From Aedes albopictus (lineage: Eukaryota; Arthropoda; Insecta; Diptera; Culicidae), in assembly GCF_035046485.1 (NCBI RefSeq), contig NC_085137.1, positions 343,098,505 through 343,162,504 of the forward strand: 64,000 nucleotides of DNA, in the 5' to 3' direction. Below the pieces are notes generated by a model. It had not been told where the DNA came from. It saw nothing but the letters and a program-made list of their open reading frames with translations, and searched no databases. Positions 1-64,000 of this stretch are shown here, one piece after another (position 1 is the first letter of the stretch; every line of letters begins with the position of its first letter). The position numbers were made by a program, and so were the translations under genes.

Positions 1-540
1 CCCAAAACATAATCAGCGGCCAGGCGGTGATGAGCAAGGCAAGTGGGATGCTTTTTTAATTTTGCATCCAACACCACCCAATCACCTCCGTCGTGGTGCC
101 GGAATTCATTAAGTCGTTACGATTCCCAACCAAACCTTACTAACATTATATATGACTTGTAAGCGTTGGCAAACAGCGACGACTTCAATTAGCGCTATTT
201 ATGACTTGCTCTATACACAACAAACTTACTATAAAACAAATCGCAGCAGCGATTGATATACAATTGGGCTTGACTTTTTTATCACAAGATTCAACGGTTT
301 TTACGATTTCGATTTCTGACCGCGAGATATACGATTTTGAATGCACTTCCCATTACGATGTGTGGTTTACTGGGTTACTATTAAAATTAATGAAACGAAT
401 TTCTACAACACTATCTCTACGACAGCTATGTCAAAGCAACACTTATTTAGACTACCAGAAATGTTCTTATACCTTTACTGCGAGTCATACCTTCAATTGA
501 TACATTGTGCATGTATCAATGATTTGTAGGGGGTCCCAGA
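1..540. other. Unassigned flank with a short open frame
   Basis: No recognisable gene or repeat. The longest open frame, 99 codons at 201-500 on the plus strand, resembles no family I know. It has no visible signal peptide or domain motif and is probably a chance frame. Nothing here shows a promoter or a splice structure I could defend. Confidence 0.4.
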
Positions 541-1644
541 AAGTTTCAGAAGGTCTCAGGGGCATCTCATGGGGTTTCAGGGGCGTTTCAGAAGCTCCAT
601 GAGGTCTCCAGGAGCGTTTAGAAGTATTTTATAGGATCCTTGGAGGTTGGATGTAATGCGTTTCTTAAGGTTTTGCAGGGTCGTTGCAGGAGTAATTCAA
701 CAGGTTTTACAGGAATTTTCGGTTTCGTATGGGTTTCAGGGGGCTTCAGAGGGTATTTAGGTGTTTCATGCGAGCTCTCTGATTCCGTTTGAAACGCTCA
801 CTCCCTTCAAAACTCCCCTGAATTGGCTTAGAATCCTTTAAAAATATGAAACTCCTATATGAAATCCTCTGGAAGTTCCATAAAGCTCCCTGTTATACCA
901 GAAAACCTATCTTTACCGTTGAAACGCTCCAGGATAATCCTAAATAAACCCCTAAAGCACTCCTTAAACTCCCATAAAGCCCCAAGATACTCTGTCATTC
1001 TAGGATGAACCCTCTGAAATATCCCGAAATTCACTGAAATGCATTGAAACGTTTTGCAGCCCCTCAGAAATAATCCTTAGCCCCCATAGGCTTACCACGA
1101 CATCTATTACAGCACCTTAAACTACCTGAAGACCTAAGAAGTACATTGAAACGCTTCAAAATTTACTTGCTATTCCAAAACAGACTGAAACGCCTCGAAA
1201 TAGCTTGAAACCCTTCAGAATATCCTTATAAGTCTACCCTAGAACTCTCATCGAAGAGCCTTTGAAACCCCCTTGGAATCCCGAGAAACATCTTGAAAAA
1301 CCATGAAACTCTTCTGGGTTGTCCCTTTGAAGCTTTCATGGAAGACGATGAAGCTCCTGAACCTCCAGAAATGCCTTCAAATCCCTCTGAAATGCTTTTT
1401 CTCTTTTTATACTACCTTTCAACCTTGAAAGCTAGGACTGCTTATAGGCCCTCCACCTTTTTTATTTTGTTTAAAATAAATGTTAGTTTGATTCAGTACC
1501 AAACTCAGAATGTACAATACGCCCCTAAGATCTCCTGGAACCCCCCTGAACACCATGGGACTCTCTGAAACGCCTTTGAAACATCTTGGTACCCCTCGAA
1601 CCACACTGAAAAGCCCTCGAAAAAAAATATATGTGAGTTGTTGA
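541..1644. repeat. Degenerate short-period repeat tract (TTTCAGGGG / CCCCTGAAA words)
   Basis: Words such as GGGGTTTCAGGGG, GCGTTTCAGAAG and, further right, their complements (CTGAAACGCCT, CCCTCTGAAA) recur every 15-30 bases without a stable period. The strand bias flips near 780-800, where G-rich words give way to C-rich ones, so the tract is roughly inverted around that point. Related words appear at 33380-34140 and 34640-34900. The open frames at 1293-1694 are translations of this tract and are not genes. Confidence 0.6.
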
Positions 1645-2023
1645 GGTAGTTTCTCTGGATATTTCTTCAGCAACTCTTCTGGAACTTTTCTCAAGAATTC
1701 TCTTGGAATTTTATTTGATTATTCTCTTTGAAATTTCTTGCAAATCGCTTCGTTGGTTTCTCTTATAACTTCAGAAATTATTCTGGTATTTTTGCAAATG
1801 TAAACTTCTTCAGCATTAATTAGTCTATTTTCATTTCCAGAGAAAATGTGCCTTAACAATTTCTTTAAAAAATCCATTAGCATTTTTTTTTAAATTATGT
1901 TGACAATTTCTTGGAAATTTCCTGGAAAACTTCTTTAGCGATTTTCTTTGAAATTCTTATGGTAATCTCTTTGGGAATATATGTGGCAATTCCTTTTAGA
2001 AATTCCTTCGGAAGTTCTTTTAA
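1645..2023. repeat. TTCTTGGAA/TTCCTCCAG-type degenerate tract
   Basis: Words of the type TTTCTTGGAA, TTCTCTTGGAA and ATTCCTTCGG recur with a loose spacing of 20-35 bases. This is one of several blocks in the window built on the same vocabulary (also near 4.4-6.4, 15, 44-48 and 60 kb). An RTE-type retrotransposon interrupts the tract at 2024, and similar words resume at about 4440. Confidence 0.65.
2013..2023 (+). other. Target-site duplication, left copy (RTE copy A)
   Basis: AGTTCTTTTAA immediately precedes the first retrotransposon base. The same 11 bases recur at 4359-4369, directly after the 3' tail. This marks the exact insertion boundaries. Confidence 0.85.
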
Positions 2024-4358
2024 CCACAACAAACGGAATCGCAAATCGACCACGTTCTGATTGATGGACGGCACTTCTCCGACATTAGCGACGTCAGGAC
2101 CTATCGTGGCGCTAATATCGACTCTGATCACTACCTGGTGATGGTTAAACTGCGCCCAAAACTCTCCGTTATTAACAATGTACAGTACCGGCGGCCGCCC
2201 CGGTACAATCTAGAGCGACTGAAGCAACCGGATGTCGCCACCGCATACGCGCAGAATCTAGAGGCAGCGTTGCCGGACGAGGGTGTGCTCGATGTGGCCC
2301 CTCTAGAGGACTGCTGGAGTACAGTCAAAGCAGCCATCAACAACGCAGCCGAGAGCACTATCGGGTACGTAGAACGGAGTCAACGAAACGATTGGTTCGA
2401 CGAGGAGTGCAGAGCGGTTCTGGAGGAGAAGGATGCAGCGCGGGCGGTAATGCTGCATCATGGAACCCGACAGAATGTGGAGCGATACAGACAGACGCGG
2501 AAGCAGCAGACCCGTCTCTTCCAGGAGAAAAGCGCCGCCTGGAAGAAGCGCAATGCGAGGAAATGGAACTGCTGTGCCGTTCACAAGAAACACGTAAGTT
2601 CTACCAGAAGCTCAACGCATCCCGCAAAGGCTACGTGCCGCAAGCCGAAATCTGCAGGGATAAGGACGGGAGCCTCCTGACGGACAAACGTGAGGTGATC
2701 GAGGTGGAACTAGCACTTCGACGAGCACCTGAATGGTGAAGAGAATGTAGGCACGGAGGACCAAGGCAGCGGAGAAAATGACTATGTTGGTGCAGCAGAG
2801 GACGGGAACGAATCAACTCCCACGCTGAGGGAAGTTAAGGATATCATCCACTAGCTCAAAAACAACAAAGCGGCTGGTAAGGACGGTATCGCAGTAGAAC
2901 TCATCAAGACGGGCTCGGAAAAGATGGCCACCTGTCTGCACCAGTTAGTAGTCAAGATCTGGGAAACCGAACAGCTACCGGAGGAGTGAAGGAAGGGATA
3001 ACCTGTCCTATCCACAAGAAAGGCGACAAGTTAATGTGTGAGAACTTTCGTGTGATCACCATTTTGAATGCCGCCTACAAAGTGCTATCCCAGATCATCT
3101 TCCGTCGTCTTTCACCTAAAGTAAATGAGTTCGTGGGAAGTAACCAATCCGGTTTCATCGACGGCCGGTCGACAACGGACCAAATCCTCCAGAAATGCCG
3201 TGAATACGAGGTCCCAACGCACCACCTGTTCATCGACCTCAAAGCGGCATACGACAGTATTGACCGCACAGAGCTATGGACAATTATGGACGAGAACAGC
3301 TTTCCCGGGAAGCTTACCAGACTGATAAGAGCAACGATGGACGGTGTGCAGAACAGCGTAAGGATTTCGGGGTGAACTATCCGGTTCATTCGTATCTCGA
3401 CGGGGACTACGACAAGGTGATGGACTTTCCTGCCTACTATTCAACATCGCCCTGGAAGGTGTTATGCGACGAGCCGGGCTCAACAGCCGGGGTACGATCT
3501 TCACGAAATCCGGCCAATTTATCTGTTTTGCGGATGACATGGATATTATTGTTAGAACATTTGGAACGGTGGCAGAACTGTACACCCGCCTGAAACGCGA
3601 AGCATCAAAGATCAGACTGGTGATGAATGCGACTAAGACAAAGTACATGCTGGTAGATGGGACTGAGCGAGACAAGACAAGCCTTGGCAGCAATGTTACG
3701 ATAGACGGGGATACTTTCGAGGTGGTAGAAGAATTCGTCTATCACGGTTCCTTGCTAACAGCTGACAATAACATGAGCCGTGAAATACGAAGGTGCATCA
3801 TCAGTGGAAGTCGTGCCTACTATGGGCTCCAAAAGAAACTGCGGTCAAAAAAGATTCACCCCCGCACCAAATGTACCATGTACAAGACTTTAATAAGACC
3901 GGTGGTTCTCTACGGACACGAGACATGGACGATGCTCGAAAAGGACCTGCAAGCACTCGGAGTTTTCAAGCGACGGGTGCTAAGGACGATCTTCGGCGGC
4001 GTGCAGGAGAACGGTGTGTGGCGGAGAAGGATGAACCACGAGCTCGCTGCACTTTACGGCGAACACAGTATCCAGAAAGTGGCCAAAGCTGGAAGGATAC
4101 GATGGGCAGGGCATGTTGCAAGAATGCCGGACAACAACCCTGCAAAATTGGTGTTTGCTAGCCATCCGGTTGGTACAAGAAGGCGTGGAGCGCAGAGAGC
4201 ACGATGGGCGGACCAGGTGGACCGTTATCTGGCGAGTGTTGGGCGTGACCGACGTTGGAGAGCTGCAGCAAAAAGCTGCAAATCGAGCATTATGGCGGCA
4301 AATTGTTGATTCAGTATTATCATGAATTTTATGTTAACTAAATAAATGAAATGAAATG
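2024..4358 (+). mobile_element. 5'-truncated RTE-type non-LTR retrotransposon, copy A
   Basis: The element enters in the middle of its endonuclease domain and runs to a short A/T-rich tail made of ATGAA-like units. It is flanked by an exact 11-bp duplication (2013-2023 and 4359-4369), the mark of target-primed reverse transcription with 5' truncation. The RTE assignment rests on the single endonuclease-RT frame, the C-terminal RWAGHVARM block and the short microsatellite-like tail instead of poly(A). The clade is an inference; a related mosquito LINE clade is possible. Copy B (23950-26607) is a close relative, while copy C (near 61-64 kb) is more distant. Confidence 0.85.
2027..4309 (+). pseudogene. 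Endonuclease (C-terminal part) and reverse transcriptase of RTE copy A, broken
   Basis: Reading along the plus strand: the end of an APE-like endonuclease (IDHVLIDGRHFSD, about 2037-2095), a linker (2138-2580), the block before the fingers (TRKFYQKLNASRKG, about 2590), the fingers/palm RT region (NNKAAGKDGIAVELIK through LKAAYDSID at about 3240-3265), RRGLRQGDGLSCLLFNIALE near 3400-3460, FADDMDII near 3525-3550, and a C-terminal RIRWAGHVARMP block near 4096-4130. The frame changes near 2580 and 2700. There are stops at 2852-2854 and 2987-2989 (probably TGG to TGA), and another frame change near 3375. Motif A (D in KAAYDS) and motif C (FADD) keep their aspartates, but the copy is inactive because of the breaks and the missing N-terminus. 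Confidence 0.85.
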
Positions 4359-4369
4359 AGTTCTTTTAA

Positions 4370-5110
4370 AAATCGTCATTTTTTTTATTTATGAATAAAA
4401 TAAGAGAGTCGATTTCTTTTGCAATTCTATCGCGAATTACATCAGCAGTTCCGAACGAAAAACGAATTGCTGAACAAACTTCAATATCGAAGGAATTTCT
4501 CCAGCAATACTAACAGAAATTCCTCCAGGAATTTTTATTTTGGATTTCATAATATTTTACAGCAATTTTTCAAGAAACTTTTGTGAGGATTTATCCACGA
4601 GTTTCTCCATGAGAATTCCTCCAAAGATTTCTTCAAAAGATGTAATTCCAGCTGAAATGTTTTTACAAAGATTTGCAAATTCTTGCAGAAATTCCTCCAT
4701 GGATCCCCTTATATATTATTACAGAAACTTTTTCGTACTTTTTTGATTGAATCCCTCAAGAGTTTCCTTCAGGTAATACTTTATTTATTCAGGGATTAAA
4801 AATAATATATTTTTCTAAAAAGTTTAAAGAGATTCTTCTAGAAGTTTCAAGATATTCTTCTAGAAGTTTCTTGAGGGAATTTAGAAGTTCCTCCAAGTAC
4901 TTCTCCAGTGTTGTTTAAGATTTATTCTGACTTTTCTTCACAGGGATTCTTTCAGGTTTTTTTCCCGCCGATTCTTCCGAAATTCCGTCATAGATCCTCC
5001 ATGCAAATACTGTAGGCATTATTTCAAAATCTATTCCTTGTCATTTTACAAAGAATGTTTCATGACCTTATGCAATGAATACCTGCAGAGTATTCCTCAG
5101 TTTTTCCAGG
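4370..5110. repeat. TTCCTCCAGGAA-type degenerate tract
   Basis: From about 4440 the words AATTTCTCCAGCAAT, AATTCCTCCAGGAA and TTCTTCAAAAGA recur with loose spacing. The strand sense is the CT-rich one throughout. The tract hosts the foldback at 5113-5325 and continues beyond it. The few open frames are unrelated to each other and have no coding character. Confidence 0.65.
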
Positions 5111-5112
5111 TA

Positions 5113-5325
5113 GAGTCTGGGACCATTTGGACAGGAGCACCTATTTTGGGCACTTGGTGCTATAACTCAGTCAATTTTAAACCAATTGACTTGAATTTTT
5201 GTACATGGCTAGATACTGTGCGGATCTGATCGTGTTTCGAAAATCAAGTCAATCGGTTCAAAATTGACTGAGTTATTACAGCAAGTGCCCAAAATAGGTG
5301 CTCCTGCCCAAATAGTCCCAGACCC
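5113..5325. mobile_element. 213-bp TA-flanked foldback (MITE)
   Basis: The two halves are complementary over about 85 bases: GAGTCTGGGACCATTTGG at the left end matches the complement of the right end GTCCCAGACCC. Deeper in, ACTCAGTCAATTTTAAACC pairs with GGTTCAAAATTGACTGAGT. TA dinucleotides sit at 5111-5112 and 5326-5327, consistent with a TA target duplication. No transposase frame is present, so it is non-autonomous. The superfamily is not certain; a TA target suggests the Tc1/mariner group. Confidence 0.8.
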
Positions 5326-5327
5326 TA

Positions 5328-5684
5328 CTCTTTCAGAGATTGCTCTAAAAAATAATTTCCTCAAGAAATGTCTTCAGCGATTTTTTATACAAATCCCATC
5401 CAAAATTGTAAAAGACATTCTTCCAAGAATTCCTACGGAAGTACCTCCAGCAATTCTTTAAAGGATTCCCTCAGGAAACCCTCCAGGGATTCCTTTAGAC
5501 ATTTATCGCTAGTTTTTTTTCAAGAATTCTATTTGAATCTTAACCTGTAATTTCTACATGGGTTCCTAGGAATCCCACTACAAAATTCCAAAGGAGGTTT
5601 TCCTTCGAATTACTTTCAGAGTCCCTCCAAAAGTTTCTCATGAAATTTTCATAGAAATTCCTCATAGGTTTCATAGGTTACCTT
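5328..5684. repeat. TTCCTCCAGGAA-type tract, continued
   Basis: Same vocabulary as the tract left of the foldback: AATTCCTACGGAAGTACC, CCCTCAGGAAACCCTCC, CCTCCAGGGATTCC. It shows that the 213-bp foldback landed inside an existing tract. Confidence 0.6.
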
Positions 5685-5999
5685 GGGGTCTCCAGTAAGC
5701 CTAGTGGTTAAGGCTATAGATCGCCAATCAGGGACGGCGGGTTCGATTCCCGTTCCGGTCGGGACAATTTTCTCGGCCCCCTGGGCATAGAGTACATTGT
5801 ACTTGCCAAACAATGTACAAATTCATGCAATGGCAGGCAAAAAAAGCCCTTCAATTAATAACTGTGGAAGTACTCAAAGAACGCTTAGTTGAAGTGAGGC
5901 AGGCCAAGTTCCAATGCGAACGTCGAGCCATAAAGAAGAAGAAGAAGAAGAAGAAGAAGAAGAAGAAGAAGAAGAAGAAGAAGAAGAAGAAGAAGAATA
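5685..5999 (+). mobile_element. tRNA-derived SINE with GAA tail (Feilai-like)
   Basis: An internal pol III promoter is visible: an A box in TAAGCCTAGTGG (5696-5707) and a B box in GGTTCGATTCC (5740-5750). A non-tRNA body follows and ends in GAGCCATAAAGAAG. The 3' tail is a GAA repeat of about 65 bases (5934-5998). The head folds like a tRNA only loosely and lacks a clean acceptor stem, so this is a SINE and not a tRNA gene. Aedes aegypti carries an abundant tRNA-related SINE called Feilai. The match to that family is from memory and tentative. The poly-lysine frame across the tail is an artefact. Confidence 0.8.
5934..5998 (+). repeat. GAA microsatellite (SINE tail)
   Basis: About 21 uninterrupted GAA triplets forming the 3' tail of the SINE. 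Purine-purity on one strand means it could form triplex DNA, but the simple explanation is tail expansion. Confidence 0.95.
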
Positions 6000-6365
6000 A
6001 GGTTATCTTGAAGAGTTTCTTCAGGTATTCTCCAAGCCTTACTCTAGGAACTCTTGCGTGGATATTTTTCGAAAATTTCTTCAAAAATTTCTCCTAGAAA
6101 TCTTCAAAGGTATACCAGGAGTTTTATGAGTGATTCCTCCAGATTTCTTCCAGTTTTTTTTGTGCAAATTTCGAAAAAAAAAAACATCCATTGAAAAATA
6201 TCTGAAACAATTCCTGGGAGAATCTCAAAAGGAATCCCAAGAGGAATTTCTAACGAACCGTAGAAACAATCTCGAAAAACAATCTTGTAGAAATTTCAGC
6301 TGGAATCTCAGAAAAAATTGCCAAGAAATTCTTGAAGGATACCTTGGACAAATTTCCAGATAAAT
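6000..6365. repeat. TTCTTCAGG/AATTTCTT-type tract
   Basis: The degenerate vocabulary resumes after the SINE (TTTCTTCAGGTATTC, AAATTTCTTC, CCCAAGAGGAATTTC). The strand sense flips from CT-rich to GA-rich around 6180-6240, as in other tracts of this window. Confidence 0.55.
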
Positions 6366-6608
6366 TGTTATAGGATTTAAACCACTTCGGGACGCACGCC
6401 ATCAAGCAGCTTTAGCTGCACCGCGATCGCGCTGTATACGACGAGCGAGGTTTTTATTTAAGTGTTGTATTTTTTACAATGGCGTTAAGAACATTTTTAG
6501 ATTAATATGGAAGAACTTAAAGAAATCTCTTGCTGAAATTCCTGTTCAAAATCCCTTAAATACTGAAGAATCGTTTGAAGATATTCGGTGAAGGAACTTC
6601 ATTTTTGC
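6366..6608. other. Unassigned spacer
   Basis: Contains a CG-rich patch (6390-6450) followed by AT-rich sequence. No gene or repeat recognised. Confidence 0.4.
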
Positions 6609-7095
6609 CTTTCTCGTTCACCTAAGTGAACTGAAAGGCTATATGTTCACTCAAAAAAATAATTTCGATAGGAGGCTCGGAGGGTCAAGTCACATATACC
6701 AATCAACTCAGTTCGACGAGTTGAGATGATGTCTGTATGTGTGTATGTATGTGTGTCTGTGAACAAAATAAGTTCACTCACTTTTAAGGCACTTCCCATT
6801 GGCCGATTTTTCGGATTATAGCTCGAATCGAACCGGAATTTTACCGCATTGTTTGCTATTGAAAATGATTCGGATCGGTCAAGGCGTTTCGGAATTATGG
6901 CCAATTTAGTGATCCGAACCAGCATTTTTCACCCGAGCGACAGGTGTAACAGCCTGCTTAAGTTGGTGCGCGACGACCGCGACGTCGGACGCCGCAGCCC
7001 GCAGCACACCACGAGAACGAAAGTAAGAGAGAATGTGAGAGAAAAAGACGACGACGAAAGAGCGGCGCTAACGTGCTATACATATAAGCAAAAAA
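6609..7095. mobile_element. Dispersed GCCTTTCTCG family, copy 1
   Basis: Starts with a small palindrome (GCCTTTCTCGTTCACC then GTGAACTGAAAGGC). It continues through CACATATACCAATCAACTC, a GT microsatellite and CAAGGCGTTTCGGAATTATG, and ends in AAAGAGCGGCGCTAACGTGC. The same blocks in the same order are at 9661-10675, and the complement of the first part is at 21340-21700. No transposase frame is seen, so it is probably a non-autonomous DNA element of a family abundant in culicine genomes. Exact ends and superfamily are unknown. Confidence 0.65.
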
Positions 7096-8700
7096 AAGTC
7101 TAGAGTTGTCACCCATCACTATCGAACCACGTACGCTGCATACAAATTTCAAAATTTTTGTATGGACTAAAGTCAACGAGGGGGGGCAAATTCTGGTATA
7201 CGTGGTTTAAGAACAGCCCCTTCGGAATGACGAAACAGTCGTACGACCGATTGCCCCCCTCCCCGTAAAGTAATACGTCATCGAAATGGTACAACTGGCA
7301 TGGATACCCAGCGCTTCGACGCCGACCCAAACCCACCAGAGTGCATGGGCTGCGTGGAGGAGGCTGACCTAGCATAGCACCCCACCTCACTGCCATTCAT
7401 GGTTCGATAGCGATGGCGATGCTAAGTGACGGACGGGAGGCAACCGAAGGTTTTCGTTCCTATAGGATATTTACCTAGTATCGCGGATACTGCCTTTCCG
7501 CGTTTCGTCGCGAAACTGCACTGAAAATAATCGACACGCCTCATCCATGTTCTTGTAGACGTTAATGTAGCGTTAAAAACAGCACGCTATATTAACGTGT
7601 AATTCATTTGAATCAAATGTTGAATTGTTGAGGTTCTAAACCACTGTCTTTTACACATGATTTTATCGTGTTTGACAGTATGTTTATGTATCGATAATGG
7701 AAATGGTTCGCCTTTAATGTAATGTACATCATCGAACTCGCCCGCGGTAAGTATGTCTTAGCATACTTCATTTATGGTGAACATGGACCCGCAGCTGGGT
7801 GCCTGGTACTGATATTCTCAGAAATTTGACATTTACGATGCCAAACTAACGTGTTTTACACATGATTTCGACAAGTAGATTTATGACTGGTTTGACACGT
7901 TAAATTGAATGCAACATCAATGCTGGGATAGTGCGAGCGAAAGGGTTGTCACTCGCGAATGATGTTGTTTGCCCACCGAAAGTCTGGTGCGCGCGAGCAG
8001 GATCAGGATCACGCACACAGCCAGCGGTGATGCGCGGACCGGACAGCTGACTGGTTGGGTTGGGTTTCGGTTCGGGTGGCTGTGGGTGGTTGTTGGGTGG
8101 TGCCGCGCCATTCGGATGGACCGAAACGAATAAATTAGATTGATGGATATAAATAAAATACGAGCGAAATAACAAACAAAGATTATCTTGGTGACCGCGA
8201 TCGATAGCATTCGCGCAGCTTTCAGTGAGTCGCATACGTTTTAGGTATCAAATATTTATTGTTGCGAATTTTTCAACGACTGCTGCAGAAAGTACATTCC
8301 AAATTTCATAGGCACTACACAAATAAATGTTCGAACCATGAAATTGCTATACTCCATTGCACGGTGACGTCATCAAGAAATCGCTCTCTTTCTCTCCTAC
8401 GGGAAATTAGAAAACAACAGGACCAACACCTGTCCAACTTGACAGCTACTGGTCCTTTTGTTTTCAAACTCTCTGAAAGAGCTAAAGAAATAGATTTTCG
8501 CCGTGAGATGGTCTATTGCTTTAAGGCCAAGCACAGAACAAAATCACTAGAATCTCAACCATTTTGCCGATCATTGAAACAAGATTCGTTAGGGGTGGTG
8601 GAGGTAAAGTAGACAACCTAAGCATTTTGGTCGTTTCCAGTGGAAATGCGGCAAAATCCATCTGCTTTTCCGAGTAACATGGAAGGTAATGATATATGTT
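7096..8700. other. Unassigned intergenic or intronic DNA
   Basis: No recognisable gene. Open frames up to 117 codons (8259-8612 plus, 7900-8235 minus) show no domain motif. Around 7550-7900 there are several near-complementary TTAACGTG / CACGTTAA-like words, hinting at an old decayed foldback that I cannot delimit. Confidence 0.4.
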
Positions 8701-9482
8701 CCGTAATCCGGGGTATCATTGATCAGCGGGGTAACATTGATCGGCTTGACCCACCTCATGAAATGCTCAAACAAGCATTTTACATTTAATCAGTTTCTCC
8801 TATGGAATGGTATATCGTAATCTGCTATCATTTAGCTATTAAATGACATGCAATTTACGAAAATTGAATTTCATAAACATTGAATTAAAACGATTTTTCC
8901 ATAACTGTGTTTCGTAAGGCAATGAGATACAATGTCAAACATTCATGCTTGGCGTGAATACTAGATACAATATGAGGTTCGAAATCACTGTATTACTTCA
9001 ATATGATATCCTAGAGTTGGATTCAATAAACGAATCTTTTATGAAAATGCTATTTTTCAGTAAAATATACGATTTATTAAAAGCAGGCTTTCAATTCCTT
9101 AAGCCATTGCCTACCTTTAGGCGTTATTCGTGGTTTAGAGGATTTTAATCCTAAAATAACTTAAAGAGTACATAATTTGTAAGAATTTGGACAACATATT
9201 CGAAATCAGTGACCCCGATTTTAGTAAGTAAGGGTATTTTCAACACAAATGAACATTGATCACTGACATGATCAATGTTACCCCAAATCAACATAATCAA
9301 AAATTTGATTAAAAAACCTATTAAACATGTTTTGAAGTTTTACAATACTTTTTCGAGTAGCTTAACACATACTCAGAGGGCCAGTACTTGTTTTAAAAAT
9401 ATAAAACATGTAACGTTGGCTTTAACAAGAGAATTATTCAAGAAAGATAGAAAATTCTGATCAATGTTACCCCGGATTACGG
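8701..9482. mobile_element. 782-bp foldback element, CCGTAATCCGGGG ends
   Basis: The left end CCGTAATCCGGGGTATCATT is matched by the complement of the right end, GTTACCCCGGATTACGG. The adjacent GATCAGCGGGGTAACATTGA also has relatives near both ends (about 8730 and 9260). A TA is included within both ends, so a TA target duplication is possible but the palindrome hides it. The interior (one 67-codon frame) encodes nothing recognisable. Confidence 0.7.
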
Positions 9483-9902
9483 TACTCTAGAAATCTTTTA
9501 AGGGATTGCTTTTAAAAATATTGTTTTCTTTGATTATTTCCTTCACCAAACCGTGCATCAAAATAGCGTGAAAAAAATCGGTGGGGGTATAATGGACAAT
9601 CGATGGGGTAAAATGAACAAGTCGTTAAAAGTTATATAACGGCATATCATTTCTATGTTTTGCCTTTTTCGTACACCAAAGTGTACTGAAAGGCTATATG
9701 TTCACTCAAAAAACGAATTTTCGATAGAAGACTCGGAGGGTCAAACTCAAGTCACATATACCAATCAACTCAGTTCGACGAATTGAGATGATGTCTGTAT
9801 GCGTGTCTAAGTAATAAGTTCAGTCACTTTTAAAGCACTTCCCATTGACCGATTATAGCTTGAATCGAACCAGAATTTTACCGCATTCACGGTTACAGAA
9901 GT

Positions 9903-10157
9903 TACACAGATTTGTGTACTACTAGATCAGCCTCACCGCTGTGTCAAATGTACACAGATACTTTTCCGGCTCCAGCGCTGGCATGAAAACAAAATTAACA
10001 ATTATTTTTGCATTGATCGATTCCTGATAATGCATGTCATCGTTCAGAGAAAATTAGTTATGAACTTTGCTCCCATACCCGCGCTAGAGCCAGAAAAGTG
10101 ACTGTGTACATTTGACACAGGGGTGGAGGCTGATCTAGTAGTACACAAATCTGTGTA
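9903..10157. mobile_element. 255-bp foldback nested in GCCTTT copy 2
   Basis: The left half reads TACACAGATTTGTGTAC then CTAGATCAGCCTC, and the right half is its complement (GAGGCTGATCTAG then GTACACAAATCTGTGTA). Complementarity runs about 80 bases inward, through AAATGTACACAG and GGCTCCAGCGC. Copy 1 lacks this block at the equivalent point (6848), so it is an insertion. The target duplication is not resolved. Confidence 0.8.
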
Positions 10158-10202
10158 CATTGTACACAAGCCTGTGTACATTGTACACAAGCCTGTGTTG
10201 TT
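10139..10202. repeat. Short tandem repeat, 20-bp unit
   Basis: About 2.5 to 3 copies of a unit of the type GTGTACATTGTACACAAGCC follow and partly overlap the right end of the foldback at 9903-10157. The likely origin is slippage at its terminal palindrome. Confidence 0.75.
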
Positions 10203-10391
10203 TCGTTTTAGGGTGTTGTTTCCAAAGGAAAATGGTTTGGATCGGTCAAGGCGTTCCGAAGTTATGGCCAATTTAGTGATCCGGACCAGCATTTTTTCAC
10301 CCGAGCGACAGGTGTAATTTGGTTAGGAAGGCTCTTGGTGGATGACGACCGCGACGACGGCTGCTGCAGCACACCACACCCTAAAACGAAA

Positions 10392-10578
10392 GTACACAGC
10401 GAATGAGTAACTTGCGAAAAGACAAAGGATTTTTCACTCATATTTGCGTACGACTGGATCAGCACAAAAAATGTGCTGATCCGGTGTTACACAAATTTGC
10501 GTGAATTTTCACACAAGTTTGCATGAAATCTTTTGTCTTTTCGATCGCTGCGTGAAAGTTACTCCTTGCTCTGTGTAC
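10392..10578. mobile_element. 187-bp foldback nested in GCCTTT copy 2
   Basis: The arms GTACACAGCGAATGAGTAAC and (complement of the right end) GTACACAGAGCAAGGAGTAAC match. AAAAGACAAAGGATTT pairs with AAATCTTTTGTCTTTT. At the centre is a perfect hairpin, GGATCAGCACA-loop-TGTGCTGATCC (about 10456-10482). Copy 1 of the host family lacks it. Confidence 0.75.
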
Positions 10579-10782
10579 ATCGATCTTTCCGTGCACACCA
10601 CGAGAACGAGAATAAGAGAGAATGTGAGAGAAAACGACGACGACGAAAGAGCGGCGCTAACGTGCTACAGACTACAGAGGCAGAGGCGGTTAGGTGGTCC
10701 ATCGATTATGATTGCGTGATACGCTGGGCGGCGGTCGTCAAAACCGTTGTCGAACACGCGTAGGTACGTGAGGAATTAGGTA

Positions 10783-11272
10783 GGGTGCCTGTACCAGTTA
10801 TCGCACTACCTAAGAAAAACTATTTCTACAAAAATAAGAAGAAGACCGACGAATGTAAACAATAAGTCAAATGATTGATTTGTTTCAATACTTTACAGGA
10901 AAAATATAGAAACGGAGCCAAAACTACTTTTAGTATTTATTACGGCGTGTGCCAATGATAGGAACCCTGTACCAGTTATGGACACATTTGTTAATTTGGG
11001 TTCCACTTCGCACTGTTTACATGCATTCCTTATGGGAGTTGCCATAACTGGTACACTATGGCGAAATAGGGTGCAAGGAGGCCGAAAAGTCAAGGAAAAT
11101 GATTTATTTCTACCATAATTTGAGCAAATTGTGAAGTTTGAATGATTGCAATCATCTTTTGTGATCTTGATCTGTTGTTCACGATTTTTTTCTTGTTGAT
11201 TTGTATCTTTAAAGGTTGAAAATCAACTATGGCGAATTTGAGGTACTATAGCCATAACTGGTACACTGAGCC
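10783..11272. mobile_element. 490-bp TA-flanked foldback, GTACCAGTTAT family
   Basis: The left end GGGTGCCTGTACCAGTTAT is matched by the complement of the right end (CATAACTGGTACACTGAGCC). TA flanks are at 10781-10782 and 11273-11274. Two internal copies of the CTGTACCAGTTATGG / CCATAACTGGTACAC word (near 10967 and 11041) suggest a duplicated end or nesting of one element inside another. No transposase frame. Confidence 0.75.
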
Positions 11273-11274
11273 TA

Positions 11275-11615
11275 TTTATTTACGCGCTTTATTAAATAGA
11301 TTCTCATCAATGAGTCATCATTAGATTCCGCCAGAACGCGACCGTAACATCTACGCAAACTGAACTCGAGAATTACAAAAGGCTAACCTTATGCTTATGA
11401 AGCAGCAAAAGACAATCATTTGACCCTCATAAAGTCCCTATGCAGTTCACAATGGTTTTCAAAATATTACCTAATAATCGTGGTCTAAGCTTTTTTATTA
11501 ATAACGAGCTCGAAATTCACAATGCACTACATGAAAATTCAAAGTTATTTGGTGGGAAAAGTCGCTTTTTTATTGAGAGAGTTGATTTATTCATTGCACT
11601 TTTGACGTTTTTATT
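11275..11615. other. Unassigned spacer
   Basis: AT-rich with a 61-codon frame at 11440-11625 that has no recognisable motif. Nothing else seen. Confidence 0.4.
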
Positions 11616-11874
11616 TCTAGATTGAGTTTAAATAAGGGCGTAAGTAACATGAGAGAGTTCTCTTCATCGACTCTCTCTTCTTCAAATTAAAGTGACAAGA
11701 TGCAAGTATGGTTGAACTTTTTGGTCATAAATCGCTAGGTTGCGATGCAATCTAGCGTTTAAGTGTAAAAAAGTTCGATAGAATTTGCATCTTGTCACTT
11801 TAATTTGCAGAAGAGAGAGTCGATGAAGAGAACTCTCTCATGTTACTTACGCCCTTATTTAAACTCAATCTAGA
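11616..11874. mobile_element. 259-bp near-perfect foldback (MITE)
   Basis: About 90 bases at each end are almost perfectly complementary, starting TCTAGATTGAGTTTAAAT and including CGTAAGTAACATGAGAGAG, GACTCTCTCTTCTTC and GTGACAAGATGCAA. The outermost bases fit a TA target (TA then GATTGAG). The centre remains partly palindromic (TTGAACTTTT / AAAAGTTCGA). The arm identity suggests a young insertion. No coding capacity. Confidence 0.88.
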
Positions 11875-12954
11875 TTTAATTGCTCAAAAACCAATAATTT
11901 TTTGAAAATTTTGATTTATTTATGCATTTTTTATGTGTTTATGGAACTTTTGTTATTTATTACCAGCGCTTGAAATTGAGTGAATATGAAGAAAACGACC
12001 AGTTATAAGCGCCAGCAACCACTACGAACGAATGCGCAAAGGGAGCGAAGAAAACCCGAACCAACTGCGACTGCTGTACCTCATCGGTCGGTTCGCTTGT
12101 GAAGCAAACTGACTGGTGATCGTTCATGCTCAGTTGCTGCGGTGAGTGTGAAGATGGGGAAATGATTCAGTGGTTTTATTTGTTGCTCAAAATTTGTAAA
12201 AACAATCATTCTGTTGGTATGGGGATGTTGTACGTGACTATTGTAATCGATTTAATTTGAGTTTTTGTTATTTGCACTGTAATACGGGGATAAAAACTAA
12301 GTATATTCATTGTCGTATACGCCGGCGAAGAGAAAGATTCAGAGAGCCACCACGCATATGAACCACCGTTTCTCACTCTCAGTCATAAAATTGATTGCTC
12401 ATGCTCCCACTTGCTTCTGAAGCATGTTAGCCAATGAAGGTATGCAGCTACCGCTCTGGGTTGAACAGCGTCGGACAAAGAGGAGCAAGTTTTGCTTCGT
12501 CCAGGGGAAAATGCTTCATTTTGCAAGCACTGTTTATTACTGCTTACACCCCTGTTTTTTCACTGGGACTTTTCAAATTGTTTATGGGAAATTTTGTGTT
12601 TATTATGGAACGTTTAATTGTCTGCCGAAAATATATGATCCGTCTTTTTCGTGCAAAATGACCTGAGAAGTGTCAAACATGTTCATGACTAGCTTTGTTG
12701 GTGTAATGAAGAATAGGGGAGAATCGAAAACCTAGAACAAAACTTTGAGATCGAATCAAAGGAAAAAAATTGGCTGCGCCGCTACTTGAACTTGATGAGT
12801 TTTCCAGCAATGCCGTTATTGATTCATCCATAGTCAGCGAGTGAAAATTCAGGTTGGCAACCTAAAATTCTATATGGTAATTTTTTTTAGGGGAGATCGA
12901 GGTATAACGCGCCCCCCTAAGAAATGACTCAATTTTAGCCATGAAACACTCAAC
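11875..12954. other. Unassigned DNA
   Basis: No recognisable gene or repeat. A moderately GC-rich patch at 12000-12150 and an 80-codon frame at 12424-12666 show no domain. The patch at 12890-12930 (GGGGAGATCGAGG, CGCGCCCCCC) looks like one end of an element whose other end I could not find. Confidence 0.35.
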
Positions 12955-13230
12955 AATGACTAGTTTACAAAATAAAACAAAAGTCGTGAACTTCTGTCAA
13001 CGACCAAAGTTTTTGAATCACAAATTATCGCTGATTTCTAAACCGTGCTTCAAAAATGTTTAAGTAGAACAGTTTTTCACTGGACACGAATGCCAACTTA
13101 TTTTGTAAAGAGTCTTTAATAAAATATAATAATAAAAGAACAGTTTTTGAGTTTTAGCTCAATATCGAGTTTTGCAGCTTTTTAAAATATGTAATTTACT
13201 ACTATTCAAATACCTATCTTCCGTTTTGTT
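12955..13230. repeat. Dispersed AGAACAGTTTTT repeat, copy 1 (partial)
   Basis: Shares blocks in order with 37385-37610 and 61175-61330: GTTTACAAAATAAAA, GTCGTGAACTTCTGTCAACG, AGAACAGTTTTTGAGTTTTA, GCTCAATATCGAGTTTT. This copy ends near 13230 and is split by a 59-bp insertion at 13078-13136. The family is non-coding and its type is unknown. Confidence 0.75.
13078..13136 (+). mobile_element. 59-bp A-rich retro-insertion with 12-bp duplication
   Basis: AGAACAGTTTTT occurs at 13066-13077 and again at 13137-13148, flanking a 59-bp segment that ends AATAAAATATAATAATAAA. The paralogous copies near 37500 and 61210 have a single AGAACAGTTTTT running straight into GAGTTTTAGCTC and so act as empty sites. 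The simplest reading is an extremely 5'-truncated LINE insertion. The source element is not identified. Confidence 0.8.
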
Positions 13231-14408
13231 CAACCTATTTTAAATCTTTTCTTTGCGTCGACTCATACGCGAATGAGATGATTGTCGTTCGCTTTCAGGG
13301 TGACTGCCGTTCGACTAATTCGTCATTCCAAAACACAATTTTGCTAATTTGGACTGGTTGGTCTGACAAATCAGTAGATTTTGGGATGAGGCTTTCGTTC
13401 AGTGTACTATCAGTTCTATTCTCGGCGTTAACACTATGTTATTGAAAACGTTAAATTAAATAACACTAGAAGTTAAGCTATATATTTTTTTAATTATTGA
13501 TCATTCATTTTTTTCATTTTTTCGGGGTATTTAACATGCGGTCAAAATGCGCCGCTTAATGTAACACGCCAAGAATAACGTGATTTGGGTGTTGCATGCA
13601 TAACGGTGTTTACTCGACGTTAGTGCTGCAGCTAATAACGCAATTAATGCACATTTGAAAGGTTCTTATTTCCGTCTGTGTTACATACTGCAGTCGACGC
13701 ATTTTGCCCGAAAAGTACTAGCGATTTTGGACCATTAAAACGCATTTTTGCAATTTGGCACTATAATTTTGATTTTACACTTGCCGTTTCAGTATCACTA
13801 CGGCCTACTTTTCTGTATCATACCAAACAATTGTTACTCATGTCGGTTGCATTATGAATCATAATGCAATTATTGTTTTATCAACAACCTGAGATTTCTT
13901 AGGTTCCACAGTACGAACTTGCAAAACTGTGACCCTGTGACTGTGCTTGATGCAAATAATTTTTAATTATTTCGTGCCTAGCATGATGAAGCACGTGGCC
14001 GTTCCCATTCAACTATCGCAAAGCACGGTGATGTTTAAGGCATCGATCATATTTTAGTGAATACCCAAGAAACAGAACTAGCTGAATAACAGTTTCTTAA
14101 GCTAAAGTTTGCTTAAGAGTGGTTTGTTTCACTCTTGTACAGCAAAAATGTTTGTTGGGTATGTTTTGGGGTAAACCTTTAAATTTATTTGCTGTGTATA
14201 TTTTGCATGGGAAATATGTCAAGGTTTAAAAAATGATGACTAGAATATCTATATGATGATACCTCAATATATAATGCAGCGATTGTTTTCTAGAGTTTAT
14301 TCTCTGAAACCAAGAAAAATGGTTCTCCTTGGTTAGTTGGGGAAGATGTCCGGAATTATGAAAAATCCTCAATGATCTAAACTTCAGATCATGCTCATAT
14401 AAAATATA
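13231..14408. other. Unassigned AT-rich DNA
   Basis: No recognisable gene, repeat or RNA. The longest frames are chance frames. Confidence 0.35.
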
Positions 14409-14625
14409 AGGTACACCGGGGCAAGTTGAAACGGGTGGGGCAAGATGAAACACGAAGTTTTGAAACAGATTTCAATACAATTTGGTAATTTAGACTTCGT
14501 TAAAAGATTGTTTGAATCAAAAACCATGTGTTATGGCGATCAAACAGTTTATCATCATTAGAAAACATCATGTTAACCTGCTGTTTCATCTTGCCCCACC
14601 CGTTTCAACTTGCCCCGGTGTACCT
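14409..14625. mobile_element. 217-bp TA-flanked foldback, GGGGCAAGTTGAAAC arms
   Basis: AGGTACACCGGGGCAAGTTG at the left is exactly complementary to the right end, and the arms continue through ACGGGTGGGGCAAGATGAAAC. Flanking TA dinucleotides lie at 14407-14408 and 14626-14627. The arms are about 45 bases with a loop of about 130. It is non-autonomous. Confidence 0.85.
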
Positions 14626-14639
14626 TATCCATATTGCTG

Positions 14640-14937
14640 ACTGCACCCCAAATTAGACTGACACAGTAGTGTGTACACACCTTCAAAGTGTGATTGGTGC
14701 GCAGGGCCACGTCAGATCGAGTTGAGGTCTTCGATGCACTAATTCCTTGTTAATCCGAGGCAAATGTTTGGCAAATGTGCACTTTTTATCGCACTTTTTA
14801 GGCGTACCAAAAAAGGTGTGGTAGTCCAATTTGGAATGTAGTGTGCAATATTAAGTGGACTTAATTTGTCACTTGTGTTTTGTTGAAAGGATATTTTATG
14901 GCACGAGAAAGGCACCATCACCGCTAGGTGGATTAAT
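14640..14937. mobile_element. Fragment ending in the GCCTTTCTCG-family terminus
   Basis: CGAGAAAGGCACCATCACCGC followed by AGGTGGATTAA at 14904-14937 is the complement of the left end of the large element at 20468 (TTAATCCACCTAGTGG, then GCGCCTTTCTCG). The interior to the left (14640-14890, with ACACAGTAGTGTGTAC) may be another decayed foldback. The boundaries are approximate. Confidence 0.5.
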
Positions 14938-14939
14938 TA

Positions 14940-15768
14940 GGGTTTTTTTTAGAAATATCGTTAGACATCTCAGGAAATTTCTTGGAGGATCCCCGGAGGA
15001 ATTTCTGAAAAACTTTCAGAAGGAATATCTGTTTTTTTTTTTGAAACCTTGGTGGAATCTCTTGAAAAGTTTATTGAGAAACTTTTAGGAAAATTTCAGG
15101 AAAAATCCTTTAGAATTCTTGGAGGATTTTCTAAAAGCATTCCTTGATCAGCTTGTGGAAGTTTTTTAAAAGGAATTACTGTAGTGCTACAACATAAGAT
15201 TCTGCTAAGTTTCCTTGAAAAATTTCTGAAGATATTCCTGTGAAATTCCCAGGAAATATTTCGGAATAAATTTCTTAAAGAAATCGTGGAGAAATCCATG
15301 AAAACTATATAAAAGAATTCTTGGAGAAATCTCTGAATCAAATCTTGAGGAAATATGTGAAAGAAGCCCCAGAGAAATTTCTTGGAAAATCCCTGGAAGA
15401 ATTTCTGAATGGAACCTTAGAAGATTTCAAGACTAAACCCCTGCAGTTATTTCCGAAGGAATCCATGGAGCATTTTTGGAAGGAATTCCTGAAAGAGCTT
15501 TTGAAGAAGTCTGTGGAAGATTTTCCTAAGAAATTCGATAAGTTTCAGGAGGAATTATGAACTTTGATTTTCTGAAAGAAGAATTACTAAAGAAATGAAG
15601 GAATTCTCGGAGGGATTCTAAAAAAATATTGCTGAAGAAACACCAAGGAAGATTTTCTAGAGGAACTCTTGGAGAAATTTGTGGAAGAAGCTGTAAAAAA
15701 TAAAATATGAAGGAAACCCCAGAGTTATTTCTGATGAAATCGATGAAATATGTACAAGGAAAACTCAA
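14940..15768. repeat. GAAATTTCTTGGA/GGAATTYCTG-type tract
   Basis: GA-rich sense of the same vocabulary: AATTTCTTGGAGGATCCC, GAATTTCTGAAA, GGAATTCCTGAAAGAGC. Spacing is loose, between 24 and 36 bases. The open frames at 15096-15560 are readings of the tract, with characteristic runs of F/L/K/E residues. Confidence 0.65.
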
Positions 15769-16461
15769 CCCGGGTAGAGGTGAATGGCAAACCAAAAACA
15801 AAAAAATAACAAATTTTATTGTCATAACTTATTTTGTCATTCATGAGTTCTTCATGAAGAGCTTAAAACAACATGTGAATAGCATAATATGATATCATAT
15901 CAAAATATTCCATTTGCTTGTCATTTTAAAATTTGGAAGAATAACTACTGAATGTCTTATTTTGCTATCATAACAAATTTTGCAATTATTGTCATATATT
16001 GTTGACCTTTTGCGAGTTTGATGAACTCGCAGTTTTGGCACTTATCAAGAACACCATAATGACAAAATTTGAATTTTGGTTATTCTAATGGTAAATTTTG
16101 ATATTTGTTTGCAGTTACTTTCCATCCAAAAAACTTATAAGTTTTCATTTTGTTATTAGAATAAACAACTTAATATACCCTTCTTTTGGGCGACAAGCGA
16201 ATAACTAATTTTGATATTGTTCTATTTTCAATAACTCAATAATGGTATATTTTGCAATTCTCTATCTTAATTTTTTTGTTCTTGGTTTGCCATTGTAATG
16301 TCAAAATTTGACATTCTTTAGTTATTTTATCGAACAATGTCAGTTATTATTTTTGCCCTTTTGTCACTTATTTCAAACAAACCAATGACAAATTTTACCA
16401 TTCAGTAATTCTTTTTGAATGGTAAAACTTGCAATTGTTTTGTAATTCTTTTCTGCTCGGG
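15769..16461. mobile_element. 693-bp element with CCCGGGTAGAGG ends
   Basis: The left end CCCGGGTAGAGG is matched, imperfectly, by the complement of the right end (CCCGAGCAGAAA). The interior is AT-rich with many TTGTCATT / AATGACAA and AAACCAATGAC words on both strands, consistent with a degenerate foldback. The shorter element at 62221-62532 has the same terminal word (CCCGAGTAGAGG), so the two belong to one family. No coding capacity. The target duplication is unclear. Confidence 0.6.
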
Positions 16462-16568
16462 AACCCATCCAGTGCATCGATATTTGATTTATTTTTCAAA
16501 GAAAACCAGGTAGCACAAAAAATTTTAAAACCATATTGTAGATTTACACATATATGGTAAGCGAAAAG

Positions 16569-16772
16569 AAAACTATGATGTGTGGAGCGGACATGGTGTG
16601 ATGGTTAGAACACTTGACTATCACGCCCGAGGACCTGGGATCGAATCTAACTCTCAACAAACTCACAAAATTTGGGTTCTTCTCTCGGAAGGGAAGTAAA
16701 GCGTGGGTCTCGAGATGAACTAGCCTTGGGTTAAAAATCTCGTTAATACAGATAAAAAAAACTATGATGTGT
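16569..16772 (+). mobile_element. tRNA-derived SINE with 15-bp target duplication
   Basis: The body runs 16584-16757. A B box-like GGGATCGAATC lies at 16637-16647 downstream of a degenerate A box (TGTGATGGTTAGAA). The 3' part contains TCGGAAGGGAAGTAAAGC and ends AATCTCGTTAATACAGAT plus A residues. AAAACTATGATGTGT occurs at 16569-16583 and 16758-16772 as an exact target duplication. Copies at 32917 and 41347 share the body. It resembles the mosquito SINE200 type from memory; the name is tentative. Confidence 0.88.
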
Positions 16773-19700
16773 CCTCAATTGACAGAAAGTTGCTTTTGCC
16801 TAAATTCAACTTTATTAACAGAGTTTAAACAAGTATGAGAGAGAAAGAACAATTAGATAGACAATTTTTCTTATGTTATAGAACTCAGAAGATTACCTGT
16901 AAGAACATTGCGACATGAAAGCAAAATATCTTTATTTGCAGATAATATCATTATGTATTTCTTCCAGCAAAACTCGATTCAACTGCAATCGGTTTTCCTG
17001 GTTTTGATTTTCCCATTTGTTCATGTAACATCACTTCACAGTAGGTATATACGAATCACCGCGAAACAAGACCCTTAATGTAAAACTGACGCATCCAATC
17101 AAACTAAAGCGGGCACTCACATTTGGCAGACCGTTAACGAAAACAGGCGTTGAATATTTCATGTGTAAAAATTAAATATGGTAAATAATTGGATATTAAC
17201 AATGGCTTTTCCATTTTAAATTAAGCGGACGCAGTCGAGGACGGTCCACGGGAAACAATGTTACCATGGCGTGAACAGGAATGCAGCATTGCGCGTTCAC
17301 ACTATACCCATACTGTCCTACGCTACCTAGTAACAACGTGCCCTCGATGGATGCAGTACACTTTATTTCCAATCCAGCAGAATGGGCCAAAGGCGAGAAC
17401 CGGAGTGAGACAGTACGCAGAAAAAAACATCGAAAATGAATAAATGCAATTTGTGTAAACTGAGCAAACAGACAAATACTCATTTGCGCGAAATTTGTAA
17501 CTACCTTCGGCCCTCTGCCAACTCAACGCCTTTCATGTCCTATTTCCGGTAATTGATTCGTTCGTGGCGCTGGCTGCAACGTTGTTGGCCGGATTCCTGA
17601 TTCCCTTTCCAGGGCAGGCAGCTGGAGGTAACCACCGCCACCGCCGCCATCGCCTGGGGGAGCAGAACAGGTGAATTGTGCAAGCGCCGAAATCACCAGA
17701 CGGAGAGTGTAAATTACTGCCTGCATTATTCATTTTAATAGGATTTTGCTATGTTTAATGAAATGATTTACATGGCAACGGGATTGAGCTGGTGCCAACG
17801 ATGCTCCGATATCAGCGACGACGTACACACATCCATGCAGGTGCAGCTCCGCAGATCGATTTCGATCGTATCCCTGGCTTTGGTGGGAATTGTAAAGGGG
17901 GGTATGGAAAGAAATGCGCCAGGAATTCTTCGGGAACGAAAGATATGGAAGGTGTCATAGGTCTTTTAAAAATGTTCAATTGACAAAGAAAACACATACT
18001 TAAAAAATAATCGCGGTATTCATAAGAAGTATGTTGAGAACAGAAACGGTATGAAATATTTTACCCAAATATTGCATTTTATAGCAGTTCTCAATCATCC
18101 AGTTACAACGAAGAGAATAGATCACAATATGTACCATCGAATGATATGCATCCCTCGCACACTTAACTTCAAGGATACGGGAGAACGTTTGCATTTTAAG
18201 AGGAAATTAAAAATAGATGCTCCATCATTTACTGTGAGCACACTTCCATTATCTGAAGTAGATTTGATAGTGCTTCACACTTCACATGGTATGACAGCAG
18301 AGTACTCTTCTCTTTCTCTCCCTGCACCTGTGTGCATTGCACGTCGGCTGCAAATCGTTCGTCGCACAACCATCGTGATTGATTGGGCTGAAGAGCAATT
18401 AATTTTCATTATTCAAACTGCAATCACACTTGCCTGATGATTATTAAACAGCTTTCTACCGCAGGCAACCGGCAGCACTCTGAATCGTACCAACAAATTA
18501 CCATAAGAATGCGGTAGTACAGGAACGAACCCTAGTTCATAATTCTGAATTCACATCAATCCTTCAACCAACCCGTGGTAGCAGGTATATATGTGAGGGG
18601 TGTGCTCTTTACATGAATGTCATTAATGTCTGGCATCCACTTGAAAATCAAATGTCACCTTCACCTGGCTATCCCCTTTCCGTTGGCTGCTGACAATCAA
18701 CAATTCATATATTCTACGACCTCCCTCCCGTACGAATCAAGCACCAAAATCGACAAGGCAGAAAGGAAACTCACCCCATGCGTCGATATTTGATTTCAAA
18801 TATTTTCCAAAGAAAACCAGGTAAACAGGCATTTTAATTTACGCTTCGGAATCATGCGGTTAAGCGTCAGTATTAATTTCCATAACTGAATGGAAATTAC
18901 CAGGAAAAACTCGAATTCCTGTAGGAGTTCAACGGTGTTTGGCCATTAGGTTGAATGCCGTTAGCCCGAAGACCATTTGGTCGTTGGGTAAACGAATCAC
19001 TGCACTTCTGTTCCTGTTGTGGGAAAATATAGATATGCAAAACTTACTGATATTTAAAAATGTGTTTTCCTTTTCTTAACAAAGATTGCTGTTTATATTT
19101 TCAAAGCTGTTGTAATATCTGTATACATTTACAGATAATTGAGTTTTTTCTTCTCTCCATTTATACCAGTGATCACAAAATTGCGACCCCCAAGCAATTC
19201 AGATGTGGCCTGTTAGATTCCATAATGATAATCAGAAGTTTTACCTTAATCAAACGTATTTGTATGAAAATGAATATTCACCACAGAGCTACACAGTTGA
19301 AAATTGTTACATCGAGTTTACTGTAACAAAATAACTTTCATCGCTTTCAACACAATTCTCCATCGGATTTTAAAATTACAGGTGGTCTGCAGTTTGGAGT
19401 TTGCTTACAACTTTGAACAGAAGTAATAAACCACAAAATTTTCTGAATCAGTATATCTATTTATGGATTAATAAGCCATCAATATACTAAGTTTTGTTCA
19501 TCTATGCATGTAATATTGTATTTAAGATCCACAATTTTGAAACGATTTTTGAACGTTTTCCATACTGCAGAACTCGTCAAGAACAATTTGTCTAAATAAG
19601 TAAAACAAACTAGATGAAAAAACAAACAAGGACGGGACAGCAAACGAAAAGAAAAATTCGTACCTGTCGACAATCTTGAAGAAAACCTTGTATCCGTTTT

Positions 19701-20467
19701 ACTTTTTAAGCGTATTCTTAAAAAAATAAGTTTTTCCAAATCTAAAATAATGTTGGAGATTGGACAAAATACTCTTCAAAGGATAATGTGATAATTCCAA
19801 AAATCTACAAATAACTATTGTTTTTTTTTCAGCGAATTTCCTAGAATCTCATTTTAAATTCCAACTCGAGTTCAGTATGAAATTAAAACATCAATTATTT
19901 TGAAAAATAATCCACTCCTCTGTTTACAACTCTAACTGAAGCTATACTGAAAAGATTTTTCTCAACAGTATTCAACGAATCCTATTAGACGTTCCAGGGT
20001 TTTAAGGAACTCTTTTATAAATCTTTGAAAAACTATTTCCGTTATATCGGCTACAAGTGCTTACGAACATTTCACAAAAATTCGTGACTGCAGCTTTTCA
20101 GGGAACGTCTTCATTGGCGTCCGAAAAATATATGGTTTAACATATCCTCAAGGCTCGCCTTAACAGTATCTCCAAGAATATTATAGGAAATTTTTCCAAG
20201 AGCCCTGAACACAATCAGAGATTCCTTTAGAAATATATTCAAATTTGTCGGACATCACCAAGGAAAAATCACAAAGGTTGTGACCCTTGCTACTGTCGCT
20301 GAATACAGCTGCTGATTCAAATGCCACCGTTTGTGACTGACGTAGAAGCAAGGGGCCTGCAACTCTAAACTTTGTAGTATTTCTCGCTCAAGTATACCAG
20401 TAGTATTTCTAGTATTTTTGAGTTTTGCATAGTATGCCATGCGTCCATAGCAACATCAGTACAAAAA
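16773..20467. other. Long stretch without recognisable features
   Basis: Mostly AT-rich with a few GC-richer patches (17230-17700, 18640-18780). Open frames of up to 128 codons (18051-18437 plus) have no signal peptide, zinc finger, kinase or other motif I recognise. No SINE, foldback or RT word was found. It may be intronic or intergenic unique DNA. A sequence CCAGGTA with ATTTTCAAAGAAAACC near 16480 recurs near 18800 (TATTTTCCAAAGAAAACC), a small dispersed repeat. Confidence 0.4.
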
Positions 20468-20687
20468 ACCTTGATTAATCCACCTAGTGGTGATAGCGCC
20501 TTTCTCGTCGAATATGTACTCATGATGTCGACGTAAGCCGAAGTGATCCTGAATCCTGAGAATACTTTATTGAGAAAAGAAAGAATTCTATCAAAGCCAT
20601 TATCGAATAGAAAAACTAATTGATGACGCATATTCCGACGGCGGGACATATGGAACCAGGACAGTACAGGACAGAAAGCCACGAATT

Positions 20688-21340
20688 GATGTGTCACATG
20701 CATGGGTTTGGATCATTTTTACATTTTACCAATTCCAACAGGACACCCGGAACCGGATTTGGAACACTACCGGTAGTCACTAATGTGATCTGAGACTATT
20801 TTCTTGCTGATCGTTCTTCAGGTTATCGAAAAAGTCGGTATTTAATGAGCCGCACGCATGTGTTTGGGTTCCTTCCACATTGGTCCACTTCCGGCGGGAC
20901 ACTCGGAATCGGTTCTGGAACACTACTGGTTTTCCCTAATGTGGTCTGAGATATTTTTTTGTTAAACGTTCATCAGATTACATAAAAAGCTGTGATTTGA
21001 TGTGTCGCGTGCATAGGTTTGCTCCACTTTAATATTTGGCCACTTCCGGCAGGACACCCGGAACCGGTTCTGGAATACTACCGGTTCAGATATGGTCTGA
21101 GACTATTTTCCTGCATACCGTTGATCAGGTTATCGAAAAAGCCGCAGTTTGATGTGTCGCATGCATGGATTTGGTTCACTTTTTTATTTGGCCACTTCCG
21201 GCGGGACACCCGGAACCGGTTCTGGAACACTACCGGTTCAGATATAGTCTGAGACTATTTTCCTGCATACCGTTCATCAGATTATGGAAAATGCCGCGCT
21301 TTTATGTGTCGCATGCATAGGGTTGTAGCATTTTCATATC
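20688..21340. repeat. Tandem repeat, 152-156 bp unit, about four units
   Basis: The marker GATGTGTCGCATGCATGG or a variant starts at about 20688, 20844, 20999, 21151 and 21303, giving periods of 156, 155, 152 and 152. Each unit contains CCACTTCCGGCGGGACAC, CCGGAACCGGTTCTGG and GTCTGAGACTATTTTC. Unit divergence decreases to the right, which suggests recent copying of the last two full units. The frame at 21019-21252 is a reading of two units. Confidence 0.88.
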
Positions 21341-21511
21341 TGGCCCCTTCCTGGGGTACCGGTCCGGAACACCTAAATGGCCATAACTCCGGAACGGCTG
21401 GACCGATCCGAACCATTTTCAATAGGAAACAATGGGACCAGATTCCGCGTCGAATGAACCGTCGGTCTTTAAAATCGGTTGAGGTTTACTGCCAAAAAGT
21501 GGTGTGAGTTT

Positions 21512-21572
21512 TTTGTACACACACATACACACATACACACATACATACACACACACACATACATACACACAG
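21512..21572. repeat. CA-rich microsatellite
   Basis: An ACACACATAC-type dinucleotide run inside the GCCTTTCTCG-family element. Copy 1 has the complementary GT run at about 6730-6762, so it is a family feature. Confidence 0.85.
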
Positions 21573-21702
21573 ACATCACCTCAATTCGTCGAGCTGAGTT
21601 GATTGGTATATGTGACTCGACCCTCCGGGCCTTCTATCAAAAAGTCATTTTTGGAGTGAGCATATAGCCTTTCCAGTACACTTAGTGTACGAGAAAGGCA
21701 AA

Positions 21703-23525
21703 AAAACAACTGTTGTTGGAGTCGTAGGTGCCGCTGTCAGTTGGGCTGCATGAGCTTATATTCTAGACATGAATTCAAAGGAAATCCCGGATGAAATTAC
21801 AAGCAAATGCCAAGGTCAGTGACAGATATATCAAGAATTGATTTCTGGAGGAGTAATTTGATTTTTCATCAGCCGTATCATATCAGCCAAAACTCAAACT
21901 GCAGGAATAGCTGATAGATGACCTCACGAAAAAACCTCACCAAGGATCTCACCCAGACCTCACGACCTTTTCAACGGTAGTTGACTGGCGGAAGGTAACA
22001 TAAGCGTCGGCAAACGATAAACGTTGGATGGGTACTAAGCGGAAAGTCGGTCCTGGAATAGGAAACTGCGATCTCTTCAACAAAATCTTCGTTTGCACAT
22101 ATACTGAAGAGCAGTAGCTGCCTGTAAAAATCGCATCGACTGAATGGTGCTATTTTCAGACGTAACAGGCAGCTGCGCTGGTTAGAGGCAAGGCTAGTTA
22201 AGGGTCTCACCCAAGAGGACGTAATCAATCTTGCGTAATGTATTTAGTTTACCACTGTCAGCTGCTTATAGGTGGGTTTTCAGAGAGACTACAATATTCA
22301 TCAATAAACTGTTTAACTGCCTAGATGCTTGTTTCCTTTTAGAATTTGTAAAAGAATATGAAAAATTTGATCTATGTTTCCAAAAATAAAAAAAGTTATA
22401 AATAAAAGCGACATATTCGTTACCAAACCCAGTATGATATAATAAATGATGCCCTTATGTGATATTTACAACCACGTGCTGTTAACCTTCCTATATTAGC
22501 CCACGGCTGGTTCATCTACAAAACATTGATTTCACTCGAACTTTTGCCCTGATTTTGTCCCGCAATTAATAGCAGCACTTCAGTCTATCAGCATTAGGTA
22601 AATAGAGTTTTAAGCAGTAGTCAATATTCCAATGAATTAATGAATGTGTATGTTTGAAATAGTTGAATTCAAAACAAATAGCCTCCAAATGTACCTCCGT
22701 ATCTTTTTATTGAGCTGAAAAATGAATCGACTTACAAATTTTGACAGCCTTGGTCAAAATGCTCGTCTCATATATGAAGATGAATCAAAGCAACCGGTTT
22801 GCTAATCCGATAGTATTTTCGTAGTATTTCCTAGTATTTATGCATACTAGCGAAGGTTTAGAGTTGCATACCCCTTGCGTAGAAGTAACAGTAGTTTAGA
22901 GCATTTCGCATATTTTAACGTGAATACTTATGTATGTCTTTGGCGCATAGCTCTTAGGTTAAGATTGTTTTTTTTTTTAAATCTTTGATTTTAATTGATT
23001 TGTACATTCACAAGGAGTTGCACCAAATATTCGGCTAATTATTTCAAGTCCGTCACGAAAAGTTCTAGCATAACGTTGAAGTTTGACGTATAGAATTCCT
23101 AAACAAATAACTGCAAGTGTGTATGTATTATCAGAGTTTACTAAATTATTCCATGAATTTTTCAAAAATGTTCCCTGGAACTTTAACTTTAAACTGACGA
23201 ATTTTCCATAAGTCACTCAATTTCCAACCATGAAAGATCTTCAGTTCAATTGCCAAATTATCAAGTAATTTTTATCGAAATTAATCCAAAGACATTTATT
23301 CATGAAATCGTTTATCCACATTCCCATGCTTCGACCTGGAAATTGTAAGAAAACCACTCAACATTAAATCAATGCTCTGCAATAATTTATTCAAGTTTTT
23401 CAAAAAACTCTTATGAAAATCGCTTTTAAATTTCCAAACTAAAATAAGTAGTGGACTTCGTAAAAAAAATATAAAATAAAAAAGTTCTATCGTTGGTGTA
23501 TTCGACTAAAGTTGGAAACTGGTCT
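21703..23525. other. Unassigned AT-rich DNA
   Basis: No recognisable gene or element. The frame at 21971-22228 (minus, 85 codons) carries no motif. Confidence 0.35.
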
Positions 23526-23810
23526 AGTCTAGACAAAATGAAAACGCTGTTGTTTTATTTTGTCTGACGTTCCGGTCTGTTTGTGTCTTTCTTCAGGGAC
23601 TCAATAGTTCCAGTGTTCTCGTCCAGTGTGGTTCGGCAGAACCTGCAACTGCCGCATGGAACGAGTTTTCCCACACAATCGCAGCCAAATCGGATGCCCT
23701 GTCGGAAACAAAACTTGGTCCAAAGTTAGCACTCCTGAGGAAGGTTAAACGGATCGAAACGTCGGACAAAATAAAATATAGAACAGCGTTTTGATTTGTC
23801 AAGACTGAGA
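23526..23810. mobile_element. 285-bp foldback with about 60-bp arms
   Basis: The left arm contains TAGACAAAATGAAAACGCTG, TTTTATTTTGTCTGACG and TTCCGGTCTGTTT. The complement of the right arm contains TTGACAAATCAAAACGCTG, TTTTATTTTGTCCGACG and TTTCGATCCGTTT. The arms therefore pair over about 60 bases with around 80 percent identity by eye. The loop has a 76-codon minus-strand frame with no motif. The superfamily is not assigned and the outer boundaries are good to about 5 bases. Confidence 0.72.
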
Positions 23811-24389
23811 AGTCACAAAACATCAGTATCAGTGAAGTTCTTCAGATTCCCAAGATTTAGTAACTTTTTAAAGAATAGTTTCACGCTGATTTGAAAAATA
23901 ACAAGAAACTGGTGAAAATTATTTTGATTTTGAAACTCCATACGTTTTGCATGCGGACACAGTAAAGGCTGGGTATGCTGCACAATACAGATCCCATTGT
24001 GATCCACTAGCCTCTGCTCAGCAACTCCTTTCCCTACCTCCTCGTGATACCGGCCGGAAACTGCGAGCAACCTTAGGGAAGATCGGGTAACCAAACCCGG
24101 TGGGAACTTTGGTCGTAGATTGATAGGGAAGGGGAGTTTGCTTGTGCAAACCTGAGTGTCTGTTCTCAAGGAGGAACGGCTCACAACAGCGTCTGTTCTC
24201 CATGTTAGGGGCGGTTGATCAGCGTCCGAGTGCCAGGGAAGGACTCTAAGCTCAACTGTGCACTATGGTCCTCCGGAAAGTAGACGGTTGGTGTCAGGCC
24301 CTGCGAGCCAGCCGTAAAAAAACATTGTAACATTGTAAATCAGCAACAGAATAATACGAACCGAGACCAACGGCAACGACCCCAGCGAA

Positions 24390-25508
24390 CAAAAAGGACT
24401 TGCGATTGGAAACTCGGTACGTGGAACTGCCGATCTCTCAACTTCATTGGGAGCACCCGCATACTCGCCGATCTACTGAAGGACCGCGGGTTCGGCATCG
24501 TAGCGCTGCAGGAGGTGTGTTGGACAGGATCCATGGTGCGAACGTTTAGAGGTAATCATACCATCTACCAGAGCTGCGGCAACACACGCGAGCTGGGAAC
24601 AGCTTTCATCGTGATGGGTGATATGTAGAGGCGCGTGATCGGTTGGTGGCCGATCGACGAAAGAATGTGCAAGTTAAGGATCAAGGGCCGATTCTTCAAC
24701 ATCAGCATGGGCGAAACAACCGGGGTGCCGGGGATGCCAGGCACTCCCTAGAATTTGAATACACTGTTGTGATATATGAGGCGATGAACGATGAATAAAT
24801 GAACTAATGAGTATTAATTTATGGTGCACCCCCACGCGAAAATCCGTAATTTCTCCCATGAACTTCAGCATAATAAACTTGCACAGCCCACACTCCGGAA
24901 GTACTGATGATGACAAAGACATATTTTACGCGCAGCTCGAATGCGAGTACGACCGCTGCCCAAGCCACGACGTTAAGATCATCATAGAAGATTTGAACGC
25001 CAGGAGGAGGAATTCAGACCGAGAATTGGAAAGTTCAGCGCCCACCAGCAGACGAATGAAAACGGATTACGACTCATTGATTTCGCCGCGTCCAAAAACA
25101 TGGCCATACGTAGCACCTTTTTTCCAACACAGCCTAGCGTATCGTTACACCTGGTGATCACCACAGCAGACGGAATCCAAAATCGATCACGTTCTGATTG
25201 ACGGACGGCACTTCTCCGACATGATCGACGTCAGGACCTGTCGCGGTGCCAACATCGACTCCAATCACTATCTGGTAATGGTTAAATTGCGCCCAAAACT
25301 TTCAGTCATTAGCAATGTACGGTACCGACGACCGCCACGGTACAACCTAGAGCGACTAAAACAACCGGATGTCGCCTCAGCATACGCGCAGAATCTCGAG
25401 GCCGTGTTACCAGACGAGGGCGAGCTCAATGAGGCTCTTTTAGAGGACTGTTGGAGTACAGTGAAAGCAACATCAACGACGCAAGCGAGAGCATCATCGG
25501 GTACGTGA
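24390..25508 (+). pseudogene. APE-like endonuclease domain of RTE copy B, broken
   Basis: Recognisable blocks in order: LGTWNCRSLN (about 24414), RGFGIVALQEVCWTGS (about 24485-24532), ELGTAFIVMGDM then a stop at 24626-24628, RVIGWWPIDERM, GRFFN, and after a 163-bp insertion NLHSPHSGSTDDDKD, FYAQLECEYDRCPSHDVKI, IIEDLNA, IDHVLIDGRHFSD and SNHYLVMVKL. These are the LQE glutamate, DLNA aspartate/asparagine and SNHYLV segment (SDH in related enzymes) expected of an APE-type nuclease. Several frame changes and stops make it non-functional. Confidence 0.8.
24709..24871. other. 163-bp insertion in the endonuclease region
   Basis: TCAGCAT occurs at 24702-24708 and again at 24865-24871. The endonuclease reading GRFFN...INLHSPHSG is interrupted between them. 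The inserted segment ends in a patch unlike the RTE element and has no clear terminal inverted repeats or A tail. Its nature is unknown. The 7-bp duplication is the only support for an insertion event. Confidence 0.55.
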
Positions 25509-25509
25509 A

Positions 25510-26573
25510 ACGGAATCGACGGAACGAACGGAGGAGAAGAACGCAGTGCGGGCGGTAATGCTGCAGCAAGGGAGCCGACAGAACATGGAACATTACAAAC
25601 AGAAGCGGAAACAGCAGACCCGCCTCTTCCGGGAGCAAAAGCACCGTCCGGAAGAAGCGGAGTGCGAAGAAATGGAACTGCTGTGCCATTCCCAAGAAAC
25701 ACGGAGGTTCTATCAGAAGCTCAACGCATCCCGCAACGGATCCGTGCCGCGAGCCGCAATATGCAGGGGCAAGGACGGAGGCCTCTTGACGGACGAACGT
25801 GAGGTAATCGAAAGGTGGAAGCATCACTTCGATCAGCACCTGAATGGCGTATAGAACGTAGGCACGGGAGCCCACGGCAATGGAAGAAACGACGACGCCA
25901 GTGCAGCGGAGGACGGAAATGAACCAACTCCCACGCTGAGGGAAGTTAACCCGGGAGCGGTCGCGTCGTGTACTGAGTACACGCATCATGAAAAAAGCAC
26001 GCTTGTAGTACACTGCGTGAGCGCGGTGTCGCTGAGGGTGGTCAAAGACGCGACTGCTCGAGGGTTAAGGATGCTATTCACCAGCTCAAAACCATCAAAG
26101 CGGCTGGTAAGGATGGTATCGCAGCTGAACTCATCAAGATGGGCCCAGAAAAGTTGGCCACCTGTCTGCATCGGCTGATAGTCAGGATCTGGGAAACCAA
26201 ACAGCTACCGGAGGAGTAGAAGGAAGGGGTAATCTGCCCAATTCACAAGAAAGGCGACCATTTGGAATGTGAGAACTTCAGGGCGATCACTATTTTGAAT
26301 GCTACCTACAAAGTGCTATCCCAGATCATCTTCGAAAGCCGGAAGAATACGAGGGCAGGGCATGGTGCAAGAATGGCGGACAACAACCCAGCAAAGTTGG
26401 TGTTCGTGACAGATCCTATTGGCACAAGAAGGCGTAGAGCGCGGAGAGCACGATGGGCGGATCAGGTGGAGCGTGACTTGGCGAGCATCGGACGTGAACG
26501 TGGATGGAGAACGGCAGCTGCGAACCGTGTATTATGGAGACATATTGTTGGTTCAGTTTTATCTTGAATTTGA
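25510..26573 (+). pseudogene. RT linker, truncated fingers and C-terminal block of RTE copy B
   Basis: Blocks present: EMELLCHSQETRRFYQKLN (about 25670), NGSVPRAAICRGKDGGLL, VIERWKHHFDQHLNGV, then after the [61 protein letters not shown] and [16 protein letters not shown]. The frame is then joined to [13 protein letters not shown] and a C-terminal [20 protein letters not shown]. Motifs A and C (the polymerase aspartates) are entirely absent because of the deletion, so this copy cannot have polymerase activity. Confidence 0.82.
25950..26064. mobile_element. 115-bp TTAA-flanked MITE, piggyBac-like
   Basis: The left end CCCGGGAGCGGTCGCGTC is matched by the complement of the right end, CCCTCGAGCAGTCGCGTC. 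TTAA lies directly on both sides (25946-25949 and 26065-26068). CCC termini with a TTAA target are the signature of the piggyBac superfamily. It interrupts the RTE reading frame between LREV and AIHQL, and removing it restores continuity with copy A at GAAGTTAAGGAT. At 115 bp it is non-autonomous. The interior holds a second small palindrome around TGTACTGAGTACACG. Confidence 0.9.
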
Positions 26574-26607
26574 TGTTATACTAAATAAATGAAAAATGAA
26601 AATGAAC

Positions 26608-27275
26608 GTTGTGTATGGGATGAAGATTTAGTAAAATACTTTTAGCCTTATTTACTGGAAAGTTGGTTTCGTCACTTACACCCCTTTACTTCTAATCCTC
26701 TAAATTATGTGTCACGTTCTTCAATTCCATTCAATAATAAATCATCTTTTTAAATTGTAGATGAATTGAAGAATTATTGTTTGTCCAGTGATTTTACAAG
26801 GTTGCCGTAGCATCATGGTTTCTGAGTATATTGCCACTTAGGAAACATACCTGGAAGGACTCAATTCAATTAAAATATTTGGTCATTTCAGTTATCAGCT
26901 GTCAATTAGAGTGGTATCTTTTGTCATGGTCCGAAACTCTATTTCATATAACGATCTCCCATCAGACAAAAAGTTTACCACTCCATGTCATGGGTATGTA
27001 GCAATAGAATTCATCAAATTACTCCAATTGAACGAATTGATAATCAAAGCTCTCCAAAAATCTTGCCAAGACAAGGGCATCTCAAGTTGTCTGCTCAGTT
27101 TGATTCAAGCCTACTCCCCCCCAGCTCGTCATCCTTGCTCCTCCCTAACAGAAGGTGCTTCTCTGTCTGATCCCTGATTTGTCTCTCTGGCTCCAAAGCC
27201 AGCAGCACAATGTCTACCGAAGCAATTCTCAAGTACCTTTATCCCACAGAACTTTCGGCTTATGCTTGGTAATAC
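26608..27275. other. Unassigned AT-rich DNA
   Basis: No recognisable gene or repeat. An 88-codon frame at 26911-27177 lacks motifs. Confidence 0.35.
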
Positions 27276-27283
27276 ACGTGTAC

Positions 27284-27997
27284 TAGCGTGGCTCAAAATA
27301 CCACATGTCAAAAAGTTCGATGGGCCCCCTTCTCATTTCGTTCTATATGACGCCACGATGCTCTGGTCAAATTTTCAGCTGAATCCGTTAACATTAGGGC
27401 GGTGCTAAACTCGTTTGAAGTTTGTATGGGAGTTTATATGGAAAAACATCGTTTTTAGCATTTTTCTCATAAGGGGCATTATTTTTACATAAAACATATA
27501 GCCGATTATATAGAACTATAGTCTCACATGTGTTGAAAAACTTTGTCGAAGACCGCAAAGTCATCCGAAGCTTGTAAGAAAAGATATTACATGCAGACCA
27601 TCTGGTGGTGCTTAACATTTAACATGTAAAGGAATAACAATAGCAATAAAATCTCATTGAATGAGCCTGTACTGTCTAGGCTATAGCTTTTTTCGCAAGT
27701 GTCTGATCACGTTGCGGTCTTCGACAAAGTTTTTTGGCATATCCCAGGCTATATTTCTATGGGATCGATTACGTGTTTTAAGGAAAATTTGAACCCCTCC
27801 GAAGAAAATTGCAAAAAACGATGTTTTCTCATATGAACGCCCATACAAACTTCAAACGAGTTTAGCACCGCCCTAATGTTAACGGATTTAGCTGAAAATT
27901 TTACCAGAGTATCGTGGCGTCATATAGAACGAAATGAGAAGGGGGCCCATCGAACTTTTTGACATGTGGTTTTGCCATACAAGCTTGAGCCACCCTA
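27284..27997. mobile_element. 714-bp hAT-like foldback with 8-bp target duplication
   Basis: ACGTGTAC occurs at 27276-27283 and 27998-28005. The ends are TAGCGTGGCTC at the left and the complement of TAGGGTGGCTC at the right. The arms then pair over about 130-200 bases, including CCACATGTCAAAAAGTTCG, GGGCCCCCTTCTCATTTCG and CGGTGCTAAACTCGTTTG. The right arm has an extra short segment (AGCTTGTATGGCA) near its end. An 8-bp duplication with TAG-type ends fits hAT elements. No transposase frame, so it is non-autonomous. Confidence 0.85.
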
Positions 27998-28019
27998 ACG
28001 TGTACATAACGACCCGCAC

Positions 28020-28146
28020 AGGCCTCCCCGCAGGTTTTAGTGTCGACCCCACATAACCTGAGGACCCACCTCTCGGGTATCTGTAAAGGCAGATTTCCTC
28101 TTTCTATAAAAAAAAAAAAAAAAAAAAAAAAAAAGGCCTCCCCGCA
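28020..28146 (+). mobile_element. Short poly(A) retroposon with 13-bp target duplication
   Basis: AGGCCTCCCCGCA lies at 28020-28032 and again at 28134-28146. Between them is a 101-bp segment (28033-28133) ending in about 26 A residues (28108-28133). This is the classic outcome of LINE-type reverse transcription with 5' truncation or of a retroposed short RNA. The 75-bp body (GTGTCGACCCCACATAACC, TCTCGGGTATCTG, AAAGGCAGATTTCC) shows no clear pol III boxes. The source is unidentified. Confidence 0.88.
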
Positions 28147-29269
28147 AGACCAGAACAGGAAAAAAAAACCGAAGAGACGTTCATACCGGATCTGGACCAA
28201 GCTGTGGAGCCAAGGCCCGGCCGGTCCAGAAATTTTTGCGGTTGAGTATCTTATCTTGCACATTCAGAGTGCATTTTTCTGCTCGACTATCATTGCTGCG
28301 GCTTGCCGGGTGCTGGTCGGTCTTCTCAAGTCTGAATGGGTTGCAAGGGGAAACGGGGGTCTTCTTTTATTGCTTTCTTTTCCAATAAAATTCTACTCGG
28401 TTCGGCGAGCTGAGAATAATAATAGTTGCATTCTGGTGGTGAAACCATGTGGGTGGATAAGGGAAGGAAGGGGTGGTCCTAGGGATAGGGGTTCGTTCCG
28501 GACGTGGTCTGCACTTTAGAACACTGACTGCTGTCAGAGGCTGACGGCAGGAAGAAGGAATCATTCTCAGCAGCAGCAGCACCAGCCGACTTCTCATCCT
28601 CGGCGTCGTTGTAGTCGTCGCCGGGCCGATGAAAAGAAATTTGCATTGCATTAGGGAAATGAATTGAAGCGAATTAAATATTTAAATTAAATAAAATTAT
28701 CAGACGGGAAACTATTTCAGGCAAAACTGAAGGGTTGAATGATGACGAAGAGCTAAACTGTTTTTGGAAGTTTGCAATCGAAATTGATCTCTATGAGATT
28801 GATTTTGTATGTTCTCTGCTCAATAGACGTTGATGGGTTCATGCAAAATCGGTCGATTAAGCATTAATAATTATTTTCTTAATACCCACCAATTATTCGA
28901 TTACCATTCACATTCAATGTCTGATGATGTGCTAGTTCTATACCCATAAAAGAGAAAAGTCCATTTCTTCACAACATGATTAACCTCGTTTTTCTGTCTG
29001 TTTTTTTTTTTGCACCCAAACCCAAATAACTGACCTCAAAAAAACTTTATTTTATTTGAAAAGAGCTAGATAAACATCTCACATTGCATCACTGCCATTC
29101 AATATTTAATTTAACTAACCTTTGAAACGCATTGTTCAACAAGAAGTGGAAGTATTGATCACGCTAACAATGCATAGTAAACGAAGTTATTGCCACATTA
29201 TGTTTCCAATGAACAATGCCGCCGTTTCGGCCGTCGTAAATTTTGGAACGCAGCAACTCGCAGGCTTTA
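28147..29269. other. Unassigned DNA
   Basis: No gene or element recognised. 28180-28630 is GC-richer and has frames up to 159 codons (28040-28519 plus) that begin in the poly(A) retroposon and contain no domain. 28640-29140 is AT-rich. Confidence 0.35.
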
Positions 29270-29572
29270 GGACAGAAGGTCGAAGGACAAATGGTCGAAG
29301 GACAAAAGGTCGAAGGACAAAAGGTCGAATGGACAAAAGGTCGAAGGGACAAAAGGTCGAATGGACAAAAGGTCGAATGGACAAAAGGTCGAATGGACAA
29401 AAGGTCGAATGGACAAAAGGTCGAATGGACAAAAGGTCGAATGGACAAAAGGTCGAATGGACAAAAGGTCGAATGGACAAAAGGTCGAATGGACAAAAGG
29501 TCGAATGGACAAAAGGTCGAATGGACAAAAGGTCGAATGGACAAAAGGTCGAAGGGACAAAAGGTCGAATGG
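29270..29572 (+). repeat. 16-bp tandem array (GGACAAAAGGTCGAAT), about 19 units
   Basis: Tandem copies of GGACAAAAGGTCGAAT. The first few units (29270-29330) are 15 bp, lacking the T, and more variable (GGACAGAAGGTCGAA, GGACAAATGGTCGAA), while the inner units are nearly identical. A mirror-image array lies at 31589-31838. The array is open in several frames because 16 is not a multiple of 3 and the unit has few stops. The predicted repeated DKRSNGQKVEWTKGR-type peptides are artefacts. Confidence 0.95.
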
Positions 29573-29639
29573 TTCATGTTCTTGCTCATTGAGAGAAACA
29601 TTATGGTGCTTTTATAGTAATCATATGTATTTCAGCCAC

Positions 29640-29880
29640 TGACATTTCTATAGGAAATTTTTCCTTCTTTTGTTTATAGGCTATTCTTTCAAGTTGTGTT
29701 GGTGTAGTATTTAATGGCAATTTAGTTTGATGTTTTGTTCAGTAATTTTTACTTCTTAAATTTATAGGCTGTTCTTTTAAGTTTTGTTACTGAATAATTT
29801 ATCGACTATTTAGGCACTTATAATTTATTCAGAAATTTTTCCTTCTTTAATTCAATAGCTGTTCTTTCTATCTCTACTGC
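29640..29880. repeat. Degenerate repeats of 86-91 bp
   Basis: A segment with TTTTTCCTTCTTT followed by TATAGGCTGTTCTTT occurs about three times. The TAGGCTATTCTTT-type marker is at about 29679, 29765 and 29856. Divergence is high. Confidence 0.55.
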
Positions 29881-30150
29881 AGAAAAAATACTACTTTTGT
29901 GATTAGTGATCATCCGGGATGATTCATCCCCTCTTGGATTTATAGGTAGTTCCGACGAATCACACTGTATAAGTATAAATAATTTCTTCGAATTTCGACT
30001 GCTGATGATTATGTTGGGAGGTATGGCGTTCAGTCTTTGCAAAAATAACTCAAAAACGGATTCTTAAGCTTTCATAAGTTATTCCTCCAAAGATTGAAAG
30101 CCATACCTCCCAGCCCGTGAACCGTATAGTACATTTTTTTCATTATAGGA

Positions 30151-31292
30151 TTTTGGAGGCATTCCAAAGAGCTTCAGAGCATTTTTCGGCGGATTTCAGA
30201 AACGTTACGAAGGCGTTACATGCCGTTTTCTGCGGTTTCGGAGGGTCTGAGGTGCGTTACATGGGGTTTCTGGGGGTTTAAGGGGGATTTTGGAGGCATT
30301 CCAAAGAGCTTCAGAGAATTTTCGGCGGATTTCACAAACGTTACGGAAGCGTTACATAGCGTTTTCAGGGGTTTCGGCAGGTCTGAGGTGCGTTACATGG
30401 GGTTTCTGGGTCTTTAAGGGGGATTTTGGAGGCATTCCAAAGAGCTTCAGAGCATTTTCGTCGGATTTCAGAAACGTTACGCAGGCGTTACATGCCGTTT
30501 TCTGGGGTTTCGGAGGGTCTGAGGTGCGTTACATGGGGTTTCTGGGGGTATCAGGGGGATTTTGGAGGCATTCCAAAGAGCTTCAGAGAATTTTCGGCGG
30601 ATTCCAGAAACGTTACGAAGGCGTTACATGCCGTTTTCTGGGGTTTTGGAGGGTCTGAGGTGCGTTACATGGGGTTTCTGGGGGTATTAGGGGGATTTTG
30701 GAGGCATTCCCAAGAGCTTCAGAGCATTTTTCGGCGGATTTCAGAAACGTTACGAAGGCGTTACATGCCGTTTTCTGGAGTTTCGGAGGGTCTGAGGTGC
30801 GTTACATGGGGTTTCCGGGGGTTTTAGGGGGATTTTGGAGGCATTCCAAAGAGCTTCAGAGAATTTTCGGCGGATTTCACAAACGTTACGGAAGCGTTAC
30901 ATAGCGTTTTCAGGGGTTTCGGAAGGTCTGAGGTGCGTTACATGGGGTTTCTGGGGGTTTAAGGGGGATTTTGGAGGCATTCCAAAGAGCTTCAGAGCAT
31001 TTTTCGGCGGATTTCAGAAACGTTACGAAGGCGTTACATGCCGTTTTCTGGGGTTTCGGAGGGTCTGAGGTGCGTTACATGGGGTTTGCGGGGGTATTAG
31101 GGGGATTTTGGAGGCATACCAAAGAGCTTCAGAGAATTTTCGGTGGATTTCACAAACGTTACGGAAGCGTTACATAGCGTTTTCAGGGGTTTCGGAAGGT
31201 CTGAGGTGCGTTACATGGGGTTTCTGGGGTTTTAAGGGGGATTTTGGAGGCATTCCAAAGAGCTTCAAAGCATTTTCGGCGGATTTCACTTT
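30151..31292 (+). repeat. 136/137-bp satellite array, eight full units plus one partial
   Basis: The marker TTTTGGAGGCATTCC begins at 30151, 30288, 30424, 30560, 30696, 30833, 30969, 31106 and 31242, so the period is 136-137 bp. Two unit types exist. Type A has CAGAAACGTTACGAAGGCG and ACATGCCGTTTTCTGG. Type B has CACAAACGTTACGGAAGCG and ACATAGCGTTTTCAGG. The order is A B A A A B A B then partial. The last unit ends abruptly in the middle (after GGCGGATTTCAC). Because 136 leaves a remainder of 1 on division by 3, the frame rotates with each unit. The 68-133 codon open frames here are array readings. Confidence 0.95.
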
Positions 31293-31588
31293 CATGAATA
31301 ACATTACTTTATATCCTTCTATAGTCTAGTTTACGAAACGACAGCAGTGTTGATATTGATATTAACACTCACGGGCTTGGGCGCAACCTCCTGTCAAATT
31401 TTCATTCATGAAATAAGCGATCAGCTGATCCGAAACGTCTCGTAAAATGGCTCATTGGCTTCTACTTTCTATCATTCTAGGCATCTATTTCGAATTGCAA
31501 TGCGGTAGTAAAAAGCTGCATATAAGCTAATTGTCGTTTTACTGACCACTTTATCATGTCTTCCAAATTGTCTACTGTCAATAATTAT
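31293..31588. other. Spacer between satellite and 16-bp array
   Basis: Non-repetitive in this window. It has no resemblance to the spacer on the left side (29573-30150) that I can see. Confidence 0.5.
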
Positions 31589-31838
31589 ACCTTTTGTTCT
31601 ATTCGACCTTTTGTCCATTCGACCTTTTGTCCATTCGACCTTATGTCCATTCGACCTTCTGTCCCATTCGACCTTTTGTCCATTCGACCTTTTGTCCATT
31701 CGACCTTTTGTCCATTCGACCTTTTGTCCATTCGACCTTTTGTCCATTCGACCTTTTGTCCATTCGACCTTTTGTCCATTCGACCTTTTGTCCTTCGACC
31801 TTTTGTCCTTCGACCTTATGTCTTTCGACCTTTTGTCA
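31589..31838 (-). repeat. 16-bp tandem array in inverted orientation, about 16 units
   Basis: On the plus strand the unit is ATTCGACCTTTTGTCC, the complement of the 29270-29572 unit. Units at the outer right edge (31793-31838) are 15 bp, as at the outer left edge of the first array, and the inner units are 16 bp with a few variants (CTTATGTCC, CTTCTGTCCC) near 31640-31665. The two arrays are therefore mirror images in orientation and in polarity. Confidence 0.95.
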
Positions 31839-32907
31839 TAGATTCCAACTCGCATACCTTGTAGCACCATCCATCTAACAACCCAATTTTCGACGAACTT
31901 TGCAACAATAACCTTCGCCGCGCATATCCTTCACTTACACCACCACCACCACCCACCCAAACTTGCGCCCATATTGTTCCCAATCGCACAATCAATTAGA
32001 CGGCAGAGAAATTAGTTTGATTCGTGTTAATTAACACCACTCACCTTTCGGAGCGGCGGCTACGGCAGCCAGCGCGCTTTTGTATGCACGAAAGCGGCTG
32101 TTTGCGAACCCTTAGCGACGTGCCGTACCGTGTGCTGGCTGGTGCCATGCCATCCGCCGCCAGTCAGGGCCGCGCGCCTGCCGCCGTCCAGGGCCAGGTA
32201 GGTTATGTGGTGGGTGGCATCGAACGTTCGTTGATTGACTCCTGATGAAGGGATTCCTGTGCCACACACCTGGCTGCTACTGGGACGACAGCCAGCGCAC
32301 CGCATCTCGGCGCGTTTCCTCATAGCGTGGCCAAATGGATACCTACCACCCGGTTTCGGATTTGATGTGGTTGAGCTAATAAGCTTCCTCCGCCTGTGTT
32401 ACTCTACATGGTCCCGGCAACCGGGTACGGGGAAGGTCTTTGAGTTTCAATCCGGGGAGTGTGTGTTTCATGCCGTGAAAACACGTGGAAGAAGTCTAAC
32501 AAGCAATTGGAGGTGCTATTCACGTACGGCTTCCTGCTTTAGAGCAGAGGGTTGAGAGTTATGGGATCTTTGAAATTGTGTTGTGTAGACTTGTAGAAAC
32601 CAGGCAACATATGCTTTCGAGTGATTTTAACACTAAGCCTAATTGATTCGATATTTAGAAAAACATGTCTTTACAAAGTATTCTTAACTTTAAAGTTTTT
32701 TTTTGCATCAGTTCTGCTACTGAATCGATATAAATTCATGTACTGAATGAGCTACTTGCCAGAAAAAAAGAAATTAACTAATTCTCAACAAGAATAAGTT
32801 TGAGCTACTGATCAGATGACGCTGCTTATGTATATCAATGTTCTAAAAAACATATTAGGATCATAAAATGATGCTAAAAGTAGATATATAACTAGTTCAC
32901 TACAATG
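31839..32907. other. Unassigned DNA with a GC-rich patch
   Basis: 32040-32560 is GC-richer and contains a 106-codon plus-strand frame (32235-32555) and an 87-codon minus-strand frame, neither with a recognisable domain. There is a CCACCACCACC run near 31940. The rest is AT-rich and featureless. Confidence 0.35.
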
Positions 32908-33093
32908 AACTTGGTATGGTGGATGGTTAAAGCCCGTGACTATCACGAAGAGGACCTGGGATCAAATTCCACTTCCGGCATGCTCACAAAATGGGAATTC
33001 TTCCTTCGGAAAAGAAGTAGAGCCGTGGGTCTAGAGATAAATTTACCACGGGGTAAAACCTCTTTAATACAGATTTAAAAAAAAAACTTGGTA
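32908..33093 (+). mobile_element. tRNA-derived SINE, second copy, 9-bp target duplication
   Basis: The body at 32917-33084 shares TGGATGGTTAAAGCCCGTG, GACTATCACGAAGAGG, ACCTGGGATC (B box region) and CTCACAAAATGGGAATTC with the SINE at 16584, and ends AATACAGATTT plus A residues. AACTTGGTA at 32908-32916 and 33085-33093 is the target duplication. Confidence 0.85.
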
Positions 33094-33122
33094 CATTACG
33101 AATCATATTGTGCATTTAGTTA

Positions 33123-33327
33123 GTTCACCACTGGACTGCACACTCAGTCTTCATAAGTGCGAAAACGTTAATTAAAGTGCGCGATTGCATCAAATCCAGT
33201 TGATGTCTTCGGCACACTATTTCTTTGATTTATGCTGAATAAGTGCTCTGAACACACCGAGTTTATTTTTTTGCATTCGCGCACTTTTACTTACGTTTTC
33301 ACACTCTTGGAAACTCCAGTGGTGAAC
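33123..33327. mobile_element. 205-bp TA-flanked foldback, GTTCACCACTGG ends
   Basis: The left end GTTCACCACTGGA is complementary to the right end TCCAGTGGTGAAC. The arms continue imperfectly (AAGTGCGAAAACGT with ACGTTTTCACACTC). TA flanks lie at 33121-33122 and 33328-33329. No coding capacity. Confidence 0.8.
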
Positions 33328-33379
33328 TAAATTTGCTATACATTAGTCTAACAGTGGTGATATTCTGTTCCCTGAGTAA

Positions 33380-34145
33380 AGAAGAGTAACACCAATAATG
33401 CCATGTTGGGTTTCATATGGGTTTAAGGGAGCTTTCAAGGGTTTTTCAGGGAGTATCGCGATACCCTCTATGTGTGTTTCTGTCGGAGTTTTGGGGGTTT
33501 TTCGATGCTTTAACAGGTTTCAGGGTACATCAAATATTGCCACAAGAGACGTCCGGGGATAAGTTTCAAAGCGTTTCAAGACATTTCAAGGAGATTCACC
33601 GGTATTTTCTGGGTATTCAGGGGTTTTCTGAAAGAGGTTACAAATGGGTTTTATATCATTTCATGGCGATTCAGTAGACTAAAAAGGGATTAAGGGGAAT
33701 GCAGTCGAGTTCAAAAGAAATCCAAGTTCCAAGACGTTTCGAGACCAGTGATGCCACAACACAGATTTATCTATATTATACAGCTTTTCGAGCATTCAAA
33801 CAGATTACAGTTTGCATGAAATACTAACTTTTGAGTCCGTGTAATTAATAATTTTTGTATGGGATACAGATTTTCCATTAAAGTGGTGCATATTTTTCAA
33901 AGAATCATCTGGCGTCCCTGTTTGAGCTATTCAGGCAATTTCAGCGGCTTTCATGAGAAATTTGCTCCGGGGATTTCAGGGCGCTTCAGTAGAGTCTTAG
34001 GGAAGTCAGATGTGTTCTCAGGAAGGTTCACTGAATGGATTCAAGCCTTATCTATCAAAGCATTTCAATGGGTTTCATTATGCTCCTGCACATTGAAAAA
34101 CAAAAGTCTTCTGGAACATCAGGTTTTTTCAACTTTTTTCAGGGT
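33380..34145. repeat. Degenerate TTTCAGGG-type tract
   Basis: Recurring TTTCAAGG, TTCAGGGG and GTTTCAGGG words with loose spacing, split by a less repetitive part at 33740-33900. Same vocabulary as 541-800. Confidence 0.5.
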
Positions 34146-34639
34146 GTGAGCATAAACCTTGAAGCATTGGGAGATCACTAGTTACGCTTACAAATCTATA
34201 CTGGAACATCCATTAAGGTTGACTTCATTAAGGTAAGATCTATTAAGGTTCTTCCATTTCGTAACGTTACCTAAATGGAATTAGATTGTGTTCAGAACAG
34301 TTCGAATAAGATTAGGGATAAGGTTGGTTAATGGGAAAGAAGTAGCGAGTGGAGTAAAAAGGGGCTTTGAACGTTTGAAGAAGAAGTTGGTACTATTTAA
34401 AGTTCCCTAAAAATTTCTTGAACTCAAGCCATCGAATGCATTGTGCATTAAAATGAAACTCATGCTTGCGCAGTCTCATGCAACTATGTGCTGTTAAGTA
34501 ATGAGTTCAATGCTTGTTTAAACATCTCCAAGCGCTCTCATGAGCATAGGTCATCAGATATACAAGTGTAACCAGTAAGAACGTCTTAAATCTAATCTTA
34601 AACCACCTGAAACGTTAATGAAACGCATAAAAACCAGAA
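34146..34639. other. Unassigned spacer
   Basis: Short internal words ATTAAGGTT are repeated three or four times near 34205-34260. Nothing else recognised. Confidence 0.4.
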
Positions 34640-34905
34640 TGTATTTTCAAAAACTATATGCCCCCCCGCACCTGAGACACTCTCCGGGAAACGCTCCTGT
34701 AACGCCTCACGAACACCCTGAAAATACTCCGAAACTTCCTGAATTGACTCCGGAAACTCTCGCGAACTCCCTGTAAAGCATTCCTATGAAACCCTCTGGA
34801 ACCCCTCGAAAACATCTCTAACACCCTCAATCCTGAAACTCTCTTCAGAGCCCTCTGATACCCCGCATAACCCCCTTCAAATCTGGATAATGAATCCATT
34901 GAGGT
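34640..34905. repeat. Degenerate CCTGAAACGCTCC-type tract
   Basis: C-rich sense of the TTTCAGGG vocabulary (CTCCGGGAAACGCTCC, CCCTGAAAATACTCC, CCTCTGGAACCCC). The 81-codon minus frame is a reading of this tract. Confidence 0.55.
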
Positions 34906-34989
34906 AAATTTCTGAATTTTCTGAAAGTCCTCGCTGAAAAAAAAACATAAATCACATTCGATTGCTTAAATTGATGATTCACTTAGAGT

Positions 34990-35410
34990 CATTTTGGTCA
35001 ACTGTTGACTCATTGAAATTGGTGAAACTCAAAAGTTTCTACAACAACCCCATCAAAACGAAATGTTGTCGAGAAGAAGATATAGAAACCTATCACAGTT
35101 ATAAAAAGTTGGGTTGGCCACATTGAATTCAGCCCTCATCTCGATTGTTTGGAGAAAAACTATTGTTTCACAATGTTCGTAACCATAGATTTACAAAATT
35201 GTTGGACCAATTATAAGTTGAGAAAAAAAGGTTTTGCTATATAAATTAACGACGGTGACTGATTCCAATATGGCCGATCTAACTTTTTACAACTATGAAT
35301 AGTAACTCTATCTTTCCTCTTTTCAACTAAATTTCGTTTTGAGGGGGTTTCTGACAAAGCTTTCGAGTCTTAACAGTTTCAATAAGCACAAGCTGACCGA
35401 AATCTAGCGG
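34990..35410. mobile_element. Old diverged foldback, about 420 bp
   Basis: The left half contains TTGGTCAACTG, GTTTCTACAACAACCCC, ATCAAAACGAAATGTTG and AAAAAGTTGGGTTGGCCAC. The complement of the right half contains TCGGTCAGCTTG, CAGAAACCCCCTC, AAAACGAAATTTAGTTG and AAAAAGTTAGATCGGCC. Pairing runs over about 120-150 bases with frequent mismatches. The ends are approximate. Confidence 0.6.
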
Positions 35411-36285
35411 TCCGGAAAAATTGCTATTGCTTTGACTAACCAACAAAGAAAGCAACTACATGCGTTTTCTTAGCTTTTTTGATTAGGACTCTCAAAAAAT
35501 CATCAACTTAAACATTTTCGAAAACAAATGTGTTCACAGTGCTTCAAACGATCACAAGCTATGCTTGAAGATTCAATGAGCTTATTTATGGAAGTTCTTA
35601 GATACCCTTAAACTATCTCCAGCTGCTTGAATTCAACTGAAACGCATTTAATTTGCACAATATCAGTCTTGTCAGGAGACTACTGATATTGCACCATCGT
35701 CACTATCACTCCAGGCCGTTCAATATCGAAAAGACAATGACAGGTAACGACCTGCTATGGACCCGCACTTTAGATCACAATCATTGCAACTGTTGTGATA
35801 TTTTTGTGGTTTTCGCCAAAACTCACACTTTATGTGTGGCCAACATGCAAAACTTGTTATATTGTACCACATATAAAAAAGTTTAATCTTGGTAAATCTT
35901 CATTTGGATTTTGAAACGAATTTCAAAGATGGTCTATTAGTGATTTCCACATACCATCACAGTTAGTCCAGTTCTGATGGAACAAGGAAAGTGATGGTGA
36001 CTCAATAGAGCGCACGCTGATTTGGATCGCAGTCGGCCTATCAAAATCAGCGATTTGCTTACCATTGACAGTAACAGAATGCAACTCTGTTTCAACCACA
36101 CTTTTAGTATTTTTTTTACATAAAAGTTGTTTTGTTTTAATCTGCAAAGCTTTGATGGACGCTACGAGTTTGTTTCGTAACTATTCATGTAGACAAAAAT
36201 TCAGTATTAAATGATAGGTTAATACTGATTTTTTTTGTCTACGTGAGTTTTATTTTATTTTTCAATTTTCACACTTTTGTTTAGC
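35411..36285. other. Unassigned AT-rich DNA
   Basis: No gene or repeat recognised. There is a weak local palindrome around 36190-36245 (GTAGACAAAAATTCAGTAT with ATACTGATTTTTTTTGTCTAC), possibly a tiny foldback of about 60 bp. Confidence 0.4.
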
Positions 36286-37321
36286 CTATACATTAGGCCT
36301 GTCCACCTTTTCAAAAATGTTCTCTGATTCTCAAGTCTAACCCCATATTTTGATTGGCATCCTAAAAGAAGTAACTGGTAAAAATTTCAGCCAAATCCAT
36401 TGAAATTAAGAAGCGCATCAAATCAATTTTGTGTTTTTCGACTATTTTTGGAGTTCAAAAAATCATAACTACACTAAAACTTGTCAAAACTTAATTCTTT
36501 CGGCAGAAATTGAAAGCTATACTTGTTTGCTACAAGTTCTTCGAACAACGTATTCCAATAAAATTGTGGGGAAAATGTGTAATTATCATATTTGTAATCA
36601 GAAAAACTTTAAAAAGTTGATTTTTTGATAGATTTCGTTCTGGAACACCCTAAAATACGTAATAAGTTGGATTTTTCAAAACGGCATCATATTCTCCAAT
36701 GTTTTGTGGTTATTTGCTTCTTCGACACCAATGCTGTAGGAGTTGAGCAAAAATTACTAAAATTCGTGAAAGCCAAATGTGGCCTAAAACTAGCTTTTCG
36801 GGTGCAATCACGCTTTGGCGCGCAAAAAGTGGCATCACGTCAGCACTGATTTGATAGCCAACACCTGTCATCACGCTTGTTTGTTATCATCCGTGGAAGG
36901 GGGTAGCCAAGGCAAACTACAAGGAAGCAAAGCTACTACGTTCAGTACAATTTCGCGCCACAGCGTGATTTCCTCCAAAGAGCTAGTTTTGAGAATATGA
37001 CGCCGTTTTAAAATATTAAACTTATTACCTATATTAGGGTGTTCCAGAACGAAATCTATCAAAAAATCAACTTTTCTAGATTTTTCTGATTACAATAATT
37101 ACCCATTTTTTTTCAATTTTATTGGCACACGTTGTTCGGAGAAGTTGTAGCAAACAAGTACACCTTTCAATTTCTGCTGAAAGAATTAAGTTTTGACAAG
37201 TTTTAGTGTAGTTATGATTTTTTGAAGTTCAAAAAGTTCTTTTAGGATACCAATCAAAATATGGGGGTGCACTTGAGAATCAGAGAAAATTATTGAAAAA
37301 GTGGACAGGCTTACTATACAT
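36286..37321. mobile_element. 1.0-kb hAT-like foldback with 8-bp target duplication
   Basis: CTATACAT occurs at 36286-36293 and 37314-37321. The element is 36294-37313. Its ends are TAGGCCTGTCCAC and the complement of GTGGACAGGCTTA. The arms pair for about 400 bases each, including TTGATTGGCATCC, CATAACTACACTAAAACTTG, TGAAAGCTATACTTGTTTGC and TAGATTTCGTTCTGGAACAC. The loop is about 36700-37000. No transposase frame, so it is non-autonomous. The TAG ends with an 8-bp duplication fit the hAT group, as for the element at 27284, but the two sequences are unrelated beyond that. Confidence 0.85.
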
Positions 37322-37384
37322 TCTAAATGAAAATGACTTCAATATTCTTTTCTGCCTTAAAGATCAAATGATGGTAGGAACGAA

Positions 37385-38067
37385 GCCTTATTACACAAGT
37401 TTACAAAATAAAATGAAAGTCGTGAACTTCTGTCAACGACCAAAATTTTTGATGCACAATTTAGTGCTGATTTCGAAACCGACCTTCAAAAAATTTAAAG
37501 TAGAACAGTTTTTGAGTTTTAGCTCAATATCGAGTTTTACAACTTTTCAAAATATGAAATTTACTAAAATTCAAATATATTGCGTTTTGTTCAACCAATT
37601 TTAAATCTTTTTCCATAAATTGAAAGCTGAATACAATACCGTTCGATCATCTGAATACAGGTTTTGCGTCAGAGTGATGAAATTCAAGATATTGACGATT
37701 TTTAGGGACGATCTTCTTAAATTTTAGCAAAATTCCCAAAATTTTTTGAACAAATGTATTTTTTTTAATAAGAAAAAACCAACTTAAAAACTCTTTCTCG
37801 ACGTTTATTTGACATATTATATGTAGGCGAGTTACAGTAAAAATTTCAGCACAATCGGTGCATTGGTTACGGAGAATGAGATGTTTGAAGTGAGCGACTT
37901 TGCTTAAAAATAGAACAAAAATCAATTTCAAATCATCAACCTTGTATGGAAAGTCGAAAAAATTTTCGCTCTACTGTATTTTTTTTCCTTCGCGTTTTCG
38001 AACTCAGGGCATGATTCTACACCAAAAATGATCATCAGCTTACCGAGTTCAAAAATGCTGTAAACTA
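37385..38067. repeat. Dispersed AGAACAGTTTTT repeat, copy 2 (longest)
   Basis: Contains GTTTACAAAATAAAATG, GTCGTGAACTTCTGTCAACG, AGAACAGTTTTTGAGTTTTA, ATCATCTGAATACAGGTTTT, GACATATTATATGTAGGCG, GAGTGAGCGACTTTGC-like words and GCATGATTCTACACC. The segment 37466-38067 is matched base by base over about 600 bp by 61175-61775. The start of the repeat is matched by 12955-13230. It is non-coding and its class is unknown. Confidence 0.82.
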
Positions 38068-41000
38068 GTGTTATCGGAGTTCCGAGTAGCGATAGACCTC
38101 TAGTTTTTTTTCATACTATCATAATTTGAGAAAAATAAATCAAAATTTGTTGATAAAATTAATTAATTGATTTCAAACTAAAAGTCATACCTTTTTGTGA
38201 ACCAAACTCAGTTGTCTGGAGTCAATTGTATTTTTGCTTCTCTTTAGTTTTTGCAAAGCTATTTTGTTTCATTTACACTGTGACTTTTGAAACCACTCAC
38301 TCAGTTTTTATTCTTTTACATCATTTGAAAGATAATTCCATTGTTCAAATTTATTATAAACAAACTAGAACCAGTCAACCAGTGATTCGTTTCGATTTAT
38401 TTTTTGACGAAATATGTAAAAAAGAAAACTAACTATTTCATTGATTTTCCAATAGCCTTTGAGTAGAACAAATTCAGTTTTTTTTGCAAAACTGGCAGTT
38501 ATTTACAAAAAAAGATAATTCTTAAAATAATGTATGTTTCAATTTGTATAATTTTGTTGGTATGTTGGATTGTAATGGTGTATTCGATGTATTCGAAGTG
38601 TTTAAGGTTAATTAGGGACTTCTATGAAAAAATACACTGAGCGTAATATACATCGCGTACCTATGTTAGATGTCACATATTTTCAATTTTCTGAAAACCT
38701 TACCCTTCGATTTATTATTTTATTTTTTCGAGGAAGCTGTCTTTCAGCCTCAAAATGTGCCAAGTAGCCGAGGATGGTTGAATGCTTTTTTTCCTACAAT
38801 TTCCATTTTTCTACCATCTTAAAAACAAGCAAAAGAAACAACTTTTTAAATTTATTATATTAAAAGTATTTTATAAATATAAGTTTCAATGAAAAAACTA
38901 TACGACATATTTTCCTATATCAAACTATTTTTTAATGAAAGCCAATTAAAAAATATAAAAAAATCATAAAACAATTATGAGACCTTGTCAAATGTTATTC
39001 GTGATATTTTTTACTGTTTTTATCAAAAAAGGATACATTATTTCTCAAATATGTACATTTCGAGACAGTCCCGAAAAACATTTAACAAGAACTATTTTTT
39101 TTAAATTTTCCTTTTTTGTTGCAACTTAAGCATGGTTGAATGTAAGAAAAATATTGTGCATAGTTTTTTTCATTGGACACTGTACGTAGAATCTGTTTCT
39201 GGTGTCAAAAATTTTTCAAATCGTTTCCTCTTACATGTATTAAGAATCGATGAAAAATAAGAAGCATTTGGCCATCTTGGGCTACTGGGCACATTTTGAG
39301 GGTTGAGGTCAGCTTTCCACCGGAAAATAACAAAAAAAATCGAAGGATACGTTTTTTTTTTTGAAACATCTTCGAATGTATCATTTCAATCCAAAAAACT
39401 GTTTTCAAGTCATAATTTTTTGAAGATGAAATTTTTTTTTATAGAGGATTATGGGGTAATATGCACCAGTTAAGGAAGATGCGTTCATATGCATATAACA
39501 AGAACCATTATTACGGGTCTTCTCAATTCAAAAAATTTTCTTTCCAATTTCTTAACAACACAGGTAGCAACAAACGTTAAGCAAACGAATGTCTTAATTA
39601 CCACATATTGTATTCGTTTTTATGGTATGACAAGCTATGCCATCTGAAGGATCAAATGAGCTGAAAAAATAAATTAGTTTAAATCAAATGTGTTCTGAAA
39701 AGCTAAGAAACTGTATGGTAGTCCTTATGTTCCATAGAAAACCTTGAAAAATAAGAAACTTGATGCCAGAAAAAATGTTGTGCAAATGTCTATATCGATT
39801 TTTCCCAGATTTTGTAAAAGGCATTTCTTGGGCAACTTATTCATAATTAATAATTAAAAAACACCTTTGTGCAAATGCAAATTTGGAGAACGATGCTAAT
39901 TCTTAGAGAACTCGACTGTTCTTAGAAATAGCATGATAATTGAAAGGAAATACCAAAATGTGGATCACATTATGCTGTAATCTGAGAGAAGTTGGTAGAA
40001 ATCATCAAAACAGTTCATTTTATTTTATAAAAAAAGTGTATTTATAATTTCTGAAACAGTCTTTATGACATTCTGGTTCACTGTGTCCACACCACACTAT
40101 CCGGCCACAAAACAACTCCTAACGACTAGGATCAACGATGCGATATGCCTCGGCTAGGTGAATCGTTAGACCACCGTCGTGCCGTGTTCCGACGATATAG
40201 TCAACGGCCATCTTCATCATCAGAATGCAGCGTCGTCGTAGTCGTCACCGTCAGTCAGTCACTCAGTCAGAGCAAAAGAAAACTGCACAAGAGGAGCGAA
40301 ACACTTTGCATTATAAATGAGTTTGACGTTGATTAACATAATAATAAAAATTGTGTGTTTGAAGGATAAAATTCAACTCGTTTCGCCATTCAACCTGTTC
40401 TCGATGGCTTTTCTAGCTTTCGCCAGCGCAGCGCAGCAAGCAACAGAAAAAAAAAACGGGGATTCAAGAACCAATCAAACAGAGTGACTGCAGTTGGTGC
40501 AGCAGGCAAAATTTGGGGGAATATGGGGTGAACAATGTCATAAAAAGAAAAGTTCAATTCTAGCGTGGTTCGTGGGGAAATGTACGCTTCTAAACCCTCT
40601 AATACCCAACCCTGCCTTTAGACGGGGTAAAGTTTGAGCATTTTTGTAATTTTTGTTTCGTGGAAAATCAAAATTTTATATTTTTGGCTGATATTAAGGA
40701 CTGTTTTGTACATCTCAAAAGGGTCTTTGGTGTACTTTAAAGCATATTTACATTTTTTTAAATCATTGAAAAATTGATGTTTTAGTCACCTTTTAGAAGT
40801 CATTGTTTATTTTGTATTGAATCGCTACAATTAACATATTTCAATTTTTTCCCAAATCATCCTACCCTGGTTTAATAGTTTAAGGGAATCGAATACACTC
40901 TAAAACTATTTTCCTTGAAATTAAAATAAAAAAAAAACTAAATAACAATATTTCAACAATAATCATAAAATCTCAAAATATTTTCATCTTAAAAAAACCG

Positions 41001-41343
41001 TACCCCAAATTGGCTTCCAGGAAAAAATACAAAAGTGTGGGGATGTTCAAAAATAAATACTAGAAAAATCAAAAACAGAAATTCACGAAATCGAGAATTA
41101 AAAAGAGTCATCTTCCAAAACATGTTTAAATCGATTTTAGATGACGAAGAATGATATTAAGATCAAAAACTAAAAATTTGGGTATAAGAGGGTTAACTAA
41201 AAACTAACGTTATTAATGTATAATTCTTACAAATATGCAGGTTGTCGAAAATTGATTTCCACGAAGTGCTGTTCAAATGCACAAATTTGAAATTCAAGGG
41301 ACAAAGTAAATTTATTTGGAATAATATGCAATGACAATTTAGT
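38068..41343. other. Long AT-rich stretch without recognisable features
   Basis: Frames are short and biased to F/K/L/I. 40080-40330 is a GC-richer island with CGTCGTCG and CAGTCAGTCA runs and a 63-codon frame without motifs. GGGTATAAGAGGGTTAAC at 41180 and AACCCTCTAATACCC at 40593 are complementary, so a foldback of about 600 bp (40593-41197) is possible. Confidence 0.4.
40593..41197. other. Possible foldback, weak
   Basis: AACCCTCTAATACCCAA at the left pairs with TTGGGTATAAGAGGGTT at the right. Further inward pairing was not evident by eye. This may be the terminal inverted repeat of a non-autonomous element. Confidence 0.4.
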
Positions 41344-41505
41344 GTATGAAGCGTTGGAATAGTTACAGCATATGCCGAGGAACTGTGATCGAATCCCACC
41401 CCTGCAAACTCACAAAATGTGGGTTTTCCTTCAGAAGAGAACCAAACCGTGAGTCTGAAGATGAACTAGCTCGCGTTTAAATCTCGTTGAAAATTAAAAA
41501 AAAAG
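41344..41505 (+). mobile_element. tRNA-derived SINE, third copy, diverged
   Basis: Shares GGAACTGTGATCGAATCCC (B box region), ACTCACAAAATGTGGGTTTT, TGAAGATGAACTAGC and AAATCTCGTTGAAAAT with the copies at 16584 and 32917. It ends in a run of A. The head is degenerate and no clean target duplication was found. Confidence 0.75.
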
Positions 41506-42721
41506 AACATAACAATCTGGTGGGATTCCAACTCACGAATCTGTATAATTAGTCCGACACTCCAATCAATTAAGTCAACTGATTCACAGCATGTAAAAAA
41601 ATCAATCTAACATTTCGAGTAAACTGTCACCTTCCACCCCGATTGCCCCTACCGTCCGGACTCACTGAAAAGTGGCACTGAACCCATCTCTCCGCTTTGA
41701 CGAAGACGACGGTGACGACGGCGATGACGTTGCGGGTATCCTTGAAGGACCGCTTTAAAATGCCCGGCCGAGCCAAAATTCCTAGCAAATTTCGAACATT
41801 ATTCCATTACCGGAATTTGCCGGCTTCTTCTCTTGTTCCGGCCCGAACCGACGACGTTGAACTCTGAGGAACATAAGGGGAGTCCTTTTCGGTCCTGACT
41901 TCCGTAGCAGCTGCATAATATGTGATGCAATGCATAACTCGTTTCCTCCGGTCGCCCTCAGTGCTCTTGCTGGTGCTGGTGCTGCTGCTGTCGTAGACCC
42001 CAAAGTCTCGAACAGCACAATAAATCCGTTTCGTGGCCAGTGGAGGTGGGGGTTGTGGCGTCCTCCCTGGGGCCTATGCTGGGGAACCCGGACGAGAGCA
42101 CGCTTCAATAGACTGCAATCAAAATGCCGAGCTCGGAAAGATTCTTTTGTGTTGCGCCCGCTTTCCATGTGTGTTTGGATATAATGTATACATATATTGC
42201 GAATATATGCTATTGTGTCTGGGACTTTTGATGAAGCAGCAGAACGAGAGATTCGGGATGGTGGGATTGGGAGGTTGGTGGTGCTGAGAGACGCTGGGGC
42301 TGATGAGAGGTCTGTTCGAAATGAAATATTTGCCACTCGAAAAGCAACTGTTGTGTACTCTACTCCATAGCAGGTGCAACCAGTGCCAGTGTATGTGTGT
42401 GTGTGGAGAGAATCGGTTGGTGAGTGGGAAAGTGGCAGATTGAAGAAAGAAAACGAGCGTTTGTTATGGTGCGGAATTAGATAAAGTATGGCATTCGTGT
42501 GGGTTCAGGCATTTGAAGGATGCTGGAAGCAGATTTCCCAGGAAGTAGGATTGCAGTTGGAATAATATGCGGAAGGAAGCGTTTTTGAATCGGCTTAGTT
42601 GAATTGTTTCTTCTACATTTCCATCATTCTGTTCGAAATATTTGCTGAATCTCTTTCCCAGAGTTCTTGCAACATATCTTGCCCAACATATTCTTCCAGC
42701 TTAGGAGAACTTCTGGATAAG
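41506..42721. other. Unassigned DNA with GC-rich patch
   Basis: 41640-42130 is GC-richer with CTGCTGCTG and GACGACG runs. A 184-codon minus-strand frame (41782-42336) is the longest here but has no recognisable domain, no coherent hydrophobic pattern, and overlapping frames on both strands, as expected of GC-rich non-coding DNA. No splice model could be supported. Confidence 0.35.
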
Positions 42722-42878
42722 TGATGACCAAGGAAGTAAGCCTGAAAATCTATGCCCAAGGAAGTCATGGTAATTTCCATTACGAAAAGTTCCTGGACCG
42801 ACCGGGAATCGAGCCCGTCACCTTCAGCATAGTTATGCTGAATATCAATGCTTTTACAGCTCTGGCTAAATAAGCCCG
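42722..42878 (-). mobile_element. tRNA-derived SINE, second family
   Basis: On the minus strand: GGGCTTATTTAGCCAGAGCTG (A box region), GCATTGATATTCAGCATAAC, and the B box GGGCTCGATTCCC (42803-42815 complement), then GGTCGGTCCAGGAAC and a tRNA-unrelated body with TAATGGAAATTACCATGAC. The head is tRNA-like but attached to a SINE body, so it is not a tRNA gene. It differs from the families at 5685 and 16584. It lies next to the truncated 5' end of the R1-clade element. Confidence 0.78.
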
Positions 42879-42883
42879 CTGAT

Positions 42884-43016
42884 TGGGATTAGCGAACGGG
42901 AGTTGACAGTGCGATGTGCAGGTGACCGCCGCAGCCGTTAAGCTACGGGAAGGGCCAGCAGGGACACAGATAGCTTTGGTTCAGCTACCTGTGACGGACG
43001 TCAAAAAGTCCGTTAA
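42884..43016 (+). pseudogene. R1-clade ORF1 (gag-like), upstream fragment
   Basis: One frame reads DVQVTAAAVKLREGPAG, GTQIALVQLPV and TDVKKS, a stretch typical of the region just before the zinc knuckles in R1-clade ORF1 proteins. The fragment stops at the TTAA at 43013-43016, where the palindromic element begins. The same frame resumes at 50304 with KVGSIKVGWCVC. The 5' part of ORF1 is missing; a stop lies a few codons upstream. Function when intact: binding of the element RNA in ribonucleoprotein particles. Confidence 0.75.
43013..43016. other. TTAA target site, left copy
   Basis: TTAA directly precedes the CCCGCAAACACC terminus. The partner copy is at 50304-50307. Confidence 0.9.
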
Positions 43017-44395
43017 CCCGCAAACACCCGGGACGATCTACTTTTGGCAGAAATGCAATATCTTCTTTGTTTTAAAACATTTTACCCCGAATTTTTTTTT
43101 ATAGTCAAGGGGAATAGTTGTGCTAAGAAATGCATGGTACCTCCCCCCTTTGCACCCTCCCCCCTTTTGCGGGGAGGCGAAAATACGTGGCTTTTTTTTG
43201 TATTTTTTATAAATTCTACATGTTTTTGCTCAAATTTCATCGTTTTGCTAATCATCAATAGTTTTCACTGATCCTAGACATGCAAAGTATTACTACCCAT
43301 CATAGTCTGTTGAAGTTTTGTTCCCAGAGCTATTCTAAGGCCTCCAAAGTACTCTGAAGTTTGTGACACAAATCTGACATTCTCAACCAAATTTTATACA
43401 CGATGAATGATTACAGAACATTGTCTACGGTACTCAAAAAGCCTCAAAGCACCCCTAGAAAATTCATGGTACATGAATTGGGTGATCTAGGTCATCCAAA
43501 CTACTCTGGAATTCATTTTCTTAAGATCTAAAACATCTACCATCGTTTGTGTTCACTCTGTTCAAGAAATTTAGTCACGTTGATGTCCATTACACCTTAC
43601 AATGCTATGAGCAACTTGATATTGTGGTAGTTGGACATTCCGTGAAATACAAATGGCCTCCAATACACTTTGAAGTTTGGCTTACGATATCTACATACTG
43701 TCTCTTGCTTTAGTTGTGAAAATTTTTCGTGGAATGTAATCTATAATGCTGATGGAACCTCAGTGCACATCTATAATGCTTTTGGTACATTCATGGGATA
43801 TTCCAGGCTTTCCAAACTATTCTGGAATTAGGAACTTCAAGGTCTACAGGCTCTACGCTGGTTTTTCTTCACTCTATCGGCATTATTCTTTCACGATTGT
43901 GTCTGTTGCACCTCATTATATTACGAGTATCTGTATTTGTTGCTATTTGGGTGTCCACTGTCATACAAATGGACCCAATGTATTTTGAAGTATGGGTCGC
44001 AATATCTGTAAATCTTAGGATATTTCTATTGTAGCGAATGCTTGCGAAATATAATCTACGCTACTCTTAGAACCTCAGAGTGCAATTTTGATAACTTAGC
44101 AACATTCACTTGGTGATCTAGGTCATCAAAACTATTCTGGAATTAAGACCTTCAAGCTCTATAAGCTCTACTCTTGTATCTCTTTACTTTATTCTTCCAC
44201 GATTACCTCTGTTGTATCTCATAATGTTTTGACTATTTCTTTGTGTTGCTTGTGCATCCACTGACATACAAATGTTCTTTATGGTATTTGAAAGTGTCGG
44301 AAATTACCCAAGCCTTCCTCTAGGCGTTCCTCGGAAATTCCTCCAGGAGTCCCTCAGAAATTCATCGTGATGTTCTCCGAGAACATCTACGAGTT
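43017..44395 (+). repeat. Left unique arm of the palindrome
   Basis: This part of the arm is non-repetitive inside itself (AAATGCAATATCTTCTTTG, GGGGAATAGTTGTGC, CAATAGTTTTCACTGATCC) and is matched in complement by 48929-50303. Differences seen by eye include GCTAAGAAATGC against GCTAACGCATGC near 43125/50190 and AAAGTATTAC against AAAATATTAC near 43287/50033. Confidence 0.9.
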
Positions 44396-45074
44396 CCAAG
44401 GGAATGCCTCAGGACTTCCCATGAAATTCTTCAGGAGTTTTCCAGCAGTTACTCGAAAATTTATTCAGGAGCTATGCTGGAATTCCTTCAGGAGTTCATC
44501 AGGAATTACTTCAAGAACTTTTCGAAAAATCCTGCTGGAGTTCCTCGGGAATTCTTCCAGAAATTCTACGTGGATTCCTCCAAGAAGTTTTCCGGGGATT
44601 TCTTAGGAATTTATCCAGGGCTTCCTCCAGCGATTTCTCTAGAAATTCTTCCAGGGATTCCTTCGAGAATTCCTCCATGGACTCATCAAGGAGTTCAGTC
44701 AGGAATTTCTCCAGAGCTCCTTCAGAAATTTATCTAAGATTTCCTCCAACAACTAACCCAGGGATTTCTTCAGGATTCAAGGGATTCTTCCAGAAATTCT
44801 TCCAGGGATTCCTCCAGAGTTTCCTCCAGGAATTCTTCTAGGCAATACTCCAAAAACTTCTCCTGAGGATTTCTCCGGGTAATCTTCCCGGGTAATTTCT
44901 CCAGAAATTCCTTCAGGAATACCTCCAGGAAATTCTTCATAAATAACTGCTAATTGATATATGAATTCATCAAGGGATTCCTTCAGAAATTCCTCCACGG
45001 TGTCCTCCAGAAATTCTTCCAGGAGTTCCTCCAAAAATACCTCTAGGAATTCCTCCACAAAATGTTCCCAGTAT
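44296..45074. repeat. TTCCTCCAGGAA-type tract, left inner arm
   Basis: CT-rich sense: AATTCCTCCAGGAGT, GGAATTCTTCCAGAAATTC, CTCCAGGAATTCTTC with spacings of 24-36. The first 230 bases are complementary to 47890-48104. An LTR is inserted at its end (45079). Confidence 0.8.
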
Positions 45075-45078
45075 ACCT

Positions 45079-46571
45079 TGTAACGTTTTGACGTTTTTAT
45101 TCTTTTAAGTAAAATAAGGTTTGAATTCAATTAGATTAAATTGATATTTTTTTTTTGAATATTTTGATTTTGATTTTAGAATTTGTTTTTTTTTTTAATT
45201 TAATTATTAGTTTTCATGATTATTTTAGTTAATTTGTAGCTTTTGACGTTTTTATCTTTTCAAGTAAAATCTTAATTGAATTGGATTCGTTGATTTGCCT
45301 TAGAGTTTGAACCGTTTCATTTAGTAGAGATTATCCGTTTCATATATGGTTTGTGTCTAGGCTAAGCTAATGACGATTCATGTTCCATATCTTATAGGAC
45401 TTTTTCGATGGCGCAAAATAGTTTTACGGCCATGTGCGATTTGAATTTGACGCACTTGTATGTAATAGTTTGTAGATTGAATAGACGACTGCTTCAATAG
45501 CAGGAAATTTACTTGACTAGGAAATTCGACTTGACTCCATCATTTTAAATTAGAGTCGGCTGGTGAGCAGAAGTGAGCTCCGGCGATCTTCTCCCAGTTT
45601 TTTTAGTTTGAAAAGGTGTGTAGTGTGTCGTAATGATGTAGTTTAGTAAATTAGTGTTGTTTGAAGTGAATTTGTTTTAAATGGTCTTTGTTTTTCGTTT
45701 AATAGTTTGATTTCGTGGATTTTGTCGCCAGGGGCAGACACTCTGTTCCCTGTGCACGTATTTGTTGTTTTTAAAGGTAAATATAAAAGTGAATTCGTTT
45801 AGTGTATATTGTTTTAATTTGTGTTCTCTCTTTGGACCTCAGCGTCCAAGGACGCTTTTTATTTGGGGCTTTATGCCATTTTTTCCGTGCTCTACTGGTG
45901 CTCTTCCTCGCCCGCCAACGAATGGCAGTCAAACGGAGCAAAGGAAACATATCCGGCCTACCCGCGTGCGGTAGACGTACGTTCGGGCAGAGTACCGGAC
46001 CGCCGACACCCTTCCTCCGCACCTTTAATTCGGCGAACAGTTGGAAGAGCCCACCGACGTCGACGATTGGCCAAGAGAGCAACGCCAACAAATAAAACCT
46101 GCGCAGGTACGTTAATCATGGCCATGATCACACACACACACACATACACACACACAACCATTTGACGATCAGTTTGTGAAAAATAATATACACTGTAATG
46201 AGTTCAATTGTTGTTTTTTTTGTTCCATGTTTTTATTGTTTTTTTTTATATTGTTCTCCAAATTCCTATTCATCCATTTTCGTTAAATAAATTCACTTCT
46301 ACGACCTCTAATTATCTTTGTAATTTATTCAGTTTTTAAGTTATTCTTGTGTAAATTTCCGTTATTGTTTCAGTTTATCCGTTTTGTGTATTGAATTTAG
46401 TACGTTTTGAGTTTTAGTCGAGCCAGCGGCCGTTCGATAAAGCCCTTGAGAAAGAGTCGTCAGTTTAGTCGGGCAAACTTTAAAATGAACCGGAGGTCTC
46501 TCGTTCGCGAGAGTGGCGCAAAAGCCACCGCGTTTTGACAATCTCTCGAGCAAATTCAACGAACGGTTACA
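45079..46571. mobile_element. Solo LTR, 1493 bp, 4-bp target duplication
   Basis: It begins TGTAACGTTTTGACG and ends GAACGGTTACA, giving TG...CA termini within a TGTAAC/GTTACA inverted end. ACCT lies at 45075-45078 and 46572-46575. Removing it joins GTATACC to TCCAGCAATTCC, a normal tract sequence. No gag, protease or pol frame is present, so this is a solo LTR and not a full retrotransposon. It contains an AC microsatellite (46131-46158) and GC-rich segments with 97-114 codon frames lacking domains. A 4-bp duplication fits Ty3/gypsy elements. The length is large for one LTR, so an unidentified short internal region cannot be excluded. Confidence 0.75.
46131..46158. repeat. AC microsatellite
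   Basis: Run of CA dinucleotides with one AT interruption, inside the solo LTR. Confidence 0.9.
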
Positions 46572-46575
46572 ACCT

Positions 46576-48104
46576 CCAGCAATTCCAACAAGGTTTCTTT
46601 CCGGAATTCCTCACAGGGATTCCTCCTTAAATTATTTCAGGAATTCCATCAGTCATTCCTCCAGGGATTCCTCCAGGAATTCTTCCTGGATATACTCCAG
46701 GATATATTCCAAAAATTCTTCAAGCAAATACTCCAGGAGTTCTTTCAGGAATTACTCCAGGAATGACTCTACGAATTCCTTCTGGAATTACTACAGGAAA
46801 TAGTCTAGGAATTGTTCCTCTAAGAATTTCTCTGGGAAACTGTTTAAAACTTCCTTCACAAATTACTACATGAATTCTTGCAGAAAGTACTCCAGGAATT
46901 CCTCCAGGGTATTCTCCAGAAATTTATTCAAGAAATTCTTGAAGAAATTCTTGGAAATATTCTTGTAAGAATTCTTGGAGGAATTCCTGAAAAAAATCTT
47001 CAAGGAATCCCTGGAGAAATTACTAGAGAGATTTTTGGAGGATTTCCTGAAGGAATTCTTGGAGGAATTTGCGGGGATATTCCAATAGGCATTTATGGAG
47101 AATTTTATGAAGGTATTTATTGAAAAACCCTGGAGGTTTTCCTAGAGAAATTTATAAAGGAATCCTTGGCCAAATTGCAGGACGGATTCCTGCAGGAATT
47201 TTGACATAAATATTGGGGCAGGTCTTGGAGAAATTCTTATTAGAGTTCCTATTGGACTTCTTGAAAAAAATCTGAAAGAATTCCTTGAAGGAATTCTCGG
47301 TGGAATCCCTGGAGTTGTCCCGGGAGTATTTTCTTGAGCAATTTCTGGAGGTTTTCTGAAGAATCTAGGAGGTATTCATAAAGGAATTTCTGGAGGATTT
47401 TTTAATTTCTGGAATTTCTGGAGAATTTTTGAAAATTTTTGAAGGAATTCCTTGAAAAATCCCTGAAGGAATTTCTGGCGAAATTCCTGAAGGGATTATT
47501 GGCAGATATATTAGAGGGTTCTTTGGTAAAATTCTTGGGGAAGGTACAGTAGGAGTTTTTGGAATTCCTCGAGGGAATCTTGGAAGAATTCTTGGAGAAA
47601 TTCCTTCTGAAAGAATTTCCGGAGAAATTTCTTGGGGAATTGCTGGAGGAAACTCTGCAGGAACCCCTGGAGAAATTTCTGGAAGAATCCCTTGAATCCT
47701 GAAGAATTCCCTGGGTTAGTTGCTAGAGGAAATCTAGGAAGAATTTCTGAGCGAGCTATGGAGGAATTCCTAGAGGAATCCCTGGGGGAATCACTAGAAA
47801 AACTTCAAGAGAAACCGCTGGAGGAATCCCTGGAAAATTTCCTGGAGGAACTCTTGGGAAAGCTTCCTTGATGAGATTTTAGAGAACGCATGAAGAAATC
47901 CTTGGGAGACTCCCGTGGAGTCCTCGGGGAATTTCTGGCGGAATTCCCGAGGAACTCCTGCAGGATTTTTCGAAAAGTTTTTGAAGTAATTCCTGAGGAA
48001 CTCCTGAAGGAATTCCAGCATAGCTCCTTAATAAATTTTCGAGAAACTGCTGGGAAATTTCGGAAGAATTTCACGGGATGTCCTAAGACATTCCCTAGGA
48101 ACTC
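46576..48104. repeat. TTCC-type tract spanning the centre of the palindrome
   Basis: CT-rich words (GGATTCCTCCAGGAATTC) dominate until about 46920, where GA-rich words (GGAATTCCTGGAGAAATT) take over. This switch marks the symmetry centre. From about 47890 the sequence is the complement of the left inner arm at 44400-44600. Frames here (46513-48117) are tract readings rich in E/F/L or S/R/N. Confidence 0.8.
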
Positions 48105-48924
48105 TGTAACATCTTAAGGGTTTGCGCATTCCTATCACGCATTTAGAACACGAAAAATCACATTTCCTCACATTTATTTATCTTCTTTTTTTTTCTTACA
48201 TTATTCATCTCTCTATGCTAACTTCCCTAATCGTATCTTCCCTAACGTTTCTTGCACCATCTTCCGCCACCATGAAGCAACAGTGTACCCAGTCCTGCCG
48301 ACGTTCTGCTTTCCGCTGCCTCGGTGTCGCCGAAAATGCCACGAGTCTTGTTCCCGAACCCATCTATCTGCCGGGAATATGGTCTAGGGTAACGGTCGAA
48401 TTTTGGACCCCCTATTCCGCACCAAACTCTTCATGCTGTAAGTGATTTGACTACATCCTCGACCACATCTAGCTTGCTTCCCGAGCCGGCTACTACTGCC
48501 GACCCGTAGAAAAATTCTCGAACCGGACCTCGCTTCGACCGACGATACGATTTCTGCTACGCTGCACAAGAATGAGATAATTGTTCACCAGAGAACCGAC
48601 GCTAGTCTCATCTTTCTGCTTCTCTCATCGGCGTGCGTGGTGTGCTACACCCGAAAGCTCTCTGGCCACATATCAATCGTACGTCTTGTTCGCCAAAGTC
48701 GGCGATAGAACTAGTGATCATCGTTGTCGCGTTGTCGTGTAGATGACGGGGTATGTGTGGCCGAACTGTCACCTGTACTGAACTGAGGTATATGTGGTTT
48801 TGGTTGATGATGGATAGAATCGACGGGTCTGTTGCAGGGGCTCTCAACATGTGGTGCACGAATCATTTCATTCTCCATGCTCGAAATCTAGGACTTTTTT
48901 CTAATTCACATTTCAAACGTAACA
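48105..48924. mobile_element. Solo LTR, 820 bp, 4-bp target duplication, with an empty site in the other arm
   Basis: It begins TGTAACATCTTAAGGG and ends CAAACGTAACA. ACTC lies at 48101-48104 and 48925-48928. Joining the flanks gives GGAACTCGTAGAGATATTCTC, and the opposite arm at about 44372-44402 reads, in complement, GGAACTCGTAGATGTTCTC without any insertion. The other arm is therefore a natural empty site. No internal retroviral frame is present. Like the 45079 LTR it has TGTAAC ends and a 4-bp duplication, but the two sequences do not otherwise match by eye. Confidence 0.85.
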
Positions 48925-48928
48925 ACTC

Positions 48929-50303
48929 GTAGAGATATTCTCGGAGAATATGGATTCCTGAAGGACTCTTGGAGGAATTTCCGAGGAACGCCTAGAGGAA
49001 TTCTTGGGTGATTTCCGACACTTCCAAACACCATAAAGAACATTTGTATGTCAGTGGATGCACAAGTAACACAAATGCTCAACAAATTATGAGATACAAC
49101 AGAGGTAATCGTGGAAGAAGTACATCGATAAAATAAAGATATACAAGAGTAGAGCTTGGAGAGCTTGAAGGTCTTAATTCCAGAATAGTTTGGATGACCT
49201 AGATCACCAAGTGAATGTTGCTAAGTAATCAAAATTGCACTCTGAGGTTCTAAGAGTAGCGTAGATTATATTTCGCAAGCATTCGCTACAATAGAAATAT
49301 CCTAAGATTTACAGATATTGCGACCCATACTTCAAAATACATTGGGTCCATTTGTATGACAGTGGACACCCAAATAGCAACAAATACAGATACTCGTAAT
49401 ATAATGAGGTGCAACAGACACAATCGTGAAAGAATAATGCCGATAGAGTGAAGAAAAACCAGCGTAGAGCCTGTAGACCTTGAAGTTCCTAATTCCAGAA
49501 TAGTTTGGAAAGCCTGGAATATCCCATGAATGTACCAAAAGCATTATAGATGTGCACTGAGGTTCCATCAGCATTATAGACTACATTCCACGAAAAATTT
49601 TCACAACTAAAGCAAGAGACAGTATGTAGATATCGTAAGCCAAACTTCAAAGTGTATTGGAGGCCATTTGTATTTCACGGAATGTCCAACTACCACAATA
49701 TCAAGTTGCTCATAGCATTGTAAGGTGTAATGGACATCAACGTGACTAAATTTCTTGAACAGAGTGAACACAAACGATGGTAGATGTTTTAGATCTTAAG
49801 AAAATGAATTCCAGAGTAGTTTGGATGACCTAGATCACCCAATTCATGTACCATGAATTTTCTAGGGGTGCTTTGAGGCTTTTTGAGTACCGTAGACAAT
49901 GTTCTGTAATCATTCATCGTGTATAAAATTTGGTTGAGAATGTCAGATTTGTGTCACAAACTTCGGAGTACTTTGGAGGCCTTAGAATAGCTCTGGGAAC
50001 AAAACTTCAACAGACTATGATGGGTAGTAATATTTTGCATGTCTAGGATCAGTGAAAACTATTGATGATTAGCAAAACGATGAAATTTGAGCAAAAACAT
50101 GTAGAATTTATAAAAAATACAAAAAAAAGCCACGTATTTTCGCCTCCCCGCAAAAGGGGGGAGGGTGCAAAGGGGGCAGGTACCATGCATGCGTTAGCAC
50201 AACTATTCCCCTTGACTATAAAAAAAAATTCGGGGTAAAATGTTTTAAAACAAAGAAGATATTGCATTTCTGCCAAAAGTAGATCGTCCCGGGTGTTTGC
50301 GGG
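48929..50303 (-). repeat. Right unique arm of the palindrome
   Basis: Complement of 43017-44395, ending in GGGTGTTTGCGGG at the TTAA. Near-identity of the arms implies recent formation or homogenisation by gene conversion. Confidence 0.9.
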
Positions 50304-50602
50304 TTAAAGTAGGGAGCATAAAGGTGGGCTGGTGTGTATGTTACCTGACATTCCACGACCCACCAGAGGTTTGCTTCAGGTGTCTGGAACCAGGACACAA
50401 GTCGTGGGACTGCAAAGGCCCCGACAGGCGCAAACTGTGCAGGCGATGCGGCGCTGAAGGTCATAAGGCCCAAAGCTGCACGAGTCTGCCCATCTGCATG
50501 ATCTGTACCGGGAAATCCTCTAACAACAGACATCCGATGGGTGATCCAAGGTACCCGACCTTCAAGAAAGCCGCAGTGAACAACAAATCACAGTACAGGT
50601 AA
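50304..50602 (+). pseudogene. R1-clade ORF1 (gag-like), zinc-knuckle C-terminus
   Basis: From the right-hand TTAA the frame reads KVGSIKVGWCVC and then zinc knuckles: CFRCLEPGHKSWDC (C-X2-C-X4-H-X4-C), CRRCGAEGHKAQSC (the same spacing) and a less regular CMICTGKSSNNRH. It ends with TAA at 50600-50602. CCHC knuckles in ORF1 are known in the R1, jockey and I groups, where they bind nucleic acid. It continues the fragment at 42884-43016 in the same frame, so the piece is intact apart from the split and the missing 5' end. Confidence 0.85.
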
Positions 50603-53501
50603 CGCAGCTGAACCTGAACAACTGTGATGCGGCTCAGCAACTGCTTTGTCAGGCGGTTTCTGAGTGGGAGTCGGATATCGCCATCATATCGGACCCATAC
50701 CGAATACCCGCCGGCAACGACAACTGGGTCGCGGATGGGACCAGAGAAATGGCGGCGATATGGACGACGGGTAAATACCCCGTCCAGGAGTTGGTGGCTA
50801 CTACCTATGAGGGCTTCGTGGTCGCCAAAGTAAACGGGGTCTTCTTCTGTAGCTGTTATGCGCCTCCGCGGTGGCCGATCGAGCGGTTCACGCAAATGCT
50901 GGACCGCTTAACGACCGTGCTAACAGGGCGAAGGCCGGTGGTAATAGCGGTTGACTTTAATGCCTGGGCCGTGGAATGAGGAAGCCGTTTCACGAACCAG
51001 CGAGGTCAGATCCTGCTAGAAACACTGGCCATCCTAGATGTCGACTTGGCTAATGTCGGTACCAAGAGTACCTATAGTCGAAACGGAGCGGAGTCAATTA
51101 TTGACGTGACCTTTTGTAGTCCTGGCCTAACAAGTAGTTCGAACTGGAGAGCAGATGATGGCTACACTCACAGCGACCACCTGGCGGTTCGCTACAGTAT
51201 CGATTACAACAACAGCAGACAGCGGATAGAAGAAGTGGCGGCTAGGCCAAGGCCATGCCCTCGCAGGTGAAAGACATCATACTTCGACGAAGGGGTATTT
51301 AGGGAGGCGCTCCGCCCTGAGCAAAACTTAATCGGTTTAGACGGCGACGAGCTGGTAGCGGTGCTCTCACGTGCGTGTGATGCGACCATGCCTAGGCGAG
51401 TTCACCATAGAAATGGGAGGCTACCGGCTTACTGGTGGACCGACGCGACTGCGGACCTACGCCGAGCACGATCAGAGGAAGAGCGAAACGAACGGCGGGT
51501 GGTGTTTGCAGCTGAAAAATCCGCGCTTAAGACCGAGATAAAAGCAAGCAAAAAGACCTGCTTTGAGGGTCTCTGTCAGAGTGCCAATATGAACCCGTGG
51601 GGTGACGCCTACAGGATCGTTATGGCCAAGACGAGAGGTGAGATGGCTCCTACAGAGCAAGCTCCAGAGATGTTGGAGGTGATCATCGAGGGGCTTTTAC
51701 CGCATCATGATCCTAGTCCTTGGCCTCCATTCATAGGACAGCCGGGGACTGGGGCTGGCGATGAGGAGAGGGTCACCGATGTGGAACTTGCGGGGATAGC
51801 TAAGTCCCTTAGCGTAGGTAAGGCCCCAGGTCCGGACGGAGTTCCGAACCTGGCCTTAAAAGTAGCTATTGCAGAGGCTCCCGAGATGTTCAGGTCTGCT
51901 ATGCAGAAATGCCTTGACGAGGGAGTTTTCCCAGAAGCTTGGAAGAGGCAGAGCCTGGTAATATTGCCAAAGGCGGGGAAACCACCCGGAGACCCGTCGG
52001 CATATAGACCAATATGCTTGATGGACACGGCGGGGAAGGTGCTCGGAAAGATCATCCTCAATAGAATGTTGAGGTTCACCGAGGGCGAAAATGGTCATTC
52101 GGCTTCCGGAAGGGGAGGTCCACCGTAGACGCTATCTTGTCGGTTACAAAAACCGCTGAGAAAGCACTCGAGCCTAAGAGGAGGGGAATTCGCTTTTGCG
52201 CGGTAGTGACTCTGGCTGTAAGGAATGCATTTAATAGCGCCAGCTGGTCTGCTATTGCCGATGCGCTCTTGCGTCTGGGGATACCGGAGTACCTGTACAA
52301 GATTCTCGGAAGTTACTTTCAGAATCGTGTACTAGTCTACGACACGGAGGTGGATCGGAAGTGCTTTCACATAACCTCAGGAGTCCCGCAAGGTTCCATC
52401 CTGGGTCCGGCGTTATGGAATGTCATGTACGACGAGGTGTTGAGGTTAGAGTACCCAGTGGGAGTGGAGATTGTCGGATTTGCCGACGACATTACGCTCG
52501 AAGTCTACGGTGAAACGATCGAAGCGGTGAAGTTGACTACCGACCACTCGATCAAGGTTGTGGAAGCGTGGATGCGGTCCAGGAAACTGGAGCTGGCTCA
52601 CCACAAGACAGAGGTAACGGTTGTTAACAACCGGAAGTCGGAGCAACAGACGGAGATCAGTGTAGGAGGGTTCACTATCCTGTCAAAGCGCGTGATGATC
52701 GACGATAAGCTTACCTTCGGTAGCCACGTCGATTATGCCTGTAAAAGAGCCTCCACAGCTATTGCGGCACTGTCCCGGATGATGTCAAATAGCTCTGCGG
52801 TGTACGCCAGTAAGCGCAAGCTTCTGGCTAGTGTTGCTACGTCCATACTTAGGTATGGCGGCTCGGCGTGGGGCGCCGCGCTAAGTACTGAATGCTACCG
52901 ACGGAAGCTGGAAAGTACTTACATGCTTATGTACCTGAGGGTTGCGAGCGCGTACCGTACCGTCTCACACGACGCTCTCTGCGTCATTACTGGTATGGTG
53001 CCTATCAGCATTCTTATCAGTGAGGACATGGAGTGCTTCGAAATGCACGGCACAAGAGGCATACGCAGGACTGCCAGGATGGCCTCTATGGTCAAATGGC
53101 AGCGCGCGTGGGACAGTTCCACCAAAGGAAGGTGGACCCATAGGTTGATACCGAGGGTAGATAGTTGGATTAATAGGCGCCATGGGGAAGGTACATTCCA
53201 CCTGACACAGGTCAATGGTTGCTTCCGACAGTATCTACACCGTTTCGGGCATGCGGATTTTCCCGAATGCCCAGTGTGCAATGGTTTAGAGGAAACGGCG
53301 GAACACGTTTTGTTCGTGTGTCCGCGTTTTCGCACAATGCGTGACCGCATGCTTGCCACATGCGGAGAGGACACAACTCCGGACAATTTGGTCCAGAGGA
53401 TGTGTAGGGATGAGTTTAGCTGGAACGCCGTTTCAACGGCTATCACCCATTACGTCTGGGAGCTACAGAGGAGGTGGCGCGTGGACTCGGAGAATGGCTA
53501 G
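50590..53501 (+). pseudogene. R1-clade ORF2: endonuclease and reverse transcriptase, broken
   Basis: Domains in order: APE endonuclease (QLNLNNCDAAQQLL, ISDPYRIPAGN, VIAVDFNAWAVE, HSDHLAV; about 50600-51195), linker, RT fingers (GKAPGPDGVPNLALK at about 51822; LPKAGKPPGDPSAYRPICL), motif A region VTLAVRNAFNSASW (about 52206), PQGSILGPALWN (about 52388), GFADDITLEVYG (about 52478), thumb, then GRWTHRLIPRVDSWINRRHG and a C-terminal CPVCNGLEETAEHVLFVCPRF knuckle near 53270. The last blocks are typical of the R1 clade. Breaks are TGA at 50977-50979 and 51268-51270, and a frameshift near 52093. The motif A aspartate is replaced by alanine (codon 52215-52217), and the endonuclease glutamate region reads SDPYR instead of the usual SEPYR. 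Confidence 0.9.
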
Positions 53502-54210
53502 TCCAGATGCAGTACAAGAGGTGGTCCAGGGGTTCGAAGTCGGCTTCGTAGGTCATACCGGTGCCCTGCGGTCGAGATCGACCCTTACAGCGATTAAGTG
53601 GCCGCGGAGAGGAATTCCCGGTAGCGGTGCTGTCGTGGCGTCGATCTACCGGGTTGGATCCGAGCCCGCGGTTGGAAAGGGGTCCCCGGCAAGGGACGGG
53701 GTAGGTGAGACCCTGCTGTCTGCAACCTTCGGGTGCATCTGATAAGGCCTGAAGGGTAGTGATACCCTTCCTTTGCGGGCAGGTCAGATCGGGTTGCACG
53801 TGGGCATCAGTTCTTGATGTCTGCAAAGCAGTTGGGCGCGGGTGGGGTCGACCCTGTCCGCCTTCTGAGGACAAAGGGAGTGGCGAGGACCACTCGGGAA
53901 ACTGGATAAGCGCCAGCATGTTACCGTGAAGGACTCTCCAGAGCGAGTCATCGATGTTCATTGCTGCTAGGCTACGCAGCTAACCTTGAGGGTGCGATGT
54001 GTACAAGCCCCTCTCTGAAGCAATACCTTCTTGGTGGTTCCGGAGAGACGTAGGGTTTGGCGACCATAGAAATGTGTTTTAGTGGGTCGAGGAGAGAGTA
54101 GTTCTGGCTTTTACTAGTGCTGTAGAAGACGGTCTCAACCCCTCACTACCCTAACCTTCCTGTTGGGGTGTCTGTTTTGCAGATTTTTTCCCCTATGGTT
54201 TAGAAGAAAA
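53502..54210 (+). mobile_element. Probable 3' untranslated region of the R1-clade element
   Basis: GC-rich like ORF2, with no frame of note, up to an A-rich run (AAGAAAAAAAAAACC) near 54205. I take this as the approximate 3' end. A matching target duplication could not be identified because the 5' end is truncated and its boundary is uncertain. Confidence 0.5.
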
Positions 54211-55239
54211 AAAAAACCCTGTTCTTTTTTTCCTCAGCCCATAACACCAAATTTAGTGTTTTACGGTGCTATCATCTAACTTGGTGAAATTGCCAAAAGG
54301 CAAGGGATATGCCTCACAGTTATGGACGCTCAATACTAGGTAGTATTGAGCATAAAACCGCATAACACCATAATTTAGGGATCGCCTGAACAGTCGACTA
54401 CTACCACTGGAACTAGGCGGTCCGTAGTGCCATTCCTAGCCAGTTGAACTAACCGTTACCGACATTACACAGCTATCTAGGCCCAATTCGGGTTTTGCAA
54501 AGCATGTTCCAGATGCAAAAATATTTAACCAAATCTAACTATTCGAAAATGTATATAGATATTCAGCATTTTTGCAATTCATCATGATCCAGACGCCAGA
54601 CTAAAGCACTTGTTGCTCACCATACACTGTTGGCTCGTCCATTTCTATAAGCAGAGCATTCTTCCGAAAAATAACAACAGTCACAGTTAAAATAACAACT
54701 CATAATGAAATACGGTCCATGGCACTCCAGTAGCATAAGAGGCCTGCCATATACCCGCAGTCTCCTCCGACAGTGCAGTGGAACGACACACGATGGGCAC
54801 ATAAATATCACAGCCGTCATTGTTTTTCATTTATGCAAGTGCACCCCACATATATTTATCAATTACCAGAGCGAGAGAGTAAAAGTAAAAGTATTCCATT
54901 CAGACGACGACTCCAAAGCCACAGACATCCTGCCATGCTGCTCCTCTCGGCCGGGTCCAGCCAAGTCTAAATATATATCTATCTATATGGGACGGAGCAA
55001 TGGAAGTGTCTGACTGCGATTACGAACGAAACGAGGCGTCTACTCAGTCAGCCAGCCAGCTAGCCAGCTAGAAGCCAGGGCAAAAGTTGGCGAACAATGA
55101 CTTTCTGTTACGGGGGGCCCTGGTCGTTTCTGGAGCGCATCTACACACAGATCGGCATCGACATCGTCGTTCAATGATTAGAGGTGAGTAGGGTTGAATG
55201 CGCCCTTCATAAAATATATTTTCTCATTAAAAATGGCTA
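54211..55239. other. Unassigned DNA
   Basis: No gene recognised. The paired words ATAACACCAAATTTAG (54240) and CATAACACCATAATTTAG (54362) form a short direct repeat. A 102-codon frame at 54705-55013 lacks domains. GCCAGCCAGCTAGCC repeats lie near 55052. Confidence 0.35.
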
Positions 55240-55372
55240 CACAGTCTTGATTAGTAAACGAGGTTTATTACTTGCCCGATGCTTCGACAAGGGCTTAGTG
55301 TTTCCCCCTGGAGAATCCCTTGTCTCAACGTTGGACAAGTAATAAACATCGTTTGCCAATTCAAGACTGCAT
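55240..55372. mobile_element. 133-bp foldback
   Basis: CACAGTCTTGATTAGTAAACG and the block GTTTATTACTTGCCC at the left pair with GACAAGTAATAAACATCG and TCAAGACTGC at the right, and GACAAGGGCT with the complement of AATCCCTTGTC. The arms are about 55 bases with a loop of about 20. A small MITE or decayed hairpin. Confidence 0.75.
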
Positions 55373-57520
55373 GACAGGAATTCTGTGTAGCTCGGGATAA
55401 ACCCAGGATCAAAGTGTCAATAAAATTGAGATTTATTACTGCATTTCAAAAACGAAAATTGAACTTCAATTGACCTACTGAGCCCACTTTTTTTTCTGTT
55501 CGGATTTTGTGGCAAGCCCACTTATATGAACACATGTCTCTGAAGGTGGCTTTCGATACCAATACTCTAAAAAGTTCTAAAAAATTGTATGATCATTACA
55601 TGAAGCCCGTTAGCCTAAAACGCTGAATGATTACTGGCTACGCATGAAGATTTGAGGGATAAACTTTGAGATGTTCTTGGATGTTCTAATAGTTCACTTA
55701 GTTGAGCATGCTGTAAAGAGCAACCAGAGTGCAAAATATTATTATTAACCTTAAAATGTTTGCTCGTTTTGCATGTAGATTAAAGAGCTTACTTTGGAAT
55801 GTTCTGAAGGTCAGGACAGGTTTGACCTAGAATAACCTCAGAACAGATCTTTGGGTAGATTTTCTGCAGCAGTGTTACAAACAAAAATCTTAAGAATTGT
55901 GGCTCCCAAAAGTTTATATTTCAACACAATGGACGCATTCCAGACCATTTCCTCCTTATACTGATGACTGGAGCAGTGCACTCTCCTCCGCCAGGACAAC
56001 ATCGAAAGTCATACAAGTGAAGCGTCATGTTGCATGTTGCGATAATAACTTTGGAATAAGTACGAAAACCGACAACGCCGTCGGATGGTTCCCATTCTTA
56101 TCGACTGACGACGACGACGACGACGGTCCAATTGCGCGCTCCCTGAGATGGTATGTCGAGAAATGGTGGCGTCAGGGGCTTGTTAGAGGGCTAGTCTCGG
56201 AGCAAGTAACATGCTGCTCGTGTACTTGAGCTAGTCGTTACTAGCTCTCGAACATATTGCAACGTAGAGCGTTTTAAGTAATTCTTTATTCTTAGCTACC
56301 GGCTTGTCCTCCGTCAGCAAAAACAACGTTGACTGATGTTTGCACATGTTCTAATGTGTTTGAACATAGGACAATTTATTGCCAGCTCGCCATCCTCCTG
56401 AAACATCTCGCTGTTTTTGTACGGAGGTGAGCTCGGTGGGGCCCAGGGTAAAAAATATCGTAAATCGGGGTCACATGTGTCACAAACAGATTCACTCTAT
56501 GCGATGCTGTTAGGAAGGTTGTAACAACGAAGAGAATGGAAACTTCATCCTTGAACGGTGCACCGAGATATTTAATTAGAGTGGCACTACTGAAAGGAAT
56601 CTTTTCGCAGACAAACTTCTGCATCAGCCATGAAATCGTCTTGTTCTTGGTACATCTCTTGCAGATTCTGGAGATTTGCTTCAACCAGTTTCCTCTCTCT
56701 CTGCAGTTATAGAAGAGGGACCTTCTATTGAATGCAGCCAACGCCGATCAGTTGTAAAGAGAATGTCTAATTTTTGATGTAACAACGCAACTGCAGGTAC
56801 TGAGGCATTCCAGTAGCAGCGGTAGGCTTCATGTGCATTGAATTGCTCAATCAATGTTTCATATCACTGTGCACCTTAGGCAATGACAAATGACTTAGCG
56901 ACGATTGAGCACGTATCAGCTTGGAATTTCTGGGGCCGTAGGACAATGAACGGAAATGGGCGCCTTGGGCTAAGCTGCTTAACTGCTGACGGAGAGAAGC
57001 AACACCATTTATGGTAGTTATTCTATGATGGGTTGTCATTTTTTTTCTTATGTTTTGAAATTTCAATAGTGTTTTTTTTTCCTGAAGTTTTTACTTCTTA
57101 CTCACTTACACTGTAATGATTGGTAAACTACGACATGGATGGATTGAACCATTCATGCACCCTCATCGAACCATCTACCCTATCTGTCACACAAAGCTGG
57201 CGTGAGCTGCTCGCTTTGGTTCAGATTGCAATCTTACACAAACATTGAAATTCATGGCATTTGGAGCATACCGTTCCAATGGATGTGTTGTACCAGCTTG
57301 TTTTTGAGATCGAAGTTGATTTGTAATGATCACTGATAAGTGGTAGTGACAAAAATGCGGTCACTATATGTCTGTTTGAATGCTCTATTTGTCTGCATTC
57401 CTCGGCAGAATAAAGGTAAAAAGGTTTGTCGGTTTATGTGCTTGATTGATTCAATAAACTTGAGACAAGTTCAACAATAATACACCAATCATTTTGAACA
57501 TCATCAAAAATAAATAAAAA
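55373..57520. other. Unassigned DNA
   Basis: Frames of 110 codons (55897-56229 plus, with a run of seven aspartates) and 121 codons (56376-56741 minus, two short hydrophobic stretches) are the best candidates for a gene fragment, but I recognise no family and neither has a clear start context or splice sites. Confidence 0.35.
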
Positions 57521-57564
57521 AGAATATGATATGATATGATATGATATGATATGATATGATATGA
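57521..57564. repeat. Pentanucleotide microsatellite (ATATG)
   Basis: About eight copies of GATAT/ATATG in tandem. Confidence 0.95.
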
Positions 57565-58785
57565 AGCCACCACCAGTGCAGGACTTGCCATGTCGTACGG
57601 TTCCTCTTAATAGCAAGATCAAGATGCTGAGTAATAAAATATTTCAAAACCTTTGAATAGAGGTCCAAACTAGGAAGTCAGTTCCTAAGTACTAGATCTA
57701 TATACAATCCACTACAAGCAGTGAAACTCCTACAAACTTAAGTTCATATTTTACCCCTCAGCTGCTTGCATGCATATCAAGATTTCCGTCTGGTGGTTTG
57801 TGAGTTATTCTATAGGGTGCGTCAGACTGCTAGAAGACATCATCGACTATGATCAAGATTCTTAGAATTTTAAACATAGAAGCGAACACCTCCGTAATTT
57901 GGGCCTGGTTTTCACGACTCCCGCATCCAGCCTACTATTTGACCTGTGAAAAACACTTAAAAGCTATCCTGCCTAAAATCCATTTTTTGACTCTACTGGA
58001 TTTTTTTTTTAATTTATTAATGACATTTTACACTATAATAGTGCATTCGTGTCAGCTCTACTGGATTGTTTGAGTTATTCCCTGAATTGTGTAGCTAATA
58101 TATTAAAGTGACCACTAACCGATATAGAGAAATTTTATGGTGGGCGTACATACCTTCAGTGAACATGATTTTTTTTTGAGTAATCGCATGTAATTATTAT
58201 AGGACATTGCCACTCTAAACACTTTATTATTCTTGATTTTTGTTTGGTAATGATGTCCTGTTATCTAATTAATGATAACTATTTCTTCCCTTGCCATTAT
58301 TTATTTAATTGGTCATTTGTTCATTCATGCTTACATTTAACTTTAATTAATAATTCTTTATTATTTTTTCTTTATTATTGAGACTTCCGGCCTATGGCAC
58401 TGAATAAATAAATACGTTAAAAATAAACAATTTTATGAATAAATAAATAAATATATAAATATATAAATAAATCAATCAATAAAAAATAAATAATAAATAA
58501 ATTAATAAATAAATATCAAGTTCTTGTTAATGTATTATTAATGTTTTTTTTTGATAATATTACAAATACATAAAACAATATTTACTTATAATCTCCTTCA
58601 ATGGATGAACAAATGAACAATTAACTCACCAAAACAATCACTTTGACCAAATAATTATTGAATAACTACCACATTTTTCGAATAACTAATACAACTTTGC
58701 TAAAAAATACCTCTCTTTGCATTTAAAATGTTTTTTTTTCTTTCTTAGTCTATTTAATTTTATTCTTCCTCTCCATCCGAAATTT
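57565..58785. other. AT-rich DNA with TAAA/ATAA low complexity
   Basis: 58380-58530 is a run of AAAT-type words (AATAAATAAATAAATAT). No gene recognised. Local composition is more AT-rich than the RTE and R1 remnants. Confidence 0.5.
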
Positions 58786-58789
58786 AACT

Positions 58790-59070
58790 CTCTTCCTGCT
58801 TATAGATTTCTTCCGCTTTTAGTTTCAATTTAACTTTATCTTTCGCAAAAGCTTTCCACTCATCTTTGCTTATACACCTGTATCTACCCAAATCCCTATT
58901 CAGCGAATCCTTCCAAGTAAAACTTGGCCTTCCCTCCTTTTTACGGCTAAACTTAAACCTATATGCGATTTTCAGTGGATGATTTTGGGGTCTCCTTTTG
59001 ATATGACCACAATAGTTTATTCTTCCAACCCTAATCCTCCTATTTATAGTTTTACCATTATGTTTAACTT
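58790..59070 (-). pseudogene. C-terminal fragment of a different, AT-rich non-LTR reverse transcriptase
   Basis: The minus strand is open over about 90 codons reading NGKTINRRIRVGRINYCGH, IKRRPQNHPLKIAYRFKF, KKEGRPSFTWKDSLNRDLG and DEWKAFAKDKVKL. The pattern R-I-x-Y-x-G-H-x-x-R-R-P-x-x-H-P followed by GRPxxTWxDxLxxDLG is the tail found after the RT in several LINE clades. It lacks a methionine start and any RT core. Codon use is strikingly AT-rich compared with the other LINE remnants here, so it is a separate lineage. The clade is not assigned. Confidence 0.6.
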
Positions 59071-59359
59071 GTTATTGTTTTCTTATCTGCACTTTTGCCA
59101 AATACTTTTAACTATATTTTTTCATATTTTGATATCTGCTGTCTACTCTTCTTTGTCAGTCTTTGTCAAAAATAAATGAAAAAGAATGATCAAAACATAG
59201 GATCCCCTCGCATCACCTGTTCATCGTTTCTGAATCTCATCTTATCTAATCCTTACCGTTTTACCGTCCGCCTAACCGACTTCTCTGCCCTCTATCCCAA
59301 ACCTGTATGCTACGCTCTATTCTAACCCTAAACCCTACCTTCTGCCCTACTCTCTACCC
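59071..59359. other. Spacer with CTAACCCTA-like words
   Basis: Pyrimidine-rich words (CTAACCGACTTCTC, TCTAACCCTAAACCCTACC) without a regular period. This is not a telomere array. Confidence 0.5.
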
Positions 59360-61055
59360 CAGTGATGCTCAGGCTGGAGGATACCGCGGGCCAAATTTGC
59401 AATTCGGGATCGTCCTGCGGGCCGCATAAAACATCGATGCACAAAAACAACAAAAAGAACACTTTTAAAGCATATTTATTAAAAATCTGAACTGTTCAGA
59501 ACTTGTGTAAGGGTCAAATTTATAATCTATTTCCCTTTGTGCAGTTCAATTTAGATTCATAAGTTTGGTTGAGAAAAACGTTTGAGCTTCAAATTGAAAT
59601 TCAAACAAACAATTTAGAAGTTGCCCCTAGAATTGCCTTGAAGCCCCTTCAAGAACTTGTCAAGCAGCTCTTACAAGAATTTCTTTTGAATCGCTCCAAT
59701 ATGGTTTGCTGGATTTTCTCCTGAAATTCCTTGTGGAGTTGTTCCATAAGGTTTTCGAGAAATTTCTTGAAGTTTTTTTTAGTTTTTCTATAATTCTCTT
59801 GGAACACCTCCAAGAACTCCTCTTAGATTTGCCTTTGGAACTGCCCTGAAATTACTTAAGGAATTCCTTATTAATCGTTTCCAAGAATTTCTCCTAGAAT
59901 AGCTTCCATATTTTCGGAAAATTTTCCAGGAGTTTCTTGTAGATTTAAAAAAATCTTTCCATAAGTCTCTTCTAAAGTTGATGAAATATTTCTTCATTAA
60001 ATTTCTTCAAAATTAGATTCTAACAATTGGTTCTGGAAATTTCTTCAACATTATCTTCTAAAGTTGCTGCATAAGTTGCTTCAAATTTATTGTTCAAATT
60101 TTCCTCAGGCGTTCTAGGCTTCTTTTGTGTCTTGATGCAGTTAGTCCTGGAATCTTGTTTGTAGTTACTTCTGAAAATTCTCTTTTTGTTGCTGGAGGAA
60201 TTTATTCTAAAGTTGTTTAAGAAATTTCTGTTACAGTGGCACCAGAACATTTTTCTGGGAGATGCTCCTATAATTTCCATGCAGTATCGCCACAACTTTC
60301 TCATTGAGTTTCTTTTCTCCAGGATGATTTATATTTCGCTTAGAGTTGCTTAAAACTTTTTTCCAATAATGTTTCCTGGAGTTTCTCCAAAAATGTATTC
60401 AAAAGTTTCTCCTAAAGGGCACAGGAGACGCTTTATGAATCTTGCCTGAGATTTTTTCCTTAAGTTCGTTCAGGAGTTTCGCTTGGACAATTTAAATTGG
60501 ATTCGTAAGTTTTGTTTCGAAAAATGTGTGAGTCTTATGATGGAAATTTAAACACACAGTGAAAAAAAAAATATCGGCAATCAAGTTGAGATTTGTTGAG
60601 AATTTTGTCAAAAACATCGTGCTTTGTGTTTTTATGTTCTTCGGAAAGACGAAATGTGATAGATTTGCTCAGTGTTGCATTGACTGCGCTTTAAAACTGC
60701 AGCTAATTTTTAAATGATTCAAGATTACATTTTTAACAAACTTTCATTTGATTCGAACCACTTATAAATAACTATAGGCTGGCTTCGTGACTTAGCTGAA
60801 ATGCCGAAATATTTCGGATTTGCGATTTCGAATCTTACCAGAACGGATTATTCTTTTTGTTTATTTATCATTTAATTTGCGTTCAACACTATGAAAATTG
60901 ATCAGCATTTTTTTTTGTTCAATTTCTCAATAAATTTAACGAGTTATTTCAAATAATCGTTCAAAAAATTGATTCGTCTTAAAGTACTCCGCGGGCCGCA
61001 TCTTAAGGCGTGGAAGGCCGCATGCGGCCCGCGGGCCGCAAGATGAGCACCACTG
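59360..61055. mobile_element. 1.7-kb hAT-like non-autonomous element
   Basis: The ends are CAGTGATGCTCAGGCTGG at the left and, in complement at the right, CAGTGGTGCTCATCTTGC. The subterminal GCGGGCC / CGCGGGCCGC words match on both sides. CAGTG...CACTG ends are typical of hAT elements. The expected 8-bp duplication is only partly visible (CTCTACCC left, CTCTAAAG right, five matching). The interior lacks a transposase and holds a TTCC-type tract (59630-60480) between two related segments (near 59550 and 60495), so the tract seems to have been acquired inside the element. It abuts the RTE copy C fragment. Confidence 0.72.
59630..60480. repeat. TTCC/TTGGAA-type tract inside the hAT-like element
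   Basis: AATTTCTTGAAG, AATTCCTTGTGGAG and TTTCTCCTGAAATTCC words. It is bounded on both sides by a related segment of the type CAATTTAGATTCATAAGTTTG / CAATTTAAATTGGATTCGTAAG. Minus frames at 59788-60304 are tract readings. Confidence 0.65.
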
Positions 61056-61174
61056 CTCTAAAGCAATGTTGAACAGCAAGCACGAAAGACTATCACCTTG
61101 CCTTAACCCTCTGCGAGATTCGAAGGGACACGAGAATGTCCCTGATACTCGAACTACGCACATCACTCACTCGA
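61056..61174 (-). pseudogene. RTE copy C, RT fragment with the RQGD block
   Basis: The minus strand reads VRVSGTFSCPFESRRG, LRQGDSLSCLLFNIALE, the conserved RT region before the YADD motif. The hAT-like element abuts it on the left, and a 0.6-kb repeat (61175-61775) separates it from the upstream RT fragment. The YADD motif and C-terminal parts are not found to the left of the hAT-like element. Confidence 0.82.
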
Positions 61175-61775
61175 GCTGATTTCGAAACCGAACTTCACGA
61201 AATTTGAAGTAGAACAGTTTTTGAGTTTTAGCTCTATATTGAGTTTTACAACTCTTCAAAATATGCAATTTACTTTAATTCAAATATACTGCGTTTTGTT
61301 CAACCAATTTTAAATCTTATTCCATAAATTAAAAGTTGAATACAATACCATTCGATCATCTGAATACAGGTTTTGCGTCAGATTGATGAAATTCAAGATA
61401 TTGGCGAGTTTTGGGGACGATCTCCTTAAATTTTAGCAAAATTCTCAAAAATTTTCGAAGAAATGTATTTTTTTCGATAAGAAAAAAACAATTTAAAAAT
61501 TCTTTCACGACGTTTTTTTGACATATCATATGTAGGCGAGTTACAGTAAAAATTTCAGCTCAATCGGAGCAATGATTACGGAGAATGAGATGTTTGAAGT
61601 GAGCGACTTTGCTTAAAAATAGAACGAAAATCGATTTCAAATCATCAACCTTGTATGGAAAGTCGAAAAAATTTCCGCTCTACTGTAATTTTTTTCTTTC
61701 GCGTTTTCGAATTCAGGGCATGATTCTACACTAAAAATGATCATCAGCTTACCGAGTTCAAAAATGCTGTAAACT
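61175..61775. repeat. Dispersed AGAACAGTTTTT repeat, copy 3, inserted in RTE copy C
   Basis: Collinear with 37466-38067: GCTGATTTCGAAACCGA, AGAACAGTTTTTGAGTTTTA, ATCATCTGAATACAGGTTTT, GACATATCATATGTAGGCG, CAAAAATGCTGTAAACTA. It divides the RT reading between LWQII and VRVSG; about 25 residues expected there are missing. No target duplication was resolved. Confidence 0.8.
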
Positions 61776-62220
61776 ATTATAATCTGCCATAGCTGGAATC
61801 GATCGATTGTATCATACGCCGCGTCGATTTGAAATCGATGAACTAGTGATGTATGGGCACGTTGTATTCGCGGCATTTCTGCAACACCTGGCGGATGGCG
61901 AACTTCTGATTCGTTGTAGTGCGTTCACCCATGAATCCAGCCTGATATTGCTCCACGAACTCTCTTGCAATTGGTGAAAGACGGCGGCATAAAATTTGAG
62001 AGAGTATCTTGTGGGCAGCGCTCAATAGTGTGATCGCGTGATAGTTCCATCCATTCCTCCGGTAACACTTCCTCCTCCAAATCTTGATAATAACCCAGTG
62101 TAGTGCTAACCAGTGCTTTTCCACCGTGTCTTAGTAACTCGCTTGGTAGTTGATCATTCAGCTGCAACGGTTTTGTTGTTTTTCAACCGGCAAACCTCCT
62201 CCTCAATATCTTGGTGGTTA
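61776..62220 (-). pseudogene. RTE copy C, RT fingers/palm fragment
   Basis: The minus strand, in changing frames, reads LNDQLPSELLRHGGKAL, IIKIWRRKCYRRNGW, ITLLSAAHKILSQILCRRLS, FVEQYQAGFMGERTTT, QKCREYNVPIHH and IDAAYDTIDRFQLW. The motif A aspartate is kept (DAAYDT). Two or more frame changes occur. It is a different family from copies A and B (fewer than half the residues match by eye) but the same type. Confidence 0.82.
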
Positions 62221-62532
62221 CCCGAGTAGAGGAAAAGAGCTCAATAATAGCATATTTTGATATGGAGATCAAAAAGTGATATGGGTTTGATTGACATAAG
62301 AGATAAAAGATCTAAAAATAAAATCAAAAATTTACTCCTGGAACATCATCATCATATCATATATAGATTTTGTAAGATCTAACCAATAGCAGCGAGCTAT
62401 TCGCTTGATCTTGAAATATCAAATTTTGATATTGTTCAGATGTTTCAGGAACATTATTATTTTTTTCAGATCTTTTATCTCTTATATCAATCAATTCAAT
62501 ATCACGTTTTGATCGTCAGTATTTCACCTCTA
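62221..62532. mobile_element. 312-bp TA-flanked foldback inside RTE copy C
   Basis: The left end CCCGAGTAGAGG is matched by the complement of the right end (CCCGGGTAGAGG). The arms pair over about 100 bases (GATCAAAAAGTGATAT with ATATCACGTTTTGATC; TAAGAGATAAAAGATCT with AGATCTTTTATCTCTTA). TA lies on both sides (62219-62220, 62533-62534). The same terminal word marks the element at 15769-16461. It interrupts the RTE reading. Confidence 0.82.
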
Positions 62533-63600
62533 CCCGGGTAGGGGCTGAAAACATATCGTCCTGCGCACGTACTGTTACCACTCCACCTTCGGTGCTTGCA
62601 ACGTCGCCATTGAGGTGCTCATGGTAATGCTGCGGCCATCTCTTGACCACCTCACGCTCGCTCGGGAGAATATTCCCGTGATTGTCTCGGCACATTTCGG
62701 CTTGTGGCGCGAAGCCTCTGCGCGAGCGTTTCAGCTTCTCGTAGAACTTCCGTGTGTCCTTAGCGTGGTGCTGTTCTTTCACCGCTCGTCATCTCGTTCT
62801 TCCTGCTGACGTTTCTTCCTCCGAAAAACTGAGTTTTGCCTGTTCCGCGCCTGTCTATAACGGCCTTATTTGCTCTCGTACGGTGTTGCCGCATTCTCGC
62901 CCATGCTGCATTCTTCTCGTTTTTCAACTGTTCACATTCGCCATCGTAGCTACCAGTCGTTTCTGTAATTCGAAGTCGCGAAGCTTAGTGCTACAGCCGA
63001 GGTACCGCCTATGGCGGATCGTATGTCCCTCCAGCCATCTTCAAGTGTAGCTGCGCCAAGATGCTCTACCGTTGCGTTGGTAGGGCCACTGCTAGTAACT
63101 GCGCGTAGTCTTGAGTCCCTTCTATGTTCTATGGTAAAAACTGTCGAAAGTTTTGAGCGCATGCATACAACGACTAGGTAGTCACCCGAATCTATGTTCG
63201 CACTGCGGTATGTACGCACATTGGTTATATCCGAGAAGAAATGCTCTAACTGTGGGTAGAGCGCTTCTTTTTAGTCATCACGTCTCCCTTCGTGTGGGCA
63301 GTGCACGTTAATGATGCTGTAGTTGAAGAAACGGCCATTAACTCTCAACATGCTCATCCCTACGTTGATCGGCTGGCACCCGATCACACGTTGTCGCATC
63401 TTGCCCAACACTATAAATCCTGTTCCCAGTTCATTGGTGGTGCGACATCTTTGGTATAAGCTAGCCGCTCGATGCTCGCTTTTACACGCTTTCTGTGCAG
63501 TCCAACACAGCGCCACGTTGTCAAAGTTGCGAGGATGTAGTTCGTCGTAGATTATCCTGTCACATCCTGCGAAACCAAGTGACTTGTAATTCCATGTTCC
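62533..63600 (-). pseudogene. RTE copy C, endonuclease and linker
   Basis: The minus strand reads, from the right: LGTWNYKSLGF (about 63600-63570), ALCWTAQKACKSEHRAA (about 63510), ELGTGFIVLGKMRQRVIG, GRFFNYSIINVHCPHEGRR (about 63330-63275), then after a gap TYRSANIDSGDYLVVV (about 63215-63170), linker, and HHAKDTRKFYEKLKRSRRG and WPQHYHEHLNGDV (about 62770-62620). The central part of the endonuclease between HCPHEG and TYRSAN is deleted, and frame changes are frequent. The order APE then linker then RT agrees with copies A and B. Confidence 0.8.
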
Positions 63601-64000
63601 AAGTTTCCAATCGTAGTCCTTATTTCGTCGCGTTGGTCTTTGTCGATTGTATCGTGTCGTATTTTCTCCTATGTTATTCGCAATGGGGATTTTTACGGGT
63701 GGCTGATTGGGCCTACGTCAACACTCCTGTCTCGCCGGAGGGCCATCGTGCCAGTTCTGTTTAACGTCCCAACCAACACTAGGACGACCACACTGATGGG
63801 GCTACCACTTTGGACCTAGCTGGGCGTGATGCAACATTCCTTAGTCAGCCGCTGGATGCCAGAACAGACGCTGTTTGAGCCCCACCTCCTTGGTGAACAG
63901 TCGCTCAGGTCGTACCAAGGGTCGTACCTCCTCAATCTAGCTGAAGTCAGTAGGACAACAGTGACCAGGCTGCACTACCAGCTAAGCACACAACTCTTAG
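63601..64000 (-). mobile_element. RTE copy C, 5' leader, running to the window edge
   Basis: Continuous with the endonuclease on the minus strand. It shares CAGCGTCTGTTCT (about 63860-63872 complement) and CGTAAAAATCCCCATT-like words with the leader of copy B (CAGCGTCTGTTCT at about 24188, CCGTAAAAAAACATTG at about 24313). The true 5' end is probably at or beyond the window edge. Confidence 0.7.

Follow-up and report, generated by a model that had tools for sequence, protein, structure and literature searches.

The window that we have analysed is a stretch of 64,000 nucleotides from Aedes albopictus (contig NC_085137.1, positions 343,098,505 to 343,162,504), and the feature that concerns us is a foldback element that interrupts a non-LTR retrotransposon: two long arms are located at the edges of the element in inverted orientation, each followed inwards by a tract of short repeats, and two inserts interrupt the interior (Table 1).

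Table 1. Features of the foldback element and of its interrupted host; positions are those of the window.
Feature	Positions	Strand	Details
Left half of interrupted host	42909..43012	+	ORF1-like frame, non-LTR retrotransposon
Left TTAA, target-site duplication	43013..43016	.	
Whole foldback element	43017..50303	.	7,287 bp; all reading frames shorter than 150 aa
Left terminal inverted repeat CCCGCAAACACCCGGGACG	43017..43035	+	19 bases
Left arm	43017..44395	+	1,379 bp
Left TTCC-rich degenerate minisatellite tract	44396..45078	+	12/24-bp period
Private insert	45079..46571	.	1,493 bp; solo-LTR-like
Centre and right GGAA-rich tract	46572..48104	.	
Insert common to subfamily 1	48105..48924	.	820 bp; solo-LTR-like
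Right arm	48924..50303	-	1,380 bp
Right terminal inverted repeat CCCGCAAACACCCGGGACG	50285..50303	-	identical to left end, inverted
Right TTAA, target-site duplication	50304..50307	.	
Right half of host retrotransposon	50308..53501	+	PF00078 reverse transcriptase match, frame 52065-53501

The edges of the element are as the first-pass annotation had described them, i.e. identical inverted ends, here of 19 bases, flanked by TTAA at 43013-43016 and 50304-50307; when the TTAA and the end are taken together (23 bases), the window holds two matches with up to three mismatches, both of which are exact, while 100 dinucleotide shuffles hold none. The annotation was also right about inverted arms of more than 1.3 kb that continue into oppositely oriented TTCC-type tracts: by BLAST, the inverted arms of 1.38 kb share 96.5% identity (element positions 1-1379 against 5908-7287), a global alignment that contains 4 gaps gives 97.9% identity over 1,369 aligned bases, with longest perfect runs of 383 and 353 bases, and TTCC/GGAA-rich tracts are located in opposite orientation inward of both arms.

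To call the whole 7.3 kb a “nearly complete palindrome” is, for the window copy, an overstatement: 61% of the half length pairs in a half-against-half alignment, because of the private insert (45079-46571) and the one-sided insert (48105-48924). In eight other copies (5.0-6.4 kb), pairing extends along 79-83% of the half-length, and since the arms continue into the TTCC tracts, pairing reaches nearly to the centre in some copies. The private insert (TGTAACG...CGGTTACA) is bounded by two ACCT duplications and is missing from copy L039, which is elsewhere 99.3% identical (99.27% over 5,784 bp, private insert excluded) and occupies a different site. The 820-bp insert (TGTAAC...GTAACA), bounded by two ACTC duplications, occurs in all eight copies that are grouped as subfamily 1 by our tree, without its first ~50 bp in L045, and part of it occurs also in L048; subfamily 1 has multiplied while carrying this passenger.

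Joining the flanks of the window copy with one TTAA yields a 134-aa open frame that crosses the junction and the right part of which contains a zinc knuckle (PF00098). Copy L042 occupies the matching TTAA of a paralogous copy of the retrotransposon, in the opposite orientation; when its flanks are joined, a 128-aa frame is open, from which the zinc knuckles are missing. The joined flanks of L055 align across the junction to a paralogous repeat unit of the same locus (82% over 193 bp); this empty unit, the one found for the 21 joined flanks, has TTTA at the position where TTAA is expected. Members of the family have inserted into other repeats, and the TTAA target-site duplication that characterises the piggyBac superfamily is present.

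Other TTAA-flanked copies in the genome had been named beforehand as the test of the mobile-element reading, and they are present: the 23-base TTAA and terminus has 755 matches with up to two mismatches (reversed control, 0), and 20 further full copies of 4.4-7.0 kb, in different flanks, have the same plan as the window copy. TTAA is found on both sides in 21 of 21 full copies, a count that results from selection, the 20 extra copies having been picked by their exact TTAA ends. A less selected test used a 221-base query that includes 13 flank bases: among the 39 non-self matches (one being the window's own right end) of the best 40 scored of 1,467 candidates, the start of homology coincides exactly with the first T of TTAA in 22, and is at most one base from the TTAA boundary in 29. 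Among the 100 exact termini listed of the 755, adjacent pairs less than 12 kb apart face each other in 27 cases, face away in none and share a strand in one. The interior of an 8.9-kb member (6,001 bp) consists of further tract, with a longest frame of 181 aa; a search of the terminus against viral contigs gave no matches.

The length and likeness of the arms could suggest an inverted duplication or an assembly artefact at a single locus, but the window-copy arms differ at about 2% of sites and bear different inserts, and a single-locus artefact is excluded because the 20 other paired copies, which share the ends, have other flanks; the probability of such an origin is practically negligible. 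The mobile-element reading is supported in the form of a TTAA-flanked, non-coding foldback with dispersed copies: long inverted arms span much of the element, internal repeats are present, and the dispersed copies carry target duplications. MITEs are short non-coding elements with terminal inverted repeats, under about 600 bp, and the 21 copies, at 4.4-7.3 kb, are above this size. The best name is a TTAA foldback transposon, probably piggyBac-driven, and we consider it very likely that we are dealing with a high-copy, non-autonomous family of giant-foldback DNA transposons, which inserts at TTAA, is served by a transposase in trans and has arms that evolve in concert.

Along the outer ~1.1 kb, an arm resembles its partner in the same copy about twice as closely as it resembles the arms of other copies: the within-copy distance is 1.07% against 2.18-2.19% between copies in subfamily 1 with L048 (n=9), and 2.73% against 5.2% in the old copies (n=11, L049 excluded). 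The nearest arm is the arm's own partner in 33 of 42 arms (permutation p=5e-5), the nine exceptions including one arm of the window copy, and 20,000 re-pairings yielded no distance this small, whether L049 (a copy with a strongly diverged right arm) was included or not. Copy L048 was moved to subfamily 1 in the permutation test and belongs to the old group in the consensus-column, L057 and inner-column comparisons; moving L048 and dropping L049 leave the conclusion on the arms unchanged. Derived changes common to both arms also exceed expectation (78 against 33.4 expected; 163 against 42.6 expected). In columns 1100-1300 of subfamily 1 the pattern is the reverse, with 5-12% within copies against 2.6-4.2% for the same arm across copies, and homogenisation is therefore placed as ending near 1.1 kb. 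The similarity of the outer arm pairs exceeds, statistically, what the descent of separate arms from common ancestors can account for, and this within-copy similarity is the signature of concerted evolution; its cause would be gene conversion or template switching between the inverted arms, which may precede or follow insertion. For the study of how long intra-transposon inverted repeats stay alike, the family provides many natural replicates, in which the inner boundary is located at about 1.1 kb.

Similar arms could also arise if no conversion took place and a copy or a founder was born with near-identical arms that then diverged independently, e.g. when an element is regenerated from one arm by strand switching during hairpin replication. 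Regeneration likewise predicts arms that are closer within than between copies, and it agrees with the single site of differing majority that the gap-free columns of the subfamily-1 arms contain; against it, the inner columns 1100-1300 of these arms retain arm-specific differences across copies, from which it follows that whole arms were not rebuilt, and the changes in L057 are tract-like, with 10 shared changes and 1 single-arm change along the outer ~720 columns, inward of which there are 21 single-arm changes. We regard birth with near-identical arms as possible, though on the unlikely side. A first tree had suggested two distinct arm types, A and B, in subfamily 1; when the comparison is restricted to gap-free columns within 1,380 bp, that one site is all that remains of them, and the columns where one arm alone leaves the old consensus (29 and 8) are all at the inner end, so that the two-type reading has been replaced by concerted evolution. 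Arm columns 19-60 vary by 2.07%, against 3.54-6.36% in six bins further inward, a difference that carries no weight because the copies were chosen by their ends. A point against concerted evolution is that assembly polishing errors can also raise the similarity between arms.

In the mode of transposition that we propose, a transposase acting in trans would recognise the CCCGCAAACACCCGGGACG ends, and probably also a G/C-rich subterminal block, and would insert the element at TTAA with duplication of the TTAA, presumably by cut-and-paste. The “piggyBac signature” of the first-pass annotation stands as regards TTAA and the CCC ends, but not as regards the fourth base, which is G: piggyBac elements are described with the terminal motif CC[C/T]T and inverted repeats of 12-19 bp (PMC2872659), while the present ends start with CCCG and belong to an inverted repeat of 1.4 kb. 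Its remark that the size is unusual for a piggyBac derivative is fair against MITEs of about 100 bp (PMC2872659).

The genome contains 117 matches to PF13843 (DDE_Tnp_1_7, piggyBac), and among the PF13843 loci, termini and copies examined we have found no transposase-bearing copy with CCCGCAAACACCCGGGACG ends: the 116 matches on C1-C3 are all more than 64 kb away from the 100 exact termini that were listed among the 755, five piggyBac loci checked on both sides have no matching inverted ends, and five termini with partial interior matches to the arm (L009, L010, L018, L025 and L028) contain no transposase-like frame by eye, the longest frame being 113 aa. Searches for TTAACCCGCAAACAC and TTAACCCGCAAAC termini with four altered interior positions gave 0 matches each (0 and 5 in the reversed controls), a weak null, because the chance that a random interior satisfies such a pattern is about one in three. 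A piggyBac family of 611-612 aa (two copies compared) was rejected as a candidate, its inward-reading 3' end being (C/T)CCTTTCCTTCCCACGAC, with no similarity to the arms.

A piggyBac-domain locus at C3:408.62 Mb is adjoined by an inverted array, and TTAACCCTTAAAAGCCCAGGACGA lies outside this array at a distance of about 350 bp; this TTAACCC end is colinearly homologous to the arm's start, with an alignment score of 62.7, whereas 200 shuffles average 19.5 (sd 4.0, maximum 31.5). Two other array ends examined have no such end. The related end next to this one piggyBac-domain locus makes it likely that the transposase belongs to the piggyBac superfamily. Kolobok and Sola3 are also TTAA-targeting superfamilies. 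Mobilisation by one of these would agree with a fourth base that is not the T of CC[C/T]T (PMC2872659), and with the lack of a piggyBac gene with CCCGCAAACACCCGGGACG ends among the loci checked; the end with arm-start homology near the piggyBac-domain locus at C3:408.62 Mb counts against it, and we consider it unlikely.

Foldback transposons have been described for P-type (Galileo) and Mutator-type (Tm1) elements. Foldback (FB/NOF) of Drosophila melanogaster, like the present family, has long inverted arms that consist partly of short tandem repeats; it has 9-bp duplications and the MULE-type NOF, whereas here we see TTAA, and no transposase in the copies examined. Wuneng comes from Aedes. It is listed as a TTAA-duplicating element (PMC2872659). 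According to excerpts of the cited papers, Galileo (P superfamily, Drosophila; PMC3573991) resembles our family in that its inverted ends are long (up to about 1.26 kb) and internally repetitive, that many of its copies lack transposase sequence and that the two ends of one copy are 98-100% identical, for which its authors propose conversion; it differs in having its own transposase, which groups with P elements, while our family is bordered by TTAA at both ends and its arms run on into TTCC minisatellite tracts. Tetris (Drosophila virilis; PMC4079207) is similarly non-autonomous, its transposase not having been found, with inverted repeats of up to 1,735 bp that are divided into an outer segment and an inner segment of tandem repeats, and with a middle that has no apparent coding capacity; its target duplications are of 8-10 bp and its complete copies are three, against TTAA and hundreds of termini here. 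The piggyBac elements and coral CMITEs (PMC2872659) share the TTAA duplications and the CCC-starting inverted ends, the MITEs being likewise non-coding, but CMITEs are about 100 bp long and piggyBac inverted repeats 12-19 bp, against arms of 1.4 kb and tracts, and their motif is CC[C/T]T against CCCG. Open-access titles and abstract openings on TTAA, piggyBac and mosquito foldback elements mention no such family, which is a weak absence.

A transcript that spans the element would form a dsRNA hairpin of kilobase length, and the long hairpin suggested by the first-pass annotation is supported by predicted folding: the window copy has a predicted fold of -4151 kcal/mol, with 1,341 of 1,379 left-arm bases pairing near their mirror position, and L057 one of -3368 against -1185 for one shuffle. 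These predicted folds would also suit a functional long-hairpin RNA locus, its palindrome kept by selection for endogenous siRNAs, as would the larger share of MITEs in the endo-siRNAs than in the piRNAs of Ae. aegypti (15.03% of transposon-mapping endo-siRNAs against 2.03% of piRNAs), an excess that the authors ascribe to foldback dsRNA (PMC3259105); but the hundreds of dispersed termini point to a transposon first, and homogenisation of the arms requires no selection, so selection for siRNAs appears very unlikely. It is doubtful, too, that these non-autonomous giant hairpins and piggyBac-domain elements that carry kilobase inverted tandem arrays form one piggyBac-driven foldback group in which ongoing conversion keeps a dsRNA-competent siRNA source; if this were true, hundreds of copies would constitute a standing source of siRNAs. 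As a transposon, the family is a concrete candidate for the type of element that could feed the MITE-type endo-siRNAs of Ae. aegypti (PMC3259105), and it belongs to a class that a 2025 study, stating that its own method may have missed siRNAs from long hairpins, has possibly overlooked (PMC12076837).

The TTAA-flanked foldback elements form a real, high-copy and unusually large transposon family: in the 1.344-Gb genome, the 23-base terminus, i.e. TTAA plus the element end, has 380 + 375 matches with at most two mismatches, whereas the same terminus read backwards, used as the control, has none. Among the 100 termini with given places, all of them exact, 27 neighbouring pairs are face-to-face within 12 kb, none face away from each other, and in one pair both termini share a strand. 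Other TTAA-flanked copies, expected if the element is mobile, have thus been found in the same genome; the 20 paired copies that we have fetched and the window copy measure 4,413 to 7,287 bp, and each is bordered by TTAA at both ends. Since these 20 were selected by their exact ends, more independent evidence for the boundary comes from a query that carried 13 bases of flank, where, in the 39 non-self matches of the best 40 of 1,467 candidates scored (one of the 39 being the window's own right end), homology starts exactly at TTAA in 22 and within one base of it in 29. Two pairs of family termini on chromosome C1, L011/L012 (10.24 and 10.96 Mb) and L029/L030 (180.214 and 180.219 Mb), agree in the 12 bases just outside the element, so each pair probably arose by duplication of a segment and not by two insertions.

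The first-pass annotation of the window copy holds for most of its structure: the 19-base termini next to TTAA are identical and inverted, the arms exceed 1.3 kb (element positions 1-1379 against 5908-7287, 96.5% identity by self-BLAST), and the arms are followed inward by oppositely oriented, degenerate minisatellite tracts of 12/24-base units, of TTCC type in the left half and of GGAA type in the right; no reading frame of at least 150 amino acids (aa) occurs inside the element. The proposed nearly complete palindrome is overstated for this copy: two inserts interrupt it, so that 61% of the half-length pairs half-to-half, compared to 79-83% in eight of the 21 copies (L041, L043, L047, L050, L052, L054, L056 and L057) and 62-78% in the other 12. 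Both inserts start with TGTAAC, one ending in GTTACA and the other in GTAACA; from their TG...CA ends and 4-base duplications we read them as putative solo LTRs.

Coordinates of the foldback element, its inserts and the piggyBac-domain loci (C1-C3, chromosomes; L numbers, loci read)
Feature	Position	Remarks
Foldback element (window copy)	window 43017-50303	TTAA immediately beyond each end
Insert 1 of window copy	window 45079-46571	ACCT duplications on both sides; missing in copy L039
Insert 2 of window copy	window 48105-48924	ACTC duplications on both sides
Two-part piggyBac-domain gene with arrays	C3:408621129-408630405	L072, L073, L076, L077
Second copy of piggyBac-domain locus	C2:147738814-147744088	L074-L075

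The window copy splits the frame of a non-LTR retrotransposon: once its flanks are joined with one TTAA, they contain an open frame of 134 aa that encodes a zinc knuckle, and a reverse transcriptase lies downstream. Copy L042 is inserted in a paralogous retrotransposon at the equivalent TTAA (joined flanks: a 128-aa frame without zinc knuckles), in the opposite orientation, as its 820-bp insert is on the other side. An empty-site paralogue was present in the DNA at hand for one of the 21 joined flanks, that of copy L055, which aligns across the junction to an 82%-identical repeat unit of the same locus, where the target is TTTA. The window copy and L039 are located at different sites; apart from the private insert (insert 1 in the table), they share 99.27% identity over 5,784 bp.

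The arms of the family carry a statistically clear signature of concerted evolution. Over the outermost 1,100 columns of the alignment, the difference between the arms within a copy is 1.07% in subfamily 1 (nine copies, L048 among them, with all or part of the 820-bp insert) and 2.73% in eleven older copies (without L049). Between copies, the corresponding figures are 2.18% and 5.21% for the same arm, and 2.19% and 5.19% for opposite arms; same-arm and opposite-arm distances being nearly equal, no left/right ancestry is retained in these columns. Of the 42 arms, 33 are closer to their partner than to any other arm; the nine that are not comprise a single arm of each of five copies (the window copy, L042, L043, L053 and L056) and both arms of L049 and of L050. 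In 20,000 random re-pairings the observed mean was never reached, whether or not L049 was included. When gap neighbourhoods are masked, the derived changes common to both arms of a copy total 78 (expected 33.4) and 163 (expected 42.6), and 16 well-supported changes set both subfamily 1 arms apart from the older copies. In columns 1100-1300 the pattern is reversed in subfamily 1, which thus provides a boundary and an internal control; the older copies have no clear difference there (within copies 8.9 and 18.6%, between copies 8.0 and 20.9%). The main technical doubt is that assembly polishing between near-identical arms could have produced their likeness; however, about 2% of sites still distinguish the two arms of the window copy, which are therefore not simply merged in the assembly. 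Gene conversion between the arms, or strand switching, would explain the concerted pattern. The nearest system in behaviour is Galileo, whose terminal inverted repeats are long, repetitive and 98-100% alike within a copy, with conversion proposed (PMC3573991), and the nearest in layout is Tetris (PMC4079207).

The proposed piggyBac signature is borne out in part: TTAA fits piggyBac-type elements, but the CC[C/T]T motif, as quoted in PMC2872659, is lacking, and for this reason we do not file the family as piggyBac, although it probably works like a piggyBac-type element. In searches of open-access literature on TTAA, piggyBac or mosquito foldback elements, no title or abstract opening among the papers listed describes the family. 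The piggyBac transposase domain (PF13843) has 117 matches in the genome; the three chromosomes carry 116 of them, all more than 64 kb from the 100 exact termini with given places, and five piggyBac loci read on both sides have no ends matching the family. The best lead for a piggyBac driver, though no proof that gene and end belong to one element, is the C3:408.62 Mb locus, where a piggyBac-domain gene in two parts lies between two inverted arrays, about 1.7 and 1.3 kb in length, of 162-base repeats (the longest inverted match is 1,360 bp at 88.5%), together with a nearby end: beyond one array, at a distance of about 350 bp, C3:408621840 reads TTAACCCTTAAAAGCCCAGGACGAGTCT, and the sequence after it is colinear with the arm, mainly around arm positions 95-190 (score 62.7 against 19.5 +/- 4.0, maximum 31.5, in 200 shuffles). 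Among the ends examined, a related end is absent on the other side of this copy and on the low side of the C2 copy, whose flanks match both flanks of the C3 copy. Both loci combine a transposase domain with foldback-like arrays. Arm positions ~95-190 (window ~43111-43206) hold a G/C-rich block, CCCCCCTTT..ACCCTCCCCCCTTTT..GGGG, also seen at the C3 terminus at the same offset; the block is a candidate transposase-binding site. Elsewhere, piggyBac-domain fragments at C1:224570996-224578835 form two pairs, identical in score, inverted and ~6-7 kb apart, an arrangement that resembles an inverted duplication.

As regards the suggested hairpin source of siRNA, 1,341 of the 1,379 bases of the left arm are paired at most 60 bases from their mirror position in the fold predicted for the window copy, and the predicted fold of copy L057 has -3,368 kcal/mol, against -1,185 for one shuffle. 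According to PMC3259105, MITEs of Ae. aegypti account for 15.03% of transposon-mapping endo-siRNAs versus 2.03% of piRNAs, a share that its authors put down to foldback dsRNA; a 2025 study notes that long-hairpin siRNAs may have been overlooked (PMC12076837).

Elsewhere in the window, another stretch resembling a retrotransposon, at 2024-4309, has a match to reverse transcriptase (PF00078), and the open frames at 29119-29631, readable on both strands, and 31472-31930 consist of a short repeat of the KRSNGQKVEWTKGRMD type, i.e. a minisatellite.
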